Position numbers and translations under genes: made by a program
Notes under the pieces: model-generated
Database searches by the model: none
Told to the model about the DNA's origin: nothing
The model's input: only the letters and a program-made list of their open reading frames with translations
Shown: positions 1-64,000 of the stretch, piece after piece
Numbering within the stretch: the stretch's first letter is position 1
Layout: every line of letters begins with the position of its first letter
Source: Periweissella fabaria
Lineage (GTDB): Bacteria; Bacillota; Bacilli; Lactobacillales; Lactobacillaceae
NCBI RefSeq assembly: GCF_918814575.1
Contig: NZ_CAKKNS010000003.1
Coordinates: 124,001 to 188,000 of the forward strand
Direction of reading: 5' to 3'
DNA length: 64,000 nt

Positions 1-832
1 GAATAGTAAAAGTTAAATCTGGCCATTTATTAGTTACAAAGCTTGTTGCATAATCACCAGTTTCAATTTCAGTTGCGTAAATATCATTATCGGCAGTTAA
101 CCCAAATGTTTCTTTTGCTTGTTGCACTTTAAGAGCACGTTCTTGTAGTAATGGTTCGTCACCATTGTAAACAAATAAACCAGCTTCTTGAAGTCCTGAA
201 ACAATTTCCATTTTGGCATCAGCAATGTGATCACGCGTCTTGAAAAATTCAATATGCGCTTCACCAATCATCGTAATTACAGCCATATCTGGTTTAACTA
301 AATCACTCAAAAATTCTAACTGGCCAAAGCGATCCATTCCCATTTCAACGACTAATAATTCTGTACTCTTTTCCATCCGAAGAATGGTAATAGGTACCCC
401 AATTTCATTATTAAAGTTTTCTGGTGTCTTAATGGTGTTGTATTGCGTACTACCAATTGCCGCAATCAAATCTTTGGTGGTTGTTTTCCCATTTGATCCA
501 GTAATTGCCACGACTTTAGGTGACATCTTAGCCAAATAATCCCGTGCTAATTCTTGTAACCCAACTAATGTATCTTCAACAAGCACTGTTGGAAAATCAA
601 CTGGTGCTGAATCAGCATGATCATGCGCCCATAAAGTTGCAACTGCCCCATTTGTGCGTGCATTTGCTAAAAATTCATGTCCATCATTATCAGCCACTAA
701 AGGAATAAATAATGCTCCTGGTTTTAAATCACGACTGTCAAAAGCGACGGATGTAATTTCAACATTCGCGTATTCATTAATATCATTTAATGCATTCACT
801 GCTGTCGCGACTTCCGCAAGTTTAATCTTCAT
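1..832 (-). CDS. murF: UDP-N-acetylmuramoyl-tripeptide--D-alanyl-D-alanine ligase, partial (C-terminus beyond window)
   Basis: Cytoplasmic Mur ligase that adds D-Ala-D-Ala to the UDP-MurNAc-tripeptide in peptidoglycan precursor synthesis. Reading the minus strand from the ATG at 832 gives an uninterrupted frame of about 277 codons to the window edge. The N-terminal MurF-type motif FDSR is at residues 31-34, the ATP P-loop GSNGKTT at 112-118, and the TPENFNNEIG segment follows at about 135. The start is preceded by GAGGATGG. The family is about 450 residues long, so roughly the last 40 percent is missing because the window ends. The ATP and Mur-ligase motifs make the identification firm; the PENFNNEIG signature favours MurF over MurE. 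Confidence 0.93.
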   Translation of the reverse strand, partial: MKIKLAEVATAVNALNDINEYANVEITSVAFDSRDLKPGALFIPLVADNDGHEFLANARTNGAVATLWAHDHADSAPVDFPTVLVEDTLVGLQELARDYLAKMSPKVVAITGSNGKTTTKDLIAAIGSTQYNTIKTPENFNNEIGVPITILRMEKSTELLVVEMGMDRFGQLEFLSDLVKPDMAVITMIGEAHIEFFKTRDHIADAKMEIVSGLQEAGLFVYNGDEPLLQERALKVQQAKETFGLTADNDIYATEIETGDYATSFVTNKWPDLTFTI

Positions 833-941
833 CTAAAAGAACCATCCTCTTCATAATGTATATCGTCAATGAGTTATTTTCATTGTACTTCTAACATCAA
901 TTTGCTACTTTTAATAATATCAAAGTTTCGAGGTAAAACAT

Positions 942-1412
942 ATGAAAAACATACTTTTTGTTTGTCTAGGTAACATTGCACGGTCAACAATGGCTGAGGC
1001 TATGTTTCGCCAAATGGTTGCTAATGAAAATTTAGCCGCCCAAATTAAGATTGATTCAGCTGGTACATCTGATTGGGAAGTCGGTAAGCGGCCCCATCCT
1101 GGTACTCAAGCCCAACTCAAGCAACACGACATCCCTTTTGATGGTATTATTGCACGACAAATAACACCTACTGATTTTAAATGGGCCGATTATATCATCA
1201 CAATGGATCATCAAAATGTTGCTAACTTAACCGCTATGGCTCCTGATGAGGCCAGTAAAGCTAAGATTCACTTGGCATATGATATTCTCCCTGAAAAAGT
1301 AGGAACCGAAATTGCCGACCCATGGTATACCCAAAAATTTGACGTTACCTTTGACCAACTCACTGAAACTTTACCCAGTTGGTTAAGTAAAATCAAAGCC
1401 GATCTCAAATAA
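942..1412 (+). CDS. low-molecular-weight protein-tyrosine phosphatase
   Basis: Small cytoplasmic phosphatase of 156 residues, the usual length for the family. The catalytic loop CX5R is at the N-terminus as CLGNIARS (Cys8, Arg14), and the general acid Asp lies in a DPW motif at about residue 126. The second cysteine of the canonical CLGNICRS loop, which protects against oxidation in many homologues, is replaced by Ala13. It stands alone between the divergent murF and the convergent PTS gene. The substrate cannot be read from the sequence; bacterial homologues act on tyrosine kinases of exopolysaccharide synthesis or on stress proteins. Confidence 0.9.
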   Translation: MKNILFVCLGNIARSTMAEAMFRQMVANENLAAQIKIDSAGTSDWEVGKRPHPGTQAQLKQHDIPFDGIIARQITPTDFKWADYIITMDHQNVANLTAMAPDEASKAKIHLAYDILPEKVGTEIADPWYTQKFDVTFDQLTETLPSWLSKIKADLK

Positions 1413-1439
1413 TAATCATCTGCAAACAGGTTTATAATT

Positions 1440-1555
1440 CCTAAATTTTAGCCGTAGTTGGCTGCCAAAACGTACTCTACCAGTCCGCCATCTTCGAAAT
1501 ACGACAACAGCCTCCCTGAAGAATTTTTCTTCAAGGAGGCTGTTTTAATGTATTT
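1440..1555. repeat. intergenic repeat, copy A (terminator-bearing)
   Basis: This segment resembles 27803-27917. Both begin with CTAAATTTTAG, then share CTGCCAAAACG about 11 bases later, a TACGA block, and a hairpin built from CCCTGAAGAA and TTCTTCA with GGAGGC and a T-run. The middle third is divergent. The copies sit downstream of unrelated genes (a phosphatase here, alsD there), so the similarity is not a gene duplication. Confidence 0.6.
1506..1546. terminator. bidirectional terminator between the phosphatase and PTS genes
   Basis: AACAGCCTCC and GGAGGCTGTT arms continue into CTGAAGAA/TTCTTCA and close a short T-rich loop; A and T runs flank both sides. It lies between convergent genes and forms the right part of repeat copy A. 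Confidence 0.8.
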
Positions 1556-1577
1556 GCATCAACTATAAAAATGCACC

Positions 1578-3596
1578 TTAACTTAAGGTTGCAACTTCTG
1601 TACCACGTTGTACATCAGTAGCTGTTGTTGTTAACGTTGCTTGCCACTCTGGATGGTTTGTAACGACGACAATTACATCGGTTGCTTTCCGAGAAGCCAC
1701 AATGGCAATTAAGTCCATCTGGGCTAATGTTTCACCCGCCGCAACAGTTTGACCAACAGTAACTTGTACTTCAAATGGTGCCCCATTTAGTTCAACCGTA
1801 TTAACTCCCATATGAACTAAAACTTCCGTCCCATCAGCCGTTTTAATTCCAATTGCATGCTGGGTTGGGAAAATCAATGTAATTTCTCCAGCAACTGGTG
1901 CCACAATTTGCCCTTCATTAGGTACAATCGCAAAACCATCACCAAGCATTTTACTAGCAAATGTTTCATCAGGAACATCTGCTAACGGCTTCAAAGTTCC
2001 GTTAGCAACTGCCACCATCGTTAACGGTGTTACTGCTACATCACTTGTTGGTGTAGTAGGCACACTAACCGCTGCGACTTCCTCAATAGGCATCGTTGCA
2101 ACCGCTAGTTCACCATTTTTAATTTTATCAATATTATCAGCAATAAATTGTACTTCTGGTCCAATAACAATTTGCATTTGGTGCTCATTTAAAACATTCA
2201 CACCCGCAACACCGTTAATTCGTTTAAGAGCGTTAACATCAATGACACTTGTATCATTGAATTTGTACCGAAGTCGGGTTGTACAATGAGCGGTTTCTGT
2301 TAAACGTTCTTTGGCAAGTTCACTTGATCCGTCTCCCAAAGTTAGCCAAATTTTTTCGGCCAATTGGGCGTAACGATCAGTACTACTAATCTTAGTCCCA
2401 GTAACATTGGTAACAACTTCATCATCTTCAGTGAAATCATCTTCTTCCGGATTACGACCTGGGGTCATTAAGTTAAATTTCCGAATCATAAATGTAAATG
2501 ATACGTAGTAAAGCACGGCCATGAACAATCCAAGTACGATTAACATGTAGGGCTTATTTGCAAGTGGTAAATGATAATCTAGTACAAAATCAACTAACCC
2601 TGCACTAAAAGCAAAACCATTTGTCCAATGGAAACTAGCCGCAATAAACATTGATACCCCAGTTAGCACAGCATGCACAACATATAATGGCCATGCAACA
2701 AACATAAATGAAAACTCAAGCGGTTCTGTCACTCCTGTAAAGAATGAAGCAAATGCACTTGCCAACATCAATGAACCGACACGCTTCTTTTGGGCTGGTC
2801 GGGCTTGATGATAAATTGCTAACGCCCCAGCTGGTAACCCAAACATCATAATTGGGAAGAAGCCAGCTTGGTAACGCCCTGTAATTCCTTTAACACCAGT
2901 GCCATGAAGGAAATTGAAAATATCGTTAATATTAGCCACGTTAAACCAAAAGACTGAGTTCAAAGCGTGGTGTAATCCTGTTGGAATCAATAAACGGTTA
3001 AAGAAACCGTATAATCCGGCTCCAGCTGGACCTAAATTAACCACTAATTTACCAAAATCAACTAATGCTGTGAAAATTGGTGGCCAAATAACTAACATCA
3101 ATAATGAAACAACTAACATCACAACAGCAGTCAAAATTGGCACTAATCGTTTCCCTGAAAAGAAAGAAATTGCTTGTGGCAACTTAACTTCACTGAAGTT
3201 ATCAAACATTGCCGCAGCAATCAAGCCAGCAATAATCCCAATTAATACGTTCCCTTGAATTGCACTAAAAGCCGGGTTAATGTGACTAACTGGTTTATCA
3301 AATAACAAAGCCATGTTTGCTGGTGACAACACCTGTAATGGAATGGTTAATGCGACAAATCCAGCTAAAGCAGCCGCACCATCACGTTTTTTTGACATTC
3401 CTAATGCTAAACCGATAGCAAATAAATAAGGTAAAACGCCTAAAATCGCATTCCCCCCAGCAATCATAAATTGGGCTACAAAACCCGCTTTCAATGATGC
3501 CAACCAATTACCAACCCCAACTAAAATTGAAGCAGCGGGTAAAATTGCAATTGGCAGCATTAAAGAACGCCCCATTTTTTGGAAATATTCTTTCAT
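1578..3596 (-). CDS. PTS sugar permease EIICBA, probably N-acetylglucosamine-specific (glucose possible)
   Basis: Membrane permease that imports and phosphorylates a hexose using phospho-HPr. The order is EIIC (about residues 1-390, many membrane segments), EIIB (about 410-490, phosphocysteine Cys438 in a CTTRLR motif) and EIIA (about 545-672, His595 in VLVHMGVN). EIIC carries LLIPTGLHHALN and GFFPIMMFGLP, which resemble E. coli NagE more than PtsG (which has VPFGLHH). This favours N-acetylglucosamine. Length 672 is normal for the fused type. GGAGAAGGAG-like sequence lies upstream of the ATG. TATACCAA motifs flank the promoter and look like GntR/NagR-type half-operators. Confidence 0.85.
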   Translation of the reverse strand: MKEYFQKMGRSLMLPIAILPAASILVGVGNWLASLKAGFVAQFMIAGGNAILGVLPYLFAIGLALGMSKKRDGAAALAGFVALTIPLQVLSPANMALLFDKPVSHINPAFSAIQGNVLIGIIAGLIAAAMFDNFSEVKLPQAISFFSGKRLVPILTAVVMLVVSLLMLVIWPPIFTALVDFGKLVVNLGPAGAGLYGFFNRLLIPTGLHHALNSVFWFNVANINDIFNFLHGTGVKGITGRYQAGFFPIMMFGLPAGALAIYHQARPAQKKRVGSLMLASAFASFFTGVTEPLEFSFMFVAWPLYVVHAVLTGVSMFIAASFHWTNGFAFSAGLVDFVLDYHLPLANKPYMLIVLGLFMAVLYYVSFTFMIRKFNLMTPGRNPEEDDFTEDDEVVTNVTGTKISSTDRYAQLAEKIWLTLGDGSSELAKERLTETAHCTTRLRYKFNDTSVIDVNALKRINGVAGVNVLNEHQMQIVIGPEVQFIADNIDKIKNGELAVATMPIEEVAAVSVPTTPTSDVAVTPLTMVAVANGTLKPLADVPDETFASKMLGDGFAIVPNEGQIVAPVAGEITLIFPTQHAIGIKTADGTEVLVHMGVNTVELNGAPFEVQVTVGQTVAAGETLAQMDLIAIVASRKATDVIVVVTNHPEWQATLTTTATDVQRGTEVATLS

Positions 3597-3610
3597 GTTA
3601 TATTTCTCCT

Positions 3611-3625
3611 TCTCCTATACCAATA
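3611..3625 (-). promoter_or_regulatory. putative GntR/NagR-like operator half-site near transcription start
   Basis: On the minus strand it reads TATTGGTATAGGAGA, sharing TTGGTATAG with the site at 3668-3681. It lies just downstream of the predicted -10, where bound repressor would block initiation. Confidence 0.35.
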
Positions 3626-3630
3626 GAAAA

Positions 3631-3659
3631 TATATTACACGGAATATCGATTAAATCAA
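3631..3659 (-). promoter_or_regulatory. promoter of the PTS EIICBA gene
   Basis: On the minus strand TTGATT (3659-3654) and AATATA (3636-3631) are separated by 17 bases; TAATAT, one base upstream, is an alternative -10. It is positioned about 35 bases before the start codon. Confidence 0.6.
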
Positions 3660-3667
3660 GGTTTTTA

Positions 3668-3681
3668 TTGCTCTATACCAA
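3668..3681 (-). promoter_or_regulatory. putative GntR/NagR-like (dre-type) operator
   Basis: The minus strand reads TTGGTATAGAGCAA, close to the palindrome TTGGTATAGACCAA used by NagR/DasR-type HutC regulators. It sits just upstream of the -35. Assignment to NagR is inferred from pattern similarity. Confidence 0.4.
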
Positions 3682-3699
3682 AAAGCTTATAAGCTTTTT
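3680..3699 (-). terminator. possible terminator after the fluoride-channel pair
   Basis: AAAAAGCTTATAAGCTTTTT is a perfect 20-base palindrome 13 bases past the stop codon of the second crcB gene. The T-run is contributed by the stem itself, so termination could be weak and the palindrome could instead be an upstream element of the PTS promoter. Confidence 0.45.
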
Positions 3700-3712
3700 A
3701 AATCAACTTTAA

Positions 3713-4081
3713 TTACATCTGCATAGCGAGAATTTTACCAAGATCTAATCCAATAAAACTCATACCTATACCAATCAGAATCGTTAAACTTGCATACCGC
3801 CAAGCAATCGTTTGATGATTTTCATTCAAACTCAGTAATTCACCCATAAACGTTGAAAATGTCGTGAAGCCACCAATAATTCCAGTACCTAAAAATAATT
3901 TCAACGCCGGATGCCATGGTAACGGTGCCAAGATGCCAAGTAAGAAGGCTCCACTTAAATTAATTAACAACGTTGTGATTGGTAAGGGCTGTTTCGTAAC
4001 GCGCTTACCATAATCCATAACTAAAAAACGTATCACACTACCTAAAGCGGCCCCACAACCTGCAACTAAAATATTAAACAT
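3713..4081 (-). CDS. crcB: fluoride ion channel subunit CrcB/Fluc (second of pair)
   Basis: Four-helix membrane protein of 122 residues that exports fluoride. Family marks are the NLSGAFLLG motif of helix 2 and GGFTTFSTFMGE of helix 3, which carries the Phe-box and Ser/Thr track. Its start overlaps the end of the upstream paralogue by 8 bases. Paired crcB genes in Gram-positives commonly encode oppositely oriented subunits of a heterodimer. Confidence 0.92.
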   Translation of the reverse strand: MFNILVAGCGAALGSVIRFLVMDYGKRVTKQPLPITTLLINLSGAFLLGILAPLPWHPALKLFLGTGIIGGFTTFSTFMGELLSLNENHQTIAWRYASLTILIGIGMSFIGLDLGKILAMQM

Positions 4082-4445
4082 GTTTTCCTCCTACACGCAT
4101 CCCCAAAATTGTTGCTAGTAAGCCACCACCAAAACTAACTACTAAATATAATAGTGCCAATCCAATGTGATGATTGATGATCAATTGATTGTTTTCTAAT
4201 ATTAAAGTCGAATAAGTTGTATAAGAGCCTACTATTCCCGTTGTCAAACCCGTTGCAACAGCCGGTGGCATTGCCCAGCGGGTGTTAATTTTATAATTCA
4301 AGAAACTTAGCATAAAAGCACCGGTTAAATTTATTACTAAAGTTGCCCATGGAAATGTTGGCGTTGCTAAGGCCATTTCAATGGCTTCCCGTAAGCCACC
4401 ACCGATAAAGCCACCAATTAATACTGCTAGTATTTTTTTCTTCAT
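4074..4445 (-). CDS. crcB: fluoride ion channel subunit CrcB/Fluc (first of pair)
   Basis: Membrane protein of 123 residues, paralogous to the gene it overlaps. It has NLTGAFML in helix 2 and GSYTTYSTL in helix 3, where Tyr replaces the Phe seen in the partner; asymmetric pore residues are expected in a heterodimeric Fluc. The N-terminal charge pattern (MKKK) suggests a fixed orientation. The AT-rich 47 bases before its start contain no GGUGAUGG-like fluoride riboswitch core. Confidence 0.92.
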   Translation of the reverse strand: MKKKILAVLIGGFIGGGLREAIEMALATPTFPWATLVINLTGAFMLSFLNYKINTRWAMPPAVATGLTTGIVGSYTTYSTLILENNQLIINHHIGLALLYLVVSFGGGLLATILGMRVGGKHV

Positions 4446-4491
4446 TTCTACTCCTTAATACATATTTTATAATTCTATTATAAATAAATGT

Positions 4492-4520
4492 TTGACAAAT
4501 AAGCATTAACTTGCTATATT
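4492..4520 (+). promoter_or_regulatory. promoter of the trp leader and trpXYZ operon
   Basis: A perfect TTGACA (4492-4497), a 17-base spacer and TATATT (4515-4520) preceded by TGC form a strong extended -10 promoter. Transcription should begin near 4527, giving a leader of about 290 nt before trpX. The divergent crcB pair starts on the other side. Confidence 0.85.
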
Positions 4521-4559
4521 TAATCACAACTTATAGACATTTCAAACGAGGAAGTTATT

Positions 4560-4607
4560 ATGAAAACCTTTATTAACAACAATATTAATAGTTGGTGGCG
4601 TCGGTAA
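4560..4607 (+). CDS. Trp-rich leader peptide of the trpXYZ attenuator
   Basis: Fifteen-residue open frame MKTFINNNINSWWRR followed by TAA. Two consecutive TGG codons (4593-4598) come just before two Arg codons and the stop. A good ribosome binding site (CGAGGAAG) ends 5 bases before the ATG. The layout matches amino-acid leader peptides such as E. coli trpL: short, translated, with tandem codons for the sensed amino acid at the 3' end, overlapping an RNA strand that pairs downstream. The peptide probably has no function except to let the ribosome sense charged tRNA-Trp. Inferred from sequence alone. Confidence 0.8.
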   Translation: MKTFINNNINSWWRR

Positions 4608-4692
4608 ATTCAAGTTACATCACAGGTGTGACTTGATCAAACAGATCATTTCGCATCTGTGCCGACAACTTTTTCGTACAACGAAGGTCAGC
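4591..4692 (+). promoter_or_regulatory. alternative RNA structures of the Trp attenuator (1:2 and 2:3 pairing)
   Basis: Segment 1 (4591-4599, GTTGGTGGC, containing the Trp codons) can pair with segment 2 (4661-4669, GCCGACAAC) with one mismatch; GTCGG at 4600-4604 can also pair with CCGAC. Segment 2 can instead pair with segment 3: GCCGAC (4661-4666) with GTCAGC (4687-4692, one mismatch), extended by TTCGT (4673-4677) with ACGAA (4681-4685). The 2:3 form removes the left arm of the terminator. Two local hairpins fill the space between: CAAGT/ACTTG at 4611-4635 with an inner CAC/GTG, and ACAGAT/ATCTGT at 4641-4660. Confidence 0.65.
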
Positions 4693-4732
4693 ATAGGTAG
4701 CAAGTATTAAGCTAAATATGCCGGCCTTTTTT
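4684..4732 (+). terminator. attenuator terminator (3:4) of the trpXYZ leader
   Basis: AAGGTCAGCATA (4684-4695) pairs with TATGCCGGCCTT (4717-4728), with one G-U and one mismatch, and is followed by a T-run to 4732. The left arm is shared with the 2:3 antiterminator, so ribosome stalling at the Trp codons would prevent its formation. Confidence 0.8.
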
Positions 4733-4755
4733 AATTACTTTATTCTAGAAACAAG

Positions 4756-4801
4756 TAGTGGATTAGGTGCAGATATATTGCGCTTAATCCACTATTTTTT
4801 T
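4756..4801 (+). terminator. second leader terminator, 18 bases before trpX
   Basis: TAGTGGATTAGGTGCA and TGCGCTTAATCCACTA form a 16-bp stem with two G-U pairs and a 7-base loop, followed by seven T. It is a textbook intrinsic terminator placed between the Trp attenuator and the transporter genes. No competing pairing partner was obvious by eye. Confidence 0.8.
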
Positions 4802-4819
4802 GAAAGCAGGAATTATATT

Positions 4820-5827
4820 ATGAAACGACTATTTTTATCTATCGGTTTGATTCTAGCAGTATTAGTTGGTGCCTTTTTTGGTGCTAGTCACAATACTAAC
4901 CAAGCTAATACTCAGAAAAAGATTCCCACTGTTGGAATCTTACAATTTTTAACCCACCCTGCACTAGATGCGATTCACAAAGGGATGGTCGATGAACTAG
5001 CCAAAGAAGGCTATATTGATGGCAAAACAATTCACATCGATTTTCAAAATGCACAAGGTAACCAAAGTAATTTAAAATCAATGGCAACTAAATTTGATAA
5101 CGAAAATGCCGATCTTTCAGTTGGGATTGCAACCCCAGCGGCCCAAGCATTAGCCAATACCGTAAGTGGTAAGGTTTTATTTGCTCCTTCGACTAACCCT
5201 GTCGCAGCTGGCTTGGTTACTGATTTAAAGCATCCTGGGAATCACGTTACCGGGGTTTCTGACCAAGCACCGCTCAAAGACCAATTAGCATTAATCAAAA
5301 AATTCATTCCACAGCTCCAAACTCTAGGTATTATCTACACATCATCTGACATTTCAGCCACAACTGAAGCAAAAGAAATGGTCAAATTAGCTACCCAAGC
5401 TGGCTTAAAAACCAAAGTTTATACAATTGCCCAATCAAATGATTTAGCACAAGTTGCCCAATCAATGGCGCGAAACAAAGCTATTAACGCTGTATTTGTA
5501 CCAACCGACAATACCATTGCCAGTTCAATGCCGGTCTTACTTCAAGCAACTAACCCAGCTAAAATGCCCGTTTTCCCAACAGCTAGCACAATGGTCCAAG
5601 CTGGCGGCATTGCAGCTGAATCAATTAACCAATACCAAATTGGGGTCACCACAGGTAAAATGATTGCTAAAATCTTAAGGGGCCAAACAATTAATGACAC
5701 CCCTGTTGAATTCATGAAAAAAGGTGAACTAGTTATTAATGTCAAAGCTGCTCAAAAGCTTGGTATTGACGTCCCCGCAGATTTATTAAAACAAGCCAAA
5801 GCTATTCCAGGAGGTATTATTAAATGA
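4820..5827 (+). CDS. trpX: ABC transporter substrate-binding protein, probable tryptophan/aromatic uptake
   Basis: Extracytoplasmic binding protein of 335 residues, of the family often found with the paired permease and ATPase downstream (COG2984 type). A signal-anchor occupies about residues 4-22; no lipobox cysteine is visible, so it may be membrane-tethered by the uncleaved helix. The frame stays open upstream to an ATG at 4718, but that ATG lies inside a terminator arm without a ribosome binding site, whereas the ATG at 4820 has AGGA 8 bases upstream. The stop overlaps the next start (ATGA). The Trp specificity comes from the leader peptide, not from the protein sequence. Confidence 0.82.
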   Translation: MKRLFLSIGLILAVLVGAFFGASHNTNQANTQKKIPTVGILQFLTHPALDAIHKGMVDELAKEGYIDGKTIHIDFQNAQGNQSNLKSMATKFDNENADLSVGIATPAAQALANTVSGKVLFAPSTNPVAAGLVTDLKHPGNHVTGVSDQAPLKDQLALIKKFIPQLQTLGIIYTSSDISATTEAKEMVKLATQAGLKTKVYTIAQSNDLAQVAQSMARNKAINAVFVPTDNTIASSMPVLLQATNPAKMPVFPTASTMVQAGGIAAESINQYQIGVTTGKMIAKILRGQTINDTPVEFMKKGELVINVKAAQKLGIDVPADLLKQAKAIPGGIIK

Positions 5828-6723
5828 GTATTTTAGTATCAGCTATCGGTCAGGGCTTAATCTGGGCCGTCCTCGGGTTGGGACTATTCTTAACCTTTCG
5901 GATTTTAAATTTTGCTGACATGTCAGTTGAAGGAACATTTCCATTAGGAGCGGCAACTGCGGTAGCCTTAATTCACAATGGTGTTAATCCCTATTTAGCA
6001 ATGCTCGCCGCGGCTGGAGCTGGGGCTCTAGCCGGTTTAGTTACTGGTTTACTCTACACCAAAGGTAAAATTCCGATTCTATTAGCTGGAATTTTAACAA
6101 TGACTGCTATTTTTTCAATTAACCTCCGTATTCTTAACGGGGCCAACTTATCATTGTTAAATCAAAAGACAGTACTTAATAGTCATTTCATGCAACAGTT
6201 ACCACCATTTTTTAATACTGTATTCGTCGGTATGATCGTATTAGCCGTCATTATCGGGGGCTTAATTTATTTATTACAAACTAATTTTGGCCAAGCCTTT
6301 ATCGCCACTGGGAATAACCCAACAATGGCGCAATCATTTGGAATTAATTCAGATTCAATGACCATCTTTGGCTTGATGCTCTCAAATGCACTGATTGCTT
6401 TTGGCGGTGCCTTAATCGCCCAAAATAACGGTTATGCTGATGTTAACATGGGAATTGGTATTATCGTGATTGCATTAGCATCTATCATCATCGGTGAAGT
6501 CGCTTTCGGTGATTTATCTCTTAACTTTCGCTTGATTGCCATTGCTGTTGGCTCAATTTTCTACCGGTTTGTCTTACTCCTCGTTTTACAACTTGGTTTC
6601 AATCCAAACGATTTAAACTTACTTTCAGCAATTGTCTTAGCCCTTGCGCTGTTAACGCCTAAGCTACAACACATCTTTAAAATTAAAAATGTTCTCAAAG
6701 GATCGGTGACTCGGCATGAATAA
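5824..6723 (+). CDS. trpY: ABC transporter permease, probable tryptophan uptake
   Basis: Integral membrane protein of 299 residues with about eight or nine hydrophobic segments, of the branched-chain-like permease fold (COG4120 type). It overlaps the binding-protein gene by 4 bases and the ATPase gene by 8, so the three products are translationally coupled. The motif GLFLTFRILNFADMSVEG near the N-terminus is typical of this permease subfamily. It should form the membrane channel with the two flanking products; the substrate is inferred from the leader. Confidence 0.84.
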   Translation: MSILVSAIGQGLIWAVLGLGLFLTFRILNFADMSVEGTFPLGAATAVALIHNGVNPYLAMLAAAGAGALAGLVTGLLYTKGKIPILLAGILTMTAIFSINLRILNGANLSLLNQKTVLNSHFMQQLPPFFNTVFVGMIVLAVIIGGLIYLLQTNFGQAFIATGNNPTMAQSFGINSDSMTIFGLMLSNALIAFGGALIAQNNGYADVNMGIGIIVIALASIIIGEVAFGDLSLNFRLIAIAVGSIFYRFVLLLVLQLGFNPNDLNLLSAIVLALALLTPKLQHIFKIKNVLKGSVTRHE

Positions 6724-7483
6724 ACCTTTAATTACTTTAACGGATGTCTCAACAACCGTCCAAAATAGCACTGGTACTAGTATCAATATTTTAAAAAAGC
6801 TCAATTTGACAATCAATGAAGGGGATTTTATCACCGTGCTTGGTTCCAATGGAGCTGGTAAATCAACCCTATTTAATGTTATTGCAGGTGGCATTAAAGC
6901 TACCACTGGTACCATCAAGCTCAACAATCGTGATATTACCCACGAAAGTGAACTGAAACGTACTAAATATATTAGCCGCGTCTTTCAAGATCCCAAATTA
7001 GGGACCGCCCCACGGATGACCGTCGCTGAAAACTTACTTTTAGCTCTCAATCGACGCCACAGCTTTTCTTTGATGCCTCGTCATCTCAATAAGCATCTAG
7101 CAGAATTTACACAAATTACTAAGCAAATGGGTAACGGCTTGGACCAACGTCTCCAAACAAGCGTTGGTAGCCTTTCTGGTGGTCAACGTCAAGCGCTTAG
7201 CTTTTTAATGGCAACCATTCAAAAGCCCGAACTATTATTACTTGACGAACACACCGCTGCCCTTGACCCTAAAACAAGTGCCCAATTAATGCACCTTACT
7301 AATGAGAAAGTAACATCGAATGCACAAACTGCATTAATGATTACTCACAACCTTGAAGATGCATTGACATACGGTAACCGGCTAATTGTATTACACGACG
7401 GTCAAATTACCCTTGATGTTACGGGGACCGCCAAAGAACAATTAACTAAAGATGACTTACTTAACTATTTCGCTAGTTACTAA
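6716..7483 (+). CDS. trpZ: ABC transporter ATP-binding protein, probable tryptophan uptake
   Basis: Cytoplasmic ATPase of 255 residues that powers the importer (COG1101 type). Walker A is GSNGAGKST at about residues 43-51, the signature LSGGQRQ at about 153, and Walker B LLLLDEHTAALDP follows; the His in place of Pro in the D-loop region is typical of this subfamily. It is the last gene of the operon and ends 21 bases before a strong bidirectional terminator. Confidence 0.88.
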   Translation: MNKPLITLTDVSTTVQNSTGTSINILKKLNLTINEGDFITVLGSNGAGKSTLFNVIAGGIKATTGTIKLNNRDITHESELKRTKYISRVFQDPKLGTAPRMTVAENLLLALNRRHSFSLMPRHLNKHLAEFTQITKQMGNGLDQRLQTSVGSLSGGQRQALSFLMATIQKPELLLLDEHTAALDPKTSAQLMHLTNEKVTSNAQTALMITHNLEDALTYGNRLIVLHDGQITLDVTGTAKEQLTKDDLLNYFASY

Positions 7484-7504
7484 ACCCGTCTTTGCACGCA
7501 TAAT

Positions 7505-7530
7505 AAAAGCCCGCCAATTGGCGGGCTTTT
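7505..7530. terminator. bidirectional terminator after trpZ and the HAD gene
   Basis: AAAAGCCCGCCAA and TTGGCGGGCTTTT form a perfect palindrome with A and T runs on both sides, lying between convergent genes. Confidence 0.93.
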
Positions 7531-7537
7531 ATTTTAT

Positions 7538-8338
7538 TTATAATTCAAAATACTTTTCCAGAAATTCCGCAACGCCATCTTCTTCGTTCGTACCAGTAAC
7601 ATAGTGTGCATGTTCAAAAACATCCGGCGTGGAATTTTGCATTGCCACACTAATATCGCCGGCTTCAAGCATTGAAATATCATTTTCACCGTTTCCAAAA
7701 ACTAGCGTATTTTCACGACCAATTTGATAATATGTTTGCACATGCTTTACCGCAGTAGCCTTATTTACACCTTTAGGTAACAATTCAATATTTTCTGGTG
7801 CGGATGATGAAATATCAAGGGTATCTAAGCCACCTAATATTTTACGAGTTAATTCGATTTTATCTGGATCACCACCAGCGACAATCCCATTAGTAACCGT
7901 CTTAGCATCAATTTCACCAATTTCTTTAAAGTAAGAAATCGCGCCACGTTTCATAATCTTAGCCGCAAAACTCATAACTGAAAGTTCACGTTTGTCAGTA
8001 ACATTGTGGTACACATGTGTTGGCGTAAATAAACGGACAGAAACTTCATTTTCATTTACAATATTAATAATTTGTTGCACTGCTTCAATTCCTAAGTATT
8101 CAATTCCTTGTTGGGTACCTAAGTCATACATGGCCCCATTGGAGTTAATTAGGTTTACTTCACTATTAATCAGATTACGAACCAATTCGGCATGCACACG
8201 CATCCGCCCGGTTGCAATATAAACAATATGTCCTAGTGCTTGTAACTTTTCAAGAACTTCTTTGGTTCTAGCTGATACGGTTTGATCATCATGAATTAGT
8301 GTACCGTCAATATCAATAAAAATTAAATGTGGTTTCAT
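7538..8338 (-). CDS. HAD-superfamily Cof-type sugar/flavin phosphatase
   Basis: Soluble phosphatase of 266 residues. Motif I is DIDGT (nucleophile Asp9, acid Asp11), motif II is the Ser/Thr region near ATGR, and motif IV is GNGENDISML near residue 215, with a C2B cap domain between. The family dephosphorylates small sugar phosphates or FMN; the substrate cannot be told. It is transcribed alone from a promoter at 8386-8413 that overlaps a cre-like site, suggesting carbon catabolite control. Confidence 0.88.
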   Translation of the reverse strand: MKPHLIFIDIDGTLIHDDQTVSARTKEVLEKLQALGHIVYIATGRMRVHAELVRNLINSEVNLINSNGAMYDLGTQQGIEYLGIEAVQQIINIVNENEVSVRLFTPTHVYHNVTDKRELSVMSFAAKIMKRGAISYFKEIGEIDAKTVTNGIVAGGDPDKIELTRKILGGLDTLDISSSAPENIELLPKGVNKATAVKHVQTYYQIGRENTLVFGNGENDISMLEAGDISVAMQNSTPDVFEHAHYVTGTNEEDGVAEFLEKYFEL

Positions 8339-8385
8339 ATGCTCTCCTCAATTTTTCGCCAGTTACATTCTATTTGTTCATGTTA

Positions 8386-8413
8386 ATTTTACCAAATACT
8401 ACACTTCCTGCAA
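8386..8413 (-). promoter_or_regulatory. promoter of the HAD phosphatase gene
   Basis: On the minus strand TTGCAG (8413-8408), a 16-base spacer and TAAAAT (8391-8386). The -35 overlaps the cre-like site at 8409-8422. Confidence 0.6.
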
Positions 8414-8422
8414 GCGTTTTCA
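8409..8422. promoter_or_regulatory. cre-like CcpA site between HAD and nrdI
   Basis: TGCAAGCGTTTTCA matches the cre consensus TGWAANCGNTNWCA at 13 of 14 positions. It covers the -35 of the HAD promoter and lies about 60 bases upstream of the nrdI start of transcription, so it could repress one and activate the other. Function is inferred. Confidence 0.55.
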
Positions 8423-8440
8423 GAGTTTTTGATGCAATTA

Positions 8441-8469
8441 TTGAATGATTCCGCAAAGGTTACTATAAT
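8441..8469 (+). promoter_or_regulatory. promoter of nrdI-glpK
   Basis: TTGAAT (8441-8446), a 17-base spacer, and a perfect TATAAT (8464-8469), 34 bases before the nrdI start codon. Confidence 0.8.
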
Positions 8470-8502
8470 AAGTAGTATCGAATATTAAGAAGAGGCGTTT
8501 TC

Positions 8503-8955
8503 ATGCAACCAATTAGAATTTTATTTAGCTCAATTTCTGGTAATACTCGTGGCTTCATCCAGAAATTAAGCACCTATGCTAACGACCAACAAGCAATTAA
8601 TCCTAGTGCCCCATTAATTGAAGCCGTTGAAATTTCTGATTTAACTAATTTTACTGATGAAACAACCCCATTTTTTGTTTGCGTGCCAACTTATTTAAGT
8701 GGTGGCAATGGCATTGATAATGGTGTTAAAGAATTAATGACCAATACACTTGGTGAATATATCACCTACAATCGTAATGCCCAATTGGTCCAAGGAATTA
8801 TCGGTTCTGGTAATCGGAATTTCAACGAACAATATGTTTTAACTGCTCGTCGTTATGCCCATGCCACTAACACGGCTGTTGTGGCCGACTATGAGCTTCG
8901 TGGGACATCTCAAGATGTTGAGCGCATTTATAGCATTCTCACTAAGCTTGCTTAA
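8503..8955 (+). CDS. nrdI: NrdI, flavodoxin-like class Ib ribonucleotide reductase assembly protein
   Basis: Small FMN protein of 150 residues that supplies the oxidant for assembly of the dimanganese-tyrosyl cofactor of NrdF. The phosphate-binding loop SSISGNTRGF lies at residues 9-18 and the VPTYLSGG and GSGNRNF loops follow, as in the family. It starts after AGAAGAGGCG. The usual neighbours nrdE and nrdF are absent; glpK follows after 32 bases, apparently in one transcript. Confidence 0.9.
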   Translation: MQPIRILFSSISGNTRGFIQKLSTYANDQQAINPSAPLIEAVEISDLTNFTDETTPFFVCVPTYLSGGNGIDNGVKELMTNTLGEYITYNRNAQLVQGIIGSGNRNFNEQYVLTARRYAHATNTAVVADYELRGTSQDVERIYSILTKLA

Positions 8956-8987
8956 TTAATCTATATATCTGAAAGTAGGTACTAAAT

Positions 8988-10511
8988 ATGGCCATTATTA
9001 AACCCGAGTATATTCTCGCAATTGACCAAGGAACCACTTCATCACGCGCCAAAATTTTCAATAAAAATGGTCGGCGTGTCACTGAAACTGAAACTGAAAT
9101 TACAGCAACCTACCCCCACTCTGGCTGGGTAGAACAAAGTCCCCAAGATATCTGGCATAGTGTGCAAACCGTTATTGCTAGTGCCATGATTAATTCCGGT
9201 GTCCGACCAGATGAAATTAAAGCTATTGGAATTGCTAATCAACGGGAAACAACTATCATTTGGGATAAGGCAACTGGTCAACCTATCTACAATGCCATTA
9301 GTTGGCAAAGTAATCAATCAGTAGCGATTATTGAAAAATTACGTAGCGATGGGCATGCCGATATGATTCAAGCTAAAACGGGCTTACCGTTAAGCACCGC
9401 TTTTTCGGGATCAAAAATTCGTTGGATTCTTGATCAAGTCCCAGGTGCACAAGCACGAGCAGAAGCCGGTGAGTTGCTTTTTGGAACTGTTGATACATGG
9501 TTAGTCTGGAAATTATCTGGTGGAAAAGCCTTTGTAACCGACCACACTAATGCTAGTCGCACAATGCTATTTAATATTAATACACTAACCTGGGATCCTG
9601 AATTACTCGCATTATTTAATATCCCTAAAGTGATGTTACCGGAAATTAAAACGAGTTCTGAAGTCTATACGACAACAGAATCTTATCAATTCTTTGGTGG
9701 TGAGGTCCCAATCGCCGGTCTAGCTGGTGACCAACAAGCAGCCTTAATTGGCCAAATGGGCTTTGAAACGGGTTTCACTAAAAACACGTATAGTGCTGGA
9801 TCATTTATTCTCCTAAATACTGGTGATACCCCTGTTGTTTCCTCACATGACTTAGTCGCTACGGTCGCCTATTCCATGCAAGGTGAAGTTAAATATGCAC
9901 TTGAGGGGGCTATTTTTGTGGCGGGTTCAGCAATTCAATGGCTACACGATGGCTTAAAGATGATTGATAATGAACCTGAAACACGGACCGCAGCTGAACA
10001 ATCAACTAATGATGATGAAGTTTACTTTGTGCCGGCGTTTTCTGGCTTATCAGCACCTTATTGGGACCCACATGCACGTGGGGCTGTTTTTGGTGTTACA
10101 CGTGGAACAAATCGGAATGATTTTATCAAAGCCACCTTACAAGCTATTGCTTATCAAACGCGCGATGTTATTGAAACTATGCGCCAAGATACTGGCTTTG
10201 AAATTAAATCAATGCATGCCGATGGTAGTGCATCACGGAATCAATACTTAATGCAGTTTCAAGCTGACATTCTTGATGCCGAAATTCTCCGTGCTACCGA
10301 TGAGGAAACAACAGCTCTTGGTGTTGCCTTCTTGGCCGGTTTAGCTGTTGATTATTGGGAATCAGTAGAAGACATTAAAAATATGACCATTGCTGGTCGG
10401 ACCTTTAAACCAACCATGCCCACTAGCCGGCGAGAACAACTCTATCACGGTTGGCAAAACGCCGTTGCGGCAACGCAGTTGTTCAAACCCAATGAGTTAC
10501 CGCATGATTAA
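8988..10511 (+). CDS. glpK: glycerol kinase
   Basis: Cytoplasmic FGGY-family kinase of 507 residues making glycerol 3-phosphate. The N-terminal ATP loop DQGTTSSR, the RETTIIWD segment and the FGGY-family GDQQAALIG loop are all present, and the length is normal. The typical partners glpF and glpO are not in the window; it follows nrdI closely and ends at a terminator. Starts at ATG 8988 after AAAGTAGG. Confidence 0.96.
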
Positions 10512-10516
10512 TTCTT

Positions 10517-10548
10517 AAAGTCGTGGAAAACTTTCTACGACTTTTTTA
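10517..10548 (+). terminator. terminator after glpK
   Basis: AAAGTCGT and ACGACTTT arms with an inner GAAA/TTTC pairing, followed by a T-run. Confidence 0.85.
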
Positions 10549-10655
10549 ATATCGTTAATTTTTTATGTATAATACTTGTTAATACTATTCACTATTTTTA
10601 CTCCATAAATATTATTTACAATGGGGTTTTGTCATTTTATAGAACGGAGCGTTAC

Positions 10656-11837
10656 ATGCAAACCACAGCCAAACATAGTGCCTTTTTACTACCTGGGATA
10701 GTTCTTCTTGGGGCCGTCTTGCGGATTCCCATCACGAGCATTCCCCCAGTCCTAGGTGAAATTGCCCATGGTCTTCACATCCCCGTATCATCCTTGGGAA
10801 TTTTAACAACCTTACCATTACTTGCCTTTGCCATTTTTTCACCATTTGCCCCCTTTATTGCGCGTAAATTTGGAATTGAAGCAACCTTCATTGGGGTGCT
10901 AATTCTTATGTTTATCGGTTCCATTATCCGAATTATCTCAACACCTTTTTTATTCATTGGTACTTTGTTAGTTGGGATTGCCATCTCACAAATGAACGTG
11001 TTACTCCCCACATTAATCGCCGCTAATTTCCCAACTAAAATTGGTGGCTACACTTCAATTTACACTTTTACCATGGGATTAATGACTGCATTATTTTCCG
11101 CAATATCAGTACCAATTGTATTAGCCACTAATTGGCAAACTTTGATTATCCTATTAAGTGCTTTAGTCATTATTGCTTTACTAGTATGGTTTCCAAATGT
11201 ACGGCATAACCACTTACTTGCGCCAAAAGGAACTGGTAAAAATTCAGTTCCTTCGGCTTGGAAAAATATGACTGCTTGGTACTTATTAATCTTCATGGGA
11301 CTTCAATCAGCGCTCTTTTATACATCTATCTCATGGCTCCCAACCATCGCCATTTCACATGGTGTTAGTGGTAATGCTGCCGGGTTACTAGCTGGTGTAA
11401 ATGCTTTAGTTTCATTGCCTGTTTCATTTTTAGTACCCAACATCATTGCCCATGCTAGCGCCCCTAAGCGCCGGATATTTGTCATCAGTGTATCGTTGCT
11501 TGCAATTATTTCATTTACCATGTTACTTTTTGCCAATGACGCCTTTGTTTTCTGGTTAATCTTGAACATCCTTAACGGATTAGCAACTGGCGCCCTCTTC
11601 CCTTACCTGATGACATCATTTGGTAAGAAGACTAATAATCCAGCTGAAACAGCCGAATTATCAGGAATGGCTCAAGCTGGTGGATACTTAATTGCTGCTG
11701 TCGGTCCATTTTTATTCGGTCTTGGCTATGCAACTTTTCACAGTTGGAATGTGCAAACCATTGCCTTAATTATCGCTACTTTAATCATGATGACCTGTGC
11801 TTTATTAGTTGAACGCAAGGAAAAAGTTTTTGATTAA
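10656..11837 (+). CDS. MFS transporter, CynX/NimT-like
   Basis: Membrane transporter of 393 residues with about twelve hydrophobic helices, resembling the cyanate permease/CynX group (GIVLLGAVLRIPITSIPPVLGEIA near the start). The start at ATG 10656 is chosen because GGAG sits 6 bases upstream; the frame is open from a TTG at 10629. The substrate is unknown; related proteins transport cyanate, or export 2-nitroimidazole or glucose-like compounds. It is transcribed alone. Confidence 0.82.
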   Translation: MQTTAKHSAFLLPGIVLLGAVLRIPITSIPPVLGEIAHGLHIPVSSLGILTTLPLLAFAIFSPFAPFIARKFGIEATFIGVLILMFIGSIIRIISTPFLFIGTLLVGIAISQMNVLLPTLIAANFPTKIGGYTSIYTFTMGLMTALFSAISVPIVLATNWQTLIILLSALVIIALLVWFPNVRHNHLLAPKGTGKNSVPSAWKNMTAWYLLIFMGLQSALFYTSISWLPTIAISHGVSGNAAGLLAGVNALVSLPVSFLVPNIIAHASAPKRRIFVISVSLLAIISFTMLLFANDAFVFWLILNILNGLATGALFPYLMTSFGKKTNNPAETAELSGMAQAGGYLIAAVGPFLFGLGYATFHSWNVQTIALIIATLIMMTCALLVERKEKVFD

Positions 11838-11844
11838 TCTGCAA

Positions 11845-11885
11845 AATAGCCTAATTTCAAAATCTTGAAATTAGGCTATTTTTTA
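11845..11885 (+). terminator. terminator after the MFS gene
   Basis: AATAGCCTAATTTCAA pairs with TTGAAATTAGGCTATT around a 4-base loop, followed by T-run. Confidence 0.92.
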
Positions 11886-12067
11886 TTTTCCGCTGTGCTA
11901 TTTATTAATAAACTTAATTTGAAAGCAATTTTCATGAATATCGTGTAGTTTTGAAAAAAACTTTCTAAAATTATGTAATTTTATCGCCGACACCTTAAAA
12001 TCTAGTATATAATAATGTTGAAATTGTTTATTAGACTAACATTGATTGTTAAAAGGAGATATTTATC

Positions 12068-13528
12068 GTGCCTAAAGAAATTACAACTTTAGTAACCTTT
12101 TTTGGTGCTACTGGTGACCTCGCAAAACGTAAATTGTTCCCATCAGTTTACAACTTGTACAAAAAAGGCTTTTTACAAGAACACTTCGCTATTTTAGGAA
12201 CTTCACGTCAAGAAATGACAACTGAAGAATTCCAAGCATTTGTAAGTGATTCAATCAAAGAATTCATGAATGAAGATGCTGATGCTGATTTCATCCGTCA
12301 CTTTGACTACGAAAAAGCTGATATCACAGTAGCAGCTGACTATGCTCCACTTAAAGCCAAGATTGAAAAGCTTGATCAAGATTTTGCATTGAAGGGTAAC
12401 CGTATCTTCTACATGTCAATTGCCCCTCGTTTCTTTGGAACAGTTGCTCAATACTTGAAATCAGAAGAATTGCTTTCAACTGATGGTGAATTTAACCGTC
12501 TTATGATTGAAAAGCCTTTCGGAGTTAGCTTTGAAACTGCCGAAAAATTACAAAACGAATTAAGCGATGCCTTCTCAGAAGACCAAGTTTACCGCATTGA
12601 CCACTACTTAGGTAAAGAAATGGTTCAAAACATTGCGACACTTCGTTTTGGTAACCCAATCTTCAACAACGCTTGGAATAAAGATTACATCGATAATATC
12701 CAAGTTACTCTCTCAGAAACACTTGGAGTTGAAGACCGTGCCGGCTACTACGATACTGCCGGTGCTTTACGTGATATGATCCAAAACCACACGATGCAAG
12801 TTGTTGGTTGGTTAGCGATGGATGAACCAACTGAATGGACTGATACTGCTATTCGTGAGGCTAAAAACAAGGCCTTTAACGCCCTTAAGATTTATACACC
12901 GGAAGAAGTTGCTGAAAACTTTGTCCGTGGCCAATATGGTCCCGATGCTGATAACACGCAAAACGGCTACCTCCAAGAAAAGGATGTACCAGCTGACTCA
13001 CAAAACAACACTTATGTTGCAGGTAAGTTAGAATTTGCTACTGATCGTTGGAATGGTGTCCCATTCTACATTCGTTCAGGTAAGCGTTTGGCTGCAAAGA
13101 CTACACGTATTGATGTAGTCTTCAAACAAGATGCTAACATCTTCAACGGTGCCCAACCACTTGAAAAGAATGTTCTTTCAATCATTGTTGATCCTGAAGG
13201 TAAGATTGAATACTCAATCATCGCTAAGGATACAACACCTGAATTCAAGACTCGTCCAATTACACTTGAATGGAAAGTATCTGCTGAAGATAAAGCACAA
13301 ACTCCTGAACCATACGAACGCATGATTCATGATACGATGGATGGTAATGGTTCAAACTTTGCTGACTGGAACGGTGTTGCCGTTGCTTGGAAGTTTGTTG
13401 ATGCCATTCAATCCGCTTGGGATGCTACTCACCAAGAATTCCCTAACTACGTTTCAGGTTCAATGGGACCTGTTGCTGCTGACGAATTACTTGCCCGTGA
13501 TGGTCACAAATGGATTTACGAAGGTTAA
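12068..13528 (+). CDS. zwf: glucose-6-phosphate 1-dehydrogenase
   Basis: Cytoplasmic enzyme of 486 residues oxidising glucose 6-phosphate to 6-phosphogluconolactone, first step of the phosphoketolase/pentose phosphate route of heterofermenters. The Rossmann loop FGATGDLAKRK is at residues 10-20 and the active-site RIDHYLGKE at 176-184 (Asp178, His179). The start is GTG at 12068, 8 bases after AAAGGAGA. Codon use is biased to preferred codons (many GAA, CGT, GGT), more than in most neighbours, which suggests high expression. Confidence 0.97.
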   Translation: MPKEITTLVTFFGATGDLAKRKLFPSVYNLYKKGFLQEHFAILGTSRQEMTTEEFQAFVSDSIKEFMNEDADADFIRHFDYEKADITVAADYAPLKAKIEKLDQDFALKGNRIFYMSIAPRFFGTVAQYLKSEELLSTDGEFNRLMIEKPFGVSFETAEKLQNELSDAFSEDQVYRIDHYLGKEMVQNIATLRFGNPIFNNAWNKDYIDNIQVTLSETLGVEDRAGYYDTAGALRDMIQNHTMQVVGWLAMDEPTEWTDTAIREAKNKAFNALKIYTPEEVAENFVRGQYGPDADNTQNGYLQEKDVPADSQNNTYVAGKLEFATDRWNGVPFYIRSGKRLAAKTTRIDVVFKQDANIFNGAQPLEKNVLSIIVDPEGKIEYSIIAKDTTPEFKTRPITLEWKVSAEDKAQTPEPYERMIHDTMDGNGSNFADWNGVAVAWKFVDAIQSAWDATHQEFPNYVSGSMGPVAADELLARDGHKWIYEG

Positions 13529-13556
13529 TCATCAACCTTCTTTAACCGTAAATAAT

Positions 13557-13590
13557 AAAAGAGCTAGCCGTATTTGCGGCTAGCTCTTTT
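13557..13590. terminator. bidirectional terminator between zwf and ppx
   Basis: AAAAGAGCTAGCCG pairs with CGGCTAGCTCTTTT around a short loop, between convergent genes. Confidence 0.93.
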
Positions 13591-13595
13591 ATTAT

Positions 13596-14519
13596 TTATT
13601 TCATTTGTTGCATGTATTCGGTAATAATTCCTTCACGGACACCACTTTCAGAAAAAATTATCTTTGGTGTTGCTAGAGTCATTATCAAATTCAATAGCGG
13701 TATACACCCACCTAAAATGATATCGGCACGGTTAGCATCTAAGCCAGGGAGGACAATTCGACCAGCTTTATCATGTTGAATAAGTAATTCAAATAAATCT
13801 AATGCTTGATTGGCAGTCATTTCAAAGCCGTGAAAATTTTGGCCTAGAATTCCGGTAGTTTGTACTTGTTCCATCCGCGCCAAAGTTCGATTCGCACCAC
13901 CAAGTAAGACAATTGGCAATTGCCGGGCACTCATTAGCCATTCAATGTGATTATAAACAGCTTGTACATACCGATTAGCTTGAAAGACAGCTTGTGCACT
14001 TGGCGCATCGTGTAAATTAAATTTTTCCGAAAGGCTAACAGCACCAAACGGCACACTAATCAACGCTTGCTTTTGACCACCCTTAACTAAAATCAATTCT
14101 ACGGATGCACCCCCGGTATCAACCAATAAAGCATCCTCAATTGCCAAAGTATGTTCAACCCCTAAATAATCATAATAAGCTTCGTCATCCCCTGACAAAA
14201 CATGGATATCAATCCCAACCTCTGCTTTAACTCGGGATAAAAAGGCCGCTTGATTAGTAGCTTGCCGGACCGCAGCTGTGGCAATCGCTTTAATTTGGAC
14301 ATCCGGATATTGTTGATAAATTTGTTGAAAGTTTTTTAATGCTTGTAGTACCCGTTCGATGGCAAAATCTTGTAAAACTAAGGCTTCACCCATACCTTCA
14401 GATAGCCGTGTATCTTCTTTTACTCGTTCAACTTCAGTATATGTGCCATCATCTTCGATTTTTTCAACAACCATTCGGGTTGAATTTGATCCTAAGTCTA
14501 CAATTGCTAAATATGCCAT
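13596..14519 (-). CDS. Ppx/GppA-family phosphatase (exopolyphosphatase-like)
   Basis: ASKHA-fold enzyme of 307 residues, the short single-module form common in lactobacilli. DLGSNSTRM at residues 7-15 is the phosphate-binding loop 1, and DTGGASVEL near residue 139 is the second. It hydrolyses polyphosphate or pppGpp; the two cannot be separated from sequence. It starts at ATG 14519 after GAGGTAG and is monocistronic. Confidence 0.88.
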   Translation of the reverse strand: MAYLAIVDLGSNSTRMVVEKIEDDGTYTEVERVKEDTRLSEGMGEALVLQDFAIERVLQALKNFQQIYQQYPDVQIKAIATAAVRQATNQAAFLSRVKAEVGIDIHVLSGDDEAYYDYLGVEHTLAIEDALLVDTGGASVELILVKGGQKQALISVPFGAVSLSEKFNLHDAPSAQAVFQANRYVQAVYNHIEWLMSARQLPIVLLGGANRTLARMEQVQTTGILGQNFHGFEMTANQALDLFELLIQHDKAGRIVLPGLDANRADIILGGCIPLLNLIMTLATPKIIFSESGVREGIITEYMQQMK

Positions 14520-14594
14520 CCGTCTACCTCATCTTTTTAATTTCAATGTTTATTTTACATTATAATTCGATTAAATTTTAAATTTTTTGTAAAT

Positions 14595-14631
14595 AAAAAA
14601 ACTTTATCGCTAAATCACGATAAAGTTTTTT
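14595..14631 (-). terminator. terminator after trpS
   Basis: AAAAAACTTTATCG and CGATAAAGTTTTTT form a hairpin just past the trpS stop; on the minus strand it is followed by further T-rich sequence. Its position also allows it to work for nearby leftward transcripts only. Confidence 0.85.
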
Positions 14632-14636
14632 AACTA

Positions 14637-15659
14637 TTAAAATTCACCGAAGTAATCAACACCCATTGCATGACGAACTTCGCGCATTGTTTGACTTGCT
14701 ACTACGTTGGCTTTCTTTGAGCCTTCTTCTAGCATTTTCATAACAGCCGCTGGATCTTGGGCAAATCGTTCCCGGCGTTGACGAATTGGTGCTAATTTAT
14801 TTTCAAGTACTTCAATCAAATACTTTTTAAGTTTCATATCACCTAAACCACCACGTTGGTAGTGTTCTTTCAAGCGAGCAACTTCATCCTTATCATCATC
14901 GAAAATATCCAAGTATGTAAAGACCATGTTGCCTTCAACATGTCCAGGATCATCGATGTTAATGTGTTCTGGATCAGTATACATTGACTTAACTTTTTTA
15001 GCCAAAGTATCGGCATCATCACTTAAATAAATTGCATTTCCTAGTGATTTAGACATTTTCACCCCATCAAGCCCTGGAATCCGACCTTGACCCTTTGGTG
15101 GGAAATAACCTTGAGGCTCTACTAAGATATCCCCACTATAGATATTATTAAATGTCCGCACGATTTCACGTGTTTGTTCAATCATTGGTTCTTGGTCATC
15201 ACCAACAGGTACTACTGTGGCTTTGAATGCTGTAATATCAGCTGCTTGGGATACTGGATAAATTAAGAATCCTGCTGGAATACCTTCTCCAAAGTTACGC
15301 ATTTTAAGTTCTGTTTTAACCGTTGGGTTACGTTCCAAACGGCCTAATGAAACTAGGTTTAAATAGTATTCGGTTAATTCTGATAAAGCTGGAATTTGCG
15401 ATTGTAGGAAAATTGTTGATTTTTCAGGATCAACTCCCACCGCTAAATAGTCCAAAGCGACTTGTAAGACAGAATCATGCACCTTCTTTGGATCGCGTGC
15501 ATTGTCAGTCAAGGCTTGCTTATCGGCAATCATGATATAACTTTCATATTTGCCTGAGTCTTGTAATGCCACGCGATTACGTAATGAACCAACATAGTGA
15601 CCAATGTGCATTTTACCCGTTGGGCGATCACCAGTTAATAGAATTTGCTTATCTGTCAT
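14637..15659 (-). CDS. trpS: tryptophanyl-tRNA synthetase
   Basis: Class I aminoacyl-tRNA synthetase of 340 residues. The HIGH-type motif is HIGHY at residues 18-22 after GDRPTG, and KMSKS is intact in [10 protein letters not shown]. The start is the ATG at 15659, preceded by AAAGGACA; the frame is open further upstream inside glmU, but the family length and first residues [10 protein letters not shown] fit this start. It begins 1 base after the glmU stop, so it is translationally coupled in a purR-glmU-trpS operon. No T-box leader precedes it, unusual for a Gram-positive trpS. Confidence 0.96.
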
Positions 15660-15660
15660 A

Positions 15661-17049
15661 TTATTGTTGTCCTTTATCTTTTTTACCTTGGGGTGTCCGA
15701 TCCCAAAAATCCGTCTTGGTTGTTTGGCGACTCCGTGCAATCCCCATTGCTTTAGCAGGGATATCATCTGTAATCGTTGAACCAGCAGCTGTCAATGCAT
15801 AATCCCCAATTGCTACTGGTGCAATAATTTTAGTATTTGAACCAATGAAAGCATGGTCACCAACTGTGGTATGGAATTTATTAACCCCATCATAATTAAC
15901 AAAAATTGTGCCGGCACCGATATTGATATCTTCACCTAAAGTGGCATCCCCAACATATGTTAAGTGACCGACCTTAGTTCCTTTGCCAATCGTAACTTTT
16001 TTAGTTTCAACAAAGTTACCAATATGAACCGCTTGCCCAATATCACTCTTTGGCCGCAAGTGAGCAAATGGCCCACAATTTGAGCCTTCACGCATGATTG
16101 ATTCTTCAATCTGGGATGAAGTTATCGTCACGTTATTTTCAATTGTAGAATCAATTACAGTTGATCCACTTGTGATATAAACATCACTACCAATAACCGT
16201 GTTTCCTTTAAGGTAGACATTGGGTTCAATCGTTGTATCGTTACCAATCACTACGTTAGCGTCAATATACGTACTAGTTGGATCAATTAAAGTCACACCG
16301 TTACGCATGTGCTTTTCATTAATCCGTTCACGCATCGCAAGGTTAGCAGCCCCCAACGCAACGCGATCGTTAACCCCCATACTTTCAGTGAAATCAGCCA
16401 TTTGGTAGGCCCCAACTGTGTGGCCAGCCGCCTTTAAAATTTCTAATGTGTCTGGCAAGTAATATTCACCCTGCGCATTATCATTTTTAACTTGGGCAAG
16501 GGCCGCAAATAACAGTTGATTATCAAAAACAAAGACCCCAGTGCTAATTTCATCCACCGCTTGTTCTGCTGGGGTTGCATCTTTTTGTTCAACAATTTTT
16601 TCAACATTACCATTCACATCCCTAATAATACGTCCATAGCCAAAAGGATCCGGTGCTTTAGAACTTAACACCGTTACCGCGTTTCCAGCCTTTTCATGTT
16701 CGGTATACAATTGATTAAAAGTTGCAGCTGTAAAAAGTGGTGAATCTCCACTTGCAATTAGCGTTGTCCCGGCATATGTACCAAGTAATGCTTGTGCTTG
16801 TAATACTGCATGACCTGTTCCTAATTGTTCTGCTTGTAATGCGTATTCAGTCCGTGTACCCAATAATTGCTTAACTGCATCGGCACCATGACCAATTACA
16901 GTAACAACATGATCAACATTAGTGGCTTCAATTTCTGTTAATACATGATCAACCATCGCTTTACCTGCCACTGGTTGTAACACCTTGTATAATTTTGATT
17001 TCATCCGCGAACCCATTCCGGCAGCTAAAATAATCGCATTTCTAGTCAT
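15661..17049 (-). CDS. glmU: bifunctional GlcN-1-P acetyltransferase / GlcNAc-1-P uridylyltransferase
   Basis: Cytoplasmic enzyme of 462 residues making UDP-GlcNAc for peptidoglycan and teichoic acids. The N-terminal uridylyltransferase has [11 protein letters not shown] and KVLQP; the C-terminal half is a left-handed beta-helix of hexapeptide repeats with the acetyltransferase HLRPKSDIG segment. It lies 15 bases after purR, an arrangement conserved in Bacilli, and is coupled to trpS. Start ATG follows AAAAGGGGAA. Confidence 0.97.
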
Positions 17050-17064
17050 TACTCATTCCCCTTT

Positions 17065-17898
17065 TTATAATTCAGTTGTGTAAATTTCACTTTGATAGTT
17101 ACCTGGTGCAACCGTAATACCGGCACCATCAGATGTTAATGTATCTACATGAATCAATGAAGTATATTTAGTGACTACACGTTCACTAACTCGGCCCTCA
17201 GCAAAGACCGCCGCACCGACTACTGTACCTTCAAATTCACCGACTAGGCTCATCATTCCTTTAATCGTGCCACCGGCTTTCATGAAATCATCGACCACCA
17301 AGACGCGTGAACCAGTTGGTAATGACCGCCGTGATAGTTCCATTTTTTCAACACGTTTTGATGAACCAGTTAAATAGTTAACTGACATTGTTGGGCCTTC
17401 AGTAATTTTTGAATCATTACGTACAATCACAAAAGGTACATTCAATTCAGTTGCTACTGCTTGCGCCATTGGAACACCTTTAGTTGCTGCGGTCATAACC
17501 GCATCAATTTCGGTATTGATGTATTGTGTCGCAATCAAGCGACCCACTCGGCGTAAAATATCTGGTCGGCCAAGTAAATCAGACAAGAAAACATATCCCC
17601 CAGGTAACACGCGTGTTTCATCACTTACTTCAGTGACTAATTCATTAATGAATTCATCGGCTTCACCTTGTAACATGTACGGTACAAAGCGTGCACCTCC
17701 AGCAGCACCAGGTAACGTTTCTAATAACCCAATCCCTCGTTCATGGAATGCACGTTTCAAAATTGCTAAATCTTCTGAAATCGATGATTTAGCTGAATCA
17801 TAGCGTTCCGCAAAATGGGTTAAAGAAACCAATTTACGGGGCCGATTTAATAAGTAATCTGTCATATCAACAAGGCGATCAGCACGTCGTGTCTTCAT
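17065..17898 (-). CDS. purR: PurR purine operon repressor (Bacillus type)
   Basis: Transcription regulator of 277 residues: an N-terminal winged helix (about 1-75) and a phosphoribosyltransferase-like domain with the PRPP loop VLVVDDFMKAGGT near residue 205. It releases PurBox DNA when PRPP is bound. Its own promoter carries a PurBox (17968-17984), suggesting autoregulation, and a PurBox pair precedes the purine permease gene transcribed away from it. Confidence 0.95.
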   Translation of the reverse strand: MKTRRADRLVDMTDYLLNRPRKLVSLTHFAERYDSAKSSISEDLAILKRAFHERGIGLLETLPGAAGGARFVPYMLQGEADEFINELVTEVSDETRVLPGGYVFLSDLLGRPDILRRVGRLIATQYINTEIDAVMTAATKGVPMAQAVATELNVPFVIVRNDSKITEGPTMSVNYLTGSSKRVEKMELSRRSLPTGSRVLVVDDFMKAGGTIKGMMSLVGEFEGTVVGAAVFAEGRVSERVVTKYTSLIHVDTLTSDGAGITVAPGNYQSEIYTTEL

Positions 17899-17960
17899 AG
17901 TAAAATCCTCACTTTTTATTATTTATCTTAACATTTTCATTTGATTTATATATTAATTAC

Positions 17961-17984
17961 ATTATATCACGAACGTTCGGAAAA
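17961..17984 (-). promoter_or_regulatory. purR promoter -10 with overlapping PurBox
   Basis: The minus strand contains TTTTCCGAACGTT directly followed by a perfect TATAAT (17966-17961). The CGAACGTTCG core is itself palindromic. A bound PurR dimer would cover the promoter. An adjacent AAGCTATT/AATAGCTT inverted repeat lies at about 17983-18003. Confidence 0.65.
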
Positions 17985-18062
17985 GCTATTTATATAATAG
18001 CTTTCTTGTTAATAATTTTAAATTTACTATTATTTACTGCTTATCGCATTCCATTTTACCAT

Positions 18063-18110
18063 GAAATTCGAACTATTAACAAAAAATAACTATATTTAGT
18101 TCGGTTTTTA
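18063..18110. promoter_or_regulatory. inverted PurBox pair upstream of pbuG
   Basis: AAATTCGAACTATT on the plus strand (18064-18077) and AAAACCGAACTAAAT on the minus strand (about 18108-18094) fit the PurBox AWWWCCGAACWWT with at most one mismatch each. They face each other about 16 bases apart, the spacing typical for Bacillus-type PurR. Confidence 0.75.
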
Positions 18111-18112
18111 GG

Positions 18113-18140
18113 TTGATTTTACATAAATGTATGCTATTAT
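18113..18140 (+). promoter_or_regulatory. promoter of pbuG
   Basis: TTGATT (18113-18118), 16-base spacer, and TATTAT (18135-18140) with an upstream TGC that makes an extended -10. The PurBoxes lie immediately upstream. Confidence 0.75.
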
Positions 18141-18189
18141 ATAGTTATTCATTATTCAAAGCAAAACATTTATGAGGTATAAATTTATT

Positions 18190-19503
18190 ATGGAAAGCAT
18201 TTCACGCTACTTCCGCCTTAAAGAGGAAGGCTCAACTGTTCGTCGCGAATTTATCGCGGGTTTAACTACATTTTTCGCCATGGCTTACATCTTATTCGTT
18301 AACCCTACTGTTCTTGGGGCTGCCGGCATGGATAAAGGTGCCATTTTCACCGCCACAGCAATTGCATCTGCATTTGGAACGATTGTCATGGGTATCTTAG
18401 CAAATTACCCAATTGCAATCGCCCCTGGTCTTGGAATGAATGCGTTTTTCGCTTATTCAGTAGTTATCGGAATGAAGATTCCTTGGCAAACTGCCATGGC
18501 TGGTGTTTTCCTTTCAGCAATCATCTTCATGATTTTGACATTCTTTAAGATCCGTGAAATTGTTATCAATGCTATTCCACGTGATTTAAAATTAGCAATT
18601 GCCGCCGGAATTGGTTTATTCATCGCTTTCATCGGATTACACCAAGGAGGCTTAATTGTTGCAAACCCCGCAACAATGGTTTCATTTGGCCCATTAACAA
18701 CACCCACAACTTGGTTAACAATCTTTGGTTTAATTGTTTCCTTCATCTTAGTTGTTAAACGTGTCCCAGCATCAATTTTTATTGGGATGGTTTTAACTGC
18801 ACTTGTTGGTTTAGCGACTGGCTTAATCAAAGCGCCTAGTAGTATTGTCTCACTAGCTCCTAGCTTAAAACCAACTTTTGGAGCCGGAGTTACTCACATC
18901 GGTAGTATCAATTCTGTTCAATTATTAATTGTTGTTTTAACATTCCTTCTTGTTGCATTCTTTGATACTGCTGGTACCTTAATTGGTTTGGCTGAACAAG
19001 CCGGCTTCATCAATGAAAAAGGCGAAATGCCACGTGTTGGTCGGGCTTTGTTTGCTGATTCTTCATCAGTTTTACTAGGTTCAATCCTTGGTACTTCACC
19101 CACTTCAACTTTTATTGAGTCATCAGCCGGAATCGCCGTCGGTGGTCGTACTGGTTTAACATCTGTTTTTGTCGGAATCTTCTTCTTATTCTCAATGCTT
19201 TTCTCACCACTCTTGAGTGTTTTCACTGTTCAAGTTACTGCACCCGCATTGATCGTTGTTGGAGTCTTAATGGCTTCAAACTTAGCGGGTATCGAATGGA
19301 ACAAGCTTGAAGTTGGGATTCCTGCATTTCTAATCGTTCTTGGGATGCCATTGACTTACTCAATTTCAGATGGAATTGCCTTAGGAATGTTCGCCTACCC
19401 AATTACGATGTTTGCTGCTAAACGTGGTAAGGAAGTCAACGTTGTTATGTGGCTCTTATTCATAGTATTTGCTCTTTTCTTCTATGTTATGAATACTAAA
19501 TAA
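18190..19503 (+). CDS. pbuG: NCS2-family purine (guanine/hypoxanthine) permease
   Basis: Membrane transporter of 437 residues with about twelve to fourteen helices, of the AzgA/PbuG branch: MAYILFVNP, GLGMNAFFAY and SPTSTFIESSAGI motifs are present. The start at ATG 18190 is favoured because GAGGT at 18174-18178 lies upstream; the ATG at 18172 has no ribosome binding site and would include the Shine-Dalgarno. PurBoxes indicate PurR control; no purine riboswitch is visible in the roughly 45-nt leader. Confidence 0.93.
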   Translation: MESISRYFRLKEEGSTVRREFIAGLTTFFAMAYILFVNPTVLGAAGMDKGAIFTATAIASAFGTIVMGILANYPIAIAPGLGMNAFFAYSVVIGMKIPWQTAMAGVFLSAIIFMILTFFKIREIVINAIPRDLKLAIAAGIGLFIAFIGLHQGGLIVANPATMVSFGPLTTPTTWLTIFGLIVSFILVVKRVPASIFIGMVLTALVGLATGLIKAPSSIVSLAPSLKPTFGAGVTHIGSINSVQLLIVVLTFLLVAFFDTAGTLIGLAEQAGFINEKGEMPRVGRALFADSSSVLLGSILGTSPTSTFIESSAGIAVGGRTGLTSVFVGIFFLFSMLFSPLLSVFTVQVTAPALIVVGVLMASNLAGIEWNKLEVGIPAFLIVLGMPLTYSISDGIALGMFAYPITMFAAKRGKEVNVVMWLLFIVFALFFYVMNTK

Positions 19504-19517
19504 TTAACATATTTATC

Positions 19518-19552
19518 AAAAGTTCTCGAAATACATATTTTCGAGAACTTTT
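19518..19552 (+). terminator. terminator after pbuG
   Basis: AAAAGTTCTCGAAA pairs with TTTCGAGAACTTTT around an 8-base loop and runs into T residues. Confidence 0.92.
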
Positions 19553-19593
19553 TTAGTACAATTAATTCAATACTTATGTCAGAGGTAATGCAG

Positions 19594-20502
19594 ATGGCCA
19601 TTTATCCATATCAAATTTTTGCAACCGTTGCTGAAACAAAAACATACTATCAAGCTGCTGAAAGATTAAACATCACGCCATCAGCTGTTAGTCATGCAAT
19701 TGCCCAACTCGAACGTGAGCTTGGATTTCCATTATTCATTCGCAATCGCAATGGTAGCACCCTAACGCCTAATGCTCATCAAATTCTTCCATATGTCTGG
19801 GAAGTCTTAAATGCCGAAAATCGCCTGCATCAAGAAATCGATAATATTAATGGATTAGTCCGCGGAACCTTACGTATTGGGGCCTTCAGTTCCGCATCTG
19901 TGCAATGGCTGCCAACTATTTTGCAACAATTTCGACGGGCTTATCCTGAAATTACGATTCAATTAGTTCAAGGTAGTTTAAATGATATCGCCGAAAAACT
20001 ACGCCAAGGTCAATTAGACATCGGCTTTACTGCCTTACCCGTTGATCCACAACTAACAACCTATCCATTGATTTTAGATACTTTATTCACAGTGGCGCCT
20101 AAAGACTTCCGGCCAAAAAACATTCATTTTGTAACTGAACATGACTTACGTGATAAAACATTTATTCTCCAAGAATCCGATTATGATCGTGCTACTAAAG
20201 CGACACTCGATCAATATAAGGTGACTTCAAATTCATTAACTTACACCATTGATGATCCCAGTATTATTGCCATGGTTGAATCCGGTCTTGGTTTTGGGAT
20301 TTTACCCGCATTGTCATTAACTAGCTTTCCAGATTATCCTGATAAAGTTAACGTCTATGCATTTGATCAAGATGTCTTCCGAACACTCGTTGTTGCAACG
20401 CCTAAAAGTCAGGCTAGTTCTCCCATTGTCAAAGCCATGCTCGTGCAAATTTTTGGTTTTATGCACGAGCATTATCCAAATGACTTACTATGGTCACATT
20501 AA
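19594..20502 (+). CDS. LysR-family transcriptional regulator
   Basis: DNA-binding protein of 302 residues: winged helix at about 1-60 (helix-turn-helix around YYQAAERLNITPSAVSHAI) and a LysR substrate-binding domain from about 90. The ATG at 19594 is preferred, since AGAGGT ends 7 bases upstream; in-frame ATGs at 19576 and 19588 either precede or overlap it. The target is unknown; it stands between pbuG (same direction) and a convergent exporter, giving no clear partner. Confidence 0.88.
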   Translation: MAIYPYQIFATVAETKTYYQAAERLNITPSAVSHAIAQLERELGFPLFIRNRNGSTLTPNAHQILPYVWEVLNAENRLHQEIDNINGLVRGTLRIGAFSSASVQWLPTILQQFRRAYPEITIQLVQGSLNDIAEKLRQGQLDIGFTALPVDPQLTTYPLILDTLFTVAPKDFRPKNIHFVTEHDLRDKTFILQESDYDRATKATLDQYKVTSNSLTYTIDDPSIIAMVESGLGFGILPALSLTSFPDYPDKVNVYAFDQDVFRTLVVATPKSQASSPIVKAMLVQIFGFMHEHYPNDLLWSH

Positions 20503-20503
20503 C

Positions 20504-20551
20504 AAATAAAAGGCACTACCAACTATTTAAAATTGGTAGTGCCTTTTATTT
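20504..20551. terminator. bidirectional terminator between the LysR and MacB-like genes
   Basis: AAATAAAAGGCACTACCAA and TTGGTAGTGCCTTTTATTT form a long perfect inverted repeat between convergent genes. Confidence 0.94.
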
Positions 20552-20570
20552 TTATTAACTAATTTAAGCC

Positions 20571-22565
20571 CTAATCACCAGCGGCCAAACTTTCAATCGG
20601 ATCTAACCGTGCAGCGACATGTGATGGCGCAGCTGCAGCAAGTAAGCTAATTACAATACTAATAACCATTGCGAAAATAACATTACCGAGACTAAAGTTA
20701 ACAATTGGATAATTAATTAAGCTATGAACACCTAAATTAATTACGGTTTGCATAATGTATGCAAATACCAATCCTAGAATTGCACTAAATGCTCCAATGA
20801 AGAATGCTTCCGCTGTAAATAAGCGACTAATATCCTTCTTACGACCACCTAACGCCCGTAAAATTCCAATTTCTTTTGTCCGTTCTGACACAGAAATATA
20901 CAAGACAACAATAATCATAATCGCTGAGACAAGTAATGAAATACCGGCAATTGCCGCTAAAATATTAGCTGCCAACGAAATATAAGTATTAATTGTATCA
21001 AGTACTGATCCTACGCTACGAACTTCATACAACGCTTTACCTTTGTTATTTTTTAATGCTTTTAAGTCTTTTGATACTTGCTTAACATTGGCTAACTCAT
21101 CAACATCAACTGCTAGGAAATTAGCTTTAAAGTCAATTTTGTGATCAGTAAAAATTTGCTTCATATTAGCCAACGGCATTGATGAAGCCCCCCCATCAAG
21201 AATTCCGGCAACTTTAATTGTCACCTGAATTGTCCGGGGTGCTTCCATACCTGGTGGGGTTTGACCACCAAATTGTGCATTTGCAACTTGTGCTTTAGCA
21301 GCTGCAATCGGATCAACAAACCGTAAATTAAGGGTTTTACCGACTAAGCCTTTATAGTTCTTTTGAATTGCTTGTGCATCGGCTTTTGAAAGTAAAATTT
21401 CATTACCTTTTGCTTGATGACCCGTAATTATTTTTTGGTCTTTTAACGATGCGTTCCAAGTCATAATTTGCGTAGGTGCTTTTTTACCATTATCAAGTTG
21501 TAAACTAGCATTTGACAATAAGTATGCTAAGTCAGCTTCATCAATATGTTTAACTGCTTGGACTTTTTTCAAATCAGCATTAGTTAATTCATACCGACCG
21601 GGGTCACTTTTGGTAGCGTCTGCGCCGGTTGGAATTGGTTTATTCAAAGTAATTGTTTTAGGATTTACCAGCGATGTAATTTGTTGGTTCATGTAACCTT
21701 TGATTCCATTACCTAATCCTAAAAATAAAATAACTGCGAAAATCCCAATTGAGCCACCAAAAATAATTAACAAGTTGCGTTTAATATTATAGCGGACATG
21801 TTCCCACGCCATACGTACATTTGCAAGGTATGACAATGGTCGTGATGGAATCAAGTTTGCAGCTTTATCAGTTGTATACTTTTCGCGATTAATTGTATCA
21901 CCATCAATCTTACCGTCAGCTAAGTGAACAATCCGAGTTCCAAAATCAGCTACGGCTTGTGAGTGCGTAACCGCAATTACTAATTTACCTGATTTGGCAA
22001 TGCCATCCAAAATTTCAAGAACTTCTTGTGTATTTTGCGCATCAAGTGCACCCGTTGGTTCATCAGCAATGATTACTTCCGGATCACTTGCTAAGGCGCG
22101 GGCGATGGCAACCCGTTGCTTTTGGCCCCCAGAGAGTTGGTTTGGGTGTTTTTTAACGTGTTCACTTAAGCCCACTTGTTCAAGTAGTTCTAAGGCGCGT
22201 TTTTCTTGTTCTTTTGTATTTAATGTTGTCATTTTTAATGAAATCAACACATTTTCCAAGATTGTCAAATGGCTAATCAAGTTAAATGATTGGAAAATAA
22301 AGCCGATTGTTTGCCGGCGATATTGATCAAAATCCTTTTCCTTAGCCCCTTTAAGTGATTGACCATTCACTACAACATCCCCAGTAAAGTTATGGTCCAA
22401 GCCCCCAATGATATTCATCAAGGTAGATTTACCACCACCACTTTCCCCAAGAATTGAGACAAATTCTCCTCGTTCAAAAGCTAAATCAATTCCTTTCAAG
22501 ACGGGAAACTCTTCTTTACCAAGATAATATGATTTACGAATATCTTGTAATGCTAAAAACGCCAT
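20571..22565 (-). CDS. MacB-type ABC transporter, fused ATPase and permease
   Basis: Membrane protein of 664 residues. Residues 1-230 are an ATPase of the LolD/MacB group (Walker [10 protein letters not shown], signature LSGGQKQR, Walker [13 protein letters not shown]). A first membrane helix at about 263-285 precedes a large extracytoplasmic domain, then three helices at about 540-650 form the FtsX domain. Such proteins export peptides or act as mechanotransmitters and normally work as dimers. No membrane-fusion protein or two-component system lies next to it, so the substrate is unknown. Confidence 0.88.
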
Positions 22566-22710
22566 GTCTTATACTCCTCTCCAATAGCTAGTTAAATATG
22601 TCATACAATTATTATACTTTAAAAAATACGAAATTAATGTTTATTTTACTTATTAGTAATCAATAATAACATCTTTAACTATCTCTACTTACTAAAAATA
22701 ATTATTTTTA

Positions 22711-22740
22711 TTGACTTTTAATTAGTTAATGGGCTATCAT
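22711..22740 (+). promoter_or_regulatory. promoter of the amino-acid binding protein gene
   Basis: TTGACT (22711-22716), 18-base spacer and TATCAT (22735-22740), 56 bases before the start codon. Confidence 0.65.
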
Positions 22741-22795
22741 AAAAAATGCGTTACTATTGAATAAACATACTATATTTTATAGAGGAGATTATAAG

Positions 22796-23590
22796 ATGCA
22801 TTTTCGTTTTAAAAAGTTATTATTACTTGCTGCTGTCGTTGTCACTGGAGTCACTTTAGCGGCTTGTGGTAACCACCAAGCTGCCAACAACAAAGATAAC
22901 ACTATTCAAAGTGGGAAACTTACAATTGGACTTGAGGGAACTTACGCACCTTATAGCTTTCATAAAGATGGTAAATTAACCGGATTTGAAGTTGAGTTAT
23001 CACGTGACCTAGCAAAAGAACTTGGCCTTAAGCCTGTCTTTGTCCAATCAAAATGGGATTCATTAATCGCTGGCCTTGACTCTCACAAATACGATGCCGT
23101 TTTCAATAACGTAACTGTTTCTGCACAACGTGCTAAGAGCTATGCCTACACAACACCATACTTATACAGTAAATCTGTCCTCATAGTTAAAAAAGATTCA
23201 ACTATCAAAAATCCGGCTGATATCAAAGGGCTTAAAATTGCCGGTGATTTAACAACTGAAAACGGACGTGCTGCGCAACGACTTGGGGCCCAAACGGTTG
23301 CTGTTCCTGGTTTCTCAGAAGCAATTTCATTGATTGAATCTGGTCAAGTTAAGGGAGCCTTTAACTCACGAGAAGCTTTCTACGGCTTTAAGCAAGCAAA
23401 CCCTAACACTGATTTAACAACCTTAGATGCAAGTAAGGAAATTCCTACGCAAACAGTTGCCGGGGTTCTTAGTAAGAACAACCCTGAATTAAAAGCGAAG
23501 TTAGATAAAGCCCTTAAAAAGCTTGAAGCTAACGGTACTGTAAGTAAGCTTTCACTCCAATTCTTTGGTACTGATGTAACTAAAAAATAA
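22796..23590 (+). CDS. amino-acid ABC transporter substrate-binding lipoprotein
   Basis: Secreted lipoprotein of 264 residues: signal peptide with lipobox LAAC (Cys around residue 22), then an SBP family 3 fold (KLTIGLEGTYAPYSFHKDGKLTGFEVELS). The cystine/polar amino-acid group is the nearest resemblance; specificity is uncertain. The start ATG 22796 follows AGAGGAGA by 7 bases; the frame is open from 22757. The permease gene follows after a hairpin; the ATPase is missing nearby. Confidence 0.9.
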   Translation: MHFRFKKLLLLAAVVVTGVTLAACGNHQAANNKDNTIQSGKLTIGLEGTYAPYSFHKDGKLTGFEVELSRDLAKELGLKPVFVQSKWDSLIAGLDSHKYDAVFNNVTVSAQRAKSYAYTTPYLYSKSVLIVKKDSTIKNPADIKGLKIAGDLTTENGRAAQRLGAQTVAVPGFSEAISLIESGQVKGAFNSREAFYGFKQANPNTDLTTLDASKEIPTQTVAGVLSKNNPELKAKLDKALKKLEANGTVSKLSLQFFGTDVTKK

Positions 23591-23595
23591 CCTTT

Positions 23596-23633
23596 AAAAA
23601 TGCTTACAATGCTTGTTCACTGTAAGCATTTTT
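23596..23633 (+). terminator. intercistronic terminator-like hairpin
   Basis: AAAAATGCTTACA pairs with TGTAAGCATTTTT between the binding protein and permease genes. It may reduce expression of the permease or stabilise the 3' end of the binding-protein message. Confidence 0.75.
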
Positions 23634-23670
23634 GCATGTCACATCTGATTTTTATCTGAAAGGATCTTCT

Positions 23671-24357
23671 ATGTTATTTGAAATTTTCAAAGACCATTTT
23701 TTTCAATTTTTAATTATTGGCCTTAAAACAACTGTCCCTTTGGCAATCATAACTTTTATTCTCAGCTTAATTGTAGGAACATTATCTGCCTTCATTAGTC
23801 TAGCTGATGCCAAACGCTTTACGCCAATGTGGTTTGTCCAACAAATCAATCGCTTCTACATTTGGCTCTTCCGGAGTACGCCGATGTTGCTCCAACTGTA
23901 CATTATCTTCTACGGTATTCCTAAAGCATTTCCTGACCTTAGCTTAGGTGTTTGGCCAGCGGCAATCATTGGATTCACCCTTAATACTGGGGCGTATACA
24001 TCTGAAACCATTCGTGGTGCCATTGGTGGCGTGCCTAAAGGCCAATTTGAAGCCGCCCGCTCACTTGGTATGAGTACAAAGACAACTTTCTTATATGTTG
24101 TCCTTCCCCAAGCTTTCCGCATTGCCGTACCACCTTTGAGTAATACTTTTATTTCATTAGTTAAAGATACTTCACTTGCATCAACGATTTCCTTAATTGA
24201 AATTATGCAACTTGCTCAACAAACAGCCGCTACTAATTTCCAAATTTTAGATACTTATATTGTCGCCGCAGCCGTCTATGCCCTCTTCTCAACGATTCTT
24301 TCAAAGGGACAAAAAATTCTTGAAGTAAAATTCAAATCATATGCAATGGCCCGCTAA
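23671..24357 (+). CDS. amino-acid ABC transporter permease
   Basis: Membrane protein of 228 residues of the HisM/GlnP group, with about five helices and the ATPase-contacting EAA loop GGVPKGQFEAARSLGMS. The ATG at 23671 is taken as the start because AAAGGATC lies upstream; the frame runs back to 23632 inside the hairpin. It should work with the preceding binding protein, with an ATPase encoded elsewhere. Confidence 0.9.
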   Translation: MLFEIFKDHFFQFLIIGLKTTVPLAIITFILSLIVGTLSAFISLADAKRFTPMWFVQQINRFYIWLFRSTPMLLQLYIIFYGIPKAFPDLSLGVWPAAIIGFTLNTGAYTSETIRGAIGGVPKGQFEAARSLGMSTKTTFLYVVLPQAFRIAVPPLSNTFISLVKDTSLASTISLIEIMQLAQQTAATNFQILDTYIVAAAVYALFSTILSKGQKILEVKFKSYAMAR

Positions 24358-24469
24358 TCTAACTACGTAATTAATCTAAAATTTACTTATTATTTAATAG
24401 TATTTATGTAAATTACCGTTTTTAAATGCTACTATATGAGTATCAAATCAAGAATCGAGGTTATTTTTA

Positions 24470-25318
24470 ATGGCACTTACTGATACATTTACCCTTATAA
24501 ACGATGTGAAAATTCCCGTTGTCGGTTTTGGTACTTGGCAAACTCCTGATGGTGATGTTGCTTACCAAGCAACATTGGATGCCTTAAAAGCTGGTTACCG
24601 CCATATTGATACTGCAGCGGCCTATGGTAACGAAGAATCTGTTGGACGGGCGATTGCTGATTCTGGTATTGCGCGTGAGGATTTATTTATTACAACTAAA
24701 CTTTGGAATGCTGATCATGGTTATACCGAAACCCAAGCTGCTTTAACATTGTCATTACAAAAATTAGGCTTAGACTACGTTGATCTATACTTGATTCACT
24801 GGCCAAATCCAGTTGCATTCCGTAATGAATGGCAACAACGTAATGCTGATACTTGGCGGGCCATGGAAGAAGCCTATGCGGCCGGTAAAGTGCGGGCAAT
24901 TGGAGTATCTAACTTCCAAGTTCACCACTTAGAAGAACTCTTCAAAACCGCAACTATCAAACCAATGGTTAACCAATTATTCTTAAATCCTTCTGATACC
25001 GAAGCCGAAATTGTTGCTTTTGATAATGCACACAATATCTTAAATGAAGCATATTCTCCACTTGGAACAGGAGCTATCTTTGATTTACCAGAAGTGCAAA
25101 CTGTTGCTAATCGTTTAAACAAAACGGTAGCACAAGTTGTCCTTCGTTGGAGTTTAGATAAAGGCTTCTTACCTCTTCCAAAATCAACGCACACTGAGCG
25201 AATTATTGAAAATGGACAACTTTTTGATTTTGAACTTAGTGCTGCAGATACTGCGATTATTGATAATCTTCATGGTAAATTTGGTTTCCATACTGAAGCT
25301 GATGAAGCAAAATTTTAA
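24470..25318 (+). CDS. aldo/keto reductase
   Basis: Cytoplasmic NADPH-dependent reductase of 282 residues with the TIM-barrel catalytic tetrad: Asp and Tyr in HIDTAAAYGNE, Lys in TTKLW, His in LIHWP. The group of 2,5-diketo-gluconate and glyoxal reductases fits best. The C-terminal cofactor loop PLPKSTHTERI is present. It is monocistronic; substrate not known. Confidence 0.93.
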   Translation: MALTDTFTLINDVKIPVVGFGTWQTPDGDVAYQATLDALKAGYRHIDTAAAYGNEESVGRAIADSGIAREDLFITTKLWNADHGYTETQAALTLSLQKLGLDYVDLYLIHWPNPVAFRNEWQQRNADTWRAMEEAYAAGKVRAIGVSNFQVHHLEELFKTATIKPMVNQLFLNPSDTEAEIVAFDNAHNILNEAYSPLGTGAIFDLPEVQTVANRLNKTVAQVVLRWSLDKGFLPLPKSTHTERIIENGQLFDFELSAADTAIIDNLHGKFGFHTEADEAKF

Positions 25319-25344
25319 AAAAAAGCGTCTATGACGCTTTTTTT
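25317..25344 (+). terminator. terminator after the aldo/keto reductase
   Basis: AAAAAAGCGTC and GACGCTTTTTTT around a 3-base loop, directly at the stop codon. Confidence 0.9.
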
Positions 25345-25479
25345 ATTGCCCAGCTCATCACATTTCTATTAAATAATTAGCATCCCTAGCTTAAATCGCG
25401 TTATAATTAGCAAGTACTTTAATTGCCATTTGGCGTAGCTGTTCTTAATTGAACTTTGTATCTCTACTGAGGAGTTTTT

Positions 25480-26946
25480 ATGACTTATTCGAATAACAAT
25501 AAGACCAATAAACGGTCAACACGGCCATCTCGCCCACCGTTTAAACGTCGTCCCCAACAACCAACCCAACCTACAGTTGAACCAACAGTTGAAATCGGCC
25601 AGCGTTTCCCGCTAACGATTAAACGTTTAGGTATCAATGGTGAAGGGATTGGTTACTACAAACGTAAGATTACTTTTGTGCCTGGTGCTTTGCCTGATGA
25701 AGTTGTCATCGCTGAAGTTACTGACATTGAACCGCACTACCTCGTGGCTAAAATTCACAAAGTCCGTGAATTTTCACCTAATCGAGTAACCCCACGTGAC
25801 CAATATGCTGGCTTAGTGGGTGGTTTTGATCTCGAACACATGGATTACCAAGCGCAACTAGACTATAAAGTTGACGTCATTGAACAAGCATTAGAAAAAT
25901 TTAAACCTCGTGGGTTTAACAAATTTAAACTTTTACCAACGATTGGGATGAATAATCCTTATCATTACCGTAATAAAGCCCAATTCCCTGTCCGGATGAT
26001 TGATGATCGGATTGCCGTGGGAATGTTTAAAATTGGAACACATGATTTAGTTGATTTACCCGATGTAGCCACCCAACATCCAGCAACTATGAAAGTTATG
26101 CGTGGGATTCGCTCAATCTTAGAAACTTTAAGTATTCCTATTTACGATGAACGCTCTGATTCAGGAATTTTAAAATCAATTATTGTCCGGGTCTCAGAAT
26201 ATTCTGGTGAAGTCCAAGTAACTTTTGTGACTATCTCAAAGAAATTTCCACAATTACGCGCTTTATTAGCTGCAATTCATGAAAAATTACCACAAGTTAC
26301 GTCAATTAATCAAAATATTAATCCTGATAAAACATCCTTAATTTGGGGTGCCGAAACTGTGCACTTAGATGGTAAAAAATATATTACTGAACAAATTAAT
26401 GGTAAATTCTTTGAACTTTCACCACGAGCATTCTTACAACTTAATCCTAAGCAAACGGCTCGCCTATACCGCGAAGCCCTTGATGCACTTGACTTAACAT
26501 CTGCAGATCGGCTTGTCGATGCATACTCAGGAATTGGTACGCTTGGAATTGCAGTCGCCGATAAAGTTGGTGAAGTTCGTGGAATGGATACTGTCCCAGA
26601 AGCGATTGCTGATGCCAACCGGAATACGAAGTTAAATGGTATTACTAATGCTGAATATTTTGTTGGTGAAGCTGAATACCTCATTCCTAACTGGGTTGCA
26701 GAAGGCTGGATTCCCGATGCAATTATCGTTGATCCACCACGTACCGGATTAGACGAACAATTACGGACAACTATTTTAGATGTTAAGCCGAAAAAATTTG
26801 TTTACATCTCATGTAATCCATCAACGTTAGCACGTGATTTAGTAGACTTAGTTAAGGTCTATAACGTGGAATACATTCAATCAATTGATATGTTCCCACA
26901 AACGGCCCGGGTTGAGGCAATCGTTAAGTTTACACGTAAAGACTAA
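25480..26946 (+). CDS. rlmCD: 23S rRNA (uracil-5-)-methyltransferase, RlmCD type
   Basis: RNA methyltransferase of 488 residues. A basic Pro/Gln-rich tail (1-35) is followed by a TRAM domain (about 38-98), a central domain, and the SAM-binding domain with DAYSGIGTLGI near residue 347 and the catalytic-Cys motif SCNPSTLARDL near 445. The Gram-positive RlmCD makes m5U747 and m5U1939. No iron-sulfur CX5C motif of the RumA type is evident. Confidence 0.92.
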   Translation: MTYSNNNKTNKRSTRPSRPPFKRRPQQPTQPTVEPTVEIGQRFPLTIKRLGINGEGIGYYKRKITFVPGALPDEVVIAEVTDIEPHYLVAKIHKVREFSPNRVTPRDQYAGLVGGFDLEHMDYQAQLDYKVDVIEQALEKFKPRGFNKFKLLPTIGMNNPYHYRNKAQFPVRMIDDRIAVGMFKIGTHDLVDLPDVATQHPATMKVMRGIRSILETLSIPIYDERSDSGILKSIIVRVSEYSGEVQVTFVTISKKFPQLRALLAAIHEKLPQVTSINQNINPDKTSLIWGAETVHLDGKKYITEQINGKFFELSPRAFLQLNPKQTARLYREALDALDLTSADRLVDAYSGIGTLGIAVADKVGEVRGMDTVPEAIADANRNTKLNGITNAEYFVGEAEYLIPNWVAEGWIPDAIIVDPPRTGLDEQLRTTILDVKPKKFVYISCNPSTLARDLVDLVKVYNVEYIQSIDMFPQTARVEAIVKFTRKD

Positions 26947-26976
26947 CCGGTACCGTTAAATAACACTAAATACTAT

Positions 26977-27007
26977 TAAAAGGCTAATCAACCGTATTAG
27001 CCTTTTT
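26977..27007 (+). terminator. terminator after rlmCD
   Basis: AAAAGGCTAAT and ATTAGCCTTTTT arms around an 8-base loop. Confidence 0.92.
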
Positions 27008-27036
27008 GCATAAAATAATAATTAGAGGAGCCCATC

Positions 27037-27756
27037 ATGAGTAACTTATTTGAACACAGCACCATTGAAGTTTTAATTGCCGCCAAATTAGATGGCACAA
27101 TTACCTTAGCTGAATTACTTAAGCACGGAAACTATGGTTTAGGAACATTTACAGGTCTTGATGGTGAAGTCATTATTCTTGATAATGATGTGTACCAAGT
27201 TGATCAAACTGGAACAGTTAACCATATCACTGACATGGATACCACATTACCGTTTGCATCGGTCCACAAGCCCTCTGAAAATGAACAACCTTTGTCGTTA
27301 GCTAAGGCAGATTTTACGCTCTTAAACCAAACCTTTGCGGCCGATAAAAACCTTAAAAATGTCTTTGCAACTATCAAGCTTCATGGTCACTTTAATGCTG
27401 TCAAAGTCCGGGTTGCACCTAAGCAAGAAAAACCTTATCCTAGCTTGCTAGCAGTTACTAAAAACCAACCCATTTTTGATACTGAAAATGTATCCGGAAC
27501 TATTATCGGATATTATGCACCTGAATTATTTGGTAATATTACCGCAGCTGGTTGGCACCTCCACTTCTTAAGTGATGATCACCAATTTGGGGGCCACCTC
27601 TTGAGTTTCGTTGGTTCACAATTAGATGGAACTTTTGAAATTTTTGATGGTATTGAACAACACTTCCCCATCAATGATGACGAATTCCGTAACCATGAAA
27701 ACGATTTAGAAACCCTTAAAGCAGCCATTGAAGAATCTGAAGGGTTCCAAGACTAG
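27037..27756 (+). CDS. alsD: alpha-acetolactate decarboxylase
   Basis: Cytoplasmic zinc enzyme of 239 residues converting 2-acetolactate to acetoin. The zinc ligands are visible in GWHLHFLSDDHQFGGH (His at HLH and the second GGH). Start ATG 27037 follows AGAGGAG. With the butanediol dehydrogenase at 48316-49359 it would complete pyruvate overflow to 2,3-butanediol. Acetolactate synthase is not in the window. Confidence 0.95.
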   Translation: MSNLFEHSTIEVLIAAKLDGTITLAELLKHGNYGLGTFTGLDGEVIILDNDVYQVDQTGTVNHITDMDTTLPFASVHKPSENEQPLSLAKADFTLLNQTFAADKNLKNVFATIKLHGHFNAVKVRVAPKQEKPYPSLLAVTKNQPIFDTENVSGTIIGYYAPELFGNITAAGWHLHFLSDDHQFGGHLLSFVGSQLDGTFEIFDGIEQHFPINDDEFRNHENDLETLKAAIEESEGFQD

Positions 27757-27785
27757 CATCGTTTTACTATCATATGTGTATTATT

Positions 27786-27951
27786 AAAAGGACTGTGACA
27801 TAGCTAAATTTTAGTAGTGATTTACTGCCAAAACGCCCGCTAGTAGTTCAATATATTCTATATACTACGAAGTCTTCTTGAAGAAATTTTCTTCAGGGAG
27901 GCTTTTTTAGTATTTTTCTTGATTGCACATACCTTCTGTCACGGCCTTTTT
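27786..27951. repeat. MITE-like intergenic repeat, copy B
   Basis: An outer inverted repeat, AAAAGGACTGTGACA (27786-27800) against TGTCACGGCCTTTTT (27937-27951), matches at 12 of 15 positions. Between them lies the core (27803-27917) shared with 1440-1555: CTAAATTTTAG, CTGCCAAAACG, TACTACGAAG, and a GAAGAA/TTCTTC hairpin with GGAGGC and T-run. There is no coding capacity. A small non-autonomous element is one reading; a structured small RNA is another. The hairpin at about 27878-27907 may terminate alsD. Confidence 0.5.
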
Positions 27952-28089
27952 ATATGCATTTCATAAATTTATACCTTTTCGATTATATTGATGTTTAACG
28001 CTATTTAATCTCTAAAAATTCAAACTATACCATTATATATTCTTATCAAAATATTATTTTCACCAGAGCAAATAAGTTAACATTTTTTA

Positions 28090-28103
28090 TGCAAACGCTT
28101 ACA
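28090..28103 (+). promoter_or_regulatory. cre (CcpA) site before the PTS EIIC-mupG operon
   Basis: TGCAAACGCTTACA matches TGWAANCGNTNWCA at 13 of 14 positions, 34 bases before the start codon. Its position at or downstream of the promoter suggests repression by CcpA in the presence of preferred sugars. Confidence 0.75.
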
Positions 28104-28136
28104 ATTAAGCTAATACAAGAAAGGAAAGTGTATATT

Positions 28137-29423
28137 ATGGACAACATTACTAAGTTCCTTGAAAAATACTTAACTCCCATTGGCTCAAAATTAGCTGCCA
28201 ACCGGGCGTTAAATGCTATTCGTGACGGGATTGCTTTATCAATGCCACTTATCATTGTCGGTTCACTTGCATTATTGATTGCTAATGGTTTTGCAATTGA
28301 CAGTTTTAAAAATTGGTTAGTGGCAACTGGCGTCTTTAACTGGTTAGTTAAAGTTAATAACGCCTCCTTTGGTTTAATGGGGATTGTTTCTGTCTTTGGG
28401 ATTGCCTATCGGTATGCTCAAGCACTTAAAATCGACCCCGTTTCAAACGGTATCTTAGCACTAGCTAGCTTTATTTTATTAACACCAAGTATTGTAACTA
28501 AAGATATGCTTGAAGGTATCGGCTACAACTACTTAGGTGCATCTGGTTTATTCGCTGCTATTTTAGTTAGTTTAATCACTACCAAAATTTTTGAATGGTT
28601 TGTCAAACACCACATTCAAATTAAGATGCCTGATGGAGTTCCACCAGCAGTTGCTAGTTCATTTGCCGCTTTAATTCCCGGTTTTGTCATTATCGTCTTC
28701 TGGGGTCTTATCTATGCTGGTTTGGCAGCTACTCCATTCCATGACATTCACCAAATTCTCCAAATTATTTTGGGTAAACCATTATCAGCCTTTGGTGGCT
28801 CATTGATTGGGGCAGTCATTGTTGCTATGTTAACATCATTATTCTGGTTCATTGGTATTCATGGTGGTAACTTAACCGGTGCAATTATGTCACCAATTTG
28901 GTTAGGTTTAATGGCTGATAACGCTAAAGTTTATGCCAAAAACGCCAATGCTGTGATGCCCCATATTGTCACACAACCATTTATGGATTTATTTGTTTAT
29001 ATTGGTGGTGGTGGTGCCACAATTGGATTAGTAATTTCATTTTGGTTGGTTGCCAAAAGCACCCAATTTAAAACTTTGCGTAGTTTGATTACCGCACCCG
29101 GAATTTTTAACATTAATGAACCAACCATGTTTGGGATTCCGGTAGTCTTAAACGTTAAGTTATTAATTCCGTTCTTACTTGCTCCAGCTTTAAATGCGAT
29201 TATTGCTTACGTTGCTATGAGTACTGGGATTGTGCATGCAACCGTTGGGATCGTCATTCCTTGGACAATGCCACCAATCATTTCAGGTTTCTTAGCAACT
29301 GGTTCACATATTTCTGGTGCGGTATTACAAATCTTCTTACTTGTTTTAGACACGTTGCTTTACTTACCATTTGTTAAAATAATTGATTTAGACCAACAAA
29401 AGAAAGAGGTAGAAAATGCCTAA
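28137..29423 (+). CDS. PTS sugar transporter EIIC, lactose/cellobiose family
   Basis: Membrane permease of 428 residues with about ten helices, of the CelB/LicC group (LTPIGSKLAANRALNAIRDG start; INEPTMFGIPVVLN loop with the sugar-site Glu). The start ATG 28137 follows AAAGGAAAG; the frame is open back to 28089 across the cre site, which would be an unlikely start. The next gene, a MupG-type hydrolase, overlaps by 8 bases, so the substrate is probably a peptidoglycan-derived amino sugar or disaccharide rather than cellobiose. EIIA and EIIB must come from elsewhere. Confidence 0.85.
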   Translation: MDNITKFLEKYLTPIGSKLAANRALNAIRDGIALSMPLIIVGSLALLIANGFAIDSFKNWLVATGVFNWLVKVNNASFGLMGIVSVFGIAYRYAQALKIDPVSNGILALASFILLTPSIVTKDMLEGIGYNYLGASGLFAAILVSLITTKIFEWFVKHHIQIKMPDGVPPAVASSFAALIPGFVIIVFWGLIYAGLAATPFHDIHQILQIILGKPLSAFGGSLIGAVIVAMLTSLFWFIGIHGGNLTGAIMSPIWLGLMADNAKVYAKNANAVMPHIVTQPFMDLFVYIGGGGATIGLVISFWLVAKSTQFKTLRSLITAPGIFNINEPTMFGIPVVLNVKLLIPFLLAPALNAIIAYVAMSTGIVHATVGIVIPWTMPPIISGFLATGSHISGAVLQIFLLVLDTLLYLPFVKIIDLDQQKKEVENA

Positions 29424-30510
29424 ACTTGGAGTTTCTATTTATCCCTCAAAATCAACATTCGCTGAGATGCAAGCATACCTTGATAAAGCTGCTGCTTTAG
29501 GCTATCAACGTATTTTCACATCAATGTTAGAAGTCCGCGATTCGGTTGATGAAACAATTGCTAACTTTAAAGCAATTATTCAATATGGGAATACCTTAGG
29601 TTTTGAGACCAGTATTGATGTCAACCCGGCCGTACTACATGAAATTGGGATGCAAGCCAATGACCTCGCATTTTTTGCTGATTTAGGTGTTGCTGCTGTG
29701 CGATTAGATGAAGGCTTCACTGGCCATGAAGAAGCTTTGATGACACAAAATCCATATAATATTAACATTGAAATCAATATTTCTCGTGGTCAGCACTATA
29801 TTGATATGATTATGGATTTTGGCGCTAACCGTCATAATTTAACTGGTTGCCATAACTTCTACCCACAACCATATTCTGGTCTTGGTGATGATTACTTATT
29901 AAGTACTTCAGCCCAATACAAAAAATACCAACTAACAACGGCCGCTTTTGTTGATTCAACATCCGGTTCTGTTGGTCCTTGGCCATTTGCTAATTTAATG
30001 GTTACCGCTGAACGTGAACGAACAATGGATTTGGCAACGCAAGTCCGGTTCTTAAAAGCAACTAACCTAATTGATGATATTATCATCAGTAGCTCTTTTG
30101 TTAGTGATACCGATTTAGAAGTTGTCAGTGTTGCCTTTAACGAACCGACACTGTCTTTACCTGTAATTCTTGCAAACAATGTTAGTCCACTAGAACAAAC
30201 CATTGCGTTTGAAGAATTGCACCAATATCGGGGAGATTTCTCTGATTATATGATTCGTTCGAGCCAACCACGGGTAAAATACCGTGACCAAGCAATTAAT
30301 CCGACCTCCGCTCCAACCAATTTTGAACGAGGCGATGTCATTATTGGTAACGATAATTTTGGTCAATATAAAGGTGAATTGCAAATTGTCTTACAACCAT
30401 TCACTAATAATGAACACTATAATTTAGTTGGACGGATTGATCCGCATGCTGAAGTTTTACTTAATTTCTTGCATCCTTGGCACAACTTTACGTTACACCA
30501 GCAAGCGTAA
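29416..30510 (+). CDS. mupG: MupG-family (DUF871) 6-phospho-sugar glycosidase
   Basis: Cytoplasmic protein of 364 residues: an N-terminal TIM barrel (MPKLGVSIYPSKST to about residue 235) and a small C-terminal beta domain ending near VLLNFLHPWH. It matches the DUF871 family, whose S. aureus member hydrolyses MurNAc-6-phosphate-GlcNAc. It overlaps the PTS gene and starts after AGAGGT. The context supports import and splitting of a cell-wall disaccharide. MurQ and NagA are not nearby. Confidence 0.82.
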   Translation: MPKLGVSIYPSKSTFAEMQAYLDKAAALGYQRIFTSMLEVRDSVDETIANFKAIIQYGNTLGFETSIDVNPAVLHEIGMQANDLAFFADLGVAAVRLDEGFTGHEEALMTQNPYNINIEINISRGQHYIDMIMDFGANRHNLTGCHNFYPQPYSGLGDDYLLSTSAQYKKYQLTTAAFVDSTSGSVGPWPFANLMVTAERERTMDLATQVRFLKATNLIDDIIISSSFVSDTDLEVVSVAFNEPTLSLPVILANNVSPLEQTIAFEELHQYRGDFSDYMIRSSQPRVKYRDQAINPTSAPTNFERGDVIIGNDNFGQYKGELQIVLQPFTNNEHYNLVGRIDPHAEVLLNFLHPWHNFTLHQQA

Positions 30511-30527
30511 AGTTAACCCTTAAATAC

Positions 30528-30562
30528 AAAAAACTCGTAAGGATAAATCCTTACGAGTTTTT
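30528..30562. terminator. bidirectional terminator between mupG and LCP genes
   Basis: AAAAACTCGTAAGGAT and ATCCTTACGAGTTTTT around a 2-base loop, between convergent genes. Confidence 0.94.
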
Positions 30563-30591
30563 TATTTTAAATATATTTAACTAACATCGGT

Positions 30592-31710
30592 TTATTGGCC
30601 AGATGCTTGAATTCTTGCATAACTCGGAATCGTTTCTGCCACCGAAGATGGATTCTTACTTGCAAAGCGATTTCCCGTATTAGCTTGACTTATGTTAAGT
30701 GATTTACGTAATGTATCAGTAGCGTTTTGTTGGGCAGCTGGTGAGACAACTTGGAATGATTGACCACGGTATAAGTACTGAATACCTTGGATATTTGTTG
30801 AGGTAATTGAATCTTTAGCTGAACGGTATTTAGCAACCAACGTCATAATATCATTAAATGATAAATTTGTTCGAATATTACTTGAAATAGACTCGAAGAA
30901 ACCAGGTGTAAATAAGCTTTGTACTTTATCTGATTTTTTCAATAAAGCTGTCAGAATTAATCGTTGACGCATTTGCCGACCATAATCTCCTTGAGGATCA
31001 TCATCGCGCATCCGTGAAAATTCAAGAGCTTTTTTACCGTACAAATGATACTCTTTGCCTTTAACAAAAGTGTAGCCCGCAAATTCAAATGAAAGTGGTG
31101 AGACAACATCAACCCCCCCAACCTTATCAACCGTCTTAACCAACCCACCCATGTTAATAACAGCATAAAAATCAATTGGCACATTCAATAAATCTTGGAC
31201 TGCCGAAATTGCCGTTTCTGGGTGTCCCTTTCCATTTAATGGAAACTCATAAGCCGCATTAAGTTTTTGCATGCCATATGATTCACTTCCTGGAATCGAA
31301 ATCATCCAGTCACGTGGTAGTGACATCATGGTTGTTGTCTTATCTTTTGGATTAATAGTTGCTAAAATTAATGAATCTGTCCGGCCAGTATATGACCGAC
31401 CAAAATCACCAGTATCCGTTCCCATAAGTAGAATTGAGAAAGGACGTCCCTCTTTTAAAACATCTGAAACATCACGTGCTCGTTTAAACCCTTTCGCCAA
31501 CGGATTATATGTTGAATCAAGGGCATTACGGGCATTACGATACACATTAAAGGCAAAAACTCCACCACCCAATAACATGAGTACAATAATGGTAATAATT
31601 ACTTTTAATGTGGTATGTTTTTTCTTTTTTTGTTTTGGTTTATTATTATTTTCGTTATTATGATTCCGTATCCGACTTGGAAGTTGGTTATCATTTGGTC
31701 GATTTTCCAT
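30592..31710 (-). CDS. LytR-CpsA-Psr (LCP) family cell-wall ligase
   Basis: Membrane-anchored enzyme of 372 residues that transfers teichoic acid or polysaccharide from a lipid carrier to peptidoglycan. A Lys/Asn-rich cytoplasmic tail (1-32) precedes one helix (about 33-54); the LCP domain has the family motifs LLMGTDTG, GRTDSLILATINP, SLPRDW, and the FSRMRDDDPQGDYGRQMRQR segment with lipid-pyrophosphate-binding Arg. A paralogue is at 46436-47350. Confidence 0.93.
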   Translation of the reverse strand: MENRPNDNQLPSRIRNHNNENNNKPKQKKKKHTTLKVIITIIVLMLLGGGVFAFNVYRNARNALDSTYNPLAKGFKRARDVSDVLKEGRPFSILLMGTDTGDFGRSYTGRTDSLILATINPKDKTTTMMSLPRDWMISIPGSESYGMQKLNAAYEFPLNGKGHPETAISAVQDLLNVPIDFYAVINMGGLVKTVDKVGGVDVVSPLSFEFAGYTFVKGKEYHLYGKKALEFSRMRDDDPQGDYGRQMRQRLILTALLKKSDKVQSLFTPGFFESISSNIRTNLSFNDIMTLVAKYRSAKDSITSTNIQGIQYLYRGQSFQVVSPAAQQNATDTLRKSLNISQANTGNRFASKNPSSVAETIPSYARIQASGQ

Positions 31711-32005
31711 TACTAATCCCTATTCTTTCTATACTTTAGGACATCTGGCAACTACTACGCCATCTTTTTCAAATCACTAAATAATTGTAAATTTGTTTTG
31801 AGTACAAAAATTGCATACACATTCAAGTATATATTTTATTGCATTATTATTTTTAAAGTCAACTAACCCTATGGATATTTAAACAATTATTTATTCAAAG
31901 TTAGCAACCTTCACTAATAAATAAGTGTTATCCTCTAAGACTACTAGTTATTTAGCAGTGTATTTGCTATAATTTATTGAAAATTGTTACAAAAGGAGAA
32001 TGACT
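31711..32005. other. divergent intergenic region (LCP / winged-helix gene)
   Basis: About 295 AT-rich bases between divergent genes. It holds the extended -10 promoter of the rightward gene; no RNA structure or small open frame was recognised elsewhere in it. Confidence 0.5.
31965..31973 (+). promoter_or_regulatory. extended -10 promoter of the winged-helix gene
   Basis: TGCTATAAT at 31965-31973 is a perfect extended -10; no good -35 is seen 17 bases upstream, as allowed for this promoter class. Confidence 0.6.
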
Positions 32006-33022
32006 TTGGAACATGTCCAACAATTATTAAATCAATATGGTTTAGTTTTAACTGATTTTGCGCCAAACAATGAAATGTTAGCTCTTATGCCAACAATATT
32101 AAAATCATCAATTTCATTTGCAAATGTGACAATCAATCAAGAAGAGGTCGTTTTGATTGATACATCTGCTGAGTTGAATGAAGATCACTTAATTCAGTTA
32201 ATTCAATTACTCAAAAATGTCCCCTTACCAATTATTTTTTTAGCGGATTCTTTCTCAATTGACACGCAAATGCTATTGACTAAAAATCAATTTGGTTTTA
32301 TCAGCCAAATGGGATTCTACCTACCTTCCCTAAAACCAGTTAAAGTTACCAAGCCAACGATGCAATTAATTTCATTATCAAAAAACCAACAAATTATTAT
32401 TTTAGCTCTTATTTATTGGAAATTATTGCATGATGATGATAGTAACACATTCCATATTAAGGTTCGTCAATTAGCCGATTATCTCAACATTACCGCGATG
32501 ACAATCTCACGGGCCTTACGGACATTTGTAGATGCCGGCTGGTTGGCAACAAGTGGCTATACGCGAAATCATAGTTTTTCAATTCCAACTGGCTATGATT
32601 TAAACTCGTGGGTGAATGAAATTCTACGTTTGTTACCTAGCCCGGTTCAAAAAACATTGTATGTCCCAATTAATCAGATTGAACAAATCGAAGAAAAAAA
32701 ACTAGCAAGTTTAACCGCCCTCAGTAAATTTACACTAATTGCCCCAACTACCTTAGTAAGTTGGGCTATCTCAAATAACCAATTAACTGATGAACTTAAA
32801 CAAGCTAACCTCCCCGAATTCAACGCACGTTTAACACCTAAGAATAATGCTGCTGTTGAAATTTGGAAATATGATTCCCAAGTCTTTAATCAATTATTAC
32901 CTAAGAATTATCAATTAGCAGTTGATCCTGTTTCACTATTTTTAAGTTTACGTAACAGCCATTCTAAAGAGGTTACTGAACAACTCAACAAATTACTTGA
33001 GAACCTTGTTAATCAACATTAA
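32006..33022 (+). CDS. unrecognised winged-helix DNA-binding protein
   Basis: I do not recognise the family. The product of 338 residues has an N-terminal domain (1-115) and a central helix-turn-helix (about 145-190, HIKVRQLADYLNITAMTISR), resembling Crp/MarR-type recognition helices, then a C-terminal domain resembling a ligand or DUF domain. The TTG at 32006 is the preferred start: AAGGAG ends 7-8 bases upstream, while the ATG at 32000 directly abuts it. It has an own promoter and terminator. Probably a transcription regulator; its targets are unknown. Confidence 0.7.
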   Translation: MEHVQQLLNQYGLVLTDFAPNNEMLALMPTILKSSISFANVTINQEEVVLIDTSAELNEDHLIQLIQLLKNVPLPIIFLADSFSIDTQMLLTKNQFGFISQMGFYLPSLKPVKVTKPTMQLISLSKNQQIIILALIYWKLLHDDDSNTFHIKVRQLADYLNITAMTISRALRTFVDAGWLATSGYTRNHSFSIPTGYDLNSWVNEILRLLPSPVQKTLYVPINQIEQIEEKKLASLTALSKFTLIAPTTLVSWAISNNQLTDELKQANLPEFNARLTPKNNAAVEIWKYDSQVFNQLLPKNYQLAVDPVSLFLSLRNSHSKEVTEQLNKLLENLVNQH

Positions 33023-33033
33023 TTTATTTAAAG

Positions 33034-33064
33034 TCGCCTAAGCTAGCATGCCTAGGCTTTTTTT
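33034..33064 (+). terminator. terminator after the winged-helix gene
   Basis: GCCTA...TAGGC arms with an inner GC/GC pairing followed by seven T. Confidence 0.7.
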
Positions 33065-33242
33065 ATCCCCAACGACTCGGATTCCAAATACGGCCATCTA
33101 ACTCACCACTACTTTGATCTAAACGTGTAATTTGTTCATTAGCTAAAGCCTTTAGTCCTTGATAAAAAGCCCGATCTTCTAGCTTAGTGCTACTAGTTAA
33201 CAAGTCTTCAATTGTCGTAATTAACCATGTTTGTTCTTCCAT
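33063..33242 (-). CDS. small hypothetical protein (59 residues)
   Basis: Open frame beginning MEEQTWLITTIEDLL and ending NPSRWG. Its ATG overlaps the TAA of the upstream oxidoreductase (TAATG) and GAGGAG sits just before it, a classic coupled arrangement. The composition (acidic and amphipathic, with helix-forming stretches around LEDRAFYQGLKALANEQ) looks coded, not random. No domain is recognised; it may be a partner or regulator of the reductase. Confidence 0.75.
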   Translation of the reverse strand: MEEQTWLITTIEDLLTSSTKLEDRAFYQGLKALANEQITRLDQSSGELDGRIWNPSRWG

Positions 33243-33931
33243 TACTCCTCCTCATCACGAATCAAATCAACCGTCCACCGTAACTCGGTTAACTCGTCAT
33301 AGTTATCTTGAATTTGCGTCAAGATTGAGATTAGCTGGGCTATTTTTACTGGATCATTTTCAGTATTAATTCTTGCTGACAATTGCTTAATAAACCATTG
33401 TTGTTGCCCAGCAAAGCTTGTATCATCTATGGTTACGTATTGTTGATAATTAACAACTAAATCCAAGCGTTGCGCATCTGTCATATAGTCAAATTGACTA
33501 ATTACTAATGGCTTCAAATACCGCCATTGTAATTTATTAGCCATTGCTTGTAACGGTTTTAAAAGCTCACTAATGGTATAATACTCACGGCCACCGGCTT
33601 GATATTCATTAATGGGTTCGCCTAATGAAACGACTATTCCAAATTCTTTCCCCGCTAAAACAGCATTCGTCCCGTATGCAAAACCACGGGTTAAAACGGC
33701 ATCTTGCCATTGTCGTAAACTTACTGGTACACTGTACCAATATAGGGGAAATTGAAAAATTATTCGTTGATGATCACGTAAAAGTTGTTGTTCTACTGCG
33801 ACATCAAGGTCATTAATATCATCTAAAAGGTGCCATGTTACCTCGCTATCTTGGGGAACTTGGTGTTGCAAAAATTGCTGCGTACTTGATTGTTTATAAT
33901 CTGGGTGCGCCACAATAATTAAAGTTTTCAT
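33242..33931 (-). CDS. NAD(P)H-dependent oxidoreductase, KefF/MdaB-like flavoprotein
   Basis: Cytoplasmic FMN/FAD quinone reductase-like protein of 229 residues. The flavodoxin-2 fold begins MKTLIIVAHPDYKQSSTQQF and includes FQFPLYWYSVPVSLRQW, the typical flavin-binding segment. A C-terminal extension of about 50 residues follows the usual 175-residue domain. It is coupled to a 59-residue protein downstream. Divergent from the DedA-like gene. Confidence 0.87.
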   Translation of the reverse strand: MKTLIIVAHPDYKQSSTQQFLQHQVPQDSEVTWHLLDDINDLDVAVEQQLLRDHQRIIFQFPLYWYSVPVSLRQWQDAVLTRGFAYGTNAVLAGKEFGIVVSLGEPINEYQAGGREYYTISELLKPLQAMANKLQWRYLKPLVISQFDYMTDAQRLDLVVNYQQYVTIDDTSFAGQQQWFIKQLSARINTENDPVKIAQLISILTQIQDNYDELTELRWTVDLIRDEEE

Positions 33932-33989
33932 CTATTTACTCCCTCCATAAAAACTAGTATTTATCCACTGAAAGGTTGGCTCACATTTG

Positions 33990-34580
33990 ATGGCAAAAAC
34001 CACCAAAACTAATCAAATTTTTAAATATCTCAGTTATTTTGTTTTAATACTGCTTGCTGTATTAGGCCTATACTTATGGTACATTGGGGCTTTTACGGAT
34101 ATCAAAGTGCTACGATCAATTGTTGGTATCAATACGCATCCCCTTTTAGCACCGGTTATTTTCTTTGCCTTACAAATTTTTCAAATCTTAATTCCTATCA
34201 TCCCCGGAACCATAACATTAACCGCTGGGGTCGTTTTATTTGGGCCATGGTTAGGTTTTGTTTACAACTACACCTCAATTGTCCTTGGCTCAACATTAGC
34301 ATTTCTACTAGTCCGTCGCTTTGGTAAGGCGTTTGTGACCAATTATATTGACGAAGGAAAACATACTAAATATTTAAAATGGATTGAGGATAAACAAAAA
34401 TTCACCCGCATTTTTGCAATCGCCATTTTGTTACCTGGGGCACCTGATGATATCTTATCAATGCTTGCAGGCTTATCAGAAATGCGCCTTCGTACATTTA
34501 TCATTATCCTACTGATTGCAAAACCACTTTCAATTGCCGCCTATTCCGGTGCATTTTCATTTTTAAAACATTTCTTTTAA
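33990..34580 (+). CDS. VTT-domain membrane protein (TVP38/DedA-like)
   Basis: Membrane protein of 196 residues with about five hydrophobic segments and the VTT/SNARE-associated signature: the PIIPGTITLTAGVVLFGPWLG segment and the reentrant region with GSTLAFLLVRRFG, then AILLPGAPDDILSM. Bacterial homologues may be lipid scramblases or flippases for undecaprenyl phosphate or phosphatidylethanolamine; the activity is inferred. The start could also be the TTG at 33987, since AAAGG lies nearer to it. Confidence 0.83.
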   Translation: MAKTTKTNQIFKYLSYFVLILLAVLGLYLWYIGAFTDIKVLRSIVGINTHPLLAPVIFFALQIFQILIPIIPGTITLTAGVVLFGPWLGFVYNYTSIVLGSTLAFLLVRRFGKAFVTNYIDEGKHTKYLKWIEDKQKFTRIFAIAILLPGAPDDILSMLAGLSEMRLRTFIIILLIAKPLSIAAYSGAFSFLKHFF

Positions 34581-34599
34581 ATGTCATTTTCATCTACAG

Positions 34600-34641
34600 A
34601 AAATCCGTACGAGGGTTAATACGCCTTCGTACGGATTTTTT
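34600..34641. terminator. bidirectional terminator between the VTT-domain gene and htrA
   Basis: AAAATCCGTACGA and TCGTACGGATTTTTT arms around a loop, between convergent genes. Confidence 0.92.
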
Positions 34642-34643
34642 AA

Positions 34644-35912
34644 TTACTTACTTTCCTTTGCCAAACTTGTTGTATTCAACGTCAATTTAACATTGGCTGT
34701 CATCTGTTTACTACCACGATAGAATGTAAATTCAACCGTATCACCAATTTTGTGACTAAATAATACATCACGTAAATCAGACTGACTCTTAATTGTTTTA
34801 CCATCAATCCCAACAATGACATCATATTTTTTAATTCCGGCAACCTTGGCTGGACTGTCACTTAAAGTATTAATGATTACGACTCCATTTTGAATAGAGG
34901 CAGGTAATTTTAAAACATTTTTTTGATCATTTGCATCAATATTAGCTAAATCCGTTAATGTCACCCCTAAAGCTGGGCGTTCAATCGATCCTTTAGCGAT
35001 TAATTGGTTAATGATGTTCACGACCTCATTTGAGGGAATTGAAAAGCCAATTCCTTCAATACTTGTACCGTTAGCATCACTTGCTAACTTCATAGAATTA
35101 ATCCCAATCACTTGCCCTGCTAAGTTAATCAATGGACCACCTGAATTACCAGGATTAATTGCGGCATCTGTTTGGATAACATTAGCGGTTCCCAATTGTT
35201 GCCCTTGCTCATTGATAACCGCTACGGCACGTTTCTTAGCTGACACAATTCCTTCTGTCAAACTAGTTGCATATTGCGTTCCTAATGGCGAACCAATTGC
35301 TAATGCCGTTTGGCCAACGTTAATATCATCAGAATTAGCAAAGTTAGCGATCGTTTTAACTTGTGCTGCACTGATTTTAATAACGGCCAAATCAGTTGTT
35401 GGATCCGTACCAACAATCTTAGCATCTAGCTTGGTACCATTACTCAAAATAACTTGTAACGCATTCGATCCTTGCACTACGTGATTATTCGTAACTACAT
35501 AGGCGACACCATTCGCTTCTTTAAATACCACTCCTGATCCTTCAGATGCAGTTTCCAGATTACCAGTTTTTTTACTTGCTGAATCATTATTACCAAAAAT
35601 TGCGTCTAAGCTGTTACCCTTAGTATTTTGACGTTGTAAATTAATGACCGATACCACCGCACCTGAAACTTTGTCAAATGCACTTGTCGCATTATTTTTT
35701 TCAGCGGTTGTTTTTTGTACTTTAACCCCACCAACATTTTTACTTGAAGAGTTCAAGGCTTGATTATCTTGATTTGCTTGCCATGCTTGGTAGACGTTGT
35801 TACCACCAATAACGACACCACCACCAAGCATCCCCGCAACCAAACTAGTAATGACAATTTTAGTTGAACTATTTTTAATCCCGCGTGTTCGGGTCTTATT
35901 TTGATTATCCAT
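34644..35912 (-). CDS. htrA: HtrA-type membrane-anchored serine protease/chaperone
   Basis: Surface protease of 422 residues that degrades misfolded exported proteins. A single N-terminal helix (about 20-40) precedes a trypsin-like domain with the triad His in TNNHVV, Asp in DLAVIK and Ser in NPGNSGGPL, then one PDZ domain (about 310-405). The ATG at 35912 follows GGAGG by 8 bases. It lies 96 bases after walJ, a conserved position in Lactobacillales, with a likely own promoter in between (TATAAG-rich). Confidence 0.95.
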   Translation of the reverse strand: MDNQNKTRTRGIKNSSTKIVITSLVAGMLGGGVVIGGNNVYQAWQANQDNQALNSSSKNVGGVKVQKTTAEKNNATSAFDKVSGAVVSVINLQRQNTKGNSLDAIFGNNDSASKKTGNLETASEGSGVVFKEANGVAYVVTNNHVVQGSNALQVILSNGTKLDAKIVGTDPTTDLAVIKISAAQVKTIANFANSDDINVGQTALAIGSPLGTQYATSLTEGIVSAKKRAVAVINEQGQQLGTANVIQTDAAINPGNSGGPLINLAGQVIGINSMKLASDANGTSIEGIGFSIPSNEVVNIINQLIAKGSIERPALGVTLTDLANIDANDQKNVLKLPASIQNGVVIINTLSDSPAKVAGIKKYDVIVGIDGKTIKSQSDLRDVLFSHKIGDTVEFTFYRGSKQMTANVKLTLNTTSLAKESK

Positions 35913-36008
35913 ATCTCTTGCCTCCAAGAAATTTTATCATTGCTTATATCACTTATAATAAAGAAATAAAATTAAATCAAGGTTAAAGGACTTTTGGCAT
36001 CTATGCAA

Positions 36009-36824
36009 TTAAATAGCTCGTAAAGGACTGGCTTGTTCTGGGTCAGTATCATATAGCTTAAAATCATGATTAACACCAATATCCCGGGCTTGCATCATTT
36101 GTTCAACCGTTAAATGAGCCAACACCTTTTGGTTGTTTTCTTTACTTAAGTGGCCTAAATAAATTTGCTTTGTTCGTTGACCTAATAAATCAATCGCTGC
36201 TAATGCACCATCTTCGTTAGATAAGTGCCCTTTATCACCTAAAATACGTTGTTTCAATGACCATGCATAACTACCCATCTCTAACATTTTAATATCATGA
36301 TTTGTTTCCAGTAAATATCCATCAGCGTTAGCTAATGTCCCATGTAATCGATCGGAAAGATAACCAGTATCCGTTACAATAGCAAAGCTCTTACCGGCAT
36401 GATGTAATTGATAAAATTGCGGATTAATTGCGTCATGTGAAACCGGGAAACTTTCAATATCAAGATCCCCTAATGTCATAATTTTGCCAGGTTCAAAAGC
36501 CATTTGTTGTTCTAAAGCGACTTTACCGATCTTTGGCCCCATCGCTTCCCACGTAGCGGCATTAGCATAGACTGGCATGCCATACTTACGTGCTAAAATA
36601 CCAACACCTTTAATATGATCAACGTGTTCATGTGTTACAAACAAGGCATCAATATCGCTTAGTGACCGGCCAATTGAGGTCATTAATTCAGTTATTTTCT
36701 TACCAGATAAGCCTGCATCAACTAGAACTTTACGAGTCGGTGTTTCAATATAAGTTACATTACCTGAACTACCACTCGCTAGTACACTAACTTTCAGGGT
36801 ATCGGTATTAAAAATGTCTGTCAC
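36009..36824 (-). CDS. walJ: WalJ/YycJ metallo-beta-lactamase-fold exonuclease-like protein
   Basis: Cytoplasmic metal hydrolase of 271 residues with HEHVDH as the metal motif near residue 62. The family member of B. subtilis (YycJ/WalJ) is a putative 5'-3' exonuclease tied to the WalRK regulon and cell-cycle coordination. The start is GTG at 36824, overlapping the yycI stop by 4 bases (GTGA). Confidence 0.93.
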   Translation of the reverse strand: MTDIFNTDTLKVSVLASGSSGNVTYIETPTRKVLVDAGLSGKKITELMTSIGRSLSDIDALFVTHEHVDHIKGVGILARKYGMPVYANAATWEAMGPKIGKVALEQQMAFEPGKIMTLGDLDIESFPVSHDAINPQFYQLHHAGKSFAIVTDTGYLSDRLHGTLANADGYLLETNHDIKMLEMGSYAWSLKQRILGDKGHLSNEDGALAAIDLLGQRTKQIYLGHLSKENNQKVLAHLTVEQMMQARDIGVNHDFKLYDTDPEQASPLRAI

Positions 36825-37675
36825 TTAATCACTTCCTTCTCTTGTAGCTCATTTACAATATTAACTTTTTGTGGTGTATCTTTAACAATTGTTCCGGTGA
36901 AAGCATTAATACGCTTAATTCGCACATTATCACTGTTATTTGTTCGTAAACCGAAGAACCAAGTTGGCACATAAACGGTTGTATTATTGACATCTAATAA
37001 TTTTGTGTAAGCCAATTTTGTCCATAAAACGGTTGTATTATTGGGAATTTGATTATATTGGTACAACCATGTCAGTGCTTTTTCTTCACTGATTGTTGGC
37101 GTCTTTTCCCGCAAAATTTTAGGTTGACTCACATATGTTTGTGTATAACCACTTACATAGCCATCATCATCCAACTTAAAATGCACTTCACCACTACTAT
37201 CATACACCTTACCTGATGGCACAACTTGAACGTAGACAATCTCATGCTTATCCATTTGACTCAACTCTTCACTGAAGACGTATTCATCACCATGTAAAAC
37301 ATTTTGTGATCCCCTGATAAAATGATCTAACGTTCGTTGTGGATTATCAAAGTTCAATTTAAAACGCTTTTTATCACCAAGTTGTGCCGTTAAAGTTCGT
37401 GTTGAACTATTATAAGATGTTGAAAGTCCTCGTAAATTTTCCATATGCGCTGTAAATTCCGGTCCATCTTGGCCCGCAATATAAAAGCCCTCGCCAACTT
37501 TATCCGATGGTCGCTTAAAGCTAATGTCATCGCCTTGCATTTCTTTTAATACGGAAGTTGAACCCACCGTATCAACAGTATCAAATTGAATTCCTTGGTA
37601 CCATTGCAATCCTAAAAAGACATCAATTGCCACAAAAATAAGTAAGAAAATCCACTGAATTCTTTTAAAGTCCAC
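36821..37675 (-). CDS. yycI: WalI/YycI regulator of WalK
   Basis: Single-pass membrane protein of 284 residues: a helix at about 6-24 then an extracytoplasmic domain. In B. subtilis, YycI and YycH hold the WalK kinase in check at the membrane. GTG start at 37675, 7 bases from GGTAGGG. It is the fourth gene of the wal operon. Confidence 0.9.
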   Translation of the reverse strand: MDFKRIQWIFLLIFVAIDVFLGLQWYQGIQFDTVDTVGSTSVLKEMQGDDISFKRPSDKVGEGFYIAGQDGPEFTAHMENLRGLSTSYNSSTRTLTAQLGDKKRFKLNFDNPQRTLDHFIRGSQNVLHGDEYVFSEELSQMDKHEIVYVQVVPSGKVYDSSGEVHFKLDDDGYVSGYTQTYVSQPKILREKTPTISEEKALTWLYQYNQIPNNTTVLWTKLAYTKLLDVNNTTVYVPTWFFGLRTNNSDNVRIKRINAFTGTIVKDTPQKVNIVNELQEKEVIK

Positions 37676-37692
37676 GTATCATCCCTACCTTT

Positions 37693-39036
37693 CTAATCTT
37701 TTTGCACCCATTGATCTAAACGCTTCCATTTATTACTAATTTCGATATACCAAACTGGACGTAAGTTAACAACCATATCCGAACTTGGATCCGTCTGCCA
37801 TTCATAACCAATTTGCATATCTTCAATTTTACTAACACCTACTCCTACCGTAGCTAATTTTTGGATCACTTCTGGACTTGATTCTAATTTAACGGCGGCT
37901 TGATTATTAGGTAATGGCACTTGTAATGAATATTGCGAAAACATTGCATGTTCAGTTCCTGGATTTTCATAACTTAACCTAACAGTCCCATAACGAGTCT
38001 GATTAAAAATCGGAAAGCCCTCTACATAGGTGCGGTAAACAAAACTGTCGTTTGCATTATTAGTTTCAAAATATCGAGTATTATCAAGTGGCACCCCAAT
38101 TGACAATAAATCATTGAATCCTTGCCGTAACGCATTGTTTAAACTCGTTCCGCCTTTAGTCCCACTAAAACTTTGATAATCAACGGCCCCAGTTTTATTA
38201 TCAAAACTAACCCGGCGATTATTACCTTCTTCATATGACGTTGCGGCTGTTGTTTTACGTGTTTTGAAATTACCATTTGAACCATTATTGAATAATGCAT
38301 TCAAAAATAAATGCTGGCTTTGCTTATTTTGTAAATATGAATATTGTTTTAAGCTGATTTCATTTGGATAATTTAACAAAACATGTTGGTGATATAGCTG
38401 CTCGGCTACTGGAATAGCAGTCTTGACTTGTTTGATTGTTTGCATGATAGCATTTGTATTACCTGCATTAATATCAATTTCGTAAATCGCAAAATTAGCA
38501 TCATTTAATAAATATATTTTATCTAGTTGTTCACCCAACGGTACCAAAATTCGATTAAATTCAACATTCCCATTAATCGTTAATTGTTGGTTAAAAATAT
38601 CATTTAAAAGACCACCCGCAATACTATCTGGATAATTTAAAATTACCGCATCTTCTTGATTTAACGTCTCCCCATATTCCTTGGCTGTTACCTTTTTAAT
38701 TGGCTTAACTTTATCAAAATGCCAAACTTTCATATCTTTAATTACTTCATTGATAACATTAATTTTTTGATCAAATAATAATTTTTGATTTTGGTTACCA
38801 TCTGTATGAATAATCTGAGATGGTGAGTAAATATCAGTTAATGCGCGGGCGGATAATTGCGCTGGCCCCGCTGAGGTCGTGTTTTCATTAGCATTTTTAT
38901 TAAAATGTGCTGGATTAGTCCAAATAAGCCATGTAAAAGTCAGACTTATTATAATTACTAATACTAATGATGTTGGCAAAATATACTGGCTAAAAACACC
39001 AAATTTTTTGACAACGCGTGCATCTTTATTCGGCAT
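37693..39036 (-). CDS. yycH: WalH/YycH regulator of WalK
   Basis: Single-pass membrane protein of 447 residues (helix at about 18-38), extracytoplasmic YycH domain, partner of YycI and WalK. The ATG at 39036 is preferred, since AAGGAG lies 9 bases upstream inside walK; the frame is open further upstream only within walK. Overlap with walK is 11 bases. Confidence 0.9.
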   Translation of the reverse strand: MPNKDARVVKKFGVFSQYILPTSLVLVIIISLTFTWLIWTNPAHFNKNANENTTSAGPAQLSARALTDIYSPSQIIHTDGNQNQKLLFDQKINVINEVIKDMKVWHFDKVKPIKKVTAKEYGETLNQEDAVILNYPDSIAGGLLNDIFNQQLTINGNVEFNRILVPLGEQLDKIYLLNDANFAIYEIDINAGNTNAIMQTIKQVKTAIPVAEQLYHQHVLLNYPNEISLKQYSYLQNKQSQHLFLNALFNNGSNGNFKTRKTTAATSYEEGNNRRVSFDNKTGAVDYQSFSGTKGGTSLNNALRQGFNDLLSIGVPLDNTRYFETNNANDSFVYRTYVEGFPIFNQTRYGTVRLSYENPGTEHAMFSQYSLQVPLPNNQAAVKLESSPEVIQKLATVGVGVSKIEDMQIGYEWQTDPSSDMVVNLRPVWYIEISNKWKRLDQWVQKD

Positions 39037-40879
39037 CCCAGTCATCTCCTTCATCATATTTTTCAAAAGGTAATGAGATGTAGAAGGTTGAGCCTTTGCC
39101 TTCAACACTATCTACCCAAATTCGGCCACCAAGTAAGGTAACAACTTCTTTTGAAATCGCTAGTCCCAACCCTGTTCCACCTTGTTTACGTGAACGGGCC
39201 TTGTCAACACGGAAGAACCGATCAAAAATTTTAGCAATATCTTTACGTGGAATTCCCAATCCTTGATCCGTGACACTTAAAATTGCATAATTATTCGTTT
39301 GCAATAAGCGGACTGTAATTTCACTACCATCAGGTGAATATTTAATCGCATTGTTCATTAAATTATCAACAACTTGAGTAAACTTATCCGTATCTAATTC
39401 TACCCAAATGTCTTTTTCAGTAAATTCACGGACAATCCTATATTGCTTTTCTGGTTGATCATCTTTTTCGATAATCATATCAAATCGATTCAAAATATAA
39501 TTAAGCAACTCATTTAAATTAACGTACTCTAGTTCCAACTTTGTGGTTCCTGAATCCATGCGTGACAACGCTAATAAATCATTAATCATCCGAATCATCC
39601 GCTGGGTTTCATCCTGTGTAACTTGTAAGAAACTAGGTGCAACTTCCGGATCTTTCCAAGCACCATCAACTAACGCATCAATATATGAACGCACTGACGT
39701 AAGGGGCGTCCGTAATTCATGAGATACGTTTGATACAAAGACCCGGCGTTCACGATCAATTTTTTCTTGCTCAGTAACGTCATGTAACACAATAACTAGC
39801 CCTGAAATAAAGCCTGATGCACGTTGAATCAAGCTAATATAGGCATGTAAAATCAGCTCGTGGTCAGTGCCAGAAAGGTCAAGCACTAGTTCTTCTTGAG
39901 TTTCTAATAATTGGCGTAATGAATATTGACCACGGATACTTAAAATATCTAAAATTGAATTACCAACCGCATCATCTAAGCTATCAATTCCTAACAAATT
40001 AAGGGCGCCTTCATTAATAATAGTTACAATCCCACGTCGATCAGTCGCAATAACCCCATCACTCATATGTGCAAGAACCGAATCCAACCGTCGCCGTTCA
40101 GATTCAGATGCTGCCGTTGATTCTTCAACCCGTTCAGACAAAACATTAACGGCTTGCGCCAATTGTCCTAATTCATCATTTCCATAAATCTTAACTTGTC
40201 CACTATAATCACCATCGGCAATCAAGCGGGTTTGCTGATTAATTTCTTCAATTGGCCGCGTAATCGCGCGAGAAATGACAATCGCCATGATAATTCCTAA
40301 AATAATGGCAACAACTGATGCATATAAGTAAATCTTAGTAATGCTATTAATACTTTGGTACACCGATTCCATGTTTGCCCGGACAACAGTGACTCCTACG
40401 ACCGCACTGCGCCCATCTTGAACTGTGGTTATTGGTGTGGTGACAATCTCGTACCGTTGGCCATTGTCTACTTCAACAATATCTTTTTCATAACGTTGCT
40501 GTGATAATGCATTTTTAACATTATTATCCGTCGTCTTTTGGCCAACAATTTGTTGATTATTAACATCCGTTGTTCCACGAATCGTTCCTTTAGCATCAAT
40601 AACACGGACTTCGGTTATATTTTGGTTATTGATATCTGCTAAAACCGCATGAATTTGACTATCAGCATTAGTTTGATTATTAAGCGTTAACTTTTGACCT
40701 AATGCCGGTACAATATATGTGGGTAAGGCAATTTGACTACTGAAATTTTTACGATTTTGTTGCTCCAATTGGTGCACAAAAAAAGCACCCACAAATTCTA
40801 ATGTCACTAAGAGCATCAAAGCAAACACGAGTGCGATTTTAAAATGGATGGATTGGAATAATTTTAAAAAGCGTTGCAC
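39026..40879 (-). CDS. walK: WalK (VicK) cell-wall sensor histidine kinase
   Basis: Membrane kinase of 617 residues: helix 1 (about 13-33), extracytoplasmic sensing loop to about 183, helix 2 (184-205), HAMP, PAS domain, HisKA with phospho-acceptor His387 in SHELRTPLTS, and HATPase with DQGLGIP and GTGLGLAIS. It is the two-transmembrane type with a large loop, unlike the streptococcal kinase without it. GTG start at 40879 after GGAGGGG. Confidence 0.96.
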   Translation of the reverse strand: MQRFLKLFQSIHFKIALVFALMLLVTLEFVGAFFVHQLEQQNRKNFSSQIALPTYIVPALGQKLTLNNQTNADSQIHAVLADINNQNITEVRVIDAKGTIRGTTDVNNQQIVGQKTTDNNVKNALSQQRYEKDIVEVDNGQRYEIVTTPITTVQDGRSAVVGVTVVRANMESVYQSINSITKIYLYASVVAIILGIIMAIVISRAITRPIEEINQQTRLIADGDYSGQVKIYGNDELGQLAQAVNVLSERVEESTAASESERRRLDSVLAHMSDGVIATDRRGIVTIINEGALNLLGIDSLDDAVGNSILDILSIRGQYSLRQLLETQEELVLDLSGTDHELILHAYISLIQRASGFISGLVIVLHDVTEQEKIDRERRVFVSNVSHELRTPLTSVRSYIDALVDGAWKDPEVAPSFLQVTQDETQRMIRMINDLLALSRMDSGTTKLELEYVNLNELLNYILNRFDMIIEKDDQPEKQYRIVREFTEKDIWVELDTDKFTQVVDNLMNNAIKYSPDGSEITVRLLQTNNYAILSVTDQGLGIPRKDIAKIFDRFFRVDKARSRKQGGTGLGLAISKEVVTLLGGRIWVDSVEGKGSTFYISLPFEKYDEGDDWDAE

Positions 40880-40937
40880 GGTTTCCCCTCCACACGTTAT
40901 TCATTAGGCTAGCTAGCTAAATAACCGTGTCTTCTAT

Positions 40938-41651
40938 TTAGTCTTCTTTATCATTATTACGTAAAAAGTACCCTACACCTCGGCGGGTTACTAACCAAAC
41001 TGGATGACTAGGATTATCTTCAATTTTTTCACGTAAACGTCGGACCGTCACATCAACCGTACGAACATCACCAAAATAATCATAGCCCCAAACCGTTTGT
41101 AATAAATGTTCACGGGTCATAACTTGTCCAATATGTTGGGCTAGGTAATGTAACAATTCAAATTCACGATGTGTTAACTCGATATCTTCACCACGCTTAG
41201 ACACAATATATGCCTCTGGATGAATTACTAGATCCCCAATCACAATATCAGAGCTACTAGTTTCTTCTTCTTCAACTGCCGCAGGTACGGCTACTTGACG
41301 CCGTAAATTTGCCTTAACACGTGCTACTAATTCACTATTTGAAAATGGCTTAGTAACATAATCATCAGCCCCCATTTCAAGGCCCACAACCTTATCGATT
41401 TCAGAATCTTTAGCTGAAACCATAATAACCGGAACCGTTGATTTGGCACGAATTTGCCGTAATACTTCTTTTCCTTCAAGTTCTGGTAGCATTTGATCCA
41501 GGAGTACTAAATCTGGCTTTTCTTCATCAAATATCGCTAATGCTTCAATACCATCATAAGCAGTTACGACATCAAAATTTTCTTTTGTTAATGTAAATTT
41601 TATAATATCGGAAATTGGGCGTTCATCATCTACAACTAGTATTTTACTCAT
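40938..41651 (-). CDS. walR: WalR (VicR) essential response regulator
   Basis: OmpR-family regulator of 237 residues controlling autolysins and wall metabolism: receiver domain (DDERP at the acidic pocket, phospho-Asp in LVLLDQMLP near residue 52) and a winged helix ending [13 protein letters not shown] three bases upstream (41654) is an alternative start and is nearer the AAGGA box. It is the first gene of the wal operon. Confidence 0.97.
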
Positions 41652-41854
41652 CACAAATAGTCCTTCCAGTGTTATGGGGTCTTGTCACAGTTTTATTAAA
41701 ATATTACAAGCATTTGTTCCCCATGAGTCTATAATTAGGTTAATTATAACATATAACATCAAATGCAAGTATTTTCATAATGGATGTTACGATTCTGCAA
41801 TCGTTTTAAAATAATCCTTTCACAAAACATTTCCAATAAATCTTCAACTTTTAC

Positions 41855-41883
41855 TTGCTTTGACTTGTTTTTCGTGATATTAT
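41855..41883 (+). promoter_or_regulatory. promoter of the tRNA-Lys cluster
   Basis: TTGCTT (41855-41860), 17-base spacer, TATTAT (41878-41883), 35 bases before the first tRNA. Confidence 0.65.
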
Positions 41884-41917
41884 ATCTTTTGTTGTTATGA
41901 ACGACTTTTGATATTTT

Positions 41918-41990
41918 GGACAGCTAGCTCAGCTGGCAGAGCAACGGACTCTTAATCCGTGGGTCCAGGGTTCGATCCCCTGGCTGTCCA
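41918..41990 (+). tRNA. tRNA-Lys (anticodon CTT), copy 1
   Basis: Seventy-three bases fold into a cloverleaf: acceptor GGACAGC/GCTGTCC with discriminator A, D arm GCTC/GAGC, anticodon stem CGGA/TCCG around ctCTTaa, and T arm CCAGG/CCTGG with TTCGATC. The CCA tail is not encoded. Confidence 0.97.
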
Positions 41991-42025
41991 TTTCAACCAT
42001 TATCGGTTGCATAATTTAATATTTT

Positions 42026-42098
42026 GGACAGCTAGCTCAGCTGGCAGAGCAACGGACTCTTAATCCGTGGGTCCAGGGTTCGATCCCCTGGCTGTCCA
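42026..42098 (+). tRNA. tRNA-Lys (anticodon CTT), copy 2
   Basis: Identical in all 73 bases to copy 1, including acceptor, anticodon and T arms; CCA not encoded. Confidence 0.97.
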
Positions 42099-42133
42099 TT
42101 CCAACCATTATCGGTTGTATAATTCAATATTTC

Positions 42134-42206
42134 GGACAGCTAGCTCAGCTGGCAGAGCAACGGACTCTTAATCCGTGGGTCCAGGGTTCGATCCCCTGGC
42201 TGTCCA
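42134..42206 (+). tRNA. tRNA-Lys (anticodon CTT), copy 3
   Basis: Identical to copies 1 and 2; last gene of the cluster, followed 52 bases later by a terminator. Confidence 0.97.
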
Positions 42207-42258
42207 TAAGTCAAATATAGTGTGCATGTTGTTACTAAAGTAACCGTGGCCTTATTTC

Positions 42259-42293
42259 AAAAAAACCATCTGCATTAGCAGATGGTTTTTTTG
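42259..42293. terminator. terminator after the tRNA cluster (bidirectional)
   Basis: AAAAAACCATCTGC and GCAGATGGTTTTTT around a 4-base loop. It also lies just beyond the stop of the leftward Spx/ArsC-like gene. Confidence 0.93.
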
Positions 42294-42300
42294 TGCTCTA

Positions 42301-42657
42301 TTAACCTTTAAAACATTTTTCCCATTCGGCCACTTTAAACCCGACTAAGATTTGGCCATCATCATTAATAACTAACGGCCGTTTAACGAGCATGCCATCA
42401 GTGGCCAATAAGTCAAGTTGCGTTGTTTCCGACATCGTGGGTAATTTATCTTTAAGCCCAAGGTCGCGATAAACTAAACCACTAGTATTAAAGAACCGTT
42501 TTAATGGTAATCCGCTTTGATGGTACCAGGTTGCTAATTCCGCACTCGTTGGGTTTTGTGTTTTAATATCGCGTTCTTGATAATCAATTCCGTTAGTAGC
42601 TAACCACTGCCGGGCTTTAGCACACGTACTACATTTTGAATAACAAATAAATAACAT
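42301..42657 (-). CDS. Spx/ArsC-family thioredoxin-fold protein
   Basis: Cytoplasmic protein of 118 residues. It begins MLFICYSKCSTCAKARQWL with two Cys forming CSTC and ends KRPLVINDDGQILVGF, the typical ArsC/Spx C-terminus. It is the YffB/arsenate-reductase-like branch; a redox role is likely but arsenate reduction is unproven. The ATG at 42657 is favoured because GGAGG lies 6 bases upstream; a GTG at 42663 abuts it. Confidence 0.88.
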   Translation of the reverse strand: MLFICYSKCSTCAKARQWLATNGIDYQERDIKTQNPTSAELATWYHQSGLPLKRFFNTSGLVYRDLGLKDKLPTMSETTQLDLLATDGMLVKRPLVINDDGQILVGFKVAEWEKCFKG

Positions 42658-42696
42658 TTTCACCCTCCTTAAAATCGTACACCTATTATACCAAAT

Positions 42697-42732
42697 TAAA
42701 AAAGCCAGCTGAAAATTCAGCTAGCTTTTTTA
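42697..42732 (-). terminator. terminator after the ABC-F gene
   Basis: AAAAAAGC...GCTTTTTT outer arms and an inner CAGCTGAA/TTCAGCT hairpin, directly after the stop on the minus strand. Confidence 0.88.
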
Positions 42733-42738
42733 ATTTAA

Positions 42739-44364
42739 TTAATTGTATAGTGCTTCAACTTGTTTTTGAACTTCGTCGTGACCAACAAATTCATCATAAG
42801 TAGTTTCGGCACGTTCAACTATTCCCTTATCACTAACTTCAATGATATGATCCGCAATTGTTTGAATAAACTCACGGTCATGTGATGTGAAGATAATTGA
42901 ACCCTTGTAATCAATCATCCCTTCATTCAATGAAGTAATTGATTCCAAGTCAAGGTGGTTAGTTGGGTCATCCATCAAAAGAACGTTGGTTTTAAGCAAC
43001 ATTAATTTTGATAACATAACCCGGACTTTTTCTCCCCCTGAAAGGACATTGATTTCTTTAGTAACATCATCCCCAGAGAATAACATCCGACCAAGCATTC
43101 CACGTAAGAAGGTATTATCACTTTCTTCCTTAGAAGCAAATTGACGTAACCAGTCAATAATAACGGCTTTAGGGTCGTCAAAGTTATCATTAATATCTTT
43201 TGACATGTATGAACGTTGTGTAGTCACACCCCAAGTTACCGTACCACTATCTGGTTCTAACTCACCAGCAAGGATTTGCATCAAAGTAGTTGTGGCAACA
43301 TCCGAGCGGCTTAGCAAGGCAACTTTTTCACCTGGCTTAGCAACAAACGTAATGTTGTCCAAAATTTTCACACCATCAATTGTTTTTGAAACGTTATCGA
43401 CACGGAGTAAGTCATTCCCAACTTCACGAGTCATTTCAAACTTAATCCATGGGTATTTACGAGTTGATGGTTGAATATCATCAAGCGTAATTTTTTCCAA
43501 TTGCTTTTGACGCGAAGTAGCTTGCTTGGCTTTTGAAGCATTCGCACTAAAACGTGCCACGAATTCTTGCAATTCTTTGATTTTTTCTTCTTTTTTAGCA
43601 TTAGCATTTGATTGCAAACGTGCAGCCAATTCACTTGATTGCTTCCAGAAGTCATAGTTACCAACAAAGAGCTTAATTTTACCGAAGTCAACATCAAGCA
43701 TCATCGTCGCAACCGCGTTCAAGAAGTGACGGTCATGGGATACAACAATCACAATATTTGGATAGTCAGCTAAGAAGTTTTCTAACCAAGTAACTGTGTG
43801 GGTATCCAAACCATTAGTTGGTTCATCCAAAACCAAGATGTCAGGTGAACCAAATAAAGCTTGTGCCAATAAGACCTTAACTTTTTCTGATTCCGTTAAT
43901 TCAGCCATCTTCTTATTGTGCATATCTTCAGGAATCCCGATTTGTTGCAAGAGTTGTGAGGCTTCAGATTCTGATTCCCAACCACCCATTTCAGCAAATT
44001 CCGCTTCTAATTCCCCGGCACGGATACCATCCGCATCAGTGAAATCTTCCTTCATGTAAATGGCATCTTTTTCCTTCATCACGTCATACAAGTGTTGGTG
44101 ACCTTGGATAACCGTGTCTAAAACTTCAAATTCATCAAAGGCAAAGTGGTCTTGGTTCAAACTACTCATCCGTTCGTTGGCACCCATTGACACATTACCT
44201 GTCGTTGGTGATAACTTACCTTCTAAAACTTTTAAAAATGTTGATTTACCTGCCCCATTGGCACCAATCACACCATATGTGTTACCGGCAGTAAACTTAA
44301 GATTAACTTCATCATATAATTTGCGGCCAGAAAAACTGACACTAACGTTCGAAACAGTTAACAA
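42739..44364 (-). CDS. ABC-F ribosome-associated ATPase, YkpA/YbiT-like, one ATP site degenerate
   Basis: Cytoplasmic protein of 541 residues with two ABC domains and a linker (about 240-300), no membrane helices. NBD1 has an intact Walker A (GANGAGKST) and Walker B (ILVLDEPTNGLD), but its signature is LTESEKVK instead of LSGGE. NBD2 has an intact signature LSGGEKVR and Walker B-like LLMDDPTNHLD, but its Walker A is SRSDVATTT and lacks the GK lysine. The two defects fall in the same composite site, so only one site should hydrolyse ATP. Likely a translation factor; no drug-resistance subgroup could be assigned. Confidence 0.88.
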   Translation of the reverse strand: MLTVSNVSVSFSGRKLYDEVNLKFTAGNTYGVIGANGAGKSTFLKVLEGKLSPTTGNVSMGANERMSSLNQDHFAFDEFEVLDTVIQGHQHLYDVMKEKDAIYMKEDFTDADGIRAGELEAEFAEMGGWESESEASQLLQQIGIPEDMHNKKMAELTESEKVKVLLAQALFGSPDILVLDEPTNGLDTHTVTWLENFLADYPNIVIVVSHDRHFLNAVATMMLDVDFGKIKLFVGNYDFWKQSSELAARLQSNANAKKEEKIKELQEFVARFSANASKAKQATSRQKQLEKITLDDIQPSTRKYPWIKFEMTREVGNDLLRVDNVSKTIDGVKILDNITFVAKPGEKVALLSRSDVATTTLMQILAGELEPDSGTVTWGVTTQRSYMSKDINDNFDDPKAVIIDWLRQFASKEESDNTFLRGMLGRMLFSGDDVTKEINVLSGGEKVRVMLSKLMLLKTNVLLMDDPTNHLDLESITSLNEGMIDYKGSIIFTSHDREFIQTIADHIIEVSDKGIVERAETTYDEFVGHDEVQKQVEALYN

Positions 44365-44452
44365 ATCTCATTCCTCCTATTTAAAGCTTGTCCCTAGTAT
44401 TATAGCAGTGAAAAGTCACTTTGTGGGAAATAATATTTCTTCCTTTGGTTTT

Positions 44453-45334
44453 CTAAACCATTCCTACGAGATATTCTAACGTTGTCTGGCAAACAAAACC
44501 ATACTTCTGATAGATATATTGCGCACGGACATTCTTTTTATCAACGGCTAGACTAATTGTTTTTAATCCTTGAATTTCTATCAACTGCATAACTTGGGCT
44601 AATGCTTGTTGGCCGTAACCTTTACCTTGGAGTTGTTTTTTAATTACATATCCAAATAAATATCCTGTAGTCGGCGTTGCTAATTCAATTGTCACAGACC
44701 CTATTATTTGTTGCTTCAATTCAAAAACGTACACCTTTAAATTAGGATCGCCAAAAGTTGCCTGTAAGTCATTGGTTACTTCTGCAAATTCATCATCAAA
44801 CCCAGCTGCATGAATTTGAGCTAACACGTTAATATCATCAGGCGTAAGTTGTCGAACTGTTACCGCCATCGCTAACTTTGCTTCCCTATTTTGGGCGCTA
44901 TTTTTTATGCACCATTGCATCAATGTTTCGGCCATATCGGTATCATGTTGCAACTTAAATTTAGCATCTAACCATGGCATTTTAACTAGTTGCTGTTGTT
45001 CTGTTTGAATAATCATTTCAACATATCCATAAGTACGACAAATTATTTTAGCTTGTTCAAATAATCCACGGCCAATTCCTTGTCGTCGCTGACTTGGAGC
45101 CACATATATCATTACATTGACATCAAAATCGGTTGCCGCATATAGACTAGCAAACCCAATTAAGTCTTGATCTTGATACGCTAAAATAAATGCCGGCATA
45201 TCCGGATACAAATTAAACGTATTGGCTAAATACGGCATATCAAAAAGTTGGTCGTATTGCTGACAGTTGCTAATTAATTCAGTCGCGGCACCCTGTTGCT
45301 CAGCGGTTAACCGATTGGTTACTTTAAATTCCAT
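44453..45334 (-). CDS. tandem GNAT acetyltransferase
   Basis: Protein of 293 residues with two GNAT domains: the first acetyl-CoA loop is RRQGIGRGLF (about residue 85), the second KKQLQGKGYGQQAL (about residue 240). The ATG at 45334 follows AGAGG by 5 bases; the ORF runs further upstream into the esterase gene, without a better start. Seven bases separate it from that gene, so they form an operon. Substrate unknown. Confidence 0.85.
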   Translation of the reverse strand: MEFKVTNRLTAEQQGAATELISNCQQYDQLFDMPYLANTFNLYPDMPAFILAYQDQDLIGFASLYAATDFDVNVMIYVAPSQRRQGIGRGLFEQAKIICRTYGYVEMIIQTEQQQLVKMPWLDAKFKLQHDTDMAETLMQWCIKNSAQNREAKLAMAVTVRQLTPDDINVLAQIHAAGFDDEFAEVTNDLQATFGDPNLKVYVFELKQQIIGSVTIELATPTTGYLFGYVIKKQLQGKGYGQQALAQVMQLIEIQGLKTISLAVDKKNVRAQYIYQKYGFVCQTTLEYLVGMV

Positions 45335-45341
45335 CTTGCCT

Positions 45342-46358
45342 CTAATTTTTTTGTGGTAATTCATTAATAAATTTGACAGTTTGTGCAAAGGTTACTTGTG
45401 CTTTATCGGTAGCAAAATCAAATTGATATTCATGATTAACTGCTTCGTTTGCCGGAAAGAAACGTGACGTTACTGGTACGCCATGCTGTGTCAATTGGCT
45501 AACAAGTTCCTTACCTGATGATTCAAATGTGAAGCGATTACCATCAGTAATATATGATGCTGGAAATGCACTAGTCACTTTATTTGGTATTGATCCTTGA
45601 GCCACTAGAGTACTATTATTCCAGAAAAATTTGCCTGTCATTGACCAACCAATCGTATGCATAAACCATTTCATCAACCAATTTTTATTATCTTTGTCAC
45701 CTTTCGTGATTAACTGAAAATCATATGGTCCACAATAGAGGACGGTCCCAGCAAGTTTTTTAACTGGTACGTTAACTTGTGATACGTCCTTGGCATACGT
45801 TGGGTTAGTTGCTAACGCGGCATATTGGGCGGCAATTTGGGCACCCGCTGAATCTCCACCAAGAATAATTTGTACTTTATTCGGGTCAAGGCCCCATTCA
45901 GCCGCATGTTTCTGGACAAATTGAAGTCCTTTGGCTAATTGTTGAACTTGTGTGGGATACTTCCCTTCAGGTGCCACAGTATAGTTTAACGCTACAAAGG
46001 TCACTTTCGTTTGACCAACTAAATCCGTCGCAAATTCCTTCATTCCCGACTTATCACCACCGATGAAGCCACCACCGTGCATCCAGACCACAATTTTATT
46101 ATTAGCCCCCGTTTTAGGGTGGTAGATATCGGCTGTTTCATCTTTTTGTTGCCCATAATCAATGTTTGAGCTCATTTTTACATTTTGTTGATTCAAGGTA
46201 TACATCTTATTGTTCGTAATTTTAACGGTGCCATTAAATGCACGGGCAAAAAAACTTGCACTCGGCTTTGGCGATACCGTCAACAATAACACCACCACAA
46301 TTATTAACCCCGTAATAATAATGGCTAAAGTTTGTAAAATTCGCTTTAAAATCCGCAT
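45342..46358 (-). CDS. membrane-anchored alpha/beta-hydrolase (HSL-type esterase)
   Basis: Esterase of 338 residues: an N-terminal helix (about 6-28) then the hydrolase domain with oxyanion motif HGGGF (about residue 95) and nucleophile in GDSAGAQ (about 170), with a C-terminal His near NHEYQF. The group includes carboxylesterases and acetyl-hydrolases. The helix makes a signal-anchor with the enzyme outside. Start ATG 46358 after GAGGAG. Confidence 0.85.
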   Translation of the reverse strand: MRILKRILQTLAIIITGLIIVVVLLLTVSPKPSASFFARAFNGTVKITNNKMYTLNQQNVKMSSNIDYGQQKDETADIYHPKTGANNKIVVWMHGGGFIGGDKSGMKEFATDLVGQTKVTFVALNYTVAPEGKYPTQVQQLAKGLQFVQKHAAEWGLDPNKVQIILGGDSAGAQIAAQYAALATNPTYAKDVSQVNVPVKKLAGTVLYCGPYDFQLITKGDKDNKNWLMKWFMHTIGWSMTGKFFWNNSTLVAQGSIPNKVTSAFPASYITDGNRFTFESSGKELVSQLTQHGVPVTSRFFPANEAVNHEYQFDFATDKAQVTFAQTVKFINELPQKN

Positions 46359-46373
46359 TTTAATTCTCCTCAA

Positions 46374-46423
46374 AAAAAGTAGAAATCATCATGGAATTGC
46401 CATCCATCTTGATTTCTACTTTT
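46374..46423 (-). terminator. terminator after the second LCP gene
   Basis: AAAAGTAGAAATCA pairs with TGATTTCTACTTTT with an inner ATGGA/TCCAT hairpin, between two leftward genes. Confidence 0.85.
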
Positions 46424-46435
46424 AATATACACTAT

Positions 46436-47350
46436 TTAATGTAATGAATCTTTAACTAACTTAATTACCCGGTCACGTTCTTGTTCCGAAACAACCTCAA
46501 ATGATTGTCCATCAATCATCTGGCCATGGCCCTGTAAATGGTCACTGACAACATCCTTAGAAGCATCTCGATAGTTTAATGCCATGTCACGTAGTTGCGT
46601 AAACTTTAAATTTGTCTGGACATTTTTACTCAATTCTTCCAATAATTTATCATTTGCTAATGTCGTTGGCTTAGCAACTTTTTTAATTAACGCCATAATA
46701 ACTAAGCGTTGGCGTGTTTGACGCCCATAGTCACCTTGTGGATCTTCATGACGCATCCGTGAAAATTCAAGCGCTTTTTTACCATTCATATGGTATGTTT
46801 TCCCTTTTTTAAACTGATAACCCGCAAAATCAAATGTCAACGGCGATTTAACATCCACCCCACCAACTTTATTAATTAACTTTTCCAATCCCCCCATGTT
46901 AATCAATACATAGTAATCAACTGGGTTATCAACTAATTTTTGAACCGTATTCATGGCCGTTCCGGTTGAACCATATGCATACGCAGCATTAATTTTAATT
47001 TGACCTAATTGTGGATAGCCCGCAATCGGTGTCCGCGTATCACGAGGGATACTTATCAATGTTGTTTTCTTTTGCGTTGGATTTACCGTTGCTAAAATTA
47101 AGGTATCCGTCCGACCACGTTTAGTACGATTAAACGCCCCGGTATCAGTTCCTAATAATAAAACTGAAATGGGCTTACCATTTGCAATCTGATCATTGGC
47201 ATCACGTAATTGGTTATTATGCGCATCTTTGTAACTGTCATTAACTAAATTTTGCGTCTTGATATAAGAATATGTCAAAAATCCCCCTACTCCTAAAATA
47301 ACAATCACCACCAGAGTCGTTATTATTTTCCAAATTCGCTGCTTTTTCAT
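46436..47350 (-). CDS. LytR-CpsA-Psr family cell-wall ligase, paralogue 2
   Basis: Membrane-anchored LCP protein of 304 residues: helix at about 8-30, LLLGTDTGAFN, GRTDTLILATVNP and FSRMRHEDPQGDYGRQTRQR motifs. It is shorter than the copy at 30592-31710 and lacks its Ser/Asn-rich C-terminal tail and long N-terminal tail. Redundant LCP proteins usually share the attachment of wall polymers. Confidence 0.93.
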   Translation of the reverse strand: MKKQRIWKIITTLVVIVILGVGGFLTYSYIKTQNLVNDSYKDAHNNQLRDANDQIANGKPISVLLLGTDTGAFNRTKRGRTDTLILATVNPTQKKTTLISIPRDTRTPIAGYPQLGQIKINAAYAYGSTGTAMNTVQKLVDNPVDYYVLINMGGLEKLINKVGGVDVKSPLTFDFAGYQFKKGKTYHMNGKKALEFSRMRHEDPQGDYGRQTRQRLVIMALIKKVAKPTTLANDKLLEELSKNVQTNLKFTQLRDMALNYRDASKDVVSDHLQGHGQMIDGQSFEVVSEQERDRVIKLVKDSLH

Positions 47351-47622
47351 TAATTAGCCCCACCTTCCTAATTTATTTATGCTTATTTTAGCATTATGTC
47401 TATACGATATGGAAATTATATTTTAATAAAAACTTTATAATATTAAATAAAATTTATTTAAGCTTTTTTCATTTTTGTTGATTTTATTGAAAAAATTTTA
47501 TGTTTTTTTAGTAATTATGTATAAGTCACTTAAAAATATTATATAATTAAGAGGTAAAAATAATAATTGATTTGATTATCTTTTTTAACAAAAACACATA
47601 TCAATATAAGGAAGGGTTAGAC

Positions 47623-48282
47623 ATGGCTGATTCAGTTTCAAAACCAATCTATCTTCAAACGATTCTCGAACTTACATATGGCCAGAATCGCGAACAAGTC
47701 GCAAATAATCAAATCGCGGAACATCTCCACGTAACGCCATCATCAGTTTCAAATATGATGGCTAAACTTCAAGAAAGTGGTGAAGTCGATGTTGAACCTT
47801 ACTACGGTGTCACCTTAACACCAAAGGGACAACAATTAGCATTACGTTTAACTCGTATTCATCGGCTAATGGAAGTTTTCTTTTCCGAAAAATTGAATCT
47901 TTCGTCAACTCATGCGTATGCAAATGCTATTCATTTTGACCATCATGCCGACGAGATTCTTTTAACTGCGTTAGATGATTTCTTAAACCATCCTACAACA
48001 TGTCCACATGGCTTACCTATCCCGGATGCTAACTATAATTGGGAAATTCCGCCACATCGTATTCTAAATACCTTACCCGATGGTACCGAATTTACAATTA
48101 TTGGAGCTAACGAAGATGTCGAATTACTTGAGTATCTTGAACTGATGGGCGTCACAATTAATTCAACTTGGAAATTTATTGGCCGAATGCCCTTTTCTGG
48201 ACCACTCGTCATTGAAAGTCTAAGTTCTGGCCAGCAAATTCAAATTTCTGACCATGCGGCGCATTATATTTACACAAATTAA
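47623..48282 (+). CDS. DtxR/MntR-family metal-dependent regulator
   Basis: Iron- or manganese-responsive repressor of 219 residues: winged helix (about 1-65, QIAEHLHVTPSSVSNMM), metal-binding dimerisation domain (VFFSEKLNLSS, HFDHHADEI) and a C-terminal SH3/FeoA-like domain. The ATG at 47623 follows AAGGAAGGG. The ATG upstream of it in frame lacks a ribosome binding site. TATAAT lies about 80 bases upstream. Targets, probably mntH-type transporters, are not in the window. Confidence 0.9.
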   Translation: MADSVSKPIYLQTILELTYGQNREQVANNQIAEHLHVTPSSVSNMMAKLQESGEVDVEPYYGVTLTPKGQQLALRLTRIHRLMEVFFSEKLNLSSTHAYANAIHFDHHADEILLTALDDFLNHPTTCPHGLPIPDANYNWEIPPHRILNTLPDGTEFTIIGANEDVELLEYLELMGVTINSTWKFIGRMPFSGPLVIESLSSGQQIQISDHAAHYIYTN

Positions 48283-48310
48283 AAAATCCAACCGTTAGGT
48301 TGGATTTTTT
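48281..48310. terminator. bidirectional terminator between the DtxR and bdhA genes
   Basis: AAAAAATCCAACC and GGTTGGATTTTTT around a 4-base loop, between convergent genes. Confidence 0.94.
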
Positions 48311-48315
48311 AATTT

Positions 48316-49359
48316 TTATTTAGTTAAATCAACCAAAATCTTAGCTTGTGACTTATCAGCGACTAGCGCATCAAAACCATCCGTAACGATTTTATCAAGT
48401 TCAATTTTCTTAGTGATAACTGGTTTAACATCGATTTGACCACTAGTTACCAAGTCAACTGTTTGTTGGAAAGTCTTCTTAGAGTAAGCAATCGTAGTCG
48501 TAAGTTTTACACCGGCATTCATCAATTGCATTGGATCAAATTGAATTGGGTGGGCAAAGATTGAAACGATAACCAATGTCCCCCGTGCCTTAGTAGCATC
48601 AATGGCTTGTGTAAATGTTGGTTGCACACCAGCAACTTCAAACGATACATCGACGCCACCAGGTACAAGTTCATGAATCTTTTCAATTGCGTTAACTTCA
48701 GCTGGGTTGATAACATCAGTGGCACCCATTTCAAGCGCTTTTTGTAACCGAACTTCAGATAAATCAACGGCAATAATTTTAGTTGCACCAGCCGCTTTAG
48801 CAGCTGCAGCCACTAACACACCGATTGGTCCAGCCCCAAAAATCGCCACAGTTTCACCAAACTTCAAGCCACCTTCTTTAACCGCTTGCACGGCAACGGC
48901 TGTTGGTTCGATAGTTGCAGCCAAGTCCAATGGGAAGTCTTCTGGCAAGTGGAGCAAGTTTTTAGCAGGTACGTTTACAAATGAAGTAAAACCACCATCT
49001 GTGCTCAAACCGATAAAGGCGTAGCCATCGTACACATCGTCGCCATCTGGGCGAACTTCGTGTGTTACAGTCGGGTTGATTGATACGTGATCACCAACTT
49101 TCCAGTCAGTTACATTCGCCCCAATTTTGTCAATAACTCCTGAAAATTCATGCCCCATTGTCAATGGCGCATGGCCACCAGTTAATTCTTCTGGTGCATC
49201 AACTGGAATGAAGACAGGCCCTTCCAAGTATTCGTGCAAATCTGAACCACAGATTCCGGCCCAAGCAACCCGCACGACAACTTCATCATCCTTTAAGGGT
49301 TTCAATTCCACGTCTTCAACTCGAACATCTTTAACACCATGCCATACAGCAGCCTTCAT
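48316..49359 (-). CDS. bdhA: 2,3-butanediol dehydrogenase (zinc-dependent MDR)
   Basis: Cytoplasmic medium-chain dehydrogenase of 347 residues reducing acetoin to butanediol. CGSDLHEYLEGP and GHEFSG are catalytic-zinc motifs, followed by the Rossmann loop GAGPIGVL. The DGYAFIGLSTDGGF segment is typical of (R,R)-butanediol dehydrogenases, which lack the structural-zinc Cys loop. Divergent from the amidase; a cre-like site at 49514-49527 lies between them. Confidence 0.9.
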   Translation of the reverse strand: MKAAVWHGVKDVRVEDVELKPLKDDEVVVRVAWAGICGSDLHEYLEGPVFIPVDAPEELTGGHAPLTMGHEFSGVIDKIGANVTDWKVGDHVSINPTVTHEVRPDGDDVYDGYAFIGLSTDGGFTSFVNVPAKNLLHLPEDFPLDLAATIEPTAVAVQAVKEGGLKFGETVAIFGAGPIGVLVAAAAKAAGATKIIAVDLSEVRLQKALEMGATDVINPAEVNAIEKIHELVPGGVDVSFEVAGVQPTFTQAIDATKARGTLVIVSIFAHPIQFDPMQLMNAGVKLTTTIAYSKKTFQQTVDLVTSGQIDVKPVITKKIELDKIVTDGFDALVADKSQAKILVDLTK

Positions 49360-49513
49360 GATTAAATACCTCTTTTCAAATTACGTTAAATTTTTAGAAA
49401 CTATCCTAAGGATTAGCCGCTTCACACAGTCAACTCTTATGCTTTCATAATACTACTTCACAAAATTAAAAACACTCTTTAACCACTAGTTATTTATAAG
49501 TTATTCTTTCTTT

Positions 49514-49527
49514 AGAAAACGCTTACA
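49514..49527. promoter_or_regulatory. cre-like CcpA site between bdhA and the amidase gene
   Basis: AGAAAACGCTTACA matches the cre consensus at 13 of 14 positions (first base differs). It is 73 bases before the amidase start and 155 before bdhA. Confidence 0.55.
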
Positions 49528-49599
49528 ACAATTCACAAAATGCATTGCTTTTCTGCAGCTATCACGTTAGACTGGCCATAAATATGGAGGATGTCTTCG

Positions 49600-51084
49600 A
49601 TGAAATTAGCTTATGATGCAACAACGTTAGCCACACTAATCAAAACACACCAAGTCACTAGTTTCGAACTAGTTGAACAAGCATTAGCCAAGATTAACGC
49701 CACTAATAAGACTTTGAATGCTGTGACGCATTTAAGGACCCAAGCAGCCCTCAATGAAGCACGGGCTTACGATCGGATAGCTAGTAAGCGGCCCTTTGCC
49801 GGTGTCCCTATCTTACTTAAAGATCTTGGGCAAGATTTGACGGGCCTTGCTAGTACTTCTGGTTCTAAGTTATTCAAAAATAACATTGCCCAAACAACGG
49901 ACAACTTTGTCCAAGCGATTATTAATGCTGGCTTTATTATTCTGGGCAACACAAATACTCCTGAATTTGGTTTTAAAAACATTACCGATCCGATGCTCAC
50001 AGGCCCCACCCGTAATCCTTGGAACCCTGCTTATTACTCGGGTGGTTCATCCGGGGGAGCTGCTAGTGCCGTAGCTGCTGATTTTGTTAGTATTGCTACC
50101 GCCAGTGATGGTGGTGGTTCAATTCGCATTCCGGCATCTTTTAGTGGGCTTATTGGACTAAAACCAACTCGTGGCCGGACACCAGTTGGCCCTAATGGTT
50201 GGCGTGGTTGGCAAGGTGCATCGATTAGTTTTGGCCTTACGCGCTCAATTAAAGACACAGCTAATTTACTTGATTGTCTTCAAACATACCAACCAGCCGC
50301 CCCATTTAGCACCCCACTTTTCACGGCAGGTTTTAGTAACATTTTAACTACCAAATTGCCAGCTAATTTCAGCGTTGCTTATAGCCTCAAGTCACCGGTT
50401 AATACACCGGTAAGTGATGCTGCAATTACAGCCGTTTTAACTGCTGTTGATTTTTTAAAGCATCACGGAATTACGACCGTTGAAATTGACAATCCCCTTG
50501 ATGGTCCGACCATGATGGAAAGTTATTATATTGTTAATGGTGGTGAAACGGCTACAATGTTTGCTAATATTGAAGCTAGTCTTAACCGGCCATTGACCAT
50601 CGATGACATGGAATTAACTACTTGGAGTATTTATCAAGCTGGTCTTCCATTAACAGCAGTGGATTACAGTACAACCCTAGCTACCTGGGATCATGCCAGT
50701 TTTATCATGGATAAGTTTTTACAAAAATATGATTTATTTTTGACCCCAACAACTGCCACAACCGCCCCCAAAATTACTGGCCAACCATTAATGTCTAGTG
50801 CTACTATTGATAAAATGTTGCATGTAACTAACCTTAATAAGCAAGCTCGCTTGGATTTGGTATCCGAATTTTTTGCTGATAGCTTAGCCCTAACACCCTT
50901 TACCCAACAAGCCAATTTAACTGGGCAACCCGCAATCAGCCTGCCAACTGCGATAGCCCCAAATGGGCTTCCTCTTGGCATTCAATTTACAGCCCGTAAA
51001 GGTCGTGAAGATTTATTATTGCAAATTGGGCAACTTTTTGAGTGCGAAAATCAATTTAATTTATTATATTCAAACAATATTTAA
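49600..51084 (+). CDS. amidase signature family hydrolase
   Basis: Cytoplasmic amidase of 494 residues with the Ser-cisSer-Lys triad: Lys in VPILLKDLG (about residue 70), the Gly/Ser-rich GGSSGGAASAVAADF with cis-Ser and nucleophilic Ser, around 145-180. It resembles GatA but no gatB or gatC is near, so it is probably a free amidase rather than part of tRNA amidation. ATG 49600 is the better start: GGAGG ends 9 bases upstream, while ATG 49591 directly follows it. Confidence 0.87.
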   Translation: MKLAYDATTLATLIKTHQVTSFELVEQALAKINATNKTLNAVTHLRTQAALNEARAYDRIASKRPFAGVPILLKDLGQDLTGLASTSGSKLFKNNIAQTTDNFVQAIINAGFIILGNTNTPEFGFKNITDPMLTGPTRNPWNPAYYSGGSSGGAASAVAADFVSIATASDGGGSIRIPASFSGLIGLKPTRGRTPVGPNGWRGWQGASISFGLTRSIKDTANLLDCLQTYQPAAPFSTPLFTAGFSNILTTKLPANFSVAYSLKSPVNTPVSDAAITAVLTAVDFLKHHGITTVEIDNPLDGPTMMESYYIVNGGETATMFANIEASLNRPLTIDDMELTTWSIYQAGLPLTAVDYSTTLATWDHASFIMDKFLQKYDLFLTPTTATTAPKITGQPLMSSATIDKMLHVTNLNKQARLDLVSEFFADSLALTPFTQQANLTGQPAISLPTAIAPNGLPLGIQFTARKGREDLLLQIGQLFECENQFNLLYSNNI

Positions 51085-51163
51085 TAATATTCGATTTTAC
51101 ATTTACCTTCTAAAAAGTTAAACTTGAACCTGTAACCTAAAAATTACCTTTTGGAGGCTATTT

Positions 51164-51685
51164 ATGTATTTTAAACAAGCAACTACTACTGACTTCACTA
51201 CTTTATTAACTGTCTTACAAGATGGTCGTGCACAACTCGCCGAAGCAGGGATTAACCAATGGCAAGGTGACTACCCTAATGTTGACCAAGTGAAAGCAGA
51301 TATCGCCGCTGGAAACGCTTATGTGTTCAATGATGACACGCATGAAACTGTTGGAACTGTTACGGTGCAACCAGCACCTGATCATGTTTACGACAGTATG
51401 GATGGCGCTTGGCTTATCGATACCGATGCTTATTTAACAATCCACCGCTTGGCTATCCACTCTGATCATGCAGGTAATGGTTATGCAACAAAGCTTTTCA
51501 CACAAGTAATTGAGCATATTATTACCGACCATCCTGAAATCAAGAGTCTTCGTGTTGACACACATGTCGATAATTTAGCCATGCAACGGATCATCACAAC
51601 TAAGCTCGGCTTTGAAAAAGTTGGTAACTTAACTGGTATTTATCACCCTGAAGATAAGTGCTTTGTTTATGAAAAAGTTATCTAA
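51164..51685 (+). CDS. GNAT family acetyltransferase
   Basis: Small acetyltransferase of 173 residues; acetyl-CoA loop HSDHAGNGYATKLF near residue 105 and the C-terminal FEKVGNLTGIYHP. It begins after TTGGAGG. It resembles the GNAT group beginning with IRQATTTDFTTLLTVL. The substrate is unknown. Located before the parS-like site and a terminator. Confidence 0.86.
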   Translation: MYFKQATTTDFTTLLTVLQDGRAQLAEAGINQWQGDYPNVDQVKADIAAGNAYVFNDDTHETVGTVTVQPAPDHVYDSMDGAWLIDTDAYLTIHRLAIHSDHAGNGYATKLFTQVIEHIITDHPEIKSLRVDTHVDNLAMQRIITTKLGFEKVGNLTGIYHPEDKCFVYEKVI

Positions 51686-51739
51686 ACTTACTTAGCGAAT
51701 GGTTAAAATATGCCTAAGTTTGAAACACCCTACTAAAGA

Positions 51740-51755
51740 TGTTTCACATGAAACA
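51740..51755. promoter_or_regulatory. parS-like centromere site (ParB/Spo0J binding)
   Basis: TGTTTCACATGAAACA differs from the parS consensus TGTTTCACGTGAAACA by one central base. The intergenic position, in a short gap between converging genes, fits. GAAACAGTTTC overlaps its right end. ParB binding is inferred; parS sites normally cluster near the replication origin. Confidence 0.65.
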
Positions 51756-51770
51756 GTTTCAATAACCATT

Positions 51771-51811
51771 AAAAAAGCAGGTTGCGTATTAACTTACGCA
51801 GCCTGCTTTTT
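51771..51811. terminator. bidirectional terminator after the GNAT and menE genes
   Basis: AAAAGCAGGTTGCGT and ACGCAGCCTGCTTTT arms around an 8-base loop. Confidence 0.93.
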
Positions 51812-51817
51812 GTATTT

Positions 51818-53254
51818 CTATACTAATTCTCGTAATTTGTGACGTTGGATTTTACCACTAGCAGTTGTTGGGAAATCGTTTACGGGTATAAACTCAACTG
51901 GCACTTTATAATGTGCTAAATGATTTCGACCAAATTCTTGTAACGCTTGTATATCTAGTGAATCATCACTAATTACAAATGCCACTGGAATCATCCCCCA
52001 GTCACTGTTGGATTTACCTACTACTGCAATATCTCGTATACCTGGATATTGACTATAAGCATGTTCCACTTCATCAGGGAAAATATTTTCTCCACCTGAA
52101 ATAAACATATCATCTTGCCGGCCTTTAATAAATAAAAAACCTTCTGCATCTAAATAACCTAAATCACCCGTTTTATACCAACCATCATTAGTAATTTTAC
52201 GGGCAAAATTTGCGGCTTGATTTAAATAGCCCCTCGTTAAATTTGGCGCCTTAATTTCAATCTCACCAATTCCTTGCTCGGGGTTAGCTAAACGTAACTG
52301 TACTGAAAAAAGTGGCTTCCCAACTGAACCAATCTTAGCACGAGCATCATCAAAGTTTAATGCCACAATCTGTGAGGCAGTTTCAGTCATCCCATATGAT
52401 TGAATTACAGCAATATTTTGTTGCTCACAACGACTCAATGTCACTGGGTCAATTGGCCCACCCCCTAGTAAAAAGCACCGAAAGTTATCGTTATACCCCG
52501 CACTTGGGGCGACTGCTAACAAACGCTTTAACATCGTTGGTACAACTGACATAATGGCAATCGGTTCAGTTGTCAGACGTTTAGTAATCGCCACATCATC
52601 AAAGTGTGCTACTAAATCAACACCCATGCCATAAATTAAGCTACGCATCATAATCGATAGGCCACTGATATGAAACAATGGTACGGCACATAGCCATCGA
52701 TCATGAGCTTGTAAGCCAAGATTCAATGCCGAGCCAATGGCTGAATAGAAGTGATTCTGATACGTTTGCAAAACACCATGTGGATTACCCGTCGTACCTG
52801 ATGTATACATAATTGACGCCACATCATCCTCAGTAAATTCTGCTACGGGTGTAATTTCAATTGCTTGGTGGGCATGCAATTGTGATAATAAATACGTATT
52901 GCCGGTTAACTTAGACCATTCCGTAAAGTTACGACTTAAGTCATCGTCAACTAACAACGTTGCTACCCCAGCATCCTGTAACTGACGTTGTAGCTCATTA
53001 TTAGCCAAGCGAAAATTTAAAAGGACTGGTTGTAATCCCAACTGTTGCACTGCCATAATAGTCATGTAACTAGCCGGCGTGTTTTTAGCTAAAATTGCAA
53101 TGCGTTGGTTTTTAGTACCGATTAAAGCAGCCACCTGACCAGCAATTTTAATCACTGCCGTTTGTAAAGCTGTAAACGTCCAACTTTGATTTGCGACTGT
53201 TAAAGCGATTCGCTCAGGATTTAAACTCACCTGTTTTGTTAACCAATTTTGCAA
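51818..53254 (-). CDS. menE: o-succinylbenzoate--CoA ligase
   Basis: Cytoplasmic acyl-CoA synthetase of 478 residues in menaquinone synthesis. The ATP loop is MYTSGTTGNPHG (about residue 150), A5 YGMTE, A7 YKTGDLG, A8 about IKGRQDDMFISGGENI, and the final Lys in TASGKIQRHKL. The start is TTG at 53254, 7 bases from GGAGG. It follows menB on the same strand with an 18-base gap. Confidence 0.92.
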   Translation of the reverse strand: MQNWLTKQVSLNPERIALTVANQSWTFTALQTAVIKIAGQVAALIGTKNQRIAILAKNTPASYMTIMAVQQLGLQPVLLNFRLANNELQRQLQDAGVATLLVDDDLSRNFTEWSKLTGNTYLLSQLHAHQAIEITPVAEFTEDDVASIMYTSGTTGNPHGVLQTYQNHFYSAIGSALNLGLQAHDRWLCAVPLFHISGLSIMMRSLIYGMGVDLVAHFDDVAITKRLTTEPIAIMSVVPTMLKRLLAVAPSAGYNDNFRCFLLGGGPIDPVTLSRCEQQNIAVIQSYGMTETASQIVALNFDDARAKIGSVGKPLFSVQLRLANPEQGIGEIEIKAPNLTRGYLNQAANFARKITNDGWYKTGDLGYLDAEGFLFIKGRQDDMFISGGENIFPDEVEHAYSQYPGIRDIAVVGKSNSDWGMIPVAFVISDDSLDIQALQEFGRNHLAHYKVPVEFIPVNDFPTTASGKIQRHKLRELV

Positions 53255-53272
53255 TTAATTGCCTCCAGTTGT

Positions 53273-54094
53273 TTATGGAAATTTAGGGAACTTAGAAAAG
53301 TCTGGCGTCCGTTTTTCATTAAATGCATCCCGACCTTCTTTGGCTTCGTCACTTGTGTAGTAAAGCATTGTTGCATCCCCAGCGAATTGTTGAAGACCAG
53401 CTAAACCATCAGTATCAGCATTCATGGCTGCTTTAATGAAACGAAGTGCTGTTGGTGATTTAGTAAGCATTTCATCACACCATTCTAATGTAGCTGTTTC
53501 CACTTCGGCCAATGGTACAACACGGTTAATCCAGTTCATTGCTAAAGCTTCTTCAGCCGTGTAGAAGTGATTTAAGAACCAAACTTCCTTAGCCCGCTTA
53601 TGCCCAACGACACGCGCTAAGTAACCTGAACCGTAACCCGCATCAAAACTACCAACCTTTGGTCCAGTTTGACCAAACATTGCGTTATCAGCAGCCACAG
53701 TTAAGTCACAAACTAATTGTAAGATGTTCCCACCACCAACTGACCAGCCTTTAACCATTGCAACAACTGGCTTAGGAATAATCCGAATTAGGCGTTGTAA
53801 ATCAAGCACGTTCAAACGGGCAATATCATCGGGACCAACGTATCCACCGTTACCACGAACTCCTTGGTCACCACCAGAACTAAAGGCTTTATCACCAGCT
53901 CCAGTAAGAATGATTGTTCCGATGGTTGCATCATCACGACAAATTGAGAAGGCTTCAATTAATTCGGCAATAGTTACTGGTGTAAACGCATTGTGGCGTT
54001 CTGGGCGGTTCATTGTTAATTTAGCAATGGCCCCCGTCCGTTCAAATAAAATTTCTGAATATTCTTTAACAGTTTCCCATTTACGTGTTTCCAT
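53273..54094 (-). CDS. menB: 1,4-dihydroxy-2-naphthoyl-CoA synthase
   Basis: Crotonase-fold ring-closing enzyme of 273 residues. [28 protein letters not shown] and [22 protein letters not shown] segments are diagnostic for MenB, with the Asp/bicarbonate pocket. ATG 54094 follows AAAGGA. It is the first gene of the menB-menE pair; menI is divergently transcribed 57 bases away. Confidence 0.95.
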
Positions 54095-54150
54095 TTTTCT
54101 TATCCTTTCACGTACAATAAATATATAAAACTACTACAGGAGTGTAACTT

Positions 54151-54531
54151 ATGAATTTACTTGATCATTTAAACATCCAAATTGACGCCGTTGACGCTCA
54201 AAAGACTATCATATCTGTTACCGTTACAGATGCACTAAAACAACCTTACGGTATCGTACATGGCGGTATTAATGCGGTCTTGGCAGAAACAGCAGCTAGT
54301 CTAGCTGCCAACGCATTTGCACCTGCTGACTATGTTGCTGTTGGTGTCAATATCAATACAAATCATCTCCGACCGGTTGTAACTGGACAACTAGTTACAA
54401 CGGCAACCCCCATTAGTTTGGGCCGTAACCTGCAAACTTGGAACGTTGAAATCAAGCAAATTCCAAGTAATAAACTAACGAGTACGAGTACCGTCACAAC
54501 GATGTTACAAGTTAAACCTAAGCATGTTTAA
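54151..54531 (+). CDS. menI: PaaI-type thioesterase, probable DHNA-CoA thioesterase
   Basis: Hotdog-fold protein of 126 residues. The motif PYGIVHGGINAVLAET holds the catalytic His-Gly and the acidic residue. In this family, DHNA-CoA hydrolase MenI completes the step after MenB. The assignment relies on position next to menB and menE; other PaaI thioesterases are possible. ATG 54151 follows CAGGAG. Confidence 0.78.
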   Translation: MNLLDHLNIQIDAVDAQKTIISVTVTDALKQPYGIVHGGINAVLAETAASLAANAFAPADYVAVGVNINTNHLRPVVTGQLVTTATPISLGRNLQTWNVEIKQIPSNKLTSTSTVTTMLQVKPKHV

Positions 54532-54636
54532 GATATCACTCAATTTTAAATTACTATATCAATCTTATAAAATGTATTAGGCCAAATGCAAGCAAAATAA
54601 CATTTATATCGTAATGTAATATTAATTACATGCCGA

Positions 54637-54684
54637 ACGTAAAAGACTAGGATAAGTATTTAACTTACCCTAGTCTTTTACGTT
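54637..54684. terminator. bidirectional terminator between menI and the AEC transporter
   Basis: AACGTAAAAGACTAGG and CCTAGTCTTTTACGTT with an inner AAGT/ACTT pairing; one arm reaches the end of the AEC gene. Confidence 0.9.
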
Positions 54685-55630
54685 ACTGAATATATTGCGT
54701 TAAAAACATTAAAAATGGCACGATCACTAATGATAATACAGTCGTTTCAGTAACCATGATTGCTGCATAATCAACGTCAGCATCATATAAACTAGCAATA
54801 ATTGGGGCGTTGGTCATTACCGGCATTGCTGATTGTAAAATAAAGACTTGTTTCATCAGTAAAGGTAACTTTGTTGGCCATAATAATAATGTCATTAAAA
54901 TTGGCGCAATCACAAAACGACCAATAATAATCAAAATATTATCCCGCCGTAATTTCAGATTTCCTAGACCAGCATTAGCAACTGAGTAACCAATAAAAAT
55001 CATCGATAGTGGGATTGTTAAGCCACCCAAATAACTAAGATCTTGATTGATAAATGCCGGTAATTGAATATGCAAAAGCACTAAAAGTACACCTAGCATA
55101 AAACCTAATAATGGTGGTGAAAAGATTTTGCCCAATGTTTTTTTCCAATCAAAAGTTACATCAACTTTACCATCGCGTTGAATTAAGTAAACTCCTAAGG
55201 TCCAGAAAATGGTCGTATTCGCCATATAATAAATCAGGATATATGGAATTGCTTTATCTCCAAACAATGCTTGATTGATTGGTAAGCCTACAAATACCGT
55301 ATTTGAGTTAAAAAACATCGATGTAAATAAGCCCCGGCGAGACCGTCTAATTTGGAATACTTGTACCAATATCATTGCCAAAACCATTAACAACATCATC
55401 GAAATTACCGGAAAGCGTAAGTCCGGAATAATTGCTAATAGTTCATGTGCTTGAAATTTTTGCGTAATGGTGACAACCATATATGCTGGCAGTGATATTT
55501 GCGTTACTAGCCGAGTTAATAAGCGTGCTGATTTAGCATCAAACCAATTACGCTTAGTTAATATAAAACCGACCGCAATCATGATTAAAATAATCAACAC
55601 CCCAGAAATTCCATGCAAAAAAACACTCAT
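54683..55630 (-). CDS. AEC-family (auxin efflux carrier) transporter
   Basis: Membrane transporter of 315 residues with about ten helices: N-terminal GVLIILIMIAVGFILTKRNWF and the C-terminal QSAMPVMTNAPIIASLYDADVDYAA segment with the NAP-type motif are typical. Bacterial members move malate, malonate or other dicarboxylates; substrate unknown. Nine bases separate it from the DUF1361 gene upstream, so the two likely share a transcript. Confidence 0.88.
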   Translation of the reverse strand: MSVFLHGISGVLIILIMIAVGFILTKRNWFDAKSARLLTRLVTQISLPAYMVVTITQKFQAHELLAIIPDLRFPVISMMLLMVLAMILVQVFQIRRSRRGLFTSMFFNSNTVFVGLPINQALFGDKAIPYILIYYMANTTIFWTLGVYLIQRDGKVDVTFDWKKTLGKIFSPPLLGFMLGVLLVLLHIQLPAFINQDLSYLGGLTIPLSMIFIGYSVANAGLGNLKLRRDNILIIIGRFVIAPILMTLLLWPTKLPLLMKQVFILQSAMPVMTNAPIIASLYDADVDYAAIMVTETTVLSLVIVPFLMFLTQYIQ

Positions 55631-55639
55631 CAGTTGCCC

Positions 55640-56254
55640 CTAACGTTCTTTCATAATCTGAAATACAGCAAATAAGAATAGTTGTACTAAAACCATACAA
55701 AAGACAAAAGCAAGCATATCAGGTGTAACTGATTGTTTGATGGCTACTAATGTTCCATGAAAATTAGTAACTAAATCCGTCGTATTTAATCGTTTGTATC
55801 GACCCAAATATATTCCAACGGCTGACATAAATGACAATACTCCATAGAATAAAACTTGGATACTAAAATCAGGATTACGGACAAAGCGTTCAAAAACTAA
55901 CGTCGCACTTCCTAAACCAAATAATACCCCAGAAAATATTCCTAATGCCAAAATTGAATAGTGGGCATACTGATATGCCGTTTGAATATTAGTACCAATA
56001 GCTGATAAATAAATAAAATCAGTAATCATATACATCGTATTCGGATAAAAGGCTAACCAAACTAGTCCTAGCAATCCGGCAATCCAATTATTTTTAATAT
56101 GCTTAATTGCCAAACTAATATCAAACGGAATTAATGCTAATGTGACATTCACAATTAAAAACATATATTGATTCTTAGTTACATATAAAAAGCCTAAAAA
56201 CATCGCTACCAATACATGTAGTAAAATAATTTGTGGTAATTCCTTTTTTAACAA
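55640..56254 (-). CDS. DUF1361 membrane protein
   Basis: Protein of 204 residues with about five or six helices; LVWLAFYPNTMYMITDFIYL is the recognisable DUF1361 core. Function unknown. TTG at 56254 is taken as the start, since GGAGG lies 7 bases upstream; the longer frame to 56293 begins before this ribosome binding site. It is transcribed with the AEC transporter. Confidence 0.8.
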   Translation of the reverse strand: MLKKELPQIILLHVLVAMFLGFLYVTKNQYMFLIVNVTLALIPFDISLAIKHIKNNWIAGLLGLVWLAFYPNTMYMITDFIYLSAIGTNIQTAYQYAHYSILALGIFSGVLFGLGSATLVFERFVRNPDFSIQVLFYGVLSFMSAVGIYLGRYKRLNTTDLVTNFHGTLVAIKQSVTPDMLAFVFCMVLVQLFLFAVFQIMKER

Positions 56255-56375
56255 ATTGCTACCTCCTTGTGTTGTTCTATTGCCCTCTATCATACCGCGT
56301 CACGCCACGAAAAAAAAAGGATTTTTAACTTTATTACGTAATTTTTAGGTTGTAATTTATTAGAATTTTTATATT

Positions 56376-56411
56376 AAAAAAGCCAGTCAATTTTAAAAAT
56401 TGACTGGCTAA
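56376..56411 (-). terminator. terminator after the UDG-like gene
   Basis: AAGCCAGTCAATT and AATTGACTGGCT around an A/T loop, T-run on the minus strand. Confidence 0.9.
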
Positions 56412-56413
56412 AG

Positions 56414-57004
56414 TTAATTGTAAAGTATTTGATGAACTACCTGTTGTAAGTTTGGAATCACCGTCTCTTCAAACCATGGATTCTTTTTTAGCCAACGTTG
56501 ATTTAACGGTGAAGGATGTACGATTGGAAAGTATTTTGGTTGATATTTTGCATAGTCATAGACCACTTGGGTCAATGTCTGCGAAGCTTTTAACTGTAAA
56601 TAATAGCGTTGAGCATAGCTACCAACTAAAATAATTAGCTCTACACTAGGCATTAAGGCCATTAACTGAGGATGCCATTTAGCAGCAAATCCCTTTCGTG
56701 GCGGTAAATCACCACTCCTACCTTTACCGGGAAAATAAAAATCCATCGGTAAAACCGCAATTTTACCCGAATGATAGAATTCTTCATCAGTCAAGCCTAA
56801 CCATTGCCGTAACCGTGTTCCACTTTTATCATGCCACACAAGCTGACTATCTTGAGCTTTTTGCCCGGGGGCCTGCCCTATGATAATAATTTTGGCTTGT
56901 GGACTTACAAAGTATAACGGATCAATACCTACTTTTGTGTATACATAATTTTCAGAATCATTTTTAATTGCAGTAAAAATATCGCCAAATGTTGCCACCA
57001 TCAT
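56414..57004 (-). CDS. uracil-DNA glycosylase family protein
   Basis: Protein of 196 residues with the UDG-superfamily fold: IIGQAPG loop (about residue 40) and HPSPLN motif (about residue 155), with no iron-sulfur cysteines. It fits the group of short UDG-like proteins without an assigned substrate, so base-excision repair is inferred. Start sites ATG 57004, ATG 57001 and GTG 56998 are all near AGGTGG; the last has the best spacing. Confidence 0.83.
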   Translation of the reverse strand: MMVATFGDIFTAIKNDSENYVYTKVGIDPLYFVSPQAKIIIIGQAPGQKAQDSQLVWHDKSGTRLRQWLGLTDEEFYHSGKIAVLPMDFYFPGKGRSGDLPPRKGFAAKWHPQLMALMPSVELIILVGSYAQRYYLQLKASQTLTQVVYDYAKYQPKYFPIVHPSPLNQRWLKKNPWFEETVIPNLQQVVHQILYN

Positions 57005-57126
57005 CCACCTACTTTCATTGCTGTGCTACTAAGCTTACTATAACACTTTACCTAATGATTAATTCAATTAGTTATTTTCAAAAATAAGTTATACCATAAT
57101 GTAATTACCTACATACGCAATTATTA

Positions 57127-57804
57127 TCAATTTAATTGCGCAATTTGCTGACCAAAAGTCGTATCGGTGTAATTATCAATGGCCTCTTGTAATGCTTGCA
57201 AATGTAAATTCGCACCAAATGTATTAATCCCTGGTTGTAACTTTAGGCCTTCGTGTAAATTTTTAAGTACTAACGGAGTAAAACCAAAGTCAGTCACAAT
57301 TTGCTGCACTTGTAAGACCGCTTGTTTATTATCACCTGCTAGGGCTAATGCTTTTGGTTGTTCACATTGAGGCTTAAAGATGATTGATTCATCTAACAAG
57401 TCATGATAACCCATATGATTAAATGCCTTAACCACCTGACTATCTTTAAAATAATTTTGAACTAATTCACTAGTTCCAATCTGTGGGTCGTTAAAATCAT
57501 CGCGCTTACCGTCAACTTCCCACCAATAATTCATCGCATCCAAAACTAATTTACCAGCCAAGCTACTAGCTCCCAGTTGTTTAAACTTACTTAATGGTAA
57601 CGCTAAGATGATGACGTCATTATTGGCTAGCACTTCGGCACTAGTCATTGGCTCAGCGCCGGGTGCTAACACCATCATCGTTAAAGCAATTTTTTCCGGT
57701 GAACCTGAACCGGCAATATCAACTTGATAGCCAGCTTTAAGCGCAATTTGGGCTAATACAACGCCTAATTTACCGGCCCCAATGATCCCAATTTGCTTAG
57801 TCAT
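57127..57804 (-). CDS. NADPH-dependent F420 reductase-like oxidoreductase
   Basis: Rossmann protein of 225 residues. It begins with the dinucleotide loop GIIGAGKLGVVLAQIALKAG, followed by VIILALPLSKF and the NYWWEVDG motif typical of NADP oxidoreductases of the coenzyme-F420-dependent type. No F420 is made by lactic acid bacteria, so it likely uses another cofactor. It overlaps the LLM flavin gene by 8 bases, forming a pair. Confidence 0.85.
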   Translation of the reverse strand: MTKQIGIIGAGKLGVVLAQIALKAGYQVDIAGSGSPEKIALTMMVLAPGAEPMTSAEVLANNDVIILALPLSKFKQLGASSLAGKLVLDAMNYWWEVDGKRDDFNDPQIGTSELVQNYFKDSQVVKAFNHMGYHDLLDESIIFKPQCEQPKALALAGDNKQAVLQVQQIVTDFGFTPLVLKNLHEGLKLQPGINTFGANLHLQALQEAIDNYTDTTFGQQIAQLN

Positions 57805-58840
57805 TGGCGTCCTCTGCTAAAATAGACCGAACTTGCGGAATAACTTCGTTTGCATATAGTTCAATTGTCCGTTGCCGTTCCGCAATTGTTTGATTCCCAG
57901 CACTATAAACCAAATCAAAACGTTTTACGCCAAGACTTTTAATGGCCCGAGCGATTTTTTTAGCGACCGTAGTTGGTGAACCAACGTAGTATGATCCATT
58001 TTCAATTTCATTTTCAAATCGTTCCCGTGTCATTGGTGCCCAACCGCGATCACGACCAATTCGATCCATTGATACCCGAATTGAACGCCATGCTAATTCG
58101 CGTGCTTCTTCATCCGTGGCTGCAATTACCCCATGTGAGTGCATCCCCACTGGGTGAACTGGGGTTCCTAATTGTTCAGTCGCTTTTTCATATAAGCGCA
58201 TGTAAGGCTTAAATCGTTCGGGTGAACCGCCGATAATAGCTAACATAACTGGTAAGCCATAACGGGCAGCCCGAATAATTGATTCTGGTGAACCACCCAC
58301 ACCTACAAATGTATCTAAATGGCCACTTTCAGTTTTAGGATAAACGTCCGCATTTTGTAATGGTGCCCGCGTTTTTCCTTGCCAAGTAACTGGTTTTTCA
58401 GTTAATAACTGGCTAAATAAATTAATTTTTTCTTCGAATAACACATCATAATCATTTAAGTCAAACCCAAATAATGGGAATGATTCAGTAAAGGATCCGC
58501 GTCCTAACATAACTTGCGCACGGCCATTTGATAAGGCATCTAACGTTGAAAAACGTTGGAAAACTCGCACTGGATCATCTGAGCTTAACACCGTTACCCC
58601 TGTTGATAGTTTAATTTTTTCTGTTTGGGTCGCAATAGCTGCTAAAACCATTTCCGGACTTGAAATTGCAAAATCTTCACGGTGGTGTTCACCTAAAGCA
58701 ATAATATCAACACCTAATTGGTCTGCCAAAACTCCTTCAGCCACTACTTGGCGAATTGCTTGGGCATCTGATAATAGCTCACCATTATCATTAGCTGGGA
58801 TATCTCCAAAAGTATCTAGTCCAAATAAAACCTTTTCCAT
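57797..58840 (-). CDS. LLM-class flavin-dependent oxidoreductase
   Basis: Luciferase-like monooxygenase of 347 residues with a TIM barrel: GLDTFGDIP start, GEHHREDFAISSPEM, GVTVLSSDDPVRVFQRF, and MLGRGSF. These are typical of FMN- or F420-type LLM enzymes. The ATG at 58840 follows AGAGGAAA. A partner of the downstream F420-reductase-like gene, suggesting a two-component oxidoreductase. Substrate unknown. Confidence 0.88.
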   Translation of the reverse strand: MEKVLFGLDTFGDIPANDNGELLSDAQAIRQVVAEGVLADQLGVDIIALGEHHREDFAISSPEMVLAAIATQTEKIKLSTGVTVLSSDDPVRVFQRFSTLDALSNGRAQVMLGRGSFTESFPLFGFDLNDYDVLFEEKINLFSQLLTEKPVTWQGKTRAPLQNADVYPKTESGHLDTFVGVGGSPESIIRAARYGLPVMLAIIGGSPERFKPYMRLYEKATEQLGTPVHPVGMHSHGVIAATDEEARELAWRSIRVSMDRIGRDRGWAPMTRERFENEIENGSYYVGSPTTVAKKIARAIKSLGVKRFDLVYSAGNQTIAERQRTIELYANEVIPQVRSILAEDAND

Positions 58841-59007
58841 ATTATTTCCTCTTCTATATACACTTATTTTTAGTAAGTATATCATAAAGATTACTTTTAG
58901 CAAATCACTTCCAATTCGATTATTTAAAATCACAATTTATTTGCAGTATCACAAGTAAAACAATTATACTAAGGTTACTAATTGATAATAAAGATGAGGT
59001 TAATAAG

Positions 59008-59880
59008 ATGAAAAAATTTGCATTAACAATTCCCATTATTTTAATAAGCTTAACTCTCGCTGCTTGTGGACAAACTAAATCCGCTGACAAAGCAAGCCAA
59101 TCTAGCGATACTAGTAGCTCAAGCACTGTAAGTTCAAGTGCTACGCATTCAAATACTAGCAGTAGCCACAGTTCAAGTACTTCAGCTCAAAATAGTAGTT
59201 CTGCAAGTAGCAGCAAAGCCGCTAGTAAAGAAGCTGCTGTTAGTCTAGCAAGTAGCACTAGTCGCCTAGGCCAGTTAAATCATAAATTACAAACAAATCT
59301 AGGCAATATTGCCTTACCACAAGCTGATGGTCTCACAAATGGTAGTGCTAATTTGAATATTCGCTACACTGGGGATGCTAACAATTATCAAATTTTCTAC
59401 AGCGTTGGTAATCAACCACGTGAGTTTAATGCCGCCGTGCTTAGTAAAGAAAATCCCTATGCAATCTTACAAAAAGAAACCTTTGCATCTAATGCGCAAG
59501 CGGCAGAAAAAATTAACCACATCGATGCTGATGCTAATAAAGGTTTACCCGCCACTGATTTAGGTAGTGGTATTACTGGTCATTCTGAAATGGGAGCTGG
59601 TAATATTCACTTAGTATGGAACGAAGGCAACTGGTCATTATCAGTTCATGCCATTAATATTGAAAACCAAGATCCAAAACCAATGGCTAAACAAATTGTT
59701 CAGCTATTGAACACTTACCGCTTACCTGCACCAAACCAATATGGTCAAATTCAATTTGATGTTAATATTATTCCTGGTGATCGTAACCAAATCATCAAAT
59801 GGCAAGAACAAAATATTGTGTACACGATTACGGCCCATGATCCAACAACTGCAATTAAACTTGCTGCTAGTATCAAATAA
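59008..59880 (+). CDS. Ser-rich secreted lipoprotein of unknown function
   Basis: Lipoprotein of 290 residues: signal peptide with lipobox LAAC (Cys about residue 21), a low-complexity Ser/Thr/Ala linker (about 30-75), and a globular C-terminal domain starting near LGQLNHKLQTNL. The domain contains repeated beta-strand segments (IRYTGDANNYQIFYSVG) and is not one I can name. It starts after GAGG. The next gene (LysM/Apf-like) is 30 bases away. Confidence 0.75.
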   Translation: MKKFALTIPIILISLTLAACGQTKSADKASQSSDTSSSSTVSSSATHSNTSSSHSSSTSAQNSSSASSSKAASKEAAVSLASSTSRLGQLNHKLQTNLGNIALPQADGLTNGSANLNIRYTGDANNYQIFYSVGNQPREFNAAVLSKENPYAILQKETFASNAQAAEKINHIDADANKGLPATDLGSGITGHSEMGAGNIHLVWNEGNWSLSVHAINIENQDPKPMAKQIVQLLNTYRLPAPNQYGQIQFDVNIIPGDRNQIIKWQEQNIVYTITAHDPTTAIKLAASIK

Positions 59881-59910
59881 CGTAGCCCCACATCTAAGGA
59901 ATTATCTCTA

Positions 59911-60489
59911 ATGGAAATTAGCCCAACAGTCCTTTTGGCGACTAACTACCAGCCAATAATTAATAACCGGCCACCTACCAGTGGGCAAGTTAACTTTAAA
60001 CAAGCCCTTAACATTGACCACAAGCAAACCATTCAATGGGGTGATACCCTGTCAGAACTAGCTATTAAGCACCATACGACTGTTAGCCAATTAGCAACCG
60101 TCAATCATATTAGTAATCCTGATGTAATTTATGCCGGAACTCAATTACAAATTCCGGTCGCACCAACATCACTAGCTAGTAATCCATTAAGTTCAAATGA
60201 CGCGACTCCACTTACGGATATCCCTACCTCGACTGCCACAGCAAAATTAGTGCCTACTCTTGATCCAGTCGAAAAGATTGCTCGTGATTACATTGTGACG
60301 CATGAGTCGCATGGTAGTTATACTGTCCGCAATGGTCGTTACATTGGTAAATATCAACTTGATCAAAATTATTTAAATGGTGATTTTTCACCAGCCAACC
60401 AAGAACGTGTCGCCCATGACTATGTTCTAAAGCGTTACGGTTCATGGACGAATGCCATGAATCATTGGAAAAATCACCAATGGTACTAA
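59911..60489 (+). CDS. LysM / Apf-like peptidoglycan-binding protein without visible signal peptide
   Basis: Protein of 192 residues: LysM domain (about 40-84, IQWGDTLSELAIKHHTTVSQL), linker rich in Thr/Ser/Pro, and a C-terminal lysozyme-like/Apf domain (about 120-192, HESHGSYTVRNGRYIGKYQL, RYGSWTNAMNHW). Apf homologues normally have an N-terminal signal peptide; here the start is MEISPTVLLATNYQPI, with no charged-plus-hydrophobic leader. The ATG at 59911 has AAGGA 10 bases upstream; no better upstream in-frame start was seen. Confidence 0.82.
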   Translation: MEISPTVLLATNYQPIINNRPPTSGQVNFKQALNIDHKQTIQWGDTLSELAIKHHTTVSQLATVNHISNPDVIYAGTQLQIPVAPTSLASNPLSSNDATPLTDIPTSTATAKLVPTLDPVEKIARDYIVTHESHGSYTVRNGRYIGKYQLDQNYLNGDFSPANQERVAHDYVLKRYGSWTNAMNHWKNHQWY

Positions 60490-60507
60490 AGTGAACCAAT
60501 TTTTAAA

Positions 60508-60548
60508 TAAAAAATGCCCGGAAAATTATCTTTTCCGGGCCTTTTTGG
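60508..60548. terminator. bidirectional terminator between LysM and ecfT genes
   Basis: GCCCGGAAAA and TTTTCCGGGC arms with flanking A and T runs. Confidence 0.93.
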
Positions 60549-60570
60549 CTGTATTTTAAAAACATTGGCT

Positions 60571-61401
60571 TTATTTAAATGGATTAAAAAAGCGACCAGC
60601 ATTGACTTTAAATAGCAAGATTCCAATGATAATAATTAACACTACTACCACAATGGTTGCATAATCGGCTTTACTTAATTTACGGTCCATATACCAAGTC
60701 CGTTTTTGTTTACCACCAAAGCGCCGTAATTCCATCGCTTGGCTAATCGTATCAATCCGTTCCAAGCTTGAAAAAATCAACGGCATCAACACTTGCGTAG
60801 CTCCTTTGAGGCGCGTAGTTAATTTGGCCTTTTTGGAAAGCTCATATCCGCGGGCTTGTTGGGCTAAACTTATTTGTAAATAAGTTGTTTGGACATCTGG
60901 AATATAACGTAGCGCTAAAGCAATCGCATAACTAATTCGGTATGATAATCCTAGCCGGTTAAGACTAGCTGCAAACTCACTTGGATTAGTCGTAATTAAA
61001 AAAATTAATGCTAACGGTACCGTAACAATATATTTTAGTGCCAAATTAAATTCATAAAATAACTGTTCCTGCGTCAAAGTAAAATACCCATGATTACCCA
61101 AAATTAAGTGTCGGGTGCCATAAATATGAACGCCATATTCTGGGGCAAACAGATATACCGTTACTAAATTTAATAGTGAAAAAACAATGATCACTTTTAC
61201 TACTAAGCTAATTTGGTGCCAACTAATTTGAGCTTGCTTAAATAAAAATAACGTCAATAGCATAATAACGATTGTAAAGCGAGTATCATAACTGGCCATC
61301 GCAATTATTGATAAACCAATAAAGGCCAATAACTTAGTCGCCCCACCTAAACGATGTAACCATGTATCTTGCGGGTCATACCCAAATAATTGATTATTCA
61401 T
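60571..61401 (-). CDS. ECF transporter transmembrane subunit EcfT
   Basis: Membrane protein of 276 residues with about six helices: hydrophobic core, then a cytoplasmic coupling region carrying AQQARGYEL and LRRFGG, the two Ala-Arg-Gly-like motifs that touch the ATPases. The ATG at 61401 follows GAGGT; it overlaps the ATPase gene by 8 bases. Paired with the fused protein upstream it makes a dedicated group I ECF transporter. Confidence 0.88.
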   Translation of the reverse strand: MNNQLFGYDPQDTWLHRLGGATKLLAFIGLSIIAMASYDTRFTIVIMLLTLFLFKQAQISWHQISLVVKVIIVFSLLNLVTVYLFAPEYGVHIYGTRHLILGNHGYFTLTQEQLFYEFNLALKYIVTVPLALIFLITTNPSEFAASLNRLGLSYRISYAIALALRYIPDVQTTYLQISLAQQARGYELSKKAKLTTRLKGATQVLMPLIFSSLERIDTISQAMELRRFGGKQKRTWYMDRKLSKADYATIVVVVLIIIIGILLFKVNAGRFFNPFK

Positions 61402-63715
61402 GTTGACCTCGCATTTCATATTTAATCACTTGTTCTGTAAAGCTAATTGGATCTAAATCAAAACGATGTGCTAATTTATATAGACTAGTTTGTGCTAACG
61501 AAGCGGCCGTTACAACCGCTTCATCAGCCAAAATTGCTGCCGGAGTATTATCGGCTAAGATGCCATTTGGTCCCAAAGCAACCGTCCGATGTGCGTACTC
61601 AAGCATCAAATGCATATCATGTGTAATGAATAGTAATGTCACACCCGTTGAAGTATTTAAATGCTTCAAAAATTGCATCATTTCGGTGTAATGAGCCCAG
61701 TCTTGACCAGCCGTTGGTTCGTCTAAAATAATTATTTGTGGTTCTAAAACTAAGATACTAGCAATAGTTACCCGTTTTTTCTGACCAAAACTCAACGCTG
61801 AAATCGGCCAATTTCTAAAACCGTACAACCCACAAATTTTCAAAGCTTCATCAACTCGACGATCAATTTCAGCTGGCGCAAGGCCTCGTAAAACTAACCC
61901 TAAGGCAACTTCATCTCGAATCATTACTTTACTAATCATGTGATTTGGATCTTGCATCACATACCCAATCTTATCAGCGCGTTCTTTAACTGAAAGAGTT
62001 GCTAAATCAATACCATCTAATGTGATTGTTCCCGCATTTGGTGTAACAAAACCGGTAATTAACTGACTTAAAGTCGTTTTACCAACTCCATTTTTACCAA
62101 CAATAGCAACCATTTCACCTTGTTTAATGGTTAAATTAAAGTCCTTAAAAATCTGGGGACCCATTGGATATTTAAAATTAATCTGCTTAAGAGTTAATAG
62201 TGGCTTATCCGCTTGTTTTCGATCATCAGTTTCCGTAAGTTTTTGCCATGCTTGTAAGCGATTCTTTAACTCTGGGGCTGCAATCGTCGTAACATCACTG
62301 AGGCCAGTCACATTTGTTAATGGTACTTGTGCAGCTTTGAGGGCTTCAATATACAATGGTTCCCGAAGGCCGACTTCTTTAAAGATATTTTTTTGTAAAA
62401 TTGCTGCCGGGGTATCATCAGCAATAATATGCCCATCATTCATGACAATAATCCGATCAACAGGCTGCATTAAGACATCTTCGATTCGATGTTCAATCAT
62501 AACAACCGTCATACCAAATTGCTGGTGTAATCGCTCAATTAATGCCATCGCTTGTGCTCCCGCAGCAGGGTCAAGGGCGGCTAACGGTTCATCAAATAAT
62601 AAAATTTCACCGCCATCAATTAAGACGCCTGCCATCGCATTACGCTGCTTTTGTCCGCCTGATAATGTTTGCGGGTTTTGCATTAATTGTTGGTTTAAAT
62701 CAAGCTCGGTTGCCCATTGGCTAACTTTAGCCCGCATTGTTGGTAAATCTGTTGCATCATTTTCAAGTGCAAACGCAATATCTTCGGCCGCACTTAAAGC
62801 GACAAATTGACTATCCGGATCTTGTAATACAGTCCCAACATGGCGTGATAGTTCAAATAAATTAGCGGTGGTAACATCAAGGCCACCTACCATCACTTTA
62901 CCAGTTAACTCACCTTTTAGTGCATGCGGAATTAATCCATTAATTAAATTACCTAGCGTTGTTTTACCAGAACCTGATGGCCCCACGATAAGTACTTTTT
63001 CACCCCGTTTAATACTTAAGTTAATATTTCGCAACGTTGGTTCTGCTTGACTATCATATTGAAAACTAACATTTTCAAAATTGATAATCGTATCAGCTGT
63101 GACTGTTGTTGGGGTTTGCTCAACTTCCACGGGGGCTGGCTTAGCATTTGTTTCTTTGACAAGGCTCCCCTTTTGCGTCCGGGATTTTGCATAAGCGACA
63201 AGTAACAGCGTACCAATTACCCCTGTCGAGATACTATTTGACACACTAGCAATTATTCCTTGCACAAAAACTTTATTGGCGGGCTCAGAATAAATTAACA
63301 TGTCTAAACTAGGAGCAACTAATCCCCACCCCAGAATATTAACCACAATCTGGGTCCCGTTATAGATCGTGATTTTTTTAGCCCCAAATTGGCCACTTTC
63401 AATATCTAAGTATTTTTTTAATGATCCAATTGCCATTCCCACTAAACCGGTTGTAATGACCCATGACAACCATGGACTCCCAAATTGGGTTGCATCATTT
63501 AACGCATGACCAGCAAAACCAATAATAAATGCCGCGACTGGCCCAAATAGCACAGCAAAAAAACCTAAAAAACCATAAGACGTATCAATACTAGTATTGG
63601 GAAAAAGCGTTGGAATCGATACCCAACGTTTTAATAGAAATAAAATTGCGGTCCCAATACCAATTGCCACGACCGTCCTAACACTTAAACTACTACGTTG
63701 CGTTTTTTTCTTCAC
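61394..63715 (-). CDS. ECF transporter fusion: S-component plus two ATPase domains
   Basis: Single polypeptide of 773 residues. Residues about 1-185 are an integral membrane S-component of the UPF0397/COG4720 type (SLSVRTVVAIGIGTAILFLL start; VLFGPVAAFIIGFAGHALND). After a linker, two ABC ATPase domains follow: the first with [17 protein letters not shown] and ILLFDEPLAALDP; the second with GKNGVGKTT, LSFGQKKR and IIILDEPTAGQDW. In related bacteria these are separate genes. Start GTG 63715 follows AGGAG by 5 bases. Vitamin is unknown; the annotation is often riboflavin or thiamine precursor. Confidence 0.9.
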   Translation of the reverse strand: MKKKTQRSSLSVRTVVAIGIGTAILFLLKRWVSIPTLFPNTSIDTSYGFLGFFAVLFGPVAAFIIGFAGHALNDATQFGSPWLSWVITTGLVGMAIGSLKKYLDIESGQFGAKKITIYNGTQIVVNILGWGLVAPSLDMLIYSEPANKVFVQGIIASVSNSISTGVIGTLLLVAYAKSRTQKGSLVKETNAKPAPVEVEQTPTTVTADTIINFENVSFQYDSQAEPTLRNINLSIKRGEKVLIVGPSGSGKTTLGNLINGLIPHALKGELTGKVMVGGLDVTTANLFELSRHVGTVLQDPDSQFVALSAAEDIAFALENDATDLPTMRAKVSQWATELDLNQQLMQNPQTLSGGQKQRNAMAGVLIDGGEILLFDEPLAALDPAAGAQAMALIERLHQQFGMTVVMIEHRIEDVLMQPVDRIIVMNDGHIIADDTPAAILQKNIFKEVGLREPLYIEALKAAQVPLTNVTGLSDVTTIAAPELKNRLQAWQKLTETDDRKQADKPLLTLKQINFKYPMGPQIFKDFNLTIKQGEMVAIVGKNGVGKTTLSQLITGFVTPNAGTITLDGIDLATLSVKERADKIGYVMQDPNHMISKVMIRDEVALGLVLRGLAPAEIDRRVDEALKICGLYGFRNWPISALSFGQKKRVTIASILVLEPQIIILDEPTAGQDWAHYTEMMQFLKHLNTSTGVTLLFITHDMHLMLEYAHRTVALGPNGILADNTPAAILADEAVVTAASLAQTSLYKLAHRFDLDPISFTEQVIKYEMRGQHE

Positions 63716-63959
63716 GTGTACTCCTCTCATAATCTCACCTTATCTCTTATCGACCTAATTAAAATGTATCAATTAAAATATTACTATAAAATGCAAATGC
63801 TTGGCACATTTTATTAAGATATCCCAACATTATTTTGCAAATAATTACGACTTATTCATTAGTCACCATATTGTCATCGTTGTAAAGTCTTGATAATACC
63901 CTAACCTTGACCGCATATGCTACACTGATAACAACATTCAAAACAAAGGAGTATTGTCA

Positions 63960-64000
63960 ATGAAATATAAATTTGGAGCTCTTCTATTAGCAACTATCGG
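63960..64000 (+). CDS. secreted protein, partial (window end)
   Basis: ATG 63960 is preceded by AAAGGAG and starts MKYKFGALLLATI, a lysine followed by a hydrophobic stretch, consistent with a signal peptide. Divergent from the ECF gene across about 240 AT-rich bases. The rest lies outside the window. Confidence 0.6.
   Translation, partial: MKYKFGALLLATI

Follow-up and report, generated by a model that had tools for sequence, protein, structure and literature searches.

How a lactic acid bacterium controls its uptake of tryptophan is the question raised by a stretch of 64,000 nucleotides from Periweissella fabaria (the window), in which a transporter operon, trpXYZ, is preceded by a tiny reading frame with tandem Trp codons just before its stop. 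Could the ribosome that reads this frame decide whether the operon is transcribed? The first-pass annotation, made from the sequence of the region, described a strong promoter, a 15-codon frame with a ribosome binding site, three mutually exclusive RNA pairings as in the E. coli trp attenuator and a probable Trp ABC transporter downstream, and considered a translated leader unusual in Firmicutes.

Published work offers several models for such a locus. A T-box riboswitch has been shown for trpXYZ of Streptococcus suis (PMC9382623). The trpB motif (Rfam RF04312), an RNA family with over 900 published members, has been put forward as a strong candidate for a riboswitch by authors who left a protein factor or a classic attenuator possible (PMC11109978). 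His leaders in Firmicutes, including Peptostreptococcaceae (PMC9413887), and hisS leader peptides of bacilli (PMC2965389) have already been reported. Among the matches listed in a search of the open literature, we found no paper tying RF04312 to leader peptides and none on Trp leaders at trpXYZ in lactic acid bacteria.

The leader of trpXYZ in Periweissella

The leader observed at 4492-4732 is real, and its features are collected in Table 1 together with the genes of the operon. The promoter is strong by its consensus matches. Its TTGACA box is identical in 5/5 Periweissella genomes; the -10 box is the same in four and TATAGT in one. The leader frame is present as described, with its Shine-Dalgarno sequence and with TGG TGG at 4593-4598 followed by CGT CGG TAA. 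Its start differs among Periweissella (MANSLQQVNSWWRR, MKNSINQLNIWWRR), the run TTGGTGGCGTCGGTAA is invariant in the five leaders, and the -35 box and the Shine-Dalgarno region are retained as well. The expected transporter was borne out by a TrpX match above the curated cut-off (NF041285). The in-frame ATG at 4820 was chosen as the trpX start from its Shine-Dalgarno sequence and conservation; the start at 4718 given by the ORF call was rejected, the extension being missing in some relatives, where the open frames span 336 to 376 aa. A genus search found trpX in 5/5 Periweissella genomes, and identity of the TrpX gene to the P. ghanensis, P. fabalis and P. beninensis records is 90, 89 and 70%. 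Divergent from the trp leader, two adjacent CrcB-like fluoride channel genes lie on the minus strand (3713-4445), both scoring under the curated cut-offs shown. Elsewhere in the window (41918-42206) three equal-scoring tRNA genes stand in tandem, spaced 108 bases.

Table 1. Positions of the leader elements and operon genes within the window
Feature	Position	Strand	Support
Promoter: -35 TTGACA 4492-4497, 17 nt, extended -10 TATATT 4515-4520 (TG precedes)	4492-4520	+	11/12 matches
Shine-Dalgarno GAGGAAG of leader frame	4548-4554	+	sequence
Leader ORF MKTFINNNINSWWRR plus stop, 15 codons	4560-4607	+	WWRR-stop end in 5/5 Periweissella
Strand A (ORF end), partner 4661-4666	4600-4605	+	6/6 pairs in 5/5 sequences
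B:C hairpin just past leader stop, 4610-4621 with 4625-4636	4610-4636	+	12/12 pairs in 5/5
C:D hairpin, alternative to B:C, 4621-4638 with 4644-4661	4621-4661	+	16/16 pairs in 5/5
D:E antiterminator, 4655-4677 with 4681-4698	4655-4698	+	17/17 pairs in 3 sequences, 15/17 in the two most distant
E:F, first intrinsic terminator, U-run 4727-4732	4683-4732	+	-19.5 kcal/mol, z -4.76
G:H, second U-tailed hairpin, stem 4753-4772 with 4778-4797, U-run 4795-4801	4753-4801	+	-26.5 kcal/mol, z -8.48
trpX, tryptophan ABC transporter substrate-binding protein	4820-5827	+	NF041285 409.4 bits, cut-off 390
trpY, permease (BPD_transp_2)	5824-6723	+	domain match
trpZ, ATPase (ABC_tran)	6716-7483	+	domain match

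The RNA from 4528 to 4806 folds with -91.6 kcal/mol (z -9.15 against dinucleotide shuffles), and at full length without a ribosome the fold holds A:D, C:D and both terminators. Mutually exclusive helices exist as the first-pass annotation had proposed, but its set of three overlooked the alternatives B:C and C:D past the stop as well as the second terminator. Its 1:2 pairing, placed from 4591-4604, comes down to the 6 bp between A and D, and its 2:3 antiterminator exists and is longer than claimed; the 3:4 terminator stands as E:F. In the five Periweissella sequences one pair of B:C is altered on both sides, as are two of C:D, which occupies the place of P1 of RF04312, and two of D:E. A U-tailed hairpin stands at the place of E:F in 5/5 genomes (on alignment A3, 16/16 pairs in three sequences, 11 and 12/16 in two distant ones), and the G:H stem is retained with different letters in two more distant genomes. 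A simple terminator scan of the window lists neither of these two hairpins. Slid versions of the helices pair in 14 to 54% of cells, compared with 95 to 100% for the true helices, and the covariation score, which draws on only three lineages, was matched by 88 (B:C), 17 (C:D) and 11 (D:E) of 500 shuffles. The check on relatives that had been suggested thus found both Trp codons and stems conserved.

A modelled switch

The Trp codons of the tiny leader gene probably act as the sensor. When charged tRNA-Trp is scarce, the ribosome would wait at TGG TGG and mask strand A only, leaving B free, so that B:C would form and keep C off D; D would then be free to form D:E as E emerges, E:F would be blocked and trpXYZ would be transcribed. 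With ample tryptophan the ribosome would reach the stop a few codons on and mask B, so that C would pair with D and E with F, and transcription would end. For a leader that is not translated, what the model predicts in the window when the decision falls is mixed. B lies a few bases past the leader stop, and in the model the extra post-stop hairpin decides the switch in that the ribosome at the stop masks B.

For the modelling, the leaders of 45 hand-set loci from 32 genera were truncated at the end of E and folded with the bases under the ribosome, taken as the A site and a further 11 to 14 nt, excluded. E paired with upstream sequence most when the ribosome stood at Trp (0.64) and less when it stood at the stop (0.47) or was absent (0.44; Wilcoxon p 2e-4); the corresponding model values for the window are 0.84, 0.32 and 0.61. 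Stall exceeded stop by more than 0.1 in 23/45 loci and stop exceeded stall in 4/45, the average difference in the model being modest. When the ribosome was moved from codon -7 to +5, mean pairing of E peaked at the Trp codon (0.643) and was low at codons +4 (0.473) and +5 (0.458), the place of the stop in most loci; codon -3 was nearly as low as the stop (0.464), and the curve climbs again seven and eight codons past Trp (0.58, 0.69). The three codons from -1 to +1 gave 0.83 to 0.85 in the window, with 0.85 at the codon preceding Trp, compared with 0.32 at the stop. The earlier proposal of a translated Trp leader controlling uptake by TrpXYZ is supported on three counts: by conservation, by compensatory changes and by the folds modelled with a ribosome.

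Trp leaders across Lactobacillaceae

TrpX (NF041285) was matched in 363/397 Lactobacillaceae genomes. From 33 further genera we sampled 79 genomes, which gave 80 upstream stretches; G018, whose gene is split, and the second G016 copy were left out. Together with the five Periweissella these stretches make 85 regions from 34 genera. An ATG frame with a Shine-Dalgarno match of at least 3 nt and Trp in the last nine codons was present in 81/85 trpX regions (16.9 in shuffles). With the same start and Shine-Dalgarno rule, Trp followed by Trp or Gln, or two Trp near the stop (W..W), was found in 80/85 (shuffles 1.3), and with a stricter match of at least 4 nt in 70/85 (shuffles 0.4). No leader was found in 3/85 regions (L074, L077, L100), and the motif of L050 is cut by the end of the stretch; the remaining 81 regions are the base of the following counts. 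The leaders end in WWRR, WQSR, WQSW, WWWL and similar, with one Trp codon in 43/81, two in 34 and three in 4, and the first Trp lies four codons ahead of the stop in 51/81. Overlapping B:C and C:D helices occur at 63/81 loci versus 15% of shuffles. Judged by sequence, the Trp leader is the usual form for trpXYZ in Lactobacillaceae, not a rare one. The view that a translated leader is unusual in Firmicutes agrees with the literature as far as its available parts go, but for trpXYZ in this family the leader is the rule.

By eye, L053, L069, L081, L087, L068, L102, L115 and L117 retain the first hairpin and have no U-run directly after it; at these loci the second hairpin is therefore likely to be the terminator.

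Relation to the trpB motif

In an Rfam search RF04312 was found upstream of trpX in several genera. At 15 of the 16 matches beside trpX, the motif is preceded, at a distance of 7 to 21 nt, by the stop of a frame ending in NNRWQSR, WWRR or similar, and the 16th is the cut locus L050. RF04312 matches were obtained in 160/295 sampled Lactobacillales genomes, in 52 above cut-off. All 30 above-cutoff loci read in Lactobacillales, a count that leaves L128-L131 aside, carry a Trp leader, one of them with a GTG start; the strict leader rule finds Trp at 29/30, with 0.5 expected, Phe at 0 and Leu, a common residue, at 11. The gene that follows is trpX at 24 and trpB at 3 (two confirmed by TIGR00263). 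The missing 5' part of RF04312, as read from these sequences, is the leader ORF. Downstream of the top-scoring Trp leader of the Lactobacillales sample (L132, G048:C1 near 26859, 86.6 bits with RF04312) lie a reverse transcriptase of a group II intron and pieces of a TrpX gene; this is a second copy of the operon that is broken.

The Rfam model scores the window under its gathering score of 59 bits; on L012 it gave no match up to E 5, and on the nearest relative, L016, 31.7 bits (E 0.92). A further model, R1, was trained on 26 leaders of Lactobacillaceae, of which 11 also match RF04312; neither Periweissella nor other families were included. R1 matches the window at 4584-4732 with 69.1 bits (E 2e-16) and four Periweissella relatives with 67 to 86 bits. 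It also places 21/25 RF04312 loci of other families (L143, L148, L157 and L158 left out) above 31.2 bits, the score of its best chance match, an ordinary terminator. One model thus joins the window with RF04312, in line with common descent. That chance match is a second site in the window (30526-30650), rejected as an ordinary gene terminator with no leader, and another match in the same genome (C2:52493, 26.1 bits) is likewise a terminator. In a phylum search, RF04312 matches L129, L130 and L131 showed no leader with Trp or another run and were treated as chance.

Codon swaps outside Bacilli

At one more locus from the phylum search, L128, a leader is present: MNYINNFNLKIQIFFNNHFR stands ahead of a sodium-dependent transporter. 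The family of this locus, f137, lies outside class Bacilli, and we infer it to be clostridial; RF04312 matches occur in 32/146 of its genomes, none above cut-off. We read 30 loci of this family, L128 and 29 of the 47 matches listed. In 28/30 the last ten residues of the leader include three or more of a single kind among W, F, Y, H and L (shuffles 0.54); by this rule L198 is scored as Leu though its leader reads FFNNHFR.

The codons follow the gene. His runs, at 7 loci, precede hisS (6) and hisZ (1), and no other run stands at any his gene of the 30; NCBIfam confirmed hisS in the three tested and gave hisZ in one, under its cut-off. The three Leu runs are all ahead of one NSS subgroup (3/3), and Phe and Tyr runs precede another NSS subgroup, BrnQ-like carriers and TrpX-like ABC genes. 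Because the leader codons change with the gene, RF04312 appears to be a codon-programmable attenuator rather than a riboswitch.

At L217, L197, L212 and L221, TrpX-like substrate-binding and permease ABC genes follow Phe leaders (FFFNSQF and similar), and from the leader sequences the substrate of these transporters may be phenylalanine, not tryptophan. At L196, L203 and L208, BrnQ-like "branched-chain" carriers follow Tyr/Phe leaders (YYFSYYS and similar), which suggests an aromatic substrate.

A second terminator and a possible relay

Two U-tailed hairpins were parsed automatically, in a rough way that depends on the energy and U-run thresholds, at 49/81 Lactobacillaceae loci. They also occur at 18/30 RF04312 loci of the Lactobacillales sample (29 of other families plus L132) and, subject to the same thresholds, at 14/30 f137 loci. 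Outside Lactobacillaceae they are found with 32/49 transporter leaders versus 0/10 his or trpB leaders (Fisher 1.3e-4, kinship ignored); this split leaves out L132 (group II intron) and L129-L131 and counts L135 and L160 as transporters with their gene not identified.

A second terminator that is strong and unregulated would shut the operon; the one here should therefore need release. We propose that strand F, which would be free only when D:E has formed, would disarm it. Polymerases leaking past terminator 1 with E:F formed would be caught at terminator 2, and the leak would thus fall with induced expression undiminished.

The automatic tandem-hairpin parse is unreliable, and the F arms were set by hand from the sequences at 45/81 loci in 32/34 genera (g11 and g29 left out). 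Complementarity of F to the stretch past the first hairpin had a mean z against shuffles of -1.50 (SE 0.22) over 32 genera versus -0.50 (SE 0.17) for a control strand (paired p 3.6e-4); only this difference counts, because the control strand itself lies below zero. At 18 loci of other Lactobacillales families the values were -0.79 and 0.05 (p 0.012). In genus g17, 17/18 species hold eight or nine F-loop pairs despite changes on both sides, and in genus g2 13/13 have 5 to 11 contiguous F pairs; swapping the F partners among species weakens the pairing in both (p 0.049 in g17, 0.00025 in g2). A swap test of one earlier analysis was confounded by base composition and discarded as evidence.

Other observations limit the proposal. 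No second U-tailed hairpin was parsed at the five g2 loci tested. By this parse for five and by eye for the rest, L121, L125, L126, L165, L166, L174, L175, L178, L181, L185 and L186 of this genus seem to be without one; here the trpX Shine-Dalgarno sequence is preceded by a copy of strand E, which in some loci is part of a hairpin that could hide that sequence. In f137 hairpin 2 is nearly a repeat of hairpin 1; F (-3.55) therefore shows no more complementarity than the control strand (-3.66) and would fit hairpin 2 through descent as well as need. In the window, F showed no excess of relay pairing (z +1.07, p 0.87), and several genera likewise show none; an earlier F duplex of -14.4 kcal/mol in the window came from a longer strand with no control and is not relied on. 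Across the eight loci that by eye are without the first U-run, where the relay should matter most, the mean z was only -0.70. The relay of F likely holds for part of the family, and for this window it is unsupported. The wider proposal, that RF04312 is a modular codon-programmable scaffold in Lactobacillales and a second Bacillota group outside Bacilli, its transporter versions double-locked (in g2 by another downstream element) and released only by F, seems to us evenly poised between right and wrong.

T-boxes in the same genome

T-boxes are frequent in this genome, with 19 matches, 6 of them above cut-off. One lies ahead of trpB (L163:1177-1411, 80.1 bits, cut-off 93), and in our reading UGG sits at the place of its specifier and trpD and trpC, judged from the frames, follow trpB. 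At the trpX leader the T-box model RF00230 gave no match, and the core sequence has at least 5 mismatches. In the 59/85 regions scanned with the Rfam model no T-box was found on the trpX strand, the matches at L087 and L089 being on the other strand. Given the T-box with UGG ahead of trpB, one genome seems to use two unrelated RNA sensors of one signal, a T-box for synthesis and a leader peptide for uptake.

Discussion

Could the RNA bind tryptophan or another metabolite directly, its hairpin and terminator working as a riboswitch as proposed for the trpB motif? The hairpins are conserved and the published candidate is a strong one, although its authors kept an attenuator possible (PMC11109978). 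A Trp leader ORF nevertheless stands at 30/30 of the above-cutoff RF04312 loci read (29 by the strict rule, with 0.5 expected), and codon content tracks gene function in f137, and we regard a riboswitch as very improbable. In arrest peptides of the TnaC kind, free tryptophan acts with the nascent peptide and the ribosome is stalled at the stop. Such a peptide would fit the partial conservation before Trp at the peptide level, with N at -3 in 49/81 leaders and L or V at -4 in 40/81 in synonymous codons, and the common Arg end. Against this, the ribosome at the stop already favours termination in the model without arrest, the related leaders carry His, Phe, Tyr or Leu runs as codon reading predicts, and the residues after Trp point to an RNA constraint, Gln being CAA in 46/46 and Ser AGC in 41/41 at strand A. 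The chance of an arrest peptide is accordingly slim.

A T-box at trpX would have a precedent in trpXYZ of S. suis (PMC9382623), and in the T-box ahead of trpB in this very genome, yet the trpX strands of the 59/85 regions scanned showed none and the core at this leader has at least 5 mismatches; we give this alternative next to no chance. It is also conceivable that the terminators are plain ones, trpXYZ being read at a low constant level and the Trp leader a by-product of constraints on RNA pairing. Two strong terminators do precede trpX, but start codon, Shine-Dalgarno sequence and frame are retained over 34 genera, the leader codons vary with the gene in f137, and the alternative helices are kept by compensatory changes, which makes this explanation practically negligible. 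Three traits of a leader-peptide attenuator were found: a short predicted ORF with Trp codons, present and conserved ahead of a terminator; a mutually exclusive antiterminator and terminator with conserved pairing; and leader codons that fit the downstream gene, Trp with trpX or trpB and His with hisS/hisZ in 7/7. We therefore hold with high confidence that the window carries a ribosome-mediated attenuator that reads tRNA-Trp charging through the leader ORF and controls trpXYZ, a divergent relative of RF04312 in a family programmable by codons (Trp, Phe, Tyr, His, Leu). The evidence consists of conservation, compensatory pairs, the match of codon to gene and the modelled switch; from it we infer that the ribosome stalls, that transcription terminates and that the leader responds to tryptophan.

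An orphan RNA family thus receives a testable answer: it probably senses nothing directly and reads codons through the ribosome. In Lactobacillaceae, tryptophan uptake would as a rule be under leader-peptide attenuation, where the literature, in its available parts, speaks of T-boxes. Since the leader codons name the amino acid, the family could help to annotate transporters, and the names TrpX-like and BrnQ-like may be wrong for carriers that follow Phe or Tyr leaders. If real, the relay of tandem terminators would be a simple design for a tight off state.

Among the closest known systems is RF04312 (SRC-39-1): C:D lies at the place of its P1 and E:F at that of its terminator, the gene neighbourhood is the same and R1 joins the two. 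It differs in that it was called a riboswitch candidate, with no leader ORF described in the available part of the paper (PMC11109978), and the window scores under its cut-off. The S. suis trpXYZ T-box shares the operon and the signal, tRNA-Trp charging, with the window; there, as far as the accessible part of the report goes, a T-box riboswitch and no leader peptide is described, whereas the window has a leader ORF (PMC9382623). The His leaders of Firmicutes are likewise predicted leader-peptide attenuators with runs of His codons, but in the parts at hand these reports deal with histidine genes only, by lineage, and describe no tie to RF04312 and no Trp, Phe, Tyr, Leu or trpXYZ leaders (PMC9413887, PMC2965389). 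The E. coli trp leader (RF00513) resembles the window in its short ORF with tandem Trp codons near the stop and in its exclusive antiterminator and terminator; the window differs in controlling uptake, not synthesis, in its deciding post-stop hairpin and in its second terminator. The RF00513 model gave no match at the window, and in the regions scanned only L097, from another genus, was hit (22.6 bits versus 41). The E. coli his leader has six segments, A-F, and one terminator. The chain of alternating hairpins is common to both, but the window has two consecutive U-tailed hairpins. The mechanism is of a classical kind; what is new is the family, its codon swaps and the double terminator.
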